DNA from: an uncultured Lachnospiraceae bacterium
GTDB lineage: Bacteria; Bacillota; Clostridia; Lachnospirales; Lachnospiraceae
Assembly: GCA_946544235.1 (NCBI GenBank)
Contig: CAMNMC010000060.1
Location: 1-38,547, forward strand
Length of the DNA stretch: 38,547 nt
Reading direction: 5' to 3'
A model generated the notes under the pieces. That model ran no database searches, was not told where the DNA came from, and saw only the letters and a list, made by a program, of their open reading frames with translations. This document shows positions 1-38,547 of this stretch, piece after piece. The translations under genes were made by a program, and so were the position numbers. Position 1 is the stretch's first letter. The number at the start of each line of letters is the position of its first letter.

Positions 1-57
1 GTGCTTGCACGCACATTTGACGGCCAACGCGACATCGAGCAGCTTGCTGCGAGATTC

Positions 58-86
58 TTGGCAAAAAATATTATAGCTGCTATAAT
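58..86 (+). promoter_or_regulatory. Sigma-A-type promoter with palindrome over the -10
   Basis: A -35 TTGGCA (58-63) is followed after 17 bases by a -10 TATAAT (81-86). The -10 lies inside a near-perfect palindrome (69-87, arms TATTATAGC and GCTATAATA, one central base). The start site would be near 93 and the WYL regulator begins at 146. The palindrome could be an operator for that regulator, which is inference only. Confidence 0.6.
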
Positions 87-145
87 AAACATGACATGCA
101 GATGACGTGTTTGGTTTGGTATGATACATACGGAGCGTGAGAGGA

Positions 146-1063
146 ATGAAGATAGACAGGCTGATCGGGATACTGTACGTGCTGCTGCAGGAAGAGAAAA
201 CTACAGCACCTGAGCTGGCAGAACGGTTTGAGGTATCCAGAAGGACAATCAATCGGGATATAGAGGATCTTTGTAAAGCCGGTATTCCAATACAGACGGC
301 ACAGGGAAGCGGAGGCGGTATCAGCATTATGGACGGATACCGGATGGACAGGACAATCCTGACATCAAAGGATATGCAGATGATCCTTGCAGGGCTGCGC
401 AGTTTGGACAGTGTGAGCGGAGGCAGTTACTATGGACAGCTCATGGAGAAGATTCAGGCAGGATCCTCTGAGTTTGTAAACGGCAGGGATTCCATTCTGA
501 TCGATCTGTCTTCATGGCACAGAGAATCGCTGGCCCCTAAGATAGAAACCATACAGGATGCAATCGGATTAAAGAAAACCATCAGGTTTATGTATTATTC
601 TCCGGACGGAGACATGGAAAGGGAGATTGAGCCGTATTATCTGATCTTCAAATGGACAAGCTGGTATATCTACGGCTACTGCCTCCTGAGAAAAGATTTC
701 AGACTGTTTAAGCTGAATCGTATGGATAGCATCATGCATGTTGCATTCTATGATGGGAATCGTGAGGTTCCGATGCCGGATCTGTCAAGTGAGAAAGTAT
801 TTCCTGCGAAGAGCAGGGTGAAGGCGCTGTTTGATCCTTTGATGAAATGGCAGCTTGTGGAAGAGTTTGGTGTGGATTCCTTTACGGAACAAGATGACGG
901 AAGCCTTCTATTTGAACATGAATATGCAGATGATGAGGAATTGCTTTCATGGATGCTTTCATGCAGAGATAAGGTGACTGTCCTGGAACCGGAGCGAATC
1001 AGAGAAAAGCTCTATCAGATTACCTCTGAAATAGCCCAAAGATATGAAGGAGATCGGGAATGA
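146..1063 (+). CDS. YafY/WYL-domain transcriptional regulator
   Basis: This is a DNA-binding transcriptional regulator of the HTH_11 plus WYL family, about 305 residues and full length for the family. Residues 1-60 form a winged helix-turn-helix (TTAPELAERFEVSRRTINRD). The WYL core lies around residues 130-200 (FMYYSPDG, then EPYYLIFKWTSWYIYGYC), followed by a C-terminal WCX-like extension. I chose ATG at 146 over the in-frame GTG at 137 because GGAG (132-135) sits ten bases before it, whereas it would be one base from the GTG. The stop overlaps the ATG of the next reading frame (ATGA), so the cluster downstream is probably one operon. WYL regulators respond to ligands or nucleic acid; the ligand here is unknown. 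Confidence 0.85.
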   Translation: MKIDRLIGILYVLLQEEKTTAPELAERFEVSRRTINRDIEDLCKAGIPIQTAQGSGGGISIMDGYRMDRTILTSKDMQMILAGLRSLDSVSGGSYYGQLMEKIQAGSSEFVNGRDSILIDLSSWHRESLAPKIETIQDAIGLKKTIRFMYYSPDGDMEREIEPYYLIFKWTSWYIYGYCLLRKDFRLFKLNRMDSIMHVAFYDGNREVPMPDLSSEKVFPAKSRVKALFDPLMKWQLVEEFGVDSFTEQDDGSLLFEHEYADDEELLSWMLSCRDKVTVLEPERIREKLYQITSEIAQRYEGDRE

Positions 1064-1317
1064 AGAACAAAGTGATTGTTGAGACTGATAGATTATTCCT
1101 GCGCCAGATGAATGAGGATGACTTTGATGCCTTGTATCTGGTTCTTACAGATACGGAAATCATGCAGCACTATCCATATATTTTTGATGAAAAGAAAGTC
1201 AGTGAATGGAATAACGCATGTGTCGGTAGTATACAGGGAGGTAAACCACGATGGTTTTTGATTTCAAGAAAGAATACAAAGAGTTTTACATGCCGAAGAA
1301 TAAGCCCGCTATCGTAA
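1060..1317 (+). pseudogene. GNAT acetyltransferase N-terminal fragment
   Basis: The first 50 or so residues look like the N-terminus of a RimJ/RimL-type GNAT acetyltransferase (VETDRLFLRQMNEDDFDALY, then a DTEIMQHYPYIFDEKKVSEW segment). After that the frame leaves the family and runs through the ribosome site and start of the next gene, ending at 1317. The acetyl-CoA loop and C-terminal half are missing, so this is most likely a deletion remnant. Its start overlaps the stop of the WYL regulator, so it may still be translated as a coupled leader. Confidence is good that it is GNAT-derived and non-functional. Confidence 0.6.
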
Positions 1318-1943
1318 CAGTGCCGAGGATTAATTACATAGCTGTGCGCGGAGTGGGAGATCCGAATCAGGAGGATGGTGATTATAAGAAGGCTATCGGA
1401 TTGCTGTATGGGATTGCCTTTACGATCAAGATGAGCAAGAAGGGTGATCATCAAATTGACGGTTATTTCGATTATGTAGTTCCACCGCTGGAGGGATTCT
1501 GGTGGCAGGGTGAGCGACATCCGGTGGATGACACGATGCGAACCGACCGAGCCGGCAGGCGAGAAAATGTAGACGGAATTGACTATGCACATAAAGAAGA
1601 TTTCCACTGGATCTCTGTGATCCGTCTTCCGGATTTCGTGACAGAAGATGATTACCGTTGGGCTGTGAACGAGGCAACGAAAAAGAAAAAACAGGATTTC
1701 TCCAAAGTGGAGTTTCTGACTGTCGAGGAAGGACTTTGCGTCCAGTGTATGCATATTGGTTCTTATGATGATGAGCCTGCTACAGTTTCTATGATGCATG
1801 AGTTTATGGAACAGCAGGGATATGAGTTGGATATTACAGACAAGCGCCTGCATCATGAGATTTATCTGAGTGATGCCAGAAAGGTGGCTCCTGAGAAGCT
1901 GAAGACTGTGATCAGGCATCCGATCAAGGTAAAGGAGGAATGA
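1251..1943 (+). CDS. GyrI-like small-molecule-binding domain protein
   Basis: This 230-residue protein resembles the stand-alone GyrI-like (SOUL/AraC effector-binding fold) family of Clostridia. Supporting stretches are the N-terminal FDFKKEYKEFY(M)P, then PRINYIAVRGVGDPN, and a C-terminal EFMEQQGYELD...HHEIYLSDARKV. Proteins of this fold bind hydrophobic or cationic small molecules and may detoxify or sense them. It has no DNA-binding domain. GGGAGG lies about ten bases before the ATG. The stop at 1941-1943 sits inside the ribosome site of the next gene, so the two are tightly coupled. Its place in a cluster of acetyltransferases and DinB proteins fits a stress or xenobiotic role, which is inference. 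Confidence 0.85.
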   Translation: MVFDFKKEYKEFYMPKNKPAIVTVPRINYIAVRGVGDPNQEDGDYKKAIGLLYGIAFTIKMSKKGDHQIDGYFDYVVPPLEGFWWQGERHPVDDTMRTDRAGRRENVDGIDYAHKEDFHWISVIRLPDFVTEDDYRWAVNEATKKKKQDFSKVEFLTVEEGLCVQCMHIGSYDDEPATVSMMHEFMEQQGYELDITDKRLHHEIYLSDARKVAPEKLKTVIRHPIKVKEE

Positions 1944-1947
1944 GAAT

Positions 1948-2694
1948 ATGGAGTATATCAGGGTAACAAAGGATAATCTGGAGAAAGAACACATCTGTTG
2001 TGCGATTTCCAATAATAATGATGTACAGGTATCTTCAAAGAAGGCCTGGATGGCTGACAGGTTTGATGAAGGACTTGTTTTTCTGAAGAGTGTGGAACGC
2101 GGAAAGTGCTTTATAGAATATATCCCGGCAGAAAATGCATGGGTTCCGATTGAGGCAGATGGATATATGTACATCGACTGTCTGTGGGTGTCAGGATCTT
2201 TCAAAGGGCATGGATATTCTTCAGATCTGCTTACTGCCTGCATTGAGGATAGTAAAGAAAAAGGTAAGAAGGGACTTTGTATTTTAAGTGCAGCAAAGAA
2301 AAAGCCGTTCCTGGCTGATCCGAAGTTTCTGAAGTACAAGGGCTTTGCTGTTATAGATGAGGCGGATAATGGTATCCAGCTCTGGTATTTACCGTTTGAT
2401 AAGAAGGCGGACACACCACGATTCAAGGAATGTGCCAAACATCCGCATATAGAAGAGAAGGGCTATGTTTTGTATTATACGAGCCAATGTCCTTTTAATG
2501 CAAAGTACGTTCCGGTCTTGGAGAAGACGGCTAAAGAGAATGGTATTCCGTTTCGGGCGATTCATATAGAAAGCAGGGACGAAGCGCAGAATGCTCCGAC
2601 TCCGATCACGAATTATGCCTTGTTTCATGATGGCGAATATGTTACAAATGAGCAAATGAATGATAAGAAGTTCCTGAAGCTGGTGAGTGGGTAG
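1948..2694 (+). CDS. GNAT N-acetyltransferase with C-terminal YoaP domain
   Basis: The protein is 248 residues. The N-terminal half has a GNAT acetyl-CoA binding region (DCLWVSGSFKGHGYSSDLL, residues about 77-95). The C-terminal half (about 150-248) matches the YoaP-like domain with a CxxxxAK-type segment (YYTSQCPFNAKYVPVLEKTAKENGIPF) followed by IESRDEAQNAPTPITNYALF. This two-domain layout is typical of clostridial YoaP-containing acetyltransferases; the substrate is unknown. Start choice is firm: AAAGGAGGAATGAGAAT leads directly to ATG at 1948. It belongs to the operon starting with the WYL regulator. Confidence 0.85.
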   Translation: MEYIRVTKDNLEKEHICCAISNNNDVQVSSKKAWMADRFDEGLVFLKSVERGKCFIEYIPAENAWVPIEADGYMYIDCLWVSGSFKGHGYSSDLLTACIEDSKEKGKKGLCILSAAKKKPFLADPKFLKYKGFAVIDEADNGIQLWYLPFDKKADTPRFKECAKHPHIEEKGYVLYYTSQCPFNAKYVPVLEKTAKENGIPFRAIHIESRDEAQNAPTPITNYALFHDGEYVTNEQMNDKKFLKLVSG

Positions 2695-2705
2695 GAGGAA
2701 GAGTT

Positions 2706-2738
2706 ATGGCATCAACAAAAGAAAGTATGAGTGAATAA
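2706..2738 (+). other. Ten-codon open frame with strong ribosome site
   Basis: A strong TAGGAGGAAGAGTT precedes an ATG that encodes only MASTKESMSE before a TAA. The next gene's ATG at 2740 follows one base after that stop. The peptide resembles the start of TfoX N-terminal domain proteins (MASTKE / MASSKEY type), so it may be the remnant of a deleted gene whose ribosome site now serves the next GNAT gene by translational coupling. This is a weak, length-limited resemblance. Confidence 0.35.
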
Positions 2739-2739
2739 G

Positions 2740-3207
2740 ATGAGTGTAGAATTGATCCCGATCGTTCGAGAGGATGTTGAAACTGTCTGGAAGATGCAGG
2801 TTGAGGCATTTGCCGGGCTGTTGGAGCGTTATCAGGATTATGATATAAGTCCCGCGGCTGAAGGCATGGAAAAAGTAATGGCGAGGTTTGAGCAACCCTG
2901 GACGACGTATTTTTTCATTATGGCGAATGATGAGAAAGTCGGAGTGGTACGAGTTGTAGATAAAAAGGATGGCAGCAGGAAGCGTATATCCCCTATCTGG
3001 ATCATGCCGGAGCACAGAAATAAAGGCTATGCCCAGCAGGCAATGATTGAAGCTGAAAGGATTTACGGGGAGGATAATTGGTGCCTGGATACGATATTAC
3101 AGGAGAAGGGTAATTGCTATCTCTATGAGAAACTTGGATATCATAGAACCGGAAAAATTGATAAAATAAGTGAACGCATGGATATAGTGTATTATGAAAA
3201 AGATTAA
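2740..3207 (+). CDS. GNAT family N-acetyltransferase
   Basis: This is a single-domain GNAT acetyltransferase of about 155 residues. The acetyl-CoA pyrophosphate loop is visible as WIMPEHRNKGYAQQAM (Q/RxxGxA-like), preceded by strand EKVGVVRVVDK and followed by a C-terminal CYLYEKLGYHRTG, which is the standard GNAT beta-6/7 region. I prefer ATG at 2740 over the in-frame GTG at 2731 because it directly follows the stop of the ten-codon frame and so can use its ribosome site by re-initiation. The substrate cannot be predicted. The stop overlaps an upstream in-frame ATG of the next gene. Confidence 0.8.
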   Translation: MSVELIPIVREDVETVWKMQVEAFAGLLERYQDYDISPAAEGMEKVMARFEQPWTTYFFIMANDEKVGVVRVVDKKDGSRKRISPIWIMPEHRNKGYAQQAMIEAERIYGEDNWCLDTILQEKGNCYLYEKLGYHRTGKIDKISERMDIVYYEKD

Positions 3208-3223
3208 GGCTGGGGATACAACA

Positions 3224-4279
3224 ATGAATAAAGGCTGGTCGGAAAAGAATAAAGAAATACAGAAACTATTGTCAAAAGAAGCCACTTTTGGCGAAGCCAT
3301 TCGGAAACTGACTGAATTAAGAGAAGAGTTATTTCAACAGATAACCTGGATAGTTGAAGGCTATCCTGATAAGGCTTTTTATCAATTGCCATTTGCGGGA
3401 GCAAAAGGATATCACAGCAAAACTCTTGCATACTCCATATGGCATATTTTTAGAATAGAAGATATCGTGGCTCATGAGATGATCGCAGAGGATGAACAGA
3501 TACTTTTTCGTGAAAAGTATCTTGAAAAGACTGCATCCCCAATCATAACAACAGGTAACGAACTTGAAGGCGAAGAGATTGCTGAGTTTTCAAAGAAGCT
3601 GAATGTGAAGGGGCTTTATTTTTATGCAAAGGCCGTAAAGGAATCAAGTGACAAGATACTTCTGCAATTACAATACAAGGATTTGAAAAGGAAGTTTAGC
3701 GAAGAAACCAAGCAGAAACTGATAGGCAGTAAGTGTGTCAGTGAGGATGAAAATGCATTCTGGCTGATTGATTACTGGTGTGGGAAAGATGTAAAAGGAC
3801 TTATCCAGATGCCGTTTTCCCGCCACTGGATCATGCACATAGAAGCAATGCAGCGAATCAAAAACCGGCTTTGCAAGATTGCCAGAAAAGGTATAGATCC
3901 GGTTGCAATCTGTGGATTGTCCTGCAATCATTGTTTCCTGGGTGAATGGTGCGGCGGCTGCAGAACAGAGTACAATGCCTGTTCTTTTGCTACTTGCTCC
4001 GAAGAAAAGATATGCCCTAACGTAAAGTGCTGTAATGAAAAGGATATAGATGGATGCTACAAATGCAGTGAACTCGAGACCTGTGAGAAAGGATTTTTTG
4101 TGCCATCCAATGATGGGGCAAATGCTGCAAAGGCTCAGTCGCTTTATATCAGGAAGTATGGTAAGAAGGAATTCCTGAAAGTCCAGGCAAGACTGCATGA
4201 GAAATATGAATTTGAAAAGGTGCAGGAAATCCTGGGACAGGATCATAAAGAGGCACTTCGGATATTGGAAGATAACTGA
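3224..4279 (+). CDS. DinB-like plus DUF3795 two-domain protein
   Basis: The N-terminal 190 residues look like a DinB-like four-helix bundle with potential metal-binding histidines (IWHIFRIEDIVAHEM and SRHWIMHIEAM). The C-terminal 130 residues are cysteine-rich and match DUF3795 (PVAICGLSCNHCFLGEWCGGC, with further CNE, CYKC and CEK cysteines), which likely binds zinc or an iron-sulfur cluster. The start at 3224 is preceded by GGGGAT. An in-frame ATG at 3194 inside the previous gene has no ribosome site. The function is unknown. DinB-fold proteins often act as thiol or bacillithiol transferases, but no such activity can be claimed here. It is probably co-transcribed with the preceding GNAT genes. 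Confidence 0.75.
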   Translation: MNKGWSEKNKEIQKLLSKEATFGEAIRKLTELREELFQQITWIVEGYPDKAFYQLPFAGAKGYHSKTLAYSIWHIFRIEDIVAHEMIAEDEQILFREKYLEKTASPIITTGNELEGEEIAEFSKKLNVKGLYFYAKAVKESSDKILLQLQYKDLKRKFSEETKQKLIGSKCVSEDENAFWLIDYWCGKDVKGLIQMPFSRHWIMHIEAMQRIKNRLCKIARKGIDPVAICGLSCNHCFLGEWCGGCRTEYNACSFATCSEEKICPNVKCCNEKDIDGCYKCSELETCEKGFFVPSNDGANAAKAQSLYIRKYGKKEFLKVQARLHEKYEFEKVQEILGQDHKEALRILEDN

Positions 4280-4281
4280 AG

Positions 4282-4415
4282 ATATAACAAAGGCATTTGG
4301 CAGAGTTAAAAAACTTGGTGCAAGGAAAGCGATTGTTATTTCAGATATGGATTTTTATAAAAAGCTTGGTTTTGTTAATTATGCATTGTTTTCTTTTTAT
4401 TGGAAGACAGAGTGA
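4282..4415 (+). pseudogene. GNAT C-terminal fragment
   Basis: Just after the DUF3795 gene, a stretch with no start codon of its own encodes KAFGRVKKLGARKAIVIS, then DMDFYKKLGFVNYALFSFYW and a stop. This is the C-terminal beta-6/7 signature of a GNAT acetyltransferase without the acetyl-CoA binding half. The same frame extends upstream into the DUF3795 gene only as an out-of-frame shadow. It is a relic, apparently from a recombination that joined the DUF3795 gene to the tail of a lost acetyltransferase gene. Confidence 0.55.
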
Positions 4416-4433
4416 TGCGAGGTGTGGAAAAAG

Positions 4434-5417
4434 ATGGAAAATATATCGTTGATCGAACTTGATGAATCATATCTGCCACAGATGGCAGAGCTTATAAAAG
4501 AAGCGTTTGGCGGGGAACCCTGGAATGATGACTGGAGCGATACAAAACAGTTAATTGAATATATGAAGGATATATCAAAGCCATACAATCCACTGAACTA
4601 TGGCTTATTGATGGATGGTAAACTGGCAGGTATATCTGTTGGAAAGGTTAATCACTGGTGGGAAGGAACAAGCTATGTTATAGAAGAATTCTGTGTCTCT
4701 CCAAACTGTCAGGGAATGGGACTTGGTTCGAAATTCTTAGGTCTTATTGAACAAAGTGTTCGTGAAAAAGGAGTGGAAGGTATTTTTCTGCAGACAGATA
4801 ATGATAAGCCGGCCTACCATTTTTATCATAAAAATGGATTTATGGATCTGGGGACTCATATCAGTTTGTATAAGAGCGTTAGGACTATAGAGAAAAATGC
4901 CGTAGAGGACACACCTGATAACGGCTCCGATTTTGCTTCAGATGATGTTGAATACGATATTGCTGATCTGAATGATATACCGGAGCTTGTTCGTCTCAGA
5001 ATTCTGTATATGATAGATGATTTCGGTTCGATAACTGATGAAGAAAGAGAAGGAATGGAAAAACAGCTTCCGGGATATTTTGAGAGAGAACTGGGGAAGA
5101 AGCTGATCGCATTTGTGGCGAGAGCAGAGGGGAGACTTGTAGCGGCGGCATATCTTCTTATTATTGAAAAGCCTGCAAATCCATTTTTCCTTAACGGACT
5201 TGATTCGGAGGTTTTAAGTGTATATACGGAAGAAGGGTATCGTGGAAGAGGTATTTGTTCACGGCTTATGAAAAACATGATTGAATATGCCAAAGAACAT
5301 AAAATAAGCCGGATCGATCTCGTTGCTACCGATGACGGATATCCAATCTATAAAAAACTGGGATTTGAAGATAAGAATCAGAAATATAAGGATATGAGAT
5401 TAGTGGTTGAAGATTAA
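4434..5417 (+). CDS. Tandem GNAT acetyltransferase (two domains)
   Basis: Two GNAT domains lie in one 327-residue chain. The first (about 1-145) has VIEEFCVSPNCQGMGLGSKF and ends with PAYHFYHKNGFMDLG. The second (about 165-327) has VLSVYTEEGYRGRGICSRLM and ends with GYPIYKKLGFEDKNQKY. Both keep the Q/RxxGxG/A acetyl-CoA loop, so both may be active. I chose ATG at 4434 because GAGGTG (4419-4424) lies nine bases upstream; the GTG at 4422 would overlap that site. The second domain resembles GNATs that act on antibiotics or metabolites, but no substrate can be named. Confidence 0.85.
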   Translation: MENISLIELDESYLPQMAELIKEAFGGEPWNDDWSDTKQLIEYMKDISKPYNPLNYGLLMDGKLAGISVGKVNHWWEGTSYVIEEFCVSPNCQGMGLGSKFLGLIEQSVREKGVEGIFLQTDNDKPAYHFYHKNGFMDLGTHISLYKSVRTIEKNAVEDTPDNGSDFASDDVEYDIADLNDIPELVRLRILYMIDDFGSITDEEREGMEKQLPGYFERELGKKLIAFVARAEGRLVAAAYLLIIEKPANPFFLNGLDSEVLSVYTEEGYRGRGICSRLMKNMIEYAKEHKISRIDLVATDDGYPIYKKLGFEDKNQKYKDMRLVVED

Positions 5418-5487
5418 TCAGCTGAGTTTATTTAATTTTGCGCCGATGAAGCACTTATCGCAATAGTCGAATGCAGGAGAGTTTATT

Positions 5488-5931
5488 ATGATGGATATCG
5501 TATTAATAGAACCGATATCGGAATATGCCGAAGATATATGGGCGTTCCGACAGGAGATAATAGATTTTGCCGAGGATAATGACGACCGGTTTGCCGGATG
5601 CAGTTCTTTGGGAGACTGCAGGTCAGCTGAGGAATGGATAAATCTGTGCGTACTGATGATATTCAGTGCGCCTGTTCTTTATGATGCAGATGATTTTGTG
5701 GGTTGTTTTGTGGATCATTATGCGTTTTGTTCTGTGGATTATAACGCATATTATGAGAAGCAAAAACCGCTTCTCATAATCCTGCGGGACTATAGTCCCT
5801 ACGGTATCTTATCAAGAAAAACAAATACTCGTTTCACTCGTGCTTGTTTTTCTTCTGATAAGATATATTATTTGGTGAAATGTTCTGTGGAGTATTTACA
5901 GATTACTTCACGGATGGTGTCTCAGCTGTAA
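5488..5931 (+). pseudogene. Degenerate GNAT acetyltransferase invaded by hairpins
   Basis: The N-terminal 50 residues (IEPISEYAEDIWAFRQEIID, then a RSAEEWINL segment) resemble COG3981-type predicted acetyltransferases. From about residue 55 the frame turns into unrelated, cysteine- and aromatic-rich sequence, and residues 90-140 are encoded by three consecutive inverted repeats (5751-5865). The acetyl-CoA site is absent. The frame is open but is most likely a truncated gene whose 3' part was replaced by intergenic hairpin DNA. It ends against the 3' end of the converging DinB gene. Confidence 0.5.
5751..5865. repeat. Cluster of three inverted repeats
   Basis: Three hairpins sit end to end. 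TTATGAGAAG pairs with CTTCTCATAA (5751-5779, perfect). GGGACTATAGTCCC (5786-5799) is a perfect 14-base palindrome. TATCTTATCAAGAAAAACAA (5805-5824) pairs with 5844-5865 apart from a two-base bulge. Hairpin clusters of similar design occur near 11.7, 18.1 and 36.9 kb. Confidence 0.75.
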
Positions 5932-6445
5932 CCTGTCCGGCTCTGTATCTTCCGAAGAATATACCATCATCAACATATTTATCAGCCTGGGAAACCCACA
6001 TAGGAAACTTTCCGGTATTTATAGCAGTCTGACCGTTAAGCATTCCGGTGTGGAAGGAAATATGTCTGAACTGACGAAGCACGAGCTCCATACGGGTGTA
6101 GATGCAGTTCTCTGGCTTCTCATACAACATATCATCAGTAAGTGAATCCAGATAATCCAGAGTCTTCTTCTCAACTTTATCAAGGTATTCGAGAAGCTCC
6201 TCGTCTGATAAAACAACGTTCGTTGGATTGTCAGGATTGTCCATTCCGTTTTCGTGAAAATCAGGTTCTTCATAATCGTAAGGATTTATAAACCACTTGT
6301 CTGCGGAGTGAAGAGCATGATAAGCCCATCTCCAGCATGGAGCACCGCAGCACAGTGCGTCTCTGTCATATGTCTGAATGGAAGTCTTAATATTCAGAAA
6401 ATTCGGTAAAACCATATCTTTGATTATCATACATAATTCGTTCAT
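5903..6445 (-). CDS. DinB family protein
   Basis: This is a 180-residue DinB-like four-helix-bundle protein. Histidines typical of the metal site occur in RWAYHALHSADKWF and FRHISFHTGMLNGQ. DinB-fold proteins bind a divalent metal and many are thiol-dependent transferases or of unknown role. The start at 6445 is set by AGGAGG seven bases upstream, which overrules an in-frame ATG at 6463. It is divergent from a LysR gene, with about 140 bases between, which suggests it may be that regulator's target. It converges with the degenerate GNAT frame. Confidence 0.85.
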   Translation of the reverse strand: MNELCMIIKDMVLPNFLNIKTSIQTYDRDALCCGAPCWRWAYHALHSADKWFINPYDYEEPDFHENGMDNPDNPTNVVLSDEELLEYLDKVEKKTLDYLDSLTDDMLYEKPENCIYTRMELVLRQFRHISFHTGMLNGQTAINTGKFPMWVSQADKYVDDGIFFGRYRAGQVTAETPSVK

Positions 6446-6521
6446 GAGAAATCCTCCTTGCATTTGATTTACTATGATTGTATAATAACACCAAATATAA
6501 TATCAGTAAAATTGAAATAAA

Positions 6522-6536
6522 TGAACGAATTGTTCA
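6522..6536. promoter_or_regulatory. Candidate LysR-type operator
   Basis: TGAACGAATTGTTCA has five-base arms TGAAC/GTTCA around GAATT and sits between the divergent DinB and LysR genes. Its shape fits a LysR T-Nx-A box. Assignment to the adjacent regulator is inference from position. Confidence 0.4.
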
Positions 6537-6588
6537 AAAATATTGAATACGAGGAACGGGCACTTTTATATTTAAACGGAGCTTTGAT

Positions 6589-7467
6589 ATGACAATTACG
6601 CAGTTAAGTACATTTTTAAAGATCACGGAACTAAATAGCTTTTCTGCTGCTGCCGATAGTTTGGGGTATGCACAGTCCACGGTTACAACACAGATCAAGC
6701 AGCTTGAGGATGAATTGGGTTGTGTACTATTTGAGCGCCTGGGAAAAACAATCTCACTGACCTCGTCGGGTGAAAGGCTGATAACATATGCTGAAAAGAT
6801 GCTTCAGCTGGAGCGGGAGATACGACTTGATGTGACGGATGAAGAAAACCCTGCGGGAGTTTTAAAATTGGGTGTATCGGAGTCACTCTGTATAAGCAGA
6901 TTTCCGCAGATTTTGATGGAGTATAATAAGAATAACCCGCGAACAGAGATCAGAATACAGTTTGTTACGCATGAAAGTATTCCGGATCTTCTGCAGAAGG
7001 GTGAACTTGATATGGTTTATACACTTAATCCGCTCTTTGAGGACGAAAGGATTAAGATCCTCCACAAGAAAAGGGAGAAACTGAGATTCTATGTATCTCC
7101 TGAGCATCCCATGGCTGATAAAACCATTACTGAAGAAGATCTGAAGGATGTGCCCCTTCTGCTGACCGGACATAACTGTAATTTCAGGCATATGCTGCTT
7201 GCCGATCTTGAGGAAAAAGGTATATCACCGAAGATAGTCCTTGAAACGAGCAGTAAAGAAGTTCTGAAACAATTTGCAGAGGGTGGATTCGGAGTGGCGT
7301 TCATACCGGAAATGGCAGCGGAAAAAGAAATAAAGGATGGTAAACTGAAGCCCCTTATCTGGAAGGGAAGCGATTTTCCTGTATTTTCACAGGTTTTGAT
7401 CCATAAGGATAAGCATCAGAACAAAGCAATCAATAGTCTGGTTGATCATATCAGACGGTTGGGATAA
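6589..7467 (+). CDS. LysR family transcriptional regulator
   Basis: This is a 292-residue LysR-type regulator of normal length. The N-terminal winged HTH (residues 1-60) reads TQLSTFLKITELNSFSAAAD then GYAQSTVTTQIKQLEDELG, and LFERLGKTISLTSSGERLI follows the standard linker pattern. Residues 90-292 form the periplasmic-binding-like effector domain. A GGAG motif precedes ATG 6589. It is transcribed away from a DinB gene, the usual LysR arrangement, so it may control that gene and itself. The effector is unknown. Confidence 0.9.
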   Translation: MTITQLSTFLKITELNSFSAAADSLGYAQSTVTTQIKQLEDELGCVLFERLGKTISLTSSGERLITYAEKMLQLEREIRLDVTDEENPAGVLKLGVSESLCISRFPQILMEYNKNNPRTEIRIQFVTHESIPDLLQKGELDMVYTLNPLFEDERIKILHKKREKLRFYVSPEHPMADKTITEEDLKDVPLLLTGHNCNFRHMLLADLEEKGISPKIVLETSSKEVLKQFAEGGFGVAFIPEMAAEKEIKDGKLKPLIWKGSDFPVFSQVLIHKDKHQNKAINSLVDHIRRLG

Positions 7468-7493
7468 TACGCCGTTCTGTACGATGTTGTTCA

Positions 7494-7679
7494 TTGATTC
7501 CGAATAAGATCAACAAGGTCCGCAAGGTTAAGGAAGGTATGAAGGATTTCGTAAAGCTTGAAAGCTTCAATGAAGGACGTGCCGCTGAGGCAAGAGCCAA
7601 GCGCACAAATCAGGCAGCCAACAAGACTTCGGTGAAGACTAATCCTCAGCCAAAAGATACAAGCGCAAGGAAAAAATAA
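7494..7679 (+). CDS. Small basic protein or C-terminal gene fragment
   Basis: A 61-codon frame from a TTG encodes a lysine-, alanine- and asparagine-rich, probably disordered product (KVKEGMKDFVKLESFNEGRA followed by a TNQAANKTS tail). There is no good ribosome site before the TTG, and the same frame stays open upstream across the LysR stop. It could therefore be the leftover 3' end of a longer gene whose front was lost. I do not recognise the family. A short AAACT-AAAAA-AGTTT hairpin follows the stop. Confidence 0.3.
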   Translation: MIPNKINKVRKVKEGMKDFVKLESFNEGRAAEARAKRTNQAANKTSVKTNPQPKDTSARKK

Positions 7680-7720
7680 AACTAAAAAAGTTTTTGAATC
7701 ATTATCGGCGAACAGGCGTC

Positions 7721-7750
7721 TTGCAATTGTTTTGGGGTATGTATTATAAT
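7721..7750 (+). promoter_or_regulatory. Promoter of the lipoprotein gene
   Basis: TTGCAA (7721-7726), an 18-base spacer and TATAAT (7745-7750) lie 38 bases before the ATG of the lipoprotein, whose AGGAGG site follows. Confidence 0.6.
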
Positions 7751-7787
7751 GATACCGATAACTCTTTTTTTTTAGGAGGGAAGGTTA

Positions 7788-8771
7788 ATGAAAAAATCGT
7801 TAAGGGTATTAATGTTACTGGTGGTTGCTGTCATGCTGACTGCATGTGGGAAAGGCAAGGATAATAAGAAGAAAAACAGAACATCTGAATTAAAATATCA
7901 CTTTGCCACTAAGGAAGAAGCGGCTTCCATCTATCTCTCAAATGATGCGTATTTTGACGGGTTCAGTCAATACGATATTCAGTACAGGACACAGAAAAAG
8001 GATGGTACTATTGAGGAGTTAAAGGAATTTGGCGCTGCTCAGATGGAGGATTTTACTGATGAGGAGAAGGCCGGTCTTGAGAAGACATTGGCAGAGATGC
8101 AGGCTGACCTTAAGGACAAAGGACTTGAGATTCCTGATATAGGCGAGATAACATTTATCAAGTCTACGCAGAAAGAGGAATGCGGAAGCGGAGCATATAC
8201 ACACGGAACATATGTATTCCTTAGTCAGTATTTTATTAATAATGTAACGTCTGAGAGTGATGTTTACAGAAAAGCCGGCAAGATGCAGCTCTGGCATGAG
8301 ATATTCCACTGTTTTACGAGAAAAGATTCCGATTTCCGTAAAGATATGTATAAAATAATTCATTTCAAGGTGCAGGATAAGGAGTATGAACTGCCGCCTT
8401 CAGTGGCTTCACAGTATATCTCTAATCCGGATGTCGAGCATCATAATGCGTATGCTACCTTCAAGATCGATGGAAAGGATATAGATTGTTATACTGTCCT
8501 TATCGCTACCAAGCCTTTTGAGAAGAAAGGTGACAGCTTTATTTCATGCATGGGGACAGCTCTTGTTCCTGTTGACGGCAGTGATACCTATTATCTTCCT
8601 GAAGATGCTGAAAACTTCTGGGATATTTTCGGTGGAAATACAGCCTATGTTATTGATCCGGAGGAGTGCCTCGCAGATAATTTCGGATATGCACTTACTT
8701 ACGGAATGAATGACTGGGATTACATTACCCCTGAAATTATAAAATCCATACTTGATTATCTTTCAAAGTAA
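7788..8771 (+). CDS. Predicted lipoprotein with HExxH metallopeptidase motif
   Basis: The 327-residue product starts with a type II signal peptide: a basic start, a hydrophobic core and the lipobox LTAC with Cys20, so the mature protein should be lipid-anchored outside the membrane. HEIFH at residues 170-174 is a zincin-type HExxH motif, and EECLADNFG near residue 292 could supply the third ligand from a glutamate, as in gluzincin-like peptidases. No known family is recognised beyond this. AGGAGG precedes the ATG and a sigma-A promoter lies upstream. It is monocistronic, with a shared hairpin terminator just after the stop. Peptidase activity is inferred from the motif only. Confidence 0.7.
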   Translation: MKKSLRVLMLLVVAVMLTACGKGKDNKKKNRTSELKYHFATKEEAASIYLSNDAYFDGFSQYDIQYRTQKKDGTIEELKEFGAAQMEDFTDEEKAGLEKTLAEMQADLKDKGLEIPDIGEITFIKSTQKEECGSGAYTHGTYVFLSQYFINNVTSESDVYRKAGKMQLWHEIFHCFTRKDSDFRKDMYKIIHFKVQDKEYELPPSVASQYISNPDVEHHNAYATFKIDGKDIDCYTVLIATKPFEKKGDSFISCMGTALVPVDGSDTYYLPEDAENFWDIFGGNTAYVIDPEECLADNFGYALTYGMNDWDYITPEIIKSILDYLSK

Positions 8772-8777
8772 AAAAAA

Positions 8778-8807
8778 TTAGGAATCCCTATACAGGGATT
8801 CCTAAAT
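8778..8807. terminator. Bidirectional terminator
   Basis: TTAGGAATCCC and GGGATTCCTAA (8778-8805) form a perfect stem with A-rich and T-rich flanks on either side. It serves the lipoprotein gene from the left. On the other strand it overlaps the last codons and stop of the ATP-grasp gene. Confidence 0.85.
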
Positions 8808-9801
8808 CTTTTAACTGCTTAAGCAGACCTTCCTTCTTCTGGCTTCTGTCCGGAAGCTGTGGGAAGTCATAAGCTGCATAATTATTTCCTTCTATGATGA
8901 GTGGGCCGTCAGGCGTGATCGCAACGTCCCATCCGATATAACGAACCTGCGGAACAACCTTTGCGGCTTCGCTGACAAGCTTCTTGGCTTCTTCGAAATA
9001 AGGAACCTGGAAGCCTTCAAACTTCATACCGGTCATCGGATGTTCTTCTACAATGTCCAGACCTGAGGTATGTCCCGGACCGACTACGATACCGGTATTT
9101 ATATCTACATGGCAGGCATAGCCGCCATTCTCAAGATTATCAACAAATTTCTTGTTATTTCCGGTTTTAAGAACTGCATAGAGAACGTAGGATTTCTTCT
9201 TCCAGTAAACCGTTACCATTCTGAGACAGTTGATGGAATAAGGATAAAGCTCGCTGAGAGCAGGATGCTGAACAACTCTGTCTTCGATGACACCAAACTG
9301 GTTATCAGAATTTCGGATGTATTTTACAGCATCGTCAACTGTAGGGAAATCAGGAATGTGGATCAGATCAACACCATGACCACACTCGCCGAGACTTGGC
9401 TTGCCGATGATGTATTCTCTTCCCTTGATGAAATCTCTTATATCTTCATCACTGACCACTGAGAGATCCTGAAAATCCCTCTTGATGAAATCTCTGAAGG
9501 TGGCATAAAACTGATTCTTGTAATCAAAGATGTTTGTTTTTTCCGGATCATTCATCATCTGATGGAATCTTTTGTTCTTAACACGGGTCATGTAGGTCTT
9601 GCGCTGCTTTCCCTTCATATTATAGAACTCGAATATCAGATAATCATGGAAGCCGGCACCGTAACGTACGCCGCACCAGAGCATATCCAGAAGGATGAGA
9701 TTGCGGCTCTTTCTGCCGGATTTCTTCTTAACTTCATTTACACATTTTGAGATTCTTTTAAGACTGAGTCCGCGGAATATGCGGAGAAGATATTTGAACA
9801 T
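8788..9801 (-). CDS. Sugar-transfer associated ATP-grasp domain protein
   Basis: This 337-residue protein fits the ATPgrasp_ST family (often annotated hexapeptide transferase family protein), enzymes expected to ligate an amino or carboxyl group in surface polysaccharide or capsule synthesis. Visible ATP-grasp elements are EYIIGKPSLGECGHGVDLI (about 125-145, lysine and glycine-rich ATP loop), EDRVVQHPALSELYPYSINCL, and the metal-binding VAITPDGPLIIEGNNYAAYD near the C-terminus (E and N ligands). GGGAG lies nine bases before the ATG. No polysaccharide genes are adjacent, so the partner pathway is unclear. It is divergent from the GGDEF gene. Confidence 0.85.
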   Translation of the reverse strand: MFKYLLRIFRGLSLKRISKCVNEVKKKSGRKSRNLILLDMLWCGVRYGAGFHDYLIFEFYNMKGKQRKTYMTRVKNKRFHQMMNDPEKTNIFDYKNQFYATFRDFIKRDFQDLSVVSDEDIRDFIKGREYIIGKPSLGECGHGVDLIHIPDFPTVDDAVKYIRNSDNQFGVIEDRVVQHPALSELYPYSINCLRMVTVYWKKKSYVLYAVLKTGNNKKFVDNLENGGYACHVDINTGIVVGPGHTSGLDIVEEHPMTGMKFEGFQVPYFEEAKKLVSEAAKVVPQVRYIGWDVAITPDGPLIIEGNNYAAYDFPQLPDRSQKKEGLLKQLKDLGIPV

Positions 9802-9960
9802 AATTTATGCTCCCTGTTTTCATATTATTGTTCAGAAAGTCCCCAAAGCAAAGCATTTCAGAAACACTTCATTGATACTGCTTATGAATATAGCACACAA
9901 ATCACTAAATGTCTATAATGCGTGCTTTTCTCCGTAAAGCAGTTCTTCAGATACGGCTAA

Positions 9961-9989
9961 TGAGGAGATAATTGTTAATTATCTCCTCA
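9961..9989. repeat. Perfect 13-bp inverted repeat
   Basis: TGAGGAGATAATT and AATTATCTCCTCA flank a three-base loop between the divergent ATP-grasp and GGDEF genes. It lacks a T tract in the plus direction, so it may be an operator rather than a terminator. Confidence 0.6.
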
Positions 9990-10071
9990 AAAGACTATCA
10001 TTTTATCGATGGATGCTATATAATACAAATGGATTATTTTGGTCAGTGGATATGATTCAGGGGAAATATTT

Positions 10072-11175
10072 ATGGGAGTTGCAGATTATTTCTTAAATAA
10101 TTATGTAATGGTTTATGAACTGATGGGGTTGCTTATCATGCTTGAGATAAGTGTGCACATTTCGGAGAAGGACAGGAGGCTGTCGTTTGTTATAATAGCC
10201 CTTCTGGCTTTGGAATCTGTTGTCTTTTATCTGGAGAAGTGGACACAGACCTTCGAACATCTGAGTATAATGAGACCGATGCTTACGGCATTTCTGTATT
10301 CCATCTATCCGGCTATAATGCTGATCGAGATGATGATCTTCAGCTCAAGGAAGATTTCCGGGAAGAAGCTGCTTCTTCTTGTCCTTCCGGAGCTTATAAG
10401 CATACCTCTGTATTTCACATCACAGTGGACACATATAGTCTGCTATTATTCAGAGGATAATCATTATGGCGGAGGACCGCTGAATAACTGGCCTTATATC
10501 GTTTTCTGCTTCTATCTTATTGTATTCCTTGTTAATAATGTTATTTTATCCAAGGTTTATTCCAAGGTAAACAGGATCATCGTTTTATTCCTTATCATCG
10601 GACCGATGCTGGGAGTTGTATATTATATCTACTTTGATTTCGGAAGGGATTATTCGGAGCTGTTCACATCGGCTATCCTTCTGTTCTTTGTATATAATTA
10701 CATCAGCATAGCGAGAATAGATCCACTTACATCGCTTCTTAACAGGCAGAGTTATTATAAGGATGCAGATGTTAAAAGGCATCTGATAACCGGAGTGGTT
10801 TCGGTTGATATGAATGAATTAAAATACATAAATGATAATTACGGACATGAAGCAGGTGATAAGGCTCTGCAGAAGGTTTCCGATATTCTTGCAAAATATT
10901 GCGGTAAGAAAGGTGCTGTATACAGGGTTGGCGGCGATGAATTTATCATTCTGTTTTATGGCGGCGGAGAGGCAGAGGCAAAGAGCTGCATAGAAAAAAT
11001 GCGTCAAAAACTGGCAGAGACATCATATTCATGTGCCTTTGGATATGCTGAAAAGAAAATGATCGATTCTGTTGAAAGGACCCTTGTTATAGCTGATAAG
11101 AGAATGTTTGAAGATAAAGCAGCTATCAAAAAAGCATGCAAAGAAAAGGGTATAACAATCCATATGAGAGATTAA
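10072..11175 (+). CDS. Membrane-bound GGDEF diguanylate cyclase
   Basis: This 367-residue protein makes cyclic di-GMP from two GTP. The N-terminal 200 residues form about six hydrophobic segments (for example YELMGLLIMLEISV, SFVIIALLALESVVFYL and IIVLFLIIGPMLGVVYYIYF), a 7TM-like sensor region. The GGDEF domain starts at RIDPLTSLLNRQSYYKD, with DMNELKYINDNYGHEAGD and an intact GGDEF at residues 287-291. The RxxD inhibitory site is absent (GKKG at that place), so product inhibition is not expected. Start ATG 10072 follows AGGGGA with good spacing; an upstream in-frame TTG at 10039 has none. No EAL or PilZ gene is adjacent. Confidence 0.9.
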   Translation: MGVADYFLNNYVMVYELMGLLIMLEISVHISEKDRRLSFVIIALLALESVVFYLEKWTQTFEHLSIMRPMLTAFLYSIYPAIMLIEMMIFSSRKISGKKLLLLVLPELISIPLYFTSQWTHIVCYYSEDNHYGGGPLNNWPYIVFCFYLIVFLVNNVILSKVYSKVNRIIVLFLIIGPMLGVVYYIYFDFGRDYSELFTSAILLFFVYNYISIARIDPLTSLLNRQSYYKDADVKRHLITGVVSVDMNELKYINDNYGHEAGDKALQKVSDILAKYCGKKGAVYRVGGDEFIILFYGGGEAEAKSCIEKMRQKLAETSYSCAFGYAEKKMIDSVERTLVIADKRMFEDKAAIKKACKEKGITIHMRD

Positions 11176-11190
11176 GCCTTTGTAAAGGAC

Positions 11191-11613
11191 TTAAATAACC
11201 CACGATGAAAGATACTGGCCGACTAAGTCGGTCAGTTTTTTTGAATGGAAGAAGTTGTGGATAATTGTATCGTATTCGGCCCACATAGGAAGAGTTTTGC
11301 AGATGTCCTTCCTGTCACATTCGTAATTCCTGTTTGCCAGGCATGCAACAGGTGAAAGTGACCCCTCCATTACCTCCAAAATATCACCGATGGTATATTC
11401 ATCGGCAGGACGGCTCAGCTTGTAGCCGCCGCCCTTGCCGCTGGCACCGATAACAAGCTCGGCAGTAACCATATCCTTCATTATTATCTCAAGATATTTT
11501 TTTGATATGCCCTGTCTTTCGGCGATATCTTTTAATGGAATATATCCACCGTGTTCATTTTCTGCAAGATCTATCATAACGCGGATCGCGTATCTTCCTT
11601 TTGTTGAGATCAT
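11191..11613 (-). CDS. Rrf2 family regulator with three-cysteine motif
   Basis: This is a 140-residue Rrf2 regulator. The winged HTH spans residues 1-70 (STKGRYAIRVMIDLAENEHG, then IAERQGISKKYLEIIMKDM and the wing GKGGGYKLSRP). Cysteines at 91, 99 and 105 match the position of the IscR iron-sulfur ligands (IscR uses 92, 98 and 104) with slightly different spacing, so a cluster-sensing role is plausible. GGAGGGG precedes ATG at 11613; longer upstream frames lack a site. It is divergent from metY-cysK. In Firmicutes the Rrf2 protein CymR represses cysteine genes, so this is a good candidate repressor of that operon. Confidence 0.88.
   Translation of the reverse strand: MISTKGRYAIRVMIDLAENEHGGYIPLKDIAERQGISKKYLEIIMKDMVTAELVIGASGKGGGYKLSRPADEYTIGDILEVMEGSLSPVACLANRNYECDRKDICKTLPMWAEYDTIIHNFFHSKKLTDLVGQYLSSWVI
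11214..11242 (+). terminator. Terminator of the GGDEF gene inside the rrf2 coding end
   Basis: ACTGGCCGACT and AGTCGGTCAGT form an 11-pair stem with one G-U pair and a single-base loop, followed by seven T. It lies within the last codons of the converging Rrf2 gene. Confidence 0.8.
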
Positions 11614-11697
11614 ATGATTACCCCTCCTCTTTTTGTCTGAGCATTTAGCGCTTGGCCAGCTTTTTGATATAAACACCATAAACAATTTATATCATAC

Positions 11698-11771
11698 ATG
11701 AAACCTGGTGGTTTCATGGCGGTATATCGGGTCAGTGCAAATGCTCGCGCTTGCCCTGCTTCCCATATACC
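11698..11771. repeat. Hairpin pair upstream of rrf2/metY
   Basis: ATGAAACC/GGTTTCAT (11698-11717) is a perfect hairpin. It is followed by an outer stem GGTATAT (11721-11727) with ATATACC (11765-11771), enclosing CAGTGCAA/TTGCCCTG. The loop CAAATGCTCGCGCTTG resembles the loop of the cluster at 5.8 kb. Confidence 0.55.
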
Positions 11772-11783
11772 ACATTATATACT

Positions 11784-11815
11784 GGGTAAATAGGTATTAC
11801 AAGCCTGTATTTACC
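11784..11815. promoter_or_regulatory. Candidate Rrf2 operator, upstream copy
   Basis: GGGTAAATA (11784-11792) and an inverted TATTTACC (11808-11815) form a dyad in the region between the divergent Rrf2 and metY units. The same GGGTAAAT recurs at 11876-11883, between the -35 and -10 of the metY promoter. Binding by the adjacent Rrf2 protein is inference. Confidence 0.5.
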
Positions 11816-11865
11816 GGAGAATGGACAGATGAAAAAAACAATAAAAAAATTTCTCCAAAAACCTA

Positions 11866-11894
11866 TTGACACAGTGGGTAAATGGTGATATTAT
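11866..11894 (+). promoter_or_regulatory. metY-cysK promoter with overlapping operator
   Basis: TTGACA (11866-11871), a 17-base spacer and TATTAT (11889-11894) make a near-consensus sigma-A promoter. GGGTAAAT lies in the spacer, an ideal place for a repressor. Transcription should start near 11901, giving a leader of about 330 bases. Confidence 0.8.
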
Positions 11895-11924
11895 TGCAAC
11901 ATCAAATCAAGGAGGTGCAAAAAT

Positions 11925-12050
11925 ATGAAGAATACATATACTTGGAATTCTGATATGGTCATGTGTTGTCGAATGCAGTTCTCCCGGACATGTAATATGG
12001 CAGGGGCGTTTGACGATAGTTTGATGCGCCTCATTACGGATCGATGTTGA
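11925..12050 (+). CDS. Met/Cys-rich leader peptide
   Basis: AAGGAGGTG (11909-11917) lies seven bases before an ATG opening a 41-codon frame that ends in TGA at 12048-12050. The peptide has four Cys (codons 14, 15, 23 and 41) and six Met, concentrated in MVMCCRM at residues 11-17. The Cys-Cys pair lies twelve bases before the 5' arm of the antiterminator stem, a position typical of leader-peptide attenuators. It sits between the promoter and metY-cysK, the genes that make homocysteine and cysteine. I infer that ribosome stalling at Cys (or Met) codons sets terminator formation. No leader peptide family is recognised by sequence. Confidence 0.75.
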   Translation: MKNTYTWNSDMVMCCRMQFSRTCNMAGAFDDSLMRLITDRC

Positions 12051-12086
12051 TCGTGAAGATAGAATACTATGCCATTTGTCCGGGAG
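11981..12086 (+). promoter_or_regulatory. Antiterminator stem of the sulfur leader
   Basis: CTCCCGGACA (11981-11990) pairs perfectly with TGTCCGGGAG (12077-12086), and ATGGCA (11997-12002) pairs with TGCCAT (12070-12075). Inside the loop GGGGCG (12003-12008) pairs with CGCCTC (12027-12032). The 3' arm overlaps the 5' arm of the terminator, so the two structures exclude each other. Confidence 0.7.
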
Positions 12087-12110
12087 CCCAGTAAGAGCTT
12101 CCGTTTTTTT
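12081..12110 (+). terminator. Attenuator terminator before metY
   Basis: CGGGAGC (12081-12087) and GCTTCCG (12097-12103) form a seven-pair stem with one G-U pair, followed by seven T (12104-12110). It lies 123 bases upstream of the metY start and can only form when 12081-12086 is not held by the antiterminator. Confidence 0.75.
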
Positions 12111-12233
12111 ATGCTTAGCGGGAAGACAATAACAAAAACCTGGCAAGACCTGAAACCAAAAAACAAAATGAATAATATGGACAAATAAAATAAGAAAGGA
12201 ATCCCTACAGGGGAATAAATAAAGGTGAATAAT

Positions 12234-13514
12234 ATGAGCGATTTAAGATTTGAAACATTACAGTTACACGTTGGACAGGAGCAGGCAGACCCTGCAACAG
12301 ATTCGAGAGCAGTTCCTATTTATCAGACAACCTCTTACGTTTTTCATAACAGCAAGCATGCAGCAGACCGTTTCGGACTTGCAGATGCAGGAAATATCTA
12401 CGGAAGACTTACAAACTCTACTCAGGACGTACTTGAGAAGAGAATCGCAGCTCTTGAGGGCGGCAGTGCAGCACTTGCACTTGCTTCCGGAGCAGCAGCA
12501 ATTACATATACTATAGAAGCTCTTGCAGCAAACGGTGGACATATCGTAGCTCAGAAGACTATATACGGAGGCAGCTACAACCTTCTGGCACATACACTTC
12601 CACAGTACGGAATTGAGACAACCTTCGTTGATGCTCACAATCTTGCAGAGGTTGAGGACGCAATCAAGGAAAATACAAGAGCCATCTATCTTGAGACACT
12701 CGGTAACCCTAACAGCGATATTCCTGATATTGATGCAATCGCTGAGATCGCACATAAGCATGGACTTCCGCTTGTTATAGACAATACATTTGGTACACCA
12801 TACCTTATCAGACCTATTGAGCATGGTGCAGACATCGTTGTTCATTCAGCAACCAAGTTCATCGGCGGTCACGGAACAACTCTCGGCGGAATCATCGTAG
12901 AAGCAGGCAAGTTTGACTGGAGTGCCAGCGGAAAATATCCTAACATCGCTGCTCCAAACCCAAGCTACCACGGCGTATCATTCTATGACGTTGTAGGACC
13001 TGCTGCATTTGTTACATACATTCGCGCAATACTTCTTCGTGATACAGGTGCAACAATTTCGCCATTTAACGCATTCCTTCTTCTGCAGGGTGTTGAAACA
13101 CTTTCCCTCAGACTTGAAAGACATGCAGAAAACACTAAGAAAGTCGTTGAATTCTTAAGCAATCATCCACAGGTTGAGAAGGTTAATCATCCTTCGCTTC
13201 CTGATCATCCGGATCATGCACTCTATCAGAAGTATTTCCCTAACGGCGGAGCTTCAATCTTCACCTTTGATATCAAGGGCGGTAAGGAAGAGGCATGGAA
13301 ATTCATCGACGGCCTTAAGATCTTCTCCCTCCTTGCAAACGTAGCCGATGTTAAGAGTCTGGTTATCCATCCGGCTTCAACAACCCATTCTCAGCTTTCC
13401 GACGCAGAGCTTGCTGATCAGGGTATCAACCAGAATACTATCCGTCTCTCAATCGGAACAGAGCATATCGATGATATCATCGCCGATCTTGAGGCAGGTT
13501 TCGCAGCTATCTAA
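12234..13514 (+). CDS. metY: O-acetylhomoserine sulfhydrylase
   Basis: This is a cytoplasmic PLP enzyme of the Cys/Met metabolism family that converts O-acetylhomoserine plus sulfide to homocysteine. The chain is about 426 residues, the usual MetY length and longer than MetB/MetC. Typical stretches are ETLQLHVGQEQADPATDSRAVPIYQTTS at the start, YGRLTNSTQDVLEKRIAALEGG, and the PLP lysine in SATKFIGGHG (Lys208). The C-terminus has IHPASTTHSQL. I chose ATG 12234, five bases after AAAGGTGA; a GTG at 12225 overlaps that site. It is the first gene after the attenuator and is followed by cysK, so both are probably co-regulated by sulfur supply. Confidence 0.93.
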   Translation: MSDLRFETLQLHVGQEQADPATDSRAVPIYQTTSYVFHNSKHAADRFGLADAGNIYGRLTNSTQDVLEKRIAALEGGSAALALASGAAAITYTIEALAANGGHIVAQKTIYGGSYNLLAHTLPQYGIETTFVDAHNLAEVEDAIKENTRAIYLETLGNPNSDIPDIDAIAEIAHKHGLPLVIDNTFGTPYLIRPIEHGADIVVHSATKFIGGHGTTLGGIIVEAGKFDWSASGKYPNIAAPNPSYHGVSFYDVVGPAAFVTYIRAILLRDTGATISPFNAFLLLQGVETLSLRLERHAENTKKVVEFLSNHPQVEKVNHPSLPDHPDHALYQKYFPNGGASIFTFDIKGGKEEAWKFIDGLKIFSLLANVADVKSLVIHPASTTHSQLSDAELADQGINQNTIRLSIGTEHIDDIIADLEAGFAAI

Positions 13515-13580
13515 AATAACTGAAGCAGTTTAAGACCGGTTTGACGGTAAACAATGATTAAGACCGGTTATCTCAGATAA

Positions 13581-13625
13581 AATGATTAAATCCTCCGGCA
13601 TCACCTACATGGTGCCGGCAGGAAA
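13581..13625 (+). repeat. Hairpin and direct repeats between metY and cysK
   Basis: TTAAGACCGGTT occurs just after metY and nearly repeats (ATTAAGACCGGTT) about 30 bases later. A CCGG-CAT-CACC/GGTGCCGG hairpin follows, without a T tract. It may stabilise or partly separate the two messages rather than end transcription. Confidence 0.4.
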
Positions 13626-13680
13626 ATAATAAATAAAAATATGGCATTATAATAAAATTAAAAGAAAGAAGGAAAAAGCT

Positions 13681-14613
13681 ATGTCAAATATTTACAAAGG
13701 AACACTTGGACTTATAGGAAATACACCTCTCGTTGAGGTAGTAAATATAGAGAAGGAGCTCGGACTCGAGGCAACAGTACTTGTTAAGCTTGAGTATTTC
13801 AACCCGGCAGGAAGCGTTAAGGACCGTATTGCAAAGGCTATGATCGAGGACGCTGAGGCTAAGGGACTCCTTAAGGAAGGCTCAGTAATCATAGAGCCAA
13901 CATCAGGAAATACAGGTATCGGACTTGCAGCTATCGCAGCATCAAAGGGCTATCGCATAATCCTTACGATGCCTGAGACCATGAGCGTTGAGAGAAGAAA
14001 TATCCTCAAGGCTTACGGCGCAGAGCTTGTTCTTACAGAGGGTGCAAAGGGTATGAAGGGAGCTATCGAGAGAGCTGAGGAGCTTTCTAAGGAGATTCCT
14101 AACAGCTTCATCCCTGGACAGTTCGTTAACCCGGCCAATCCTGCAGTTCACAAGGCTACAACCGGTCCTGAAATCTGGAAGGATACAGATGGTAAGGTTG
14201 ATATCTTCATCGCAGGTGTAGGTACAGGCGGAACAGTTACAGGAACAGGCGAGTATCTTAAGGAGCAGAATCCTGAGGTTAAGGTTGTTGCTCTTGAGCC
14301 GGAGGATTCACCAGTTCTTTCAGAAGGCAGAGCAGGTGCTCACAAGATTCAGGGAATCGGCGCAGGCTTCGTTCCTGATGTACTGAATACAAATGTATTT
14401 GACGAAGTATTCAAGGCTTCTAACCAGGATGCCTTTGATACAGCCAAGCTTCTTGCCAAGAAGGAAGGCATCTCAGTTGGTATCTCTTCAGGCGCAGCTC
14501 TCTTCGGAGCTATCACTCTCGCCAAGAGACCTGAGAATAAGGGCAAGACCATCGTTGCACTTCTTCCTGACAGTGGCGACAGATATTATTCGACTGCGCT
14601 CTTTACAGAGTAG
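13681..14613 (+). CDS. cysK: Cysteine synthase
   Basis: This is O-acetylserine sulfhydrylase, which makes cysteine from O-acetylserine and sulfide with PLP. It is 310 residues, the normal CysK length. The N-terminal [12 protein letters not shown] lysine Lys47 in NPAGSVKDR, the substrate loop [10 protein letters not shown] and the phosphate-binding [12 protein letters not shown] are all intact, as is the C-terminal [16 protein letters not shown] precedes the ATG. It lies 166 bases after metY with no clear terminator between, so it is likely in the same transcript, and ends at a strong terminator. Confidence 0.95.
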
Positions 14614-14627
14614 ACTCATATAATTAT

Positions 14628-14718
14628 AAAGCATGGGCATATATTTCTCGGCGTGCTAAGATTTGTATGATTTTAAGCAAATCCCGCAATACTTCGAAAT
14701 ATATGTCCATGCTTTTTT
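14628..14718 (+). terminator. Long-stem terminator after cysK
   Basis: AAAGCATGGGCATATATTTC (14628-14647) pairs with 14696-14715 over 20 positions with one G-U pair, followed by a T tract. The 48-base loop holds its own GATTTG/CAAATC hairpin. Confidence 0.85.
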
Positions 14719-14801
14719 ATACCGATATGCTATGAACAAACGTCAATTATAAATATATTTGTCATAAAACTTAATTTTTTATAGCATATGACATAAATAA
14801 C

Positions 14802-14830
14802 TTGCATCAAAAAGAAAAATGCAATATACT
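14802..14830 (+). promoter_or_regulatory. Promoter of the PTS_EIIC_2-type gene
   Basis: TTGCAT (14802-14807), 17 bases and TATACT (14825-14830) precede the gene at 14908. Upstream an inverted pair ATATGCTAT (14725-14733) and ATAGCATAT (14781-14789) may be regulatory. Confidence 0.6.
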
Positions 14831-14907
14831 ACGAAATTGCGATGCTTTAGCGCGGCAAAGTGCCGGCGCATAAAAGACTATATGTAAAAAAAGGTAAGGG
14901 AAGTAAA

Positions 14908-15999
14908 ATGGAAAAAGTTAAGAAGTTTCTAAAGAGGAAGGATATTGAATTCTCACTCAAAAGGTACGGAATCGATGCACTCGGAGCTATGGCACAGGGA
15001 CTTTTCTGTTCGCTCTTAATCGGTACCATCATTAATACCATCGGTACCCAGCTTGAGATCGGATTTCTGACCAAGAGTGTTGCTACTATTTCCGGTACAG
15101 ATTACACTGTTGGCGGTCTTGCAATGGCAATGAGCGGAGTCGCAATGGCGATTGCAATCGGATATGCGCTCAAATGTCCGCCACTCGTTCTTTTCTCTCT
15201 GGCAACCGTAGGTTTCTCGGCAAATGCACTCGGAGGCGCCGGTGGACCTCTTGCAGTTCTTTTCATTGCTATAATTGCCGCTGAGATCGGTAAAGCCGTT
15301 TCAAAGGAAACAAAGATTGATATTCTTGTAACACCGCTTGTGACTATCGGTGTCGGTGTATTTCTCTCATGGCTTATTGCTCCTCCGATCGGTAAGGGCG
15401 CAAATGCAGTCGGCGATCTCATAATGTGGGCTACGGATCTTCAGCCGTTTCTTATGGGTATTTTCGTTTCAGTTATTGTTGGTATAGCACTTACACTTCC
15501 GATTTCTTCTGCGGCTATCTGTGCGGCTCTTTCGCTCACAGGACTTGCAGGTGGTGCGGCCGTTGCAGGCTGCTCTGCGCAGATGATCGGCTTCGCTGTT
15601 ATTTCCTTTAAGGAAAATAAGTGGGGCGGACTTGTTTCACAGGGTATCGGTACATCAATGCTTCAGATGCCAAATATCGTTAAGAATCCTCGTATCTGGA
15701 TCGCTCCTACACTTGCATCTGCCATTACGGGACCTCTTGCAACATGTGTTTTTCATCTTAAGATGAACGGTGCTGCTATTTCTTCGGGAATGGGTACCTG
15801 CGGACTTGTAGGCCAGATCGGTGTTTATACAGGCTGGACAAATGACGTAAATGCAGGAATTAAGAGCTCTATAACAGCATTTGACTGGACAGGACTTATT
15901 CTTATATCATTTGTTCTTCCTGCAATTCTTTCGCTTATTATTCATTTTGGCGTTAAGAAGCTCGGATGGGTTAAGGACGGAGATATGAAGCTCAGCTGA
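14908..15999 (+). CDS. PTS_EIIC_2-type membrane protein
   Basis: This 363-residue polytopic membrane protein resembles the PTS_EIIC_2 (PF13303) family of Firmicutes. About nine hydrophobic segments are seen, such as GGLAMAMSGVAMAIAIGYAL, LAVLFIAIIAAEIG and LILISFVLPAILSLIIHFGV, with conserved-looking MGTCGLVGQIG and GTSMLQMPNI. No EIIA or EIIB gene is adjacent, as is common for this family, and the true substrate (sugar or other) is unknown. I chose ATG 14908 after GGGAAG; an earlier in-frame ATG lacks a site. Its own promoter and the terminator after cysK make it a separate unit. Confidence 0.8.
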   Translation: MEKVKKFLKRKDIEFSLKRYGIDALGAMAQGLFCSLLIGTIINTIGTQLEIGFLTKSVATISGTDYTVGGLAMAMSGVAMAIAIGYALKCPPLVLFSLATVGFSANALGGAGGPLAVLFIAIIAAEIGKAVSKETKIDILVTPLVTIGVGVFLSWLIAPPIGKGANAVGDLIMWATDLQPFLMGIFVSVIVGIALTLPISSAAICAALSLTGLAGGAAVAGCSAQMIGFAVISFKENKWGGLVSQGIGTSMLQMPNIVKNPRIWIAPTLASAITGPLATCVFHLKMNGAAISSGMGTCGLVGQIGVYTGWTNDVNAGIKSSITAFDWTGLILISFVLPAILSLIIHFGVKKLGWVKDGDMKLS

Positions 16000-16074
16000 T
16001 GATCCGGGAAAACGTCATACAAACGTCAGACAAAAGAATCAATAATATAAAATAAATCAAAGGGTGAATGTAAA

Positions 16075-16515
16075 GTGGCCGGAAAGAGAAAAAAGGATCA
16101 TAAGAGACTGATAATAATACTTATAGTGATCACACTTGTATTTATCTGGGGAAACAGCATGATCCCGGGAAGCCTCTCTTCGGAGATGACGGAGTGGCTT
16201 AAGGATGTTCTGGGCAGGATACTTCCGTTCTTTAAGGGCGGCGGAACCGAATCGGGTGGACATATCCTCAGGAAGGCTATGCATTTTACCGAATATTGTA
16301 TACTCGGCATGGAATTTACATGCCTCAAGAATAACAGCAGGAAGCTCGATAACTGCAAAGTTATCCTTCTGGGTATACTTGCGGCGATGATAGATGAGAC
16401 CATACAGCTGTTTACTCCCGAAAGGGCAGGAATGCTGCAGGACGTCTGGCTTGATACCGCAGGTTTTGTGACAGGATTTGTTTTGATCACAGTCATTCAT
16501 AAGCTGAGAGCATGA
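16075..16515 (+). CDS. VanZ-like family membrane protein
   Basis: This is a 146-residue VanZ-like protein. A hydrophobic helix near residues 8-25 (RLIIILIVITLVFIWGNSM) is followed by HFTEYCILGMEF, AAMIDETIQLFTPERAGMLQDVWLDTAGF and a final helix, which is the VanZ signature (DE..Q and D...D). VanZ proteins are linked to glycopeptide tolerance, but most members have unknown roles. GTG at 16075 is the only start with a site (AAAGGGTGA upstream). It stands alone between the PTS gene and hup. Confidence 0.85.
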   Translation: MAGKRKKDHKRLIIILIVITLVFIWGNSMIPGSLSSEMTEWLKDVLGRILPFFKGGGTESGGHILRKAMHFTEYCILGMEFTCLKNNSRKLDNCKVILLGILAAMIDETIQLFTPERAGMLQDVWLDTAGFVTGFVLITVIHKLRA

Positions 16516-16626
16516 TGAATTTTAAGCTTTGGAAAGTGGTTTTTCATAACGTATAAAGTTATGTAAAGTGACGACCTGATTTTCCCGAAAAATGGCTTAA
16601 AATAAGCGAAAAATCGAAGTTTTCAC

Positions 16627-16655
16627 TTGACAAAAAGCTGTCTTTTGATTATAAA
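16627..16655 (+). promoter_or_regulatory. hup promoter
   Basis: TTGACA (16627-16632), 17 bases and TATAAA (16650-16655) form a near-consensus promoter. The leader then has a hairpin ACTTGG/CCAAGT (16684-16699) and GAGGAGG before the ATG. Confidence 0.8.
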
Positions 16656-16725
16656 TGTATATGGACGTTGGTTCATTTATATAACTTGGGGTTCCAAGTA
16701 TTTTATATTGAGGAGGACATTTTAA

Positions 16726-16998
16726 ATGAACAAGACAGAATTAGTAGCAGCAATCGCTGAGAAGGCTGACATTAAGAAGGTTGATGCAGAGAAGGCACTT
16801 AAGGCTTTCACTGAAGTTGTAGCTGCAGAGCTTAAGAAGGGTGAGAAGGTTCAGTTAGTTGGTTTCGGTACATTTGATGTACTTGAGAGACCTGCAAGAC
16901 AGGGACGTAACCCAAGAACAGGTAAGTCTATGAAGATCAAGGCTTCTAAGGCTCCTAAGTTCAAGGCTGGTAAGGCTTTAAAGGATTCTATCAACTAA
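16726..16998 (+). CDS. hup: HU family DNA-binding protein
   Basis: This is a 90-residue histone-like HU protein that bends and compacts DNA as a dimer. It has the classic MNKTELVAAIAEKADIKKVD start, VQLVGFGTFDVLERPARQGRNPRTG beta-arm with the intercalating proline region, and APKFKAGKALKDSI end. It has its own strong promoter and terminator. Codon use is highly biased (GCT, AAG), fitting a highly expressed gene. Confidence 0.96.
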   Translation: MNKTELVAAIAEKADIKKVDAEKALKAFTEVVAAELKKGEKVQLVGFGTFDVLERPARQGRNPRTGKSMKIKASKAPKFKAGKALKDSIN

Positions 16999-17022
16999 TC
17001 TATAGATGACAGGATTAATGAA

Positions 17023-17054
17023 GGATGCAGCACGAACGTGTTGCATCCTTTATT
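17023..17054 (+). terminator. hup terminator
   Basis: GGATGCAGCAC and GTGTTGCATCC form an 11-pair stem with a GAAC loop, followed by a T-rich tail. Confidence 0.85.
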
Positions 17055-17158
17055 GATTTTTAGGAATAGTAGACAGATACAGAGATATATCCGAAGGCGT
17101 ATTATGTTACAATTGAGGATATATATATGTATTTGAGCATTAGTATAAGGAGTTGCAT

Positions 17159-17398
17159 ATGAGACTTGATAAATACTTAAAGGTGTCGCGTCTGATAAAG
17201 AGGCGTACAATAGCTAATGAGGCCTGCGATGCCGGAAGAGTCAGTGTTAACGGAAAGCCTGCAAGAGCATCCTATGATGTGAAGGTGGGCGATGTGATCG
17301 AGATTTCCTTTGGTGATAAGTCCGTTAAAGCTGAGGTTACGGCTATAATGGAAACAACGAAGAAGGAAAATGCCGCAGAAATGTTCAAATATCTGTAA
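17159..17398 (+). CDS. rqcP: S4-domain RNA-binding protein RqcP
   Basis: This 79-residue S4-domain protein (YabO/RqcP) works with RqcH to add alanine tails to stalled nascent chains on large ribosomal subunits. The S4 motif is MRLDKYLKVSRLIKRRTIAN with VSVNGKPARASYDVKVGD. AAGGAG lies seven bases before ATG 17159. In Bacillus yabO is followed by yabP, yabQ and divIC; here divIC follows directly and the sporulation genes yabP and yabQ are missing. Confidence 0.9.
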   Translation: MRLDKYLKVSRLIKRRTIANEACDAGRVSVNGKPARASYDVKVGDVIEISFGDKSVKAEVTAIMETTKKENAAEMFKYL

Positions 17399-17621
17399 AA
17401 ACAGACTGCGCTAAGGGATTTTTATCTGCTTTTAGTGCGATATGCGGCTGTTGTAAGCATATTTTTGATAAAAAGCCTTAATTTTATGTAAATAGTAGTT
17501 GAAAATATTATGTAAAGTTGATATTATTATTTTGTGTTTTTCTTTTTTGATTGCGTAAAATCGCGTATAATAGGGAAGCACAGAACAGATTAAATGTAAC
17601 AGATAGTCATTGTGGGGTTGT

Positions 17622-18014
17622 ATGAGCAGACAGAGGACAATCTCTCGGGCAAAGCGCGAGAGGATGATACAAAAACAGCATACCAGACGTATTCAGGAGT
17701 CACACAGACAGTATCGTAACATGAGAAGGGGTAAAAAGCAGTCAAAGCTGGGTATCCTGCTTATTATTGCGGCACTTCTGCTGGTTTCTGTTGTAACGAC
17801 TGTCAGAGCATATGATCTTCATGTTAAGGCTGAAGAGCTTACTGTTACGCAGAAACAGCTTGAAACAGAGCTTACAACTGTTAAACAGAAGAAGACTGAT
17901 CTTGAGCAGCAGCAGAAATATATGAAGACTAGAAAATACATCGAGGATGAGGCTAAAGATAAGCTTGGACTTGTTTATCCGGACGAGATAGTGATCAAAC
18001 CACGAGAGGATTAG
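17622..18014 (+). CDS. divIC: Septum formation initiator family protein (DivIC/FtsB)
   Basis: This is a 130-residue bitopic membrane protein. A very basic cytoplasmic tail (about residues 1-45, rich in R and K) leads to one membrane helix (SKLGILLIIAALLLVSVVTT) and an extracytoplasmic leucine/glutamine coiled coil (LTVTQKQLETELTTVKQKKT) ending in the typical EDEAKDKLGLVYPDEIVI. These features match DivIC/FtsB, part of the FtsL-DivIB division complex. ATG 17622 follows a GGGG-type site. The position between rqcP and tilS agrees with Firmicute gene order. A terminator begins two bases after the stop. Confidence 0.88.
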   Translation: MSRQRTISRAKRERMIQKQHTRRIQESHRQYRNMRRGKKQSKLGILLIIAALLLVSVVTTVRAYDLHVKAEELTVTQKQLETELTTVKQKKTDLEQQQKYMKTRKYIEDEAKDKLGLVYPDEIVIKPRED

Positions 18015-18015
18015 A

Positions 18016-18047
18016 GCGGTTAACAAACTTAAAGTTAACCGCTTTTT
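18016..18047 (+). terminator. divIC terminator
   Basis: GCGGTTAAC and GTTAACCGC form a perfect nine-pair stem followed by TTTTT. Confidence 0.9.
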
Positions 18048-18060
18048 GCGTACTGAGCGA

Positions 18061-18213
18061 GTCATACACAGGCGAAGCATGTGCAGGGAATAGCTTCAGC
18101 CGACCGCATGCCTGCATGCATGGACGGCTGGTGCTATTCCCGGCACATGTGCCGCAGGCACATGTATATGACGAGCGTGCGACAGTCAATGACACTGCAT
18201 GTGTCATTGACTG
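18061..18213. repeat. Multi-branched hairpin element before tilS
   Basis: An outer stem GTCATA/TATGAC (18061-18066, 18167-18172), continued by CATGTGC/GCACATG (18078-18084, 18158-18164), encloses two inner stems. One is GGGAATAGC plus CAGCCG with CGGCTG plus GCTATTCCC (18086-18141). The other is the perfect palindrome GGCACATGTGCC (18142-18153). A fourth hairpin, CAGTCAATGACA/TGTCATTGACTG, follows (18183-18213). The shape is cloverleaf-like. It could be a mobile palindromic element or a structured RNA. Confidence 0.7.
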
Positions 18214-18232
18214 CATACAGAAGAGGCAGTAA

Positions 18233-19663
18233 ATGAAATTTGTAGAAAGTGTCGAAAAATATATAGATGACAACTCACTCCTTGAAGATGGCGACGGTAT
18301 AGTGATCGGGCTGTCCGGAGGGGCTGATTCGGTGAGTCTCCTGCTGGCACTGACGGCTCTCCGGGACAGGAGGAAATACCATCTGGCAGCCGTACATCTT
18401 AATCATATGATAAGAGGCGAAGAGGCAGACAGAGACGAGGCTTTTGCGAGAAGACTCTGCGAGGAAAGAGAAGTTGAATTTATAAGTTTCAGGGAGGATA
18501 TCCCGAGGATTGCAGCTGAGAAAGGACAGAGCGAGGAGGAAGCAGGAAGGATCATCCGCTACGAACTGTTTGAACAGGTGAGGATCGATAAGGGATTCCG
18601 GAAGATAGCTGTTGCACATAACAGAAACGACCTTGCTGAGACGGTTCTCTTTAATATGGCAAGGGGGAGCAGCCTGAAGGGACTGTCAGGTATTTCTCCA
18701 AAGAGAGGCTGTATCGTCAGACCACTTCTGGGACTGACCAGAGAAGAGATAGAGGCATACCTGGAGAGTGAAGGTCAGGACTATGTCACTGATTCCACAA
18801 ATGCAGGTACCGAATATTCGAGAAATCTCATCAGACATGAAATACTTCCGAAGCTTTCGAGGCTGAACAGTGAGGCGGCTGTTCATATTGCCAGAGCGGC
18901 CGAGGATGTGAATGAGATATATTTATATGTGGAAGAAGAGGCCGGAAGGGTTAATATCAGTCGTATCGGGAATAGAGATGAGGCTGAAATAAGACTGGCC
19001 GATGTAAAGGATAAGATGACGCTTGTGCGTTACGAGGTTTATCTCAGAGCCATGGAGAGCCTTGCGGGCAGACGTAAGGATATAACCAGAATGCATTTAA
19101 GCCTGATCGATGAACTTACAGGCCTTCCAAATGGCCGCAGTCTTGATATGCCGTACGGTATCACTGTCAGGAAGAGCTATGATAAACTGATATTTGATAA
19201 GAAGGAGCAGACCGGTACGAAAATGAAAGATGATACCGGAGAAGAAGTGCTTCAGGATGAAACAATCTGTGAAAGCCAGGTATGTATAAACGGCGACGGC
19301 AGATATTTACTTGGCGACGCTGTATTTGATGTAAAAATACTGGATTACTCGGAAAATATACAGATTCCGAGGGATGAATATAATAAAATATTTGATTATG
19401 ACAGAATTTGTGGTAATCTGTGTTTTAGGTATGCTGAGCAGGATGACTTTATCATGGTGACAGTCGACGGGCATAAGAAGCTCTCGAGAGTATTTACTGA
19501 TAAGAAGATCGATCGTGAGAAGAGAAAGAGAGTGCCGGTGCTTGCGTGCGGTAATGAGGTTATCTGGGCCGTGGGAGTCAGGTTCAGCGAAGGCTTTAAG
19601 GTAAACAGTTCAACTAAGAGGGTTATGATTGTTAATTATATAGATTTTCCGGAGGAAGGATAA
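18233..19663 (+). CDS. tilS: tRNA(Ile)-lysidine synthetase
   Basis: TilS modifies C34 of the CAU tRNA-Ile to lysidine, using ATP. The PP-loop SGGADS is at residues 28-33. VHLNHMIRGEEADRDEAF, AHNRNDLAETVLFN and DSTNAGTEYSRNLIRHEILP are family landmarks. The 476-residue chain includes the C-terminal substrate-recognition domains. The stop overlaps the hpt ATG (TAATG), so translation is coupled. The preceding 180 bases are the multi-hairpin element. Confidence 0.95.
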   Translation: MKFVESVEKYIDDNSLLEDGDGIVIGLSGGADSVSLLLALTALRDRRKYHLAAVHLNHMIRGEEADRDEAFARRLCEEREVEFISFREDIPRIAAEKGQSEEEAGRIIRYELFEQVRIDKGFRKIAVAHNRNDLAETVLFNMARGSSLKGLSGISPKRGCIVRPLLGLTREEIEAYLESEGQDYVTDSTNAGTEYSRNLIRHEILPKLSRLNSEAAVHIARAAEDVNEIYLYVEEEAGRVNISRIGNRDEAEIRLADVKDKMTLVRYEVYLRAMESLAGRRKDITRMHLSLIDELTGLPNGRSLDMPYGITVRKSYDKLIFDKKEQTGTKMKDDTGEEVLQDETICESQVCINGDGRYLLGDAVFDVKILDYSENIQIPRDEYNKIFDYDRICGNLCFRYAEQDDFIMVTVDGHKKLSRVFTDKKIDREKRKRVPVLACGNEVIWAVGVRFSEGFKVNSSTKRVMIVNYIDFPEEG

Positions 19664-20181
19664 TGAATACTAATTTTGATGTAATGATCAGTCAGGAAAA
19701 ACTTGAAAAAAGAATAAAAGAAATGGCTGCTGAGCTTGATAAGGAATATGAAGGCAGGACAGTGCACCTTGTCGGAATACTCAAGGGAAGCGTTATGTTC
19801 ATGAGCGAGCTTGCCAAGAACATGAAGTCAGAACTCACAATGGATTTCATATCAATCTCAAGCTATGGGGACGGAACGAGTTCGTCAGGTATCGTTCGTC
19901 TGAATAAGGATCTTGATGAATCCATAGAAGGCAGAGATGTCGTGATCGTTGAGGATATTGTTGATTCGGGAAGAACACTTTCCTATGTAAGAAGGATGTT
20001 TGAGGATAAGGCACCTAAGAGTCTTAAGATAATCACTCTTCTTGATAAGCCTGACAGAAGAGTTGTGGACTGTAAGGTTGAGATGTCCGGCTTCGTTATC
20101 CCGGACAAGTTTATTGTCGGATATGGACTTGATTATGCTCAGAAATACCGTAATCTGCCATATATCGCTGTTGTCAGCTGA
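19663..20181 (+). CDS. hpt: Hypoxanthine phosphoribosyltransferase
   Basis: This 172-residue purine salvage enzyme makes IMP or GMP from hypoxanthine or guanine and PRPP. The PRPP-binding motif is VVIVEDIVDSGRTLSYV, preceded by LVGILKGSVMFMSEL, and followed by FVIPDKFIVGYGLDYAQKYRNLP. The GGAGGAAGG ribosome site lies inside the end of tilS. The tilS-hpt-ftsH order is widely conserved in Firmicutes. Confidence 0.95.
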   Translation: MNTNFDVMISQEKLEKRIKEMAAELDKEYEGRTVHLVGILKGSVMFMSELAKNMKSELTMDFISISSYGDGTSSSGIVRLNKDLDESIEGRDVVIVEDIVDSGRTLSYVRRMFEDKAPKSLKIITLLDKPDRRVVDCKVEMSGFVIPDKFIVGYGLDYAQKYRNLPYIAVVS

Positions 20182-20231
20182 GAGAATAAAGGTGAATGAA
20201 CCTATAAAATATTAAGGAGTTATATCAAATT

Positions 20232-22058
20232 ATGAAACAAAAGGCATACAGGGGGCTGGGGATATATTTCTTCCTGCTGATAATCGGAATAGTGTTATAT
20301 TACATTATTTCCAACAGCGGTGCGGAGATTTATACAGCATACAGTAATGATAATCTGAAGGATGAACTGAAGAAAGGACTCGTGGCAGAGGTCGAGATCC
20401 AGCAGAACAGTGAGATACCGACAGGTACGGTCTATGTCACCTATGATGATGGCTCGCAGATAGTATTCTATACGGCAGATGTTAAGGATACGCAGAAGAT
20501 ATGCGAAGACCACGCAAAGGATGATGTAACGGTTCAGCTGGATGATGTAAAGCGTCCGAGTCTGTTCCAGAAGCTTGCACCTTATATATTTGCCGTGATC
20601 CTGGCGCTTATAATACTGATGGTGATCATGGGGCAGAGCGCTTCGGCCGGCGGAAACAGCAAGCTTATGACCTTCGGCAACAGCCGCGCCAAGAAGGACG
20701 TTCATACCGGAATTAAATTCAAGGACGTTGCGGGACTTGTTGAAGAGAAAGAAGATCTCTCAGAGGTTGTTGATTTCCTCAAGAATCCTGCAAAATATAA
20801 TAATATGGGTGCACGTATTCCAAAGGGAATACTTCTCGTAGGCCCTCCGGGAACAGGTAAAACTCTCCTTGCAAAAGCAGTATCGGGTGAGGCGGACGTT
20901 CCGTTCTTCTCTATTTCAGGATCTGATTTTGTGGAAATGTTTGTCGGCGTAGGTGCCAGCAGAGTAAGGGATCTCTTCCACGAGGCGAAGAAAAATGCAC
21001 CTTGCATGATATTTATCGATGAGATTGATGCGGTTGCAAGAAGAAGAGGTACAGGTCTCGGCGGCGGTCACGACGAAAGAGAGCAGACTCTCAATCAGCT
21101 CCTTGTTGAGATGGACGGCTTCGGAGTTAACCAGGGTATAATAGTTCTTGCAGCTACAAACAGAGTGGATATACTTGATCCTGCCATACTTCGTCCGGGA
21201 CGTTTCGACCGTAAGGTTATGGTTCACAGGCCGGATGTCAAGGGTCGTGAGGATATTCTTAGGGTTCATACAAGAAACAAGAAACTGGGCGATGACGTTG
21301 ATATACATGAGATTGCAAGAACAACAGCCGGTTTTGTAGGTGCAGATCTTGAGAATCTTATGAACGAATCTGCAATTGCTGCGGCAAAGGAAAACAGAGG
21401 CTTTATCACGAAGGCTGATGTTGATAAATCATTTATAAAGGTCGGAATAGGTACCGAAAAGAGATCAAGACTTGTTCCTGAAAAGGAGAAGAGGATCACG
21501 GCTTATCACGAGACCGGCCATGCGATACTTTTCCATGAGCTTTCGGAGGTCGGACCTGTTCATACTGTTTCGATAATACCTACAGGTGTCGGCGCAGCGG
21601 GCTATACCATGCCGCTCCCTGAGAATGATAATGTATTTAATACACGTAAGAAGATGCTTCAGACCATCATGGTCGATTTTGGAGGAAGGATCGCTGAGGA
21701 ACTGATCTTTGATGACATCACTACAGGCGCATCACAGGATATCAAGCAGGCTTCACAGACAGCCAGAGAGATGGTTATCAAATATGGCTTTTCTGAGAAG
21801 GTCGGACCTATCAATTATGAGGCCAATGATGAAGATGAGGTATTCCTCGGCAAGGATCTCGGACACGCCAGAAGCTATGGAGAGGCCGTAGCGGCGGATA
21901 TTGATTCCGAGGTCAAGAGGATCATTGATGAGTGCTACAAGGCTGCCAAGGCCATTATAGTGAAAAATATGGATGTTCTTCACAGGTGCTCAGAGCTTCT
22001 TATAGAAAAAGAGAAGATCACTGGTGCTGAGTTTGAGGCACTGTTCAGTGAAGCATAG
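20232..22058 (+). CDS. ftsH: ATP-dependent zinc metalloprotease FtsH
   Basis: This is a membrane-anchored AAA+ protease for quality control. Two membrane helices ([16 protein letters not shown] near 8-24 and [17 protein letters not shown] near 118-134) flank an extracytoplasmic domain. Walker A GPPGTGKT is at 204-211, Walker B MIFIDEID follows, then the [21 protein letters not shown], and the zinc site HETGH at 426-430. At 608 residues it is slightly short, mainly from a short C-terminus after the protease domain. AAGGAG is 12 bases before the ATG. It ends the tilS-hpt-ftsH operon. Confidence 0.97.
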
Positions 22059-22087
22059 GATAAATAAAGTGATAATGATGCAGAAAT

Positions 22088-22111
22088 GCCCCGCTTTTGC
22101 GGGGCGTTTTT
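22088..22111 (+). terminator. ftsH terminator
   Basis: GCCCCGC and GCGGGGC with a TTTT loop form a perfect stem followed by a T-rich tail. Confidence 0.92.
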
Positions 22112-22479
22112 CATTAGATGAATTATCAATGATGCGATTGTATAATTAATTATGATTTTTGCGCAGATTTATCAGGTATGAAAATTATTAAGGAATTATT
22201 AAGTCTGCACAAATTGGCTTAAAAATCACACGCATTTTCATGACTGTTTTTGTGCGATATTTACAATACACGGGTTATCCATGAGCAAAGTGCACAAAAA
22301 CCTGGGCGAAAAAGTTCACATAACATACCCTGTTTGGCAAAATGCACAAAAATGCACATAAAAAAAACTGTTTTTTGTGAACACTTTTCAACGTATTTGC
22401 ATATAATAACACTTGTAACCCCCCAATACATTATATAGTTTTTTGCTACACCCCATAAGTAACAAAATACCTTCTCCGA
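22112..22479. other. AT-rich intergenic stretch with TGCACAAA repeats
   Basis: No convincing gene is seen between the ftsH terminator and the hairpin before the AraC gene end. TGCACAAA occurs at 22206, 22291 and 22343, and TGCACATA at 22353. A TATAAT near 22402 lacks a matching -35. It could hold a small RNA or protein-binding sites; nothing decides this. Confidence 0.3.
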
Positions 22480-22511
22480 AAGAGCTTGCCGCAAGAACGG
22501 CAGGCTCTTTT
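22480..22511. terminator. Terminator-like hairpin downstream of the AraC gene
   Basis: AAAGAGCTTGCCG (22479-22491) and CGGCAGGCTCTTT (22498-22510) form a 13-pair stem with one mismatch or wobble, with T runs on both strands. It is probably the terminator of the minus-strand AraC gene and may work both ways. Confidence 0.7.
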
Positions 22512-22581
22512 ACCGTTTAGGGGTAAATGAAAGAATCCTGATGAGGGAGACTGTCGCCCGGTCGAGCCGGATAAACTGCTG

Positions 22582-23472
22582 TTATTCGGCTGAGTCGGAT
22601 ATGCTGCTGTATTTTCTTGGGGTGACACCGTATTTTGCCTTGAAGCTGCGGATGAAATATGAAAGATTGTCGAAGCCGACACTTTCGCATATATCAAGAA
22701 CACTTCCGTCGGACTGCGTAAGCATTCTGGCTGCTATCGTCAGCCTGTAATTCTTTAGATAGTCAATAAAGGAAGTGTGAAAGGTCTTCTTGAAGCTCTT
22801 CATAAAATAAGATGGAGAGCATGAGGTGATCTCCGCCATATCATCGATCGTAATATGATCGGCATAATGTAATTCTACATATTTGATAACTGACTTCATT
22901 GATTCCAATGATTTCATGCTTTTGATCGCCGGCTCCCTGAGCCGGCATTTATTTTCCAGAACATAGAGCAGCATGAAAAGCTGAGCCTTTATGTACAGTG
23001 CTTCGCCGTGCGGCTTTTCGGCACCGGCCCTGTCGCAGTTGTCCAGTATTTCGATAATCTCTTTATAATGAGGGACTCCCGAATGAAAATGAACCGGAAC
23101 AGATGTGTTTCCGGAAAAAAGCGGCATCAGGTAATCCCTGGAGCAGGTGTCAGCCTGCTTGGATAGAAGTATTCCGGGATTAAATATGATATTTTCATAT
23201 TCCATACGCTCGGTATTATCCGAGGTGTAGATTGAATGCAGCTGCCCCGGCAGAATGATGATGACAGAACCCTCTGCTACGCAGAATTCGTTCAGATTGA
23301 CCGAGATGCACCCGGTTCCCTTCTTTATATATACGATCTCCATCTCATCGTGCCAGTGGAGCGGCACGGTTTTGAAATCGAGCGGTATTGTGCAGATATA
23401 TGTAACGAACGGAAAGCTGATCTCGCCGTGCGTCTTTTTCTCCTGATAATTCTCGTATTGTGCAATATTCAT
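22582..23472 (-). CDS. AraC family transcriptional regulator
   Basis: This is a 296-residue regulator with an N-terminal cupin sensor (VPLHWHDEMEIVYIKKGTG, then EGSVIIILPGQLHSI) and a C-terminal double HTH (ITIDDMAEITSCSPSYFMKS and SVLDICESVGFDNLSYFIRSF, ending in KYGVTPRKY). The cupin suggests sugar sensing. ATG 23472 follows AGGAG; a longer in-frame start at 23529 lacks one. It is divergent from glgP with 270 bases between them, which include a clear palindrome, so it may control alpha-glucan phosphorolysis and itself. Confidence 0.9.
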   Translation of the reverse strand: MNIAQYENYQEKKTHGEISFPFVTYICTIPLDFKTVPLHWHDEMEIVYIKKGTGCISVNLNEFCVAEGSVIIILPGQLHSIYTSDNTERMEYENIIFNPGILLSKQADTCSRDYLMPLFSGNTSVPVHFHSGVPHYKEIIEILDNCDRAGAEKPHGEALYIKAQLFMLLYVLENKCRLREPAIKSMKSLESMKSVIKYVELHYADHITIDDMAEITSCSPSYFMKSFKKTFHTSFIDYLKNYRLTIAARMLTQSDGSVLDICESVGFDNLSYFIRSFKAKYGVTPRKYSSISDSAE

Positions 23473-23613
23473 GCATTTTCTCCTTATTATATAAATATGC
23501 GCTTTCGTTTTAGCTGCGAAGTAGAACAATAATATCCTAATATAAGAGAATTATATCATTAAAAATACGTATTTCATAGTGTAATTGCAAGAGTTTCGTA
23601 AAAAATGGATAGG

Positions 23614-23631
23614 ATTGTGTTAAAACACAAT
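23614..23631. promoter_or_regulatory. Palindrome between AraC regulator and glgP
   Basis: ATTGTGTT and AACACAAT flank two bases, giving an 18-base dyad 110 bases before the glgP start. It is a candidate operator or catabolite-type site. The binding protein is unknown. Confidence 0.45.
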
Positions 23632-23740
23632 TTTATAAAACAAGAAATATTTACCTCCCTGCGCTATATTTGTCATATAGGAAAGAGGTGCTGAGGCACT
23701 AACGAAAACATATTTAAGATTTTTCTGGGAGGAAACAAAA

Positions 23741-26032
23741 ATGTCATTGAAAGAAACTATTGAATCAAAGCTTCAGAAAACTATCAAGGATAGTACAAAT
23801 GAGGAACTTTACATCGCACTCCTCAATTTCGTAAAGGAACAGGCGAAGGCTAAGGAATCAAATGAGGGAAAGAAGAAACTCTACTACATATCTGCAGAGT
23901 TCCTGATCGGTAAGCTTCTCTCAAATAACCTTATCAACCTTAAGATATATGATGAAGTTAAGAAACTGCTTGCTGAAGAGGGCAAGTCACTCGCTGAGAT
24001 TGAAGAGCTTGAGCTTGAGCCGTCACTCGGTAACGGCGGTCTCGGAAGACTTGCAGCATGCTTCCTTGATTCTATCGCAACACTCGGACTTAACGGCGAC
24101 GGAGTAGGACTTAACTATCACTATGGTCTGTTTAAGCAGGTATTTGAAAATAATCTTCAGAGAGAGACTCCGAACCCATGGATCACAGAAAACAGCTGGC
24201 TTAACAGAACCGAGACTTCTTATACAATACATTTTGGCGGCTTTGATGTTCAGTCACGCCTCTATGATATCGACGTACTCGGTTATGAGAATCGTACAAC
24301 AAAGCTTCATCTGTTCGATATTGAAAGCGTAGATGAGAGCATTGTCGGTGAGACCATTGATTTCGATAAGGAAGACATCAGAAAGAACCTTACACTTTTC
24401 CTTTATCCTGATGATTCCGATGATAAGGGCAGGATCCTTCGTGTATATCAGCAGTATTTCATGGTGGCAAATGCAGCATATCTTATCCTTGATGAGGCTG
24501 TTATGCGCGGAAGCAACCTCCATGACCTTGCTGATTATGTAGCAGTTCAGATCAATGATACACATCCTTCAATGGTAATCCCTGAGCTTATTCGTCAGCT
24601 TCAGGAGAGAGGCATCCTTATGGACGAGGCTATCGACATCGTTTCAAAGGTTTGTGCATATACAAATCACACTATCCTTGCTGAGGCTCTTGAAAAGTGG
24701 CCGATCTGGTTCCTTGAGAAGGCTGTTCCACAGCTTATGCCTATCATCCGCGAGCTTGACAACCGCGTAAAGAAGACAGTTAAGGACGAGAGCACATATA
24801 TCATCAAGAATGGCCTTGTACATATGGCTCATATGGACATTCATTACGGCTATAGTGTAAACGGTGTTGCATTCCTCCATACGGAAATACTTAAGAACGA
24901 AGAGCTGAACAACTTCTACAAGCTTTATCCTGAGAAGTTCAACAACAAGACAAACGGTATTACCTTCCGCCGCTGGCTTATGTCATGCAATCCTGAGCTT
25001 ACTGAGCTTATCACAGAGCTTATCGGTGAGGGCTGGAAGAAGGATGCATCAGAGCTTGAGAAGCTTCTTGCATATAAGGATGATGAACTTGTTCTCGGAA
25101 AGCTTCTTACTGTTAAGGATGAGAAGAAGTCAATGCTTGCTCAGTACTTAAAGGAGACTCAGGGAATCGTTGTAAATCCTGATTCAATCTTCGATATCCA
25201 GGTTAAGAGACTTCATGAGTACAAGCGTCAGCAGCTCAATATGCTTTATGTAATAGATAAATATTTTGAAATAAAGGCGGGACTGAAGCCGTCTATGCCT
25301 ATAACAGTATTTTTCGGTGCGAAGGCTGCACCTGCATATACTATCGCCAAAGATATTATTCATCTGATCCTCTGTATGCAGCAGATCATAGCAGCCGATC
25401 CGGAAGTATCTCCGTACCTCAGCGTAGTTATGGTTGAGAACTATAACGTAACACTGGCTGAGAAACTCATCCCTTCCTGCGATATCTCGGAGCAGATCTC
25501 ACTTGCTTCCAAGGAGGCTTCCGGAACCGGAAATATGAAGTTCATGCTTAACGGTGCTGTTACACTCGGCACAATGGATGGAGCAAATGTTGAGATCTGT
25601 GAGCTTGTTGGCGTAGATAATATCTACACCTTTGGTGAATCCTCAGATGATGTAATTGCACGTTACGCAAGAGGCGATTACTCAGCAAGATCATATTATG
25701 AAGGAAATGCTTCGATCAAGCGCGCTATCGATTTCATCGTCAGCGATACAATGCTTGCAGTAGGCTGCGAGGAGAACCTCAGAAGACTTTATGGTGAGCT
25801 TATCAATAAGGACTGGTTCATGACCTTCCCTGACTATGAGTCTTACAAGGCTGCAAGAGAAAAGGCATACAGCGACTATGAGGATCGTACAGAGTGGGCT
25901 AAGAAGATGCTTGTAAATATCGCTAAGGCAGGATTCTTCTCATCAGACAGAACTATCGACCAGTACAATAAAGAAATCTGGAAGCTTGATATCGAAGAGA
26001 CAGAAGACGAAATTAAAAAGAAAATAGCATAA
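23741..26032 (+). CDS. glgP: Glycogen/alpha-glucan phosphorylase
   Basis: This is a PLP-dependent GT35 enzyme that releases glucose-1-phosphate from glycogen or maltodextrins. It is 763 residues, shorter than the 815 of E. coli GlgP, mostly through compact loops. [53 protein letters not shown] and the PLP site [11 protein letters not shown] (Lys600) are all intact. GGGAGG precedes the ATG. It stands alone with its own terminator. A GH13 amylase-type gene at 37.2 kb could supply its maltodextrin substrates. Confidence 0.96.
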
Positions 26033-26059
26033 TTTTGTAAACATATACCTTCCCCCTAG

Positions 26060-26087
26060 AGCAGGTGGCATACGCCACCTGCTTTTT
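26060..26087 (+). terminator. glgP terminator
   Basis: AGCAGGTGGC and GCCACCTGCT (26060-26083) form a perfect ten-pair stem with an ATAC loop and a T tail. Confidence 0.92.
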
Positions 26088-26101
26088 CCTGTTGATGTAT
26101 G

Positions 26102-26226
26102 TTATATTCCTCGGAAATATACTATAATTGTGCTTAAACCGAGGAATATAATTCTTGAACCGATGGAGATATCGTGTTATAATCCTCGGTAAAAGCATAA
26201 AAAGTATAATAAATCGAGGATTATAA
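26102..26226. repeat. Paired palindromes in the DUF234 ATPase leader
   Basis: TTATATTCCTCGG (26102-26114) pairs with CCGAGGAATATAA (26139-26151). TTATAATCCTCG (26177-26188) pairs with CGAGGATTATAA (26215-26226). Both are perfect and have 24- and 26-base loops. The copies differ at a position that changes on both arms, so the symmetry is conserved. The last arm contains the AGGA ribosome site eight bases before the ATG. Confidence 0.75.
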
Positions 26227-26228
26227 TT

Positions 26229-27698
26229 ATGAACAAAAGCGCGATTGTTGGTAGAGAACATGAAATTAGGAAGCTTAATGAGCTTTATGAAAGTAAAGAT
26301 GCTGAGCTTGTGGCAATATATGGTCGAAGAAGAGTTGGAAAAACTTTTCTTATAGATGAGGTGTTTGAAGATAGAATATGTTTCAGACATTCAGGTTTAT
26401 CTCCTGCAGGTGATGAAGAGGAGAAAACAGAAAGTAAAAGAAAAAGCAGAATGAAAGCTCAGCTCGAACATTTTTACAGATCTTTGATCAAGTACGGTTC
26501 TAAAGCTGAAATAGCTCCCAGATCATGGATAGAAGCTTTTTATATGTTGGAGGATCTGCTTGCTGAAAAACTTGATAGGTCTGGTAGAGTAGTGGTATTT
26601 ATTGATGAAATACAGTGGCTCGATACTCCTAGAGCCAAGTTTATGACTGGGTTTGAAGCATTTTGGAATGGCTGGGCATGTCATAAAAAAAATGTAATGG
26701 TTGTTATCTGTGGAAGTTCCAGTTCCTGGATTCTAGATAATATGATTAATAACCATGGGGGATTATATGGAAGGGTTACTTATGAAATGAAACTATCTCC
26801 ATTTTCGCTATATGAGTGCGAGAAGTTTTTTGAATCCAGGGCAGTGAATATGTCGCGATATGACATTGTTCAGGCATACATGACGGTTGGCGGAATACCA
26901 TATTATTTAAAATATTTTGAGAAGAATTTGAGCCTACCACAGAATATCGATAGAATATTTTTTGCAAAGAATGCTATTCTAAAAGATGAATATAATAGGT
27001 TGTTTTCATCATTATTTACTAATCCTGAAATCATGAAATCTATTACTGCCGCCTTGAGCACTAAAAGGAGGGGGCTGTCTCGAAAAGAACTAACAGATTA
27101 TGTTGGTATTACAGATGGAGGAGATTTATCAAAACAGCTAAAGGCATTGATTAATGGGGATTTTATTACAGAGTATTGTTCTTTTGGAAATGGAAAAGAA
27201 ACTTTGTATAAGCTTACGGATCCATTTTGTAACTTTTATCTTGAATTTATGAAAAAGAGCAAGAGTGCAGGAAAGAAAAATTGGATCAATATTGAAAAGT
27301 CTCCACAAGTCAGAACATGGAAGGGTTATGCCTTTGAAAATGTTTGTTGGAACCATATAGATCAGATTAAGGCATCGTTAGGTATTAGTGGAGTTGTTAC
27401 TACAGAATCATTATGGTCCAAAAGAGGTTCAGAAGATACAAATGGAACACAGATTGATCTCATTGTTGTCAGAAATGATAATGTAGTGAATATGTGTGAA
27501 ATTAAGTTCTATAGCAATGAATTTGATGTTGATAAAGAGTATCACCTTGTTTTAGATAAAAGAAAGAGTCTTCTTCAGGAGATGATTCCGAAAAAAGCTG
27601 TGGTTCATAGTACACTCATCACTACTTTCGGGGTTAAACGGAGTGGTTATTATAGTGATTTTGTTAATGTTATTTCAATGGACGATTTGTTTAAATGA
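26229..27698 (+). CDS. AAA ATPase with C-terminal DUF234 nuclease-like domain
   Basis: This 489-residue protein belongs to the archaeal-type ATPase/DUF234 family. Walker A is GRRRVGKT (residues 32-39) and Walker B VVVFIDEIQWL is near 119-126, with the sensor-like VVICGSSSSWI after it. A winged helix occupies about 270-330. The C-terminal domain shows a PD-(D/E)xK-like pattern with Asp410 in TQIDLIVV and Glu424-x-Lys426 in CEIKF, suggesting a nuclease fold. The biological role of the family is unknown. It is preceded by paired palindromes that include its ribosome site. Lower GC and different codon use from glgP, and its place next to Wadjet, suggest a horizontally acquired island. Confidence 0.85.
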   Translation: MNKSAIVGREHEIRKLNELYESKDAELVAIYGRRRVGKTFLIDEVFEDRICFRHSGLSPAGDEEEKTESKRKSRMKAQLEHFYRSLIKYGSKAEIAPRSWIEAFYMLEDLLAEKLDRSGRVVVFIDEIQWLDTPRAKFMTGFEAFWNGWACHKKNVMVVICGSSSSWILDNMINNHGGLYGRVTYEMKLSPFSLYECEKFFESRAVNMSRYDIVQAYMTVGGIPYYLKYFEKNLSLPQNIDRIFFAKNAILKDEYNRLFSSLFTNPEIMKSITAALSTKRRGLSRKELTDYVGITDGGDLSKQLKALINGDFITEYCSFGNGKETLYKLTDPFCNFYLEFMKKSKSAGKKNWINIEKSPQVRTWKGYAFENVCWNHIDQIKASLGISGVVTTESLWSKRGSEDTNGTQIDLIVVRNDNVVNMCEIKFYSNEFDVDKEYHLVLDKRKSLLQEMIPKKAVVHSTLITTFGVKRSGYYSDFVNVISMDDLFK

Positions 27699-27699
27699 T

Positions 27700-27751
27700 G
27701 TTATTTATAGCCACGAAACATGTTTGAAATCGGTTCACGGCTAAAAATAAC
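27700..27751. repeat. Inverted repeat after the DUF234 gene
   Basis: GTTATTTATAGCC (27700-27712) and GGCTAAAAATAAC (27739-27751) pair over 13 positions with one mismatch. It begins two bases after the stop. It may be a weak terminator or an operator for the Wadjet operon that starts 50 bases downstream. Confidence 0.5.
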
Positions 27752-27800
27752 AGTATTTTACTGAGATTAATGAAAAGGTATAAACTGGAGGAATGGTTTG

Positions 27801-29186
27801 ATGAATGTTTTTAACGTTATACCAATTGGCTTCTTTAATCCTCTTGCAAGTGGTAGTAATAATAAAATATATGCAGACTGCCTTCAGGTGATATATGGGG
27901 AATATGATCGCGAGATTACATTTAAGATGGACCGTGAGAGACTTCGGGATGCCGTGGCGGCATATCTGATAGACAATCATATAGAGAGTATTGCGGATAT
28001 TCAGGAAACCTCTTATTCTGATATTGCGTCACAGATTCTGCGAAAGCTTTCAAGTCCGGAAATAGGTTGGCTTGAAGAGGAAATAGACGGTGCGACATAT
28101 GGAAGAAATATTATCATGACTGAGCAGGGGCTTATGCTGGCTGACCTGCTTAACAGATTGGAAAAACCTGAAAAGTCAGAATTCTCGAGTTATATATATA
28201 ATATTTACAATACACTATCTAATACATCACAGTGGGAAGAAGATATTTATGTTGATGTACTTCTAAATGTATATAAAAATGCAAAGGGGCTTTCAAAAGA
28301 TTTAAAAACACTTGCCACTTTCATTAAGAAGATTATAGAGAGAATGATTCATGAGGAAACTTTTGAAAGCCTTACGGAGAATCTTCTGGATTATTTCAAT
28401 GGTGACTTTATTAAAGAATATTCGCGCCTGACTAAAAGACAAAGTATTAGGACGTTCAGAAGAATAATACTCCAGAAGCTTTCTGAACTAAGAAGAGAAG
28501 AGATAATTGAGCGACTGATAGATGGATGTAGGGCAGAGGAGAAAATGACAAGAGAAGGAGCAGAGGATCGTGTTGAAGAGTTGATATCAAATACGATAAG
28601 ATTTCTAGATTCGGATTATGACAGGATTATGTCTGATATAAAGCATAAGATAAATGTTTATCTTCAGGTTGCGGTTGGCAGAGCTCGATTCATCAGAAAT
28701 AAAGAAGAAAATATCAGAGGTGATATAGAGGAAACTATCAGGATAATCAGTGAAGAAATGAAGAATGGAGATATCAGAGATGAAATTCCGGATGAAATGC
28801 GGGGACTTTTTACATTTACTGACAATCTGTTTATAGATCTTTCATCGATTTCATATCCGAGAAGAAGTCAGAACATAAAAGAAAACAGCCTTCAGGAGGA
28901 AGTTGTTATCACGGATGAAGATATAGAACGTACGAGAGCAGAGTTTGAAAAAGAAATTGAAGATGCTTATGCTAAGGATAAGATGGCAGTATTCATGAAG
29001 AACATAACAGGTATTACGGGCTGTGCTTCTGCTGAGGATTTTCCTATGGAAGAGAAATCAGAACTGCTTCGAACACTTTCGGCCGTTTCGTATGCCGAGG
29101 AAAACGGGTTCAGTATAGAACCCCTGGAGGGCTATATAGAAACCGACAAGATGTTACTCAGAAGGTTTAAGGTTAAGAGGAAATAG
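27801..29186 (+). CDS. jetA: Wadjet defence protein JetA
   Basis: JetA is the kleisin (MukF-like) subunit of the Wadjet anti-plasmid complex. This 461-residue protein fits the JetA family (DUF5716-like rather than the type I DUF3375, judged by recall). FNVIPIGFFNPLASGSNNKIYADCL at the start, a winged-helix N-terminal part, a long helical middle (residues 100-330) and an acidic C-terminal region are seen. GGAGG lies nine bases before ATG 27801; an in-frame TTG just before it is less likely. It is the first gene of a four-gene operon in the order jetA-jetB-jetC-jetD, two bases from jetB. Confidence 0.85.
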   Translation: MNVFNVIPIGFFNPLASGSNNKIYADCLQVIYGEYDREITFKMDRERLRDAVAAYLIDNHIESIADIQETSYSDIASQILRKLSSPEIGWLEEEIDGATYGRNIIMTEQGLMLADLLNRLEKPEKSEFSSYIYNIYNTLSNTSQWEEDIYVDVLLNVYKNAKGLSKDLKTLATFIKKIIERMIHEETFESLTENLLDYFNGDFIKEYSRLTKRQSIRTFRRIILQKLSELRREEIIERLIDGCRAEEKMTREGAEDRVEELISNTIRFLDSDYDRIMSDIKHKINVYLQVAVGRARFIRNKEENIRGDIEETIRIISEEMKNGDIRDEIPDEMRGLFTFTDNLFIDLSSISYPRRSQNIKENSLQEEVVITDEDIERTRAEFEKEIEDAYAKDKMAVFMKNITGITGCASAEDFPMEEKSELLRTLSAVSYAEENGFSIEPLEGYIETDKMLLRRFKVKRK

Positions 29187-29188
29187 CA

Positions 29189-29875
29189 ATGGAAATAAAC
29201 GGATTTGAAAATGACTGGGAAGGGCTTACGTCCGGTGAAAAGGCGATGTTCCAGAAATGCGTAAGGATTCTGCTTAAAAAGACATTTGTAGTATATGATA
29301 AAGACGAAGAGGGGAAGAAAGAATACTTTTTTATATCCAAACGTGCCGATATATTCAGCAGGTATCTTGCACCAATCGGATATGATGTGGTAGTGGACAG
29401 AGACAATAAGATAATTATGCTTCATAATACGGTTAGTGCGGGTGAATCCTCAAAAATGCAAATAAACCGATGTAATCTGTCTCTTGCGGACAGTATTGTG
29501 CTATGCGTACTTTTTACACTCTATGCGGATCGTGTCAGAACGGGTAGTCTCGCAGAGTCAATTATAGTGACTATAACAGATCTGAGATTCCAGTTTGAAA
29601 AATATCAGGTGCAGGACAGAATAGATAAAAAGGGTATTCTTGCAGATTCGCTGAATAAACTTGAGAAATACAACCTGATAGAAATGGATGGCAGATTGGG
29701 AGATGCAGATGCCAGGATAAAAATATTTCCATCGATACAATTTGCTCTCAGTTCGAACGAATTCCATAACTTTGCCAAGCAGGCTGAGAAGCGAATGTTT
29801 ACGAAGGATCTTCAGAACAGGGATATTGAATTGGAAAATGAAGACGGAGAGGATATAGATGAATCTGATGAGTGA
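29189..29875 (+). CDS. jetB: Wadjet defence protein JetB (DUF4194)
   Basis: JetB is the MukE-like (KITE) subunit that binds the kleisin JetA. The 228-residue protein matches the DUF4194 pattern: RILLKKTFVVYDKDEEGKKEYFFISKRAD, then SLADSIVLCVLFTLY and a winged-helix end with DSLNKLEKYNLIEMDGR. Its C-terminus is acidic. It starts two bases after jetA and its last 17 bases overlap the start of jetC, so translation of the complex subunits is coupled. Confidence 0.88.
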   Translation: MEINGFENDWEGLTSGEKAMFQKCVRILLKKTFVVYDKDEEGKKEYFFISKRADIFSRYLAPIGYDVVVDRDNKIIMLHNTVSAGESSKMQINRCNLSLADSIVLCVLFTLYADRVRTGSLAESIIVTITDLRFQFEKYQVQDRIDKKGILADSLNKLEKYNLIEMDGRLGDADARIKIFPSIQFALSSNEFHNFAKQAEKRMFTKDLQNRDIELENEDGEDIDESDE

Positions 29876-32800
29876 ACTAATAAAAGTGACGGATAGAAAA
29901 ACTGCTACAAGAATAAGGCTTATTAATTGGTCTAAATTTCAGGATATTACTATCAATTTGGAAGGATCAACATTGATCACTGGGGTTAACGGAACGGGCA
30001 AGAGTACGATCCTTGATGCAATGACATATCTGCTGACGGGTAATAAGAGATTCAATATTGCAGCCGGTGACAGGGATAGAACCGTAAAGTCATATGTCAG
30101 AGGCGATACCCAGAGTGAGGGCGAATACAGATATCTCAGAAGCGGAGCAGTTACCGCTTATATTGCGATGGAATTCTGGTTGCCTATTGAAAATACATTT
30201 ATTGTTGGCGGTGTCTGCATAGAATCCATGAATGAACAGGATTGTAAGACCGGTGCATGGTTTGTTGAAAAAGATGTTACGTTAGATGATTTTGAATTCT
30301 GTTATACAAATGATGGAAAGTTTTACACACACAGCAAGAGCAATCTTCTTATTAATGGCAAACGTCTTAAGAATAAGGATTATCTGGGCGAGGAAAGAGG
30401 AGTAGAGAAACTTCTCAGAGCCCTTGGACTCAGATGTGATGTCGCTAAATATAGATCAAAGCTTGTTAAAATGATGGCATTCAAGCCTGAAAAGGATATT
30501 GATAAGTTTATCAGAGAAGCAGTACTGGATCCGGGTAAGATTAGTTCACTTTCTGAGATAAAGGAGCAGAAGAATCAGTTTGAGGAACTGAGAAGAATTT
30601 ATAAAGAACTCGAAGAAGGGAAGAAAAAACTTGAAGAGATAGAAGAAAGGACTCAGGAGTATGAGCGAAGGAAGGATATTTATGACGTAAGAAGTCTTGT
30701 TTATGATTATCAGAAAATACCGATTACTGAGGAAAAGATAAATGATCAGAGCCGTGCACTTGAGTACCAGGAGATAAGACTCAAAGAACTTAAAAATGAA
30801 AAGGAAAGACTTAAAAATGACGAAAAACTTGCCCTTGATAGATATACAGCAGCAATAAATAACGATGTGCTGACAGGAATGAAGAATACACTGGATGCAC
30901 TGGGGCGTCAGATTGAGGAGTGCGGAAGGAATCTTGGAGCTGCTGAAGGAGAGAAGGAAAAACTCTTAGAACTTCAGTCCATATTTGGAGACATCAGGGA
31001 TATCGTGTCTCTTGATGATGCGGACGAGAAAACATTGTCACAGATAGGGGATGCTACTGAGAGTGAAACTGATGGGAGAACTGCGATTCAGAACCTGCGT
31101 GAGGCGGTGAAGAACGTTGAGGAACAGATTGGCGGCGAATACTATCAGTGTAAAAATCAAAGAGAAGAGCTTATTAAGGAACAGTTAGATGTTAATGAAA
31201 ACATTCAGAAATTGAAAAGTGAAAAGGTTATATATCCTAATGAAGCTGAAACTGCCAAGCAGACTATAATTCGTGAGTTCGAGAAAAAAGGAATCGAGTG
31301 TGGGAAAGACTGTAATGTAAGATTTCTGGCTGAACTTGTAACTGAGATTACAGACCTCAGGTGGCAGAAGGCGATTGAAACATTTTTAGGTAATAAAAGA
31401 TTTCATCTCATAGTTGATTCCAAATATGTTTCTGAAGCAATGAGGATTCTCAGAGACAATAAGCTATATCATGCAAGTGTTGCTATGACAAATAAGCTCC
31501 ATAATTCAGATGTGGAGAAAGGTTCGGCAGCTTCTCTTTTGGTCGTTCCGAATGTTGATGCCAGAAAATATATTAATTATCTGCTTAATGGAATTCATCT
31601 ATGTGAAAGTATAGAAGAATTAAATGATTATCCTCGAGGCGGAATCACTCGTGATGGAATGCTTGCCAAGAGCTATGCTGTAAGACTCATGGATATGAGA
31701 GAAACAACGAACTATATGGGCAAGAATGTTATAGCAGACCAGCTTAAAGCGTCTGAGAAAAAGTATGATCAGATTACCGAGAGTATAGTGAAGATAGAGA
31801 AGGTATGGAAGGTTATTTCCGTTAATAAAGACAGAACTAAGAGGGCGGATATTATTCTGAATCAAGATTTTGATGTTACGGCACCTAATAGAATAAAGGT
31901 TCTTACGGAGAAAAAGGATAAGATAGAGGCAGAAAAGAATGCCATTGAAAAAGATCCGTCGTTTGCAGCGGCACTTAAGGAACAGGTAGATGCCGAAAAA
32001 GCTCTTGGGGAGATCAGAAATAGGCAGGAAATAATTAGTAAGAATATTGGAGCATCTGAAAAGGAGATTGAGAATCTAAGTAACCGTATAATTGAACTAA
32101 AAAATGATCTGAAGGTTCTAAATGAGTCATACGAGGATGTCATTAAGGATAAACTGGAGTATAGAATTCGCGTCGAACAGGAATATTTAAAACTGCGTAA
32201 GGGTGATGGCATGGCTGTATCTTATAAGAATCTAAATTCGGTAGAAAATGATATGAAACGTGCCAGAGACGTTATGGAAAATTCGCAGATGGACTATTGT
32301 CACATAGTAGGGATAGATGTATCAAATCGTGGCCCGGCATTCATTCCGTTTTACAGAAATGAATATAAGAATACCGCAAATGTTAAAATTGAGGAGGCAA
32401 AGACGCAATTAGACAGAAAATCGGATGAGCTTGAGAGTGCATTTATGGTGGATTTCGTGGGAGAGATCAACGAGAGTATTCAGAAGGCTGAAGAGGAAAT
32501 GGATATTATTAATTCTGAGCTTAAAAAACTGCCTTTTGGTAATGATACGTATAAATTTATAAAGAATGAAAAGAAAGACAGACAGGTATTCTTTAAAATC
32601 AAGAGGAAACTTAAGGATTATCTTGATAATCCGGAGAATTATATGAACTCGAATCGTGATGACGAGGAGATGGAACAGTATATAAAAGAATACATGGATA
32701 TAATTCTTATGGAAGAGGATGAGGAAGAATATACGGATTACAGAAGGTACTTTACATATGATATGGTGATCACAAGTAAACAGGGAGATAATACTGTTGA

Positions 32801-33122
32801 GGCCAATCTTTCGAAAAAACAAGGATCTGCAAGTAACGGAGAGAAGCAGACACCATATTTTATTATTTTAGCAGCCAGTCTTATGCAATTCTACCATGAG
32901 AAATGTTGCGAGCGTCTGGCTTTTATAGATGAAGCATTCTCCGCACTTTCAAGGGAGAGAATAGAACAGATGGTAAAGTATCTGGAGGATAATCATTTTC
33001 AGGTTATATATGCGGCACCGCCGGAGAAAATAGGAAGCATAGGCGAACATGTGACCTCTACTGCCAGCCTTGTGCTTGCGGGCAGGTATACCAAAGCTAT
33101 TGAGGGCACTATGAAGGCATAA
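29859..33122 (+). CDS. jetC: Wadjet defence protein JetC (SMC-like ATPase)
   Basis: JetC is the MukB/SMC-like motor that extrudes DNA loops in Wadjet. It is 1087 residues. Walker A is GVNGTGKST (residues 42-50). Long coiled coils run through about 210-490 and 640-880, with a hinge between them near 500-620. The signature SNGEKQ is near 990 and Walker B LAFIDEAFSALS near 1020. This head-coil-hinge layout is complete, so the ATPase should be functional. AGAGGA precedes ATG 29859. It overlaps jetB and is followed 47 bases later by jetD. Confidence 0.93.
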   Translation: MNLMSELIKVTDRKTATRIRLINWSKFQDITINLEGSTLITGVNGTGKSTILDAMTYLLTGNKRFNIAAGDRDRTVKSYVRGDTQSEGEYRYLRSGAVTAYIAMEFWLPIENTFIVGGVCIESMNEQDCKTGAWFVEKDVTLDDFEFCYTNDGKFYTHSKSNLLINGKRLKNKDYLGEERGVEKLLRALGLRCDVAKYRSKLVKMMAFKPEKDIDKFIREAVLDPGKISSLSEIKEQKNQFEELRRIYKELEEGKKKLEEIEERTQEYERRKDIYDVRSLVYDYQKIPITEEKINDQSRALEYQEIRLKELKNEKERLKNDEKLALDRYTAAINNDVLTGMKNTLDALGRQIEECGRNLGAAEGEKEKLLELQSIFGDIRDIVSLDDADEKTLSQIGDATESETDGRTAIQNLREAVKNVEEQIGGEYYQCKNQREELIKEQLDVNENIQKLKSEKVIYPNEAETAKQTIIREFEKKGIECGKDCNVRFLAELVTEITDLRWQKAIETFLGNKRFHLIVDSKYVSEAMRILRDNKLYHASVAMTNKLHNSDVEKGSAASLLVVPNVDARKYINYLLNGIHLCESIEELNDYPRGGITRDGMLAKSYAVRLMDMRETTNYMGKNVIADQLKASEKKYDQITESIVKIEKVWKVISVNKDRTKRADIILNQDFDVTAPNRIKVLTEKKDKIEAEKNAIEKDPSFAAALKEQVDAEKALGEIRNRQEIISKNIGASEKEIENLSNRIIELKNDLKVLNESYEDVIKDKLEYRIRVEQEYLKLRKGDGMAVSYKNLNSVENDMKRARDVMENSQMDYCHIVGIDVSNRGPAFIPFYRNEYKNTANVKIEEAKTQLDRKSDELESAFMVDFVGEINESIQKAEEEMDIINSELKKLPFGNDTYKFIKNEKKDRQVFFKIKRKLKDYLDNPENYMNSNRDDEEMEQYIKEYMDIILMEEDEEEYTDYRRYFTYDMVITSKQGDNTVEANLSKKQGSASNGEKQTPYFIILAASLMQFYHEKCCERLAFIDEAFSALSRERIEQMVKYLEDNHFQVIYAAPPEKIGSIGEHVTSTASLVLAGRYTKAIEGTMKA

Positions 33123-33169
33123 GTAATTATGATACAGAGTTGTGTAGTCTATGAAGAAGAGGATGGTTG

Positions 33170-34441
33170 ATGAAACTAAGTGGCAATCAGAAAAAGATTT
33201 TGGACAGGTTGATAATAAAATATGAAAACAGCAAAACATATGTAGCTGAGAATAAGATTTCTCAGAGATTTTATATTAAACCTACTGACATTATCAAGGA
33301 TTATTATAGTGACTTTGCTGATTTGGATGCGGTTTGTGATTTTGAAAGGGACGTTCAGGACCTGGTCGATAACGAGTTTGTATATGTCGATTATAAAAAG
33401 AATATGAACGTTATTAACAAAATATACCTCGTTATGGACTCCGTAGAAGAAATAAGGAAACTGATCAGAGTCAGGGAAAAGAAAGAGGTTATTTCTGATG
33501 AGGTCAGCTTTTATAATGAGGCGTGCAAACAAGGCGAATTTTCTGAATGGTATTCCAGAGAAGAACTGGAGAGAATAGCTAATGGAAAGAGGAGCAGATA
33601 CAGTATCGAAGAGACAAAGGTGATGCTTGATCTGGCTGAAACGATTCTAAAAAATGAAGATGAAATACTGGAGAGAGAACTGTCTATTAAATTTTTTAGG
33701 GATACGAAGAAGTTCGAAAAGAGTTATCGTATTAAAATATGCAGAAAGCTGCTCCAATATATTCAAGAGACAGGGAAAGAGATAGATGAGTATGTGATTG
33801 AAGCATCTTCTGAATCCGAAAAGAATCATTTGCTTCTTGAGACATTTGGGATATATCAGAATCCGACATATGTGTTTTTGAAGGGAAAGATTGCCTTAAA
33901 ATATATAACAAAAGATGATATTTTTTGTGACACGGATAGTCGTATTGACTGTGGAGTAAATCAAATCGAACCTGATATAAATGCTCCGATAGCGCTTTCG
34001 TATGGGATCATAAAAAAGCTTAAAAGTATAACTATGCCAGACAGGCGGGTGGTTACTGTTGAAAATCTTACATCATTCCATCGGATTGAGGGAAGAGAAA
34101 CGACGTATATTTATACAGGAGGCTATACCGGGCGAGTGGTAAAGGAACTCTTGAAATACATATCGAGAGACAATCCTGATGTTGAGTTTTTCCATTTTGG
34201 AGATATAGATCCCGATGGATTTCTTATTCTTGAGAATCTGAGAAATACAACAGGGTTGGATATAAAGCCCTTGTATATGGATAAGGAGACGTTGGATAAG
34301 TATAGGAAATATACTAAGAAATTGTCGGATCAAGATATTACTAAAGGTGAAAACTTGATAAAAAAAGGATTATATACCAATGTCCTAAAATACATGCTTA
34401 GTGAGAATATAAAATTGGAACAAGAAGTTATTATGAATTGA
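33170..34441 (+). CDS. jetD: Wadjet defence protein JetD (Toprim nuclease)
   Basis: JetD is the nuclease subunit that cleaves small circular DNA once JetABC has extruded it. The 423-residue chain has an N-terminal arm region and a C-terminal topoisomerase VI-like Toprim domain (DUF2220). VTVENLTSF (about 295) holds the catalytic glutamate and FHFGDIDPDGFLI (about 343) the DxDxxG metal site, both intact. GAGGATGG precedes ATG 33170; the TTG just before is less likely. It closes the operon and is followed by a strong hairpin. Confidence 0.92.
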   Translation: MKLSGNQKKILDRLIIKYENSKTYVAENKISQRFYIKPTDIIKDYYSDFADLDAVCDFERDVQDLVDNEFVYVDYKKNMNVINKIYLVMDSVEEIRKLIRVREKKEVISDEVSFYNEACKQGEFSEWYSREELERIANGKRSRYSIEETKVMLDLAETILKNEDEILERELSIKFFRDTKKFEKSYRIKICRKLLQYIQETGKEIDEYVIEASSESEKNHLLLETFGIYQNPTYVFLKGKIALKYITKDDIFCDTDSRIDCGVNQIEPDINAPIALSYGIIKKLKSITMPDRRVVTVENLTSFHRIEGRETTYIYTGGYTGRVVKELLKYISRDNPDVEFFHFGDIDPDGFLILENLRNTTGLDIKPLYMDKETLDKYRKYTKKLSDQDITKGENLIKKGLYTNVLKYMLSENIKLEQEVIMN

Positions 34442-34519
34442 GGTGACATGAGAGTAAACAATTCCTTGGCATAGTTGCGGTTTTGTTGCACCCTGCATGT
34501 TATGTTAATGCCAGTACAT

Positions 34520-34596
34520 TAAGCAGCGAGTATAAGAATCCCCCTGAAGGCGTATTCTTGCTACGCCTGAAGGGGTATTTTTATGCTCGCTGCTTA
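34520..34596 (+). terminator. Long hairpin ending the Wadjet operon
   Basis: TAAGCAGCGAG (34520-34530) pairs perfectly with CTCGCTGCTTA (34586-34596). The inner AGGCGTA/TACGCCT and TCCCC/GGGGA-type pairs are separated by two tandem G-A mismatches. TATTTTTAT follows the inner stem. It is a likely terminator of jetABCD. The TACGCC...GGGGTAT part recurs at 37013-37030. Confidence 0.7.
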
Positions 34597-34621
34597 GGTT
34601 AGTGATATAGGAGGAGAACCC

Positions 34622-35425
34622 ATGTCGCGAAATTCACAATATTTTTATGAAATGGTTATATATGATAGTAACTACAAGTCGATAATGGCCGGTATCGTGC
34701 CGCGTATTCAGAGCCTTGCTAAATCCGATGAATTTAAAGCGGCTATAGGAACCATGGGTGAGACGGCGTCAAAGGCTCTTGATATTCTGGCCGAACTTGC
34801 GAAGTGCGGAGAGTTTGCCAAGATGAATGTTCAGAATGTATTTGACAGAGTCAATGAAGTTCGTTCGTCTAAGAATGCGCGTTATAAGAATATACGTCTC
34901 CATCAGTATGGAGCAATGAGTCTGGTGGATCATACCAATTCAGATGATGAAATAAAGAAAGCGTCTTACTATTCAAGTATTCGTTATCCTGATGGAAGAC
35001 GTCCGAGAGAGATCATCCCGAGAAAGGTATTTGAAGGCTATCCGAGTGGGGATATGTCCAAGCTTCCGTTATGGATGCCGGCTCGTGGAAAAACATTTAT
35101 GACGGTCAAAGATGCCGTTAACGGTCTCAAAGACTTCATAAGGAATGGACACAGAGAGAAAACACATAATGCCGTAAAATGTGGAATAGCATTAGCACTC
35201 GCTCTTCCTGAGACAAATATGTATTATCTGAAGATCGGTACGCGTGTCGGAAAGGCCACGGCTGTGGTAGATTCCGGAGCTCTGCAGAGTAATATGCATA
35301 AATATCTGAGTGATCCGGCGGTTGACAGGCTTTCCGAAATGTACAGAGCACCTCATTCCAGAGATGGTCTTACCGATGAATTGGGAAGTCCGTTCTCAAT
35401 CAAACATGATGTCCTCAGGGCGTAG
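34622..35425 (+). pseudogene. Unknown protein, probably interrupted by TAG
   Basis: A 267-residue frame with a strong ribosome site (AGGAGGA) encodes a soluble protein I do not recognise. It has a helical N-terminus (GTMGETASKALDILAELAKC) and a central RRPREIIPRKVFEGYPSGDM. The frame ends in TAG at 35423-35425. Coding-like, charged sequence (EQIKRDMRNEAKQNQEINNK) continues in frame for 34 more codons, so the TAG probably replaced GAG. The tail then runs into the antisense of the next minus-strand gene. It may be a truncated gene; the function is unknown. Confidence 0.5.
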
Positions 35426-35907
35426 CTTGAGCAGATCAAGAGGGATATGAGGAATGAAGCAAAGCAGAACCAGGAAATAAATAACAAAAAACCGGTGTAT
35501 TGTATAGGAACATTGAAACGAGGAATCTGAACCTCCAGCCACTTAGGATCAAATGCAGGGGCGTTAAGCTTCTGGTCTGCTATATTCTTTTCAAGGTTCC
35601 GCTGGTCTGCAAGTCTCTTATTTCTGGCCGCAGTAAGTACAGCTTCTTCCTCGTTGCTTCTGTTTTTCGCCTTGTTCTGGAGAGAAACCAGATTCAGCTG
35701 CTTAGGAAGGATCGTTTTTTCATTCTTATAGAATCCGTCAGTAAGCTGCATACGGTACTGTGCATTTTCATCGGGGATGTCTATACCACCGGTAGTTCCG
35801 ATAGCGGTTCCGGTCTGATGGCGGTCGTCAAGGAAAAGACCCTGAGATTGTTTTGCATTAACTATGAGTTTGCCATCGGCTCCTACAGTCGTATTAGGAG
35901 TAGGCAC
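35353..35907 (-). pseudogene. C-terminal part of the papain-like gene, after an in-frame TGA
   Basis: This frame is exactly in phase with the peptidase gene upstream (36813-35953) and separated only by TGA at 35953-35955. The codons between (IEDIKLSKEGNIIYNVPTPN) also look genuine. It encodes LNLVSLQNKAKNRSNEEEAV and a NAPAFDPKWLEVQIPRFNVP segment. Beyond about 35490 it becomes the antisense of the opposite gene (LLFISWFCFASF...), so the true stop has been lost. It is probably one gene broken by a TGG to TGA change and a 3' deletion. Confidence 0.5.
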
Positions 35908-35952
35908 GTTGTATATTATATTTCCCTCTTTGGAGAGCTTGATATCCTCGAT

Positions 35953-36813
35953 TCAGTTGAGCATGAGTGCATCGGCGTTCTCGCCGTTAAGAGCCGGACC
36001 TAAAAGGGTATTAATATTCTCCTGGTGTGTGAAGTCAGGGTCGTCTCCGGCATCTGGATTAGGCATGGAATTCTTGTAGGATATGATGTCTCCTTCTATT
36101 CCGGTGATGGTAATATAATGTCCGTCCTTCATAAGTCCGACCGGAGAACCGTGATCCCTGATCGCAGAGATGATCTGCTGCTTTATAGCCTTGATTGCTG
36201 CAGCGGTATACTTTTCCTTCTCTTCGGGATTCAGAGGAGCGTTGCCCTTATATTTTCTGTATGACCAGATCTCTGTGCTTCTGATCATGGTATCAGGCAG
36301 GAGGTCTAATGCAAGGTCGCCCATGTCCAGCATATTGAGAGGAACGTCAGAATTCATCTCGGTGTCAGATTCAAGACTATAAGGCTCGTTATCTGTCTTG
36401 GCAGGTCTGTAAGCACGGATATCCTCCTGAGTGAGGTTTTTTATGCCTCGGTTCTGGAGTACAAGATTATAGAAGCATGACCAGCATCCGAAACCACCTG
36501 TCTGGAAGGAAGGCTGGCTGATGCCTGAAATAGTATAAAGCCCGAGTTCGTCCATGCTGAGAACGTCAGCTTTGACAGGCTGGTAAGTCCCGTTGGCAAC
36601 CTGATTCTTCACATTATCTATCGTAGAGTTGATCTTCTCCAGACTGGCCATATGATGACTGAGGTTATCGCGTTCCTTCTGGGACAGCTCGTTTCCGTGC
36701 TGAGCCAGATAATCGTTGATCACTTTAGGGTCAGCGGTGTTTCGTATATTTTCAGGGACTTTTGTGGTATTGACATCTAAATATTCCCAACTATTCTTTT
36801 TGATATCAGGCAT
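35953..36813 (-). CDS. Papain-like cysteine peptidase domain protein, truncated by TGA
   Basis: The 286-residue product has a papain-like (C39-like) core. The catalytic cysteine is in GGFGCWSCFYNLVLQNRG (about residues 106-123), and the histidine is in DGHYITITGIEGD with a following SYKNSMPNPD that can supply the third residue. The N-terminal 95 residues are helical and of unknown fold. AGGAGGT lies eight bases before ATG 36813. No signal peptide is seen. Proteins of this fold include bacteriocin-type processing peptidases and toxins; which applies is not decided. The in-frame TGA at 35953 cuts off a further 130 or so codons. Confidence 0.6.
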   Translation of the reverse strand: MPDIKKNSWEYLDVNTTKVPENIRNTADPKVINDYLAQHGNELSQKERDNLSHHMASLEKINSTIDNVKNQVANGTYQPVKADVLSMDELGLYTISGISQPSFQTGGFGCWSCFYNLVLQNRGIKNLTQEDIRAYRPAKTDNEPYSLESDTEMNSDVPLNMLDMGDLALDLLPDTMIRSTEIWSYRKYKGNAPLNPEEKEKYTAAAIKAIKQQIISAIRDHGSPVGLMKDGHYITITGIEGDIISYKNSMPNPDAGDDPDFTHQENINTLLGPALNGENADALMLN

Positions 36814-36850
36814 AGCTTTTACCTCCTGAAAGTATTCATTCTATCGATTC

Positions 36851-37045
36851 GAGTGCTTCGCATATACATATGCCCCTTCTGCACCATAATTCTGCAAGCA
36901 GAATTATGCATGCATCACATTGTGATGCATGTGGTCCACTTCGTGTCCCGTGTCATTCACTACGTTCATGATAGCAATATGCTACGCATATTACTACCTA
37001 GTTGTAGCTAAAATACGCCTTCAGGGGTATGCTTATCCGCGAAGC
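36851..37045. repeat. Multi-hairpin intergenic element
   Basis: Between the peptidase gene start and the GH13 gene, outer arms GCTTCGC (36855-36861) and GCGAAGC (37039-37045), with partly matching flanks, enclose a run of hairpins. These are ATAATTCTGC/GCAGAATTAT (36886-36907), ATGCATCACA/TGTGATGCAT (36910-36930), AATATGC/GCATATT (36976-36992), and CTAC/GTAG (36994-37007). The rest of 36814-37185 shows no gene. The design resembles the element at 18.1 kb. Confidence 0.65.
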
Positions 37046-37185
37046 GTAACACACTATAGATAATATAGCACGTAAAGTGCAACAAATCCGCAACGAGGCA
37101 GGTAATTGTTCAAATGGTAAAAGAAATATTTTCTTGAAATCCACCTTATTTTGTTAGATAATATGGGGAGTGGGGAGTAATAATT

Positions 37186-38547
37186 ATGGTAGAACAGAGT
37201 TCACAGAGTGTAATCAATTATATTTACAGCTATAAGCCAATCATTAATTATGGGGCGCTTTTCAGTGACGGCACTGAGCGCTTCAGGAGTCCGGCTGAGC
37301 CGAAAACCGGAGACGAGGTGACGCTTCGTTTCAGAACCGCAAGGGATAATGTGGACTACGTTTATCTCATCTATAACGGTCAGCGTTTTCCGATGAAGAA
37401 AGCCGAGACTGATCATCTGTTTGATTTCTACGAGATAACCCTTCCTCCTCTCGAGGGCAGGGGTTATTATCATTATGAGATTGGTTCCGGAAATGTAACA
37501 ATTTACTATAATAAGCTCGGTATCGTGAGAGAGCCTGAGGAGGAATACAGCTTTACGCTGATTCCGGATTTCTATGTTCCGGAGTGGGCGAAGGGTGCTG
37601 TGTTTTATCAGATATATGTGGATCGATTCTGCAATGGCGATCCTTCAAATGATGTTCTCACGAATGAATACAAATACATCGGCCGTCCGGTAAATCATGT
37701 TGATGACTGGAACAAGATACCGGATGCTATGGATGTTGGCAATTTCTACGGCGGTGATCTGAAGGGCGTTATGGATAAGCTCGATTACCTGAAGGATCTG
37801 GGAATCGATGCGATATATTTTAATCCGCTTTTCGTATCTCCTTCCAATCATAAATACGATATTCAGGACTACGACTATATCGATCCGCATTTCGGGCAGA
37901 TAGTTTCCGACCACGGAGAACTGCTCGGCGAGAGCGGTAACAATATGGATGCCACAAGATATATCGACAGGGTGACAAATAAGGCTAACCTGGAGGCTTC
38001 CAATCAGCTTTTCATTAAGCTTGTTGAGGAGGCTCATAAGAGGGGCATAAAGGTTATCCTGGATGGTGTATTTAACCATTGCGGTTCCTTTAATAAGTGG
38101 CTGGACCGCGAGAGGATATATGAGAGAAGTGAGGATTATGAGAAGGGTGCATACACGGATCAGGACAGTCCTTACAGGAGCTTCTTCAAGTTCCATGATC
38201 ATTTTGCATGGCCTTACAACGGCAGCTACGATGGCTGGTGGGGACATGATACGCTTCCTAAGCTTAATTATGAGGAGTCTCCTAAGCTCCACGATTATAT
38301 AATGGAAATAGGTAAAAAATGGGTTTCTCCGCCGTTCAACTGTGATGGCTGGAGACTTGACGTTGCGGCGGATCTCGGTTCCTCTGAGGAGTATAACCAC
38401 CGCTTCTGGCGTGATTTCAGAAATGCAGTCAGAAGCGCCAATCCAAATGCGATCATTCTTGCGGAGCATTATGGCAATCCAAAGCCTTGGCTTATGGGCG
38501 ACCAGTGGGATACCATCATGAATTACGGAGCCTTCATGGAGCCGATC
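37186..38547 (+). CDS. GH13 alpha-amylase/neopullulanase family enzyme, 5' part
   Basis: This gene starts at ATG 37186 after GGGGAG and runs off the window, giving 454 codons. The N-terminal 120 residues look like a CBM34-type beta domain (VTLRFRTARDNVDYVYLIYN). The GH13 barrel follows: AVFYQIYVDRFCNGDP, GGDLKGVMDKLDYLKDLGI, region I DGVFNH, region II GWRLDVAAD (nucleophile Asp) and region III ILAEHYGNP (acid Glu). It hydrolyses alpha-1,4 (perhaps alpha-1,6) glucans. No signal peptide is seen, so it probably acts in the cytoplasm on imported maltodextrins alongside GlgP. Confidence 0.93.
   Translation, partial: MVEQSSQSVINYIYSYKPIINYGALFSDGTERFRSPAEPKTGDEVTLRFRTARDNVDYVYLIYNGQRFPMKKAETDHLFDFYEITLPPLEGRGYYHYEIGSGNVTIYYNKLGIVREPEEEYSFTLIPDFYVPEWAKGAVFYQIYVDRFCNGDPSNDVLTNEYKYIGRPVNHVDDWNKIPDAMDVGNFYGGDLKGVMDKLDYLKDLGIDAIYFNPLFVSPSNHKYDIQDYDYIDPHFGQIVSDHGELLGESGNNMDATRYIDRVTNKANLEASNQLFIKLVEEAHKRGIKVILDGVFNHCGSFNKWLDRERIYERSEDYEKGAYTDQDSPYRSFFKFHDHFAWPYNGSYDGWWGHDTLPKLNYEESPKLHDYIMEIGKKWVSPPFNCDGWRLDVAADLGSSEEYNHRFWRDFRNAVRSANPNAIILAEHYGNPKPWLMGDQWDTIMNYGAFMEPI

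Follow-up and report, generated by a model that had tools for sequence, protein, structure and literature searches.

In the trp and his leader attenuators of Escherichia coli, control codons lie just upstream of an antiterminator arm that overlaps the terminator. Leader-peptide attenuation is likewise known inside the Firmicutes, where His leader peptides precede hisZ and hisS* in bacilli (PMC2965389), and for cysteine the nearest described cases found are a uORF motif in Rhodobacterales and the polycysteine leaders of mycobacteria. The Rhodobacterales motif, uORFC-8-2, lies before cysS and combines a short uORF, whose tandem Cys codons usually occupy positions 14 and 15, with two stems, a terminal U-run and a proposed ribosome-mediated attenuation (PMC8632094). 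The mycobacterial elements are leaderless sORFs that respond to cysteine (Canestrari et al. 2020, as cited in PMC13236596). In one account, cysteine control otherwise relies on T-boxes in clostridia, and on CymR or CysR in the remaining Firmicutes; a cysteine T-box in Clostridium perfringens mediates premature termination of cysK and cystine transport transcripts when cysteine is sensed (PMC2940859).

Here we analyse a leader upstream of metY and cysK in a 38,547-nucleotide stretch of DNA (the window) from an uncultured Lachnospiraceae bacterium. This leader has the same layout of control codon, antiterminator and terminator as E. coli trp and his, but differs from them in having no clearly supported 1:2 pause hairpin, in an invariant CGA after the control codon, and in a terminator that follows the Cys codons by about 140 nt. 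The bacilli leaders differ in amino acid, genes and host group (PMC2965389). The published text on uORFC-8-2 sets that motif apart as alphaproteobacterial and as occurring only before cysS; moreover, its first stem contains the Cys codons, whereas the clostridial antiterminator begins 11 nt after them (PMC8632094). Mycobacterial and Actinobacterial systems also place a Cys-rich leader peptide before cysteine genes, but the published accounts put the Cys runs of Actinobacterial cys leaders near the stop codon with no conserved terminator hairpin, and report translation attenuation for M. smegmatis, in contrast to the intrinsic terminator and conserved antiterminator of the clostridial leader (PMC13236596, PMC1262725). 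T-boxes, as described, bind tRNA directly and carry a specifier codon and a T-box sequence (PMC2940859). We found no description of this leader element in the literature searched, in which subscription papers were largely absent, and this is not proof of absence.

The first-pass annotation of this DNA had placed a Cys- and Met-rich frame of 41 codons between a consensus promoter and metY, with its Cys-Cys codons upstream of a ten-pair antiterminator whose 3' arm overlaps a terminator. Each of these elements lies where it had been placed (Table 1), and the motif MVMCCRM forms residues 11-17 of the peptide. The promoter boxes (TTGACA at 11866-11871, TATTAT at 11889-11894, 17-nt spacer) match the consensus at 11 of 12 positions; over 601 bases, however, a promoter scan gives three promoter-like sites where shuffles give 1.9, and the site by itself is weak proof. 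A simple terminator scan with a loop limit of 8 called no terminator at 12081-12110, where the predicted energy is about -10.5 kcal/mol, probably because the loop is longer than that limit. The segment 11975-12115 folds better than most shuffles (z = -2.42; 2 of 200 equally good), and over its full length the leader folds unremarkably (z = -1.31; 9 of 100 shuffles). Antiterminator and terminator are predicted to be mutually exclusive.

Table 1. Features of the leader and its neighbourhood, numbered from the first letter of the window.
Feature	Position	Strand	Remarks
Divergent Rrf2-family regulator gene (CymR/IscR-like)	11191-11613	-	start at an internal ATG, by analogy
Probable Rrf2-type operator	11861-11879	+	overlaps the -35 box; consensus ACCTATTGACATAGTAGGT
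Sigma-70 type promoter, TTGACA-17-TATTAT	11866-11894	+	from promoter scan
Shine-Dalgarno AGGAGG of leader ORF	11910-11915	+	
Leader peptide ORF	11925-12050	+	41 codons, 4 Cys, 6 Met
Tandem Cys codons TGT TGT (putative sensor)	11964-11969	+	start of segment A
CGA ATG invariant element	11970-11975	+	ends 5 nt before the antiterminator
Antiterminator 5' arm (B)	11981-11990	+	10 perfect pairs with D
AUGGC, 5' strand of inner antiterminator stem	11997-12001	+	pairs with 12071-12075
GGGGCG, 5' strand of inner hairpin P2	12003-12008	+	pairs with 12027-12032
Segment C, candidate protector hairpin	12006-12018	+	complementary to the Cys-Cys-Arg-Met codons
CGCCUC, 3' strand of inner hairpin P2	12027-12032	+	
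GCCAU, 3' strand of inner antiterminator stem	12071-12075	+	
Antiterminator 3' arm (D)	12077-12086	+	overlaps the terminator 5' arm
Intrinsic terminator (predicted)	12081-12110	+	stem 12081-12087/12097-12103, then T7 at 12104-12110
metY, O-acetylhomoserine aminocarboxypropyltransferase	12234-13514	+	ATG start; GTG at 12225 also possible
cysK, cysteine synthase	13681-14613	+	TIGR01139, 453 bits against a cut-off of 351

As had been proposed from the letters of the DNA, the downstream genes encode MetY (TIGR01326, 635 bits against a cut-off of 495) and, after a gap of 166 bases, CysK, which also scores above its cut-off. A long inverted repeat, AAAGCATGGGCATATATTTC ... GAAATATATGTCCATGCTTTTTT, follows cysK at window positions 14630-14720 and is likely to be the operon terminator. 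Searches of the window at the Rfam gathering score returned no family, and the covariance models for the T-box (RF00230) and the SAM riboswitch (RF00162) gave no match there; two below-threshold Rfam matches are both meaningless. The window's genome holds four T-box matches, three of them before ung-, pheS- and trpE-like genes (named by eye), and one SAM riboswitch match before a metK-like gene. Leader peptides matched 0 families in NCBIfam/Pfam (six peptides, then four), and no plasmid relatives were found.

We consider it highly probable, arguing from sequence, that the element is a ribosome-mediated transcription attenuator which senses cysteinyl-tRNA and is ON in cysteine-starved cells, with an Rrf2-type repressor as a probable second layer. 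A ribosome would translate the leader behind RNA polymerase and, when Cys-tRNA is scarce, would stall with a Cys codon in its A site and its front edge just before arm B. B could then pair with D, thereby blocking the terminator and allowing metY and probably cysK to be transcribed. With plentiful Cys-tRNA the ribosome would advance and cover B while the polymerase makes D, which would pair with the terminator arm instead and stop transcription. Once the ribosome has passed, B may be kept closed in part by a protector hairpin that pairs the Cys codons with segment C, and the Rrf2-type repressor probably controls initiation. Counting against an attenuator are the prediction, in a review, that Firmicutes run RNA polymerase ahead of ribosomes (PMC10953045), one metY leader without tandem Cys codons (L006), and the absence of the element from 8 of the best 20 same-genus loci discussed below.

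The window leader belongs to a large, apparently undescribed family. Our collection of 106 distinct leaders, drawn mainly from Lachnospiraceae along with further Clostridia, was made with a regular expression that required Cys-Cys-Arg-Met and a Shine-Dalgarno sequence; the CCNRM, MWCRM and MYCRM types fall outside the 106. A degenerate 46-base pattern, in which parts of the leader core were fixed, matches 74 stretches in a 257-Gb collection (genomes of 84,980 species), against a chance expectation, by our own arithmetic, of far less than 1. These stretches come from Lachnospiraceae, Butyrivibrio, Blautia, Hungatella hathewayi DSM 13479, [Clostridium] citroniae, Eubacterium, Ruminococcus, Saccharofermentans, Christensenella and further Clostridia, among others. 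A chance origin of the leader is rejected by these 74 stretches together with the conservation of the stems, and it is conservation that provides the decisive sequence evidence that the element is real.

Similarity searches, in which the genome tallies at genus, family, order, class and phylum level and for the nucleotide pattern count the window's own genome, give a graded picture. At the DNA level 56 of 61 same-genus genomes match, mostly at the metY start or the promoter box, and some matches are to the leader core, at several places per genome. With the peptide as query, 74 of 299 family genomes match at E <= 1, whereas E < 0.01 is reached at only 10 places, one of them in the window. A profile of 20 peptides recovers 39 of 61 genus genomes (E <= 0.1), 33 of 295 order and 19 of 291 class genomes (E <= 0.05), and 9 of 299 phylum genomes (E <= 0.01). 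Many of the weaker profile and peptide matches are probably noise. When 13 such loci were re-read, CGAATG-N5-B with a D arm was present in nine (L154, L156, L157, L158, L160, L164, L184, L187 and L237) and was not found at L192, L238, L239 and L240. L237, which is followed by a MetY-like gene, comes from outside the class. Among the best 20 loci of the same-genus DNA search, 12 carry CGAATG-N5-B, with identical spacing in 12 of 12, and eight are without the element (L005, L008, L009, L016, L018, L013, L014 and L017). The first five of these eight have no leader but do have a CCTATTGAC box about 110-160 nt before metY, and the closeness of the box to leaderless metY genes makes the leader look like an optional second layer. 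Two metY leaders are apparently decaying: L003, with arms just 38 nt apart, start to start, and L006, which has lost its tandem Cys codons; neither has a T6 run in the stretch from the arms to metY. In L185 and L231 the leader ORF is cut short by an in-frame stop, placed immediately behind the core or at AFD, yet both RNA arms are kept.

Conservation of the reading frame was assessed with a nucleotide pattern, GTCGAATG-N5-CTCCCGGRCA with one mismatch allowed, which makes no reference to an ORF, although the leaders on which it was modelled had been found as ORFs. It matches 32 of 397 family genomes, and the reversed control pattern has one match among the matches listed. Of 37 places matched, 30 came with a locus and were read, and 26 of these 30 have an ORF with a Shine-Dalgarno sequence in the Cys frame (one of them, L211, being a chance match inside a longer gene), against 1 and 0 in the other frames. 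Three of the four loci with an unrecognised Shine-Dalgarno sequence (L222, L230 and L231) nevertheless have an open frame. Beyond the searched motif, Cys triplets at 64 pattern loci number 105 of 825 in frame 0, compared with 45 and 37 of 762 in the other frames. The element in the window thus appears as a short ORF that looks translated, with its ribosome-binding site, ahead of the operon. Within the peptide the core CCRMxxSRAxxMAG is strongly conserved and the N-terminal part varies freely; Met stands at codon -1 before the Cys pair in 89 of 104 leaders and at codon -2 in 40 of 104.

The codon that follows Cys is CGA in 106 of 106 leaders, both in the 42 (42/42) found by protein or DNA similarity and in the 64 (64/64) found with a pattern that allows all six Arg codons. 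CGA accounts for 44 of the 1146 Arg codons of the downstream genes and, among the other leader Arg codons that do not precede Cys, for 23 of 228. Where an Arg codon stands before Cys later in the ORF, it is CGA in 53 of 58 cases, and 48 of the 52 occurrences of CGATGT are in the Cys frame. At L002, L011 and L015 the Cys codons have moved, while CGAATG stays in frame and its spacing to arm B is unchanged, which implies that both the nucleotides and the frame are kept. Pairing with segment C, considered as the cause of the fixed CGA, explains some leaders and fails for those without a matching C.

For the RNA stems we used an alignment (A2) of 75 of 90 non-redundant leaders; 15 decayed, divergent, oddly long or near-duplicate ones were omitted (L003, L027, L036, L058, L059, L081, L090, L097, L099, L101, L110, L139, L148, L185 and L199), and the pairing figures are therefore favoured somewhat. 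In A2, 99.6% of the cells of the 10-bp antiterminator are paired, and 16 carry changes on both sides; the corresponding values are 94.4% and 6 for the inner stem AUGGC/GCCAU, and 81.1% and 11 for P2 (GGGGCG/CGCCUC). Taken together, the three helices are 93.1% paired, compared with 33-49% when slid, and their covariation score is 0.150, compared with 0.114 for shuffled and 0.053-0.078 for slid versions. The 33 two-sided cells exceed the 7.3 in shuffles, but slid versions range from 12 to 36, so that this count by itself is not decisive. Alignment-based folding returns just the 10-bp antiterminator, with a small covariation term (-0.57). A terminator-like hairpin that reuses the 3' arm occurs in 75 of 75 rows, with 4 or more T within 8 bases after it in 69 of 75, in a permissive search that had no shuffle control and in which five pairs sufficed in 8 of 75 rows. 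The first-pass annotation had named homologues that lack the peptide or its Cys codons, or stems without covariation, as grounds for giving up its proposal. Peptide and Cys codons are both kept, with L006 as the one exception, and the antiterminator has compensated changes; leader-peptide attenuation, as that annotation had it, gains support from all three.

A ribosome covers about 11 nt beyond its A-site codon, as judged from toeprint geometry, and 11 nt is the distance from the last Cys codon to arm B in the window. We folded 81 of 90 leaders with such a footprint and examined the energy needed to open arm B in 85 of 90, rows without a recognised arm or T-run being dropped. With the A site on the first Cys codon the antiterminator is the optimum in 66 of 81 leaders, and on the second in 69; the count is 56 for CGA and 15 for the following ATG. 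For each of the next ten codons it is the optimum in 0 of 81, and the terminator forms in 74 to 81. Three codons past the second Cys codon the counts are 0 for the antiterminator and 80 for the terminator. The antiterminator is also the optimum in 62 of 81 leaders without a ribosome, in 54 to 65 with the ribosome upstream of the Cys codons, and in 31 to 66 with it further downstream (31 to 43 near the stop codon, offsets 26 to 28). The value of 69 consequently stands out only modestly, and it is the codons immediately following Cys that give the clear contrast; the switch lies in masking, and the OFF state would need either a ribosome over arm B as the polymerase arrives at the terminator, or the protector hairpin. 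In the window itself, folding gives the antiterminator when the A site holds a Cys codon and the terminator once the ribosome sits over arm B, so that a Cys-stalled ribosome is predicted to free this arm and ribosomes downstream to cover it.

Across the 85 leaders, opening arm B costs 3.76 kcal/mol with the ribosome on the Cys codons and 6.65 kcal/mol with it on the stop codon, and the arm opens more easily in the former position in 73 of 85. This effect, 2.89, falls to 2.35 when the region of segment A is shuffled (P = 0.02) and to 0.77 when the downstream region is shuffled. The small loss on shuffling segment A led us to downgrade the protector hairpin. Pairing of Cys-Cys-Arg-Met with the downstream segment averages -13.0 kcal/mol against -10.6 in shuffles, and 33 of 90 leaders are equalled by at most 2 of 40 shuffles (median 0.14); the hairpin has no covariation, segment A hardly varying, and was not recovered by alignment-based folding. 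A protector hairpin that includes the Cys codons is thus weakly supported by these models.

The direction of the response, which had earlier been left unsettled, now leans towards cysteine starvation as the ON signal: that the antiterminator is the optimum in 69 of 81 leaders with Cys in the A site and in none three codons later favours this sign, as does the opening energy of arm B, and we regard it as likely on the modelling. The opposite sign, in which completion of the peptide would leave arm B unoccupied and so turn the gene on, draws on the 31 to 43 leaders with an antiterminator optimum near the stop codon and on the 62 without a ribosome. We find it scarcely credible, given that the antiterminator is commoner, and arm B easier to open, with the ribosome on the Cys codons, and that induction of biosynthesis genes by plentiful cysteine would make little sense. 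Which amino acid is sensed can be argued further. Codons for Met before the Cys pair at the frequencies given above, targets that include metY (57 of 98) and 11 MetQ-like binding proteins, and an antiterminator optimum in 60 of 81 leaders with the ribosome at codon -1 would all suit a switch that senses methionine, alone or with cysteine. Such sensing is nevertheless improbable in our estimation, because the Met codons vary more than the Cys codon that precedes CGA and because a ribosome at the Met codon after CGA lies over arm B, with the antiterminator optimal in just 15 of 81. Of the joint Met/Cys signal first suggested, cysteine therefore stands as the main one; the Met codon is frequent, and a Met response is unproven.

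The remaining alternatives dispense with hungry Cys codons. Arrest by the nascent peptide, the core CCRMxxSRAxxMAG stalling the ribosome on a metabolite, would account for the strong amino-acid conservation of that core, but its SRA codons are explained by the nucleotides of arm B (TCC in 97 of 104, CGG in 100 of 104), the N-terminal part of the peptide is free to vary, and the core shifts or changes with both arms kept (CCNRM, CMCMRM, CCCCRDSRM, MWCRM and MYCRM), all of which make arrest very unlikely. Little probability attaches, too, to ligand binding by a riboswitch or other structured RNA in which the invariant CGAAUG serves for the binding and the ORF is incidental. At loci chosen by their nucleotides only, an ORF, its Shine-Dalgarno sequence and its frame are conserved; Cys codons are enriched in that frame, and no Rfam family matches the window; this reading does agree with CGA in 104 of 104 leaders, found by searches that allowed six Arg codons, and with the fixed spacing of CGAATG to arm B in 12 of 12.

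The genes downstream of 98 leaders fall into clusters of 65, 18, 8 and 2, with five singles, so that 93 of 98 belong to four clusters, of Cys/Met enzymes, binding proteins, amino-acid permeases and CysK. The largest contains 57 MetY proteins (at least 60% identical to the window's) and 8 relatives at 33-43%, which are enzymes of Cys/Met metabolism. The 18 binding proteins comprise 11 that are MetQ-like and 7 of polar amino-acid or cystine type, with representatives below the NCBIfam cut-offs; the representative of the 8 amino-acid ABC permeases passes TIGR01726 (ABC permease domain), and the two CysK proteins are 76 and 92% identical to the window's. Singles include a LysR regulator and a dicarboxylate/amino-acid symporter, both below cut-off, and a thioredoxin-like protein (named by eye). 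In the window the control codons appear to match the amino acid that the operon makes or imports. One predicted protein downstream of a leader (L072) apparently fuses amino-acid-type and MetQ-type binding domains. A further single, behind leader L032, is a glycyl radical enzyme resembling (2S)-3-sulfopropanediol dehydratase (716 bits for a partial protein, cut-off 1000), and a cysteine leader in this position links the switch to organosulfonate use.

The divergent regulator upstream scores 113.8 bits with TIGR00738, above the cut-off of 73.3, and 97 and 83.4 bits with the IscR and CymR models, both below their own cut-offs. A box CCTATTGACA, with at most one mismatch and within 150 nt upstream, accompanies 73 of 90 leaders but only 69 of 1800 random windows, and 72 of 90 leaders have the palindrome of the box with at most four mismatches. 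The palindrome fits a dimeric repressor, for which we take the neighbouring Rrf2 protein as the candidate. The Rrf2-type gene and operator-like box suggest that initiation is controlled as well, and that CymR-type control has probably not been replaced.

The invariant CGA codon is a concrete and testable oddity. Our guess is that it is a slow codon which serves as a timer: once Cys has been decoded, the ribosome would dwell on the antiterminator arm and so give the terminator time to form. That the family as a whole is a widespread clostridial cysteine attenuator, its geometry locked to the leading edge of the ribosome and CGA its timer, is an idea we hold only tentatively and with more doubt than belief. 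If true, it would mean that Clostridia couple transcription and translation closely enough to regulate genes, and would run counter to the prediction that uncoupling may extend to Firmicutes in general. Coupling has been doubted for this phylum in a review (PMC10953045), and because the switch needs a ribosome close behind RNA polymerase, it offers a natural test of coupling in Clostridia. The switch recurs before metY and transporters in Lachnospiraceae and their relatives, and a leader-peptide cysteine switch with an intrinsic terminator would add a layer of control to the sulfur metabolism of gut bacteria.
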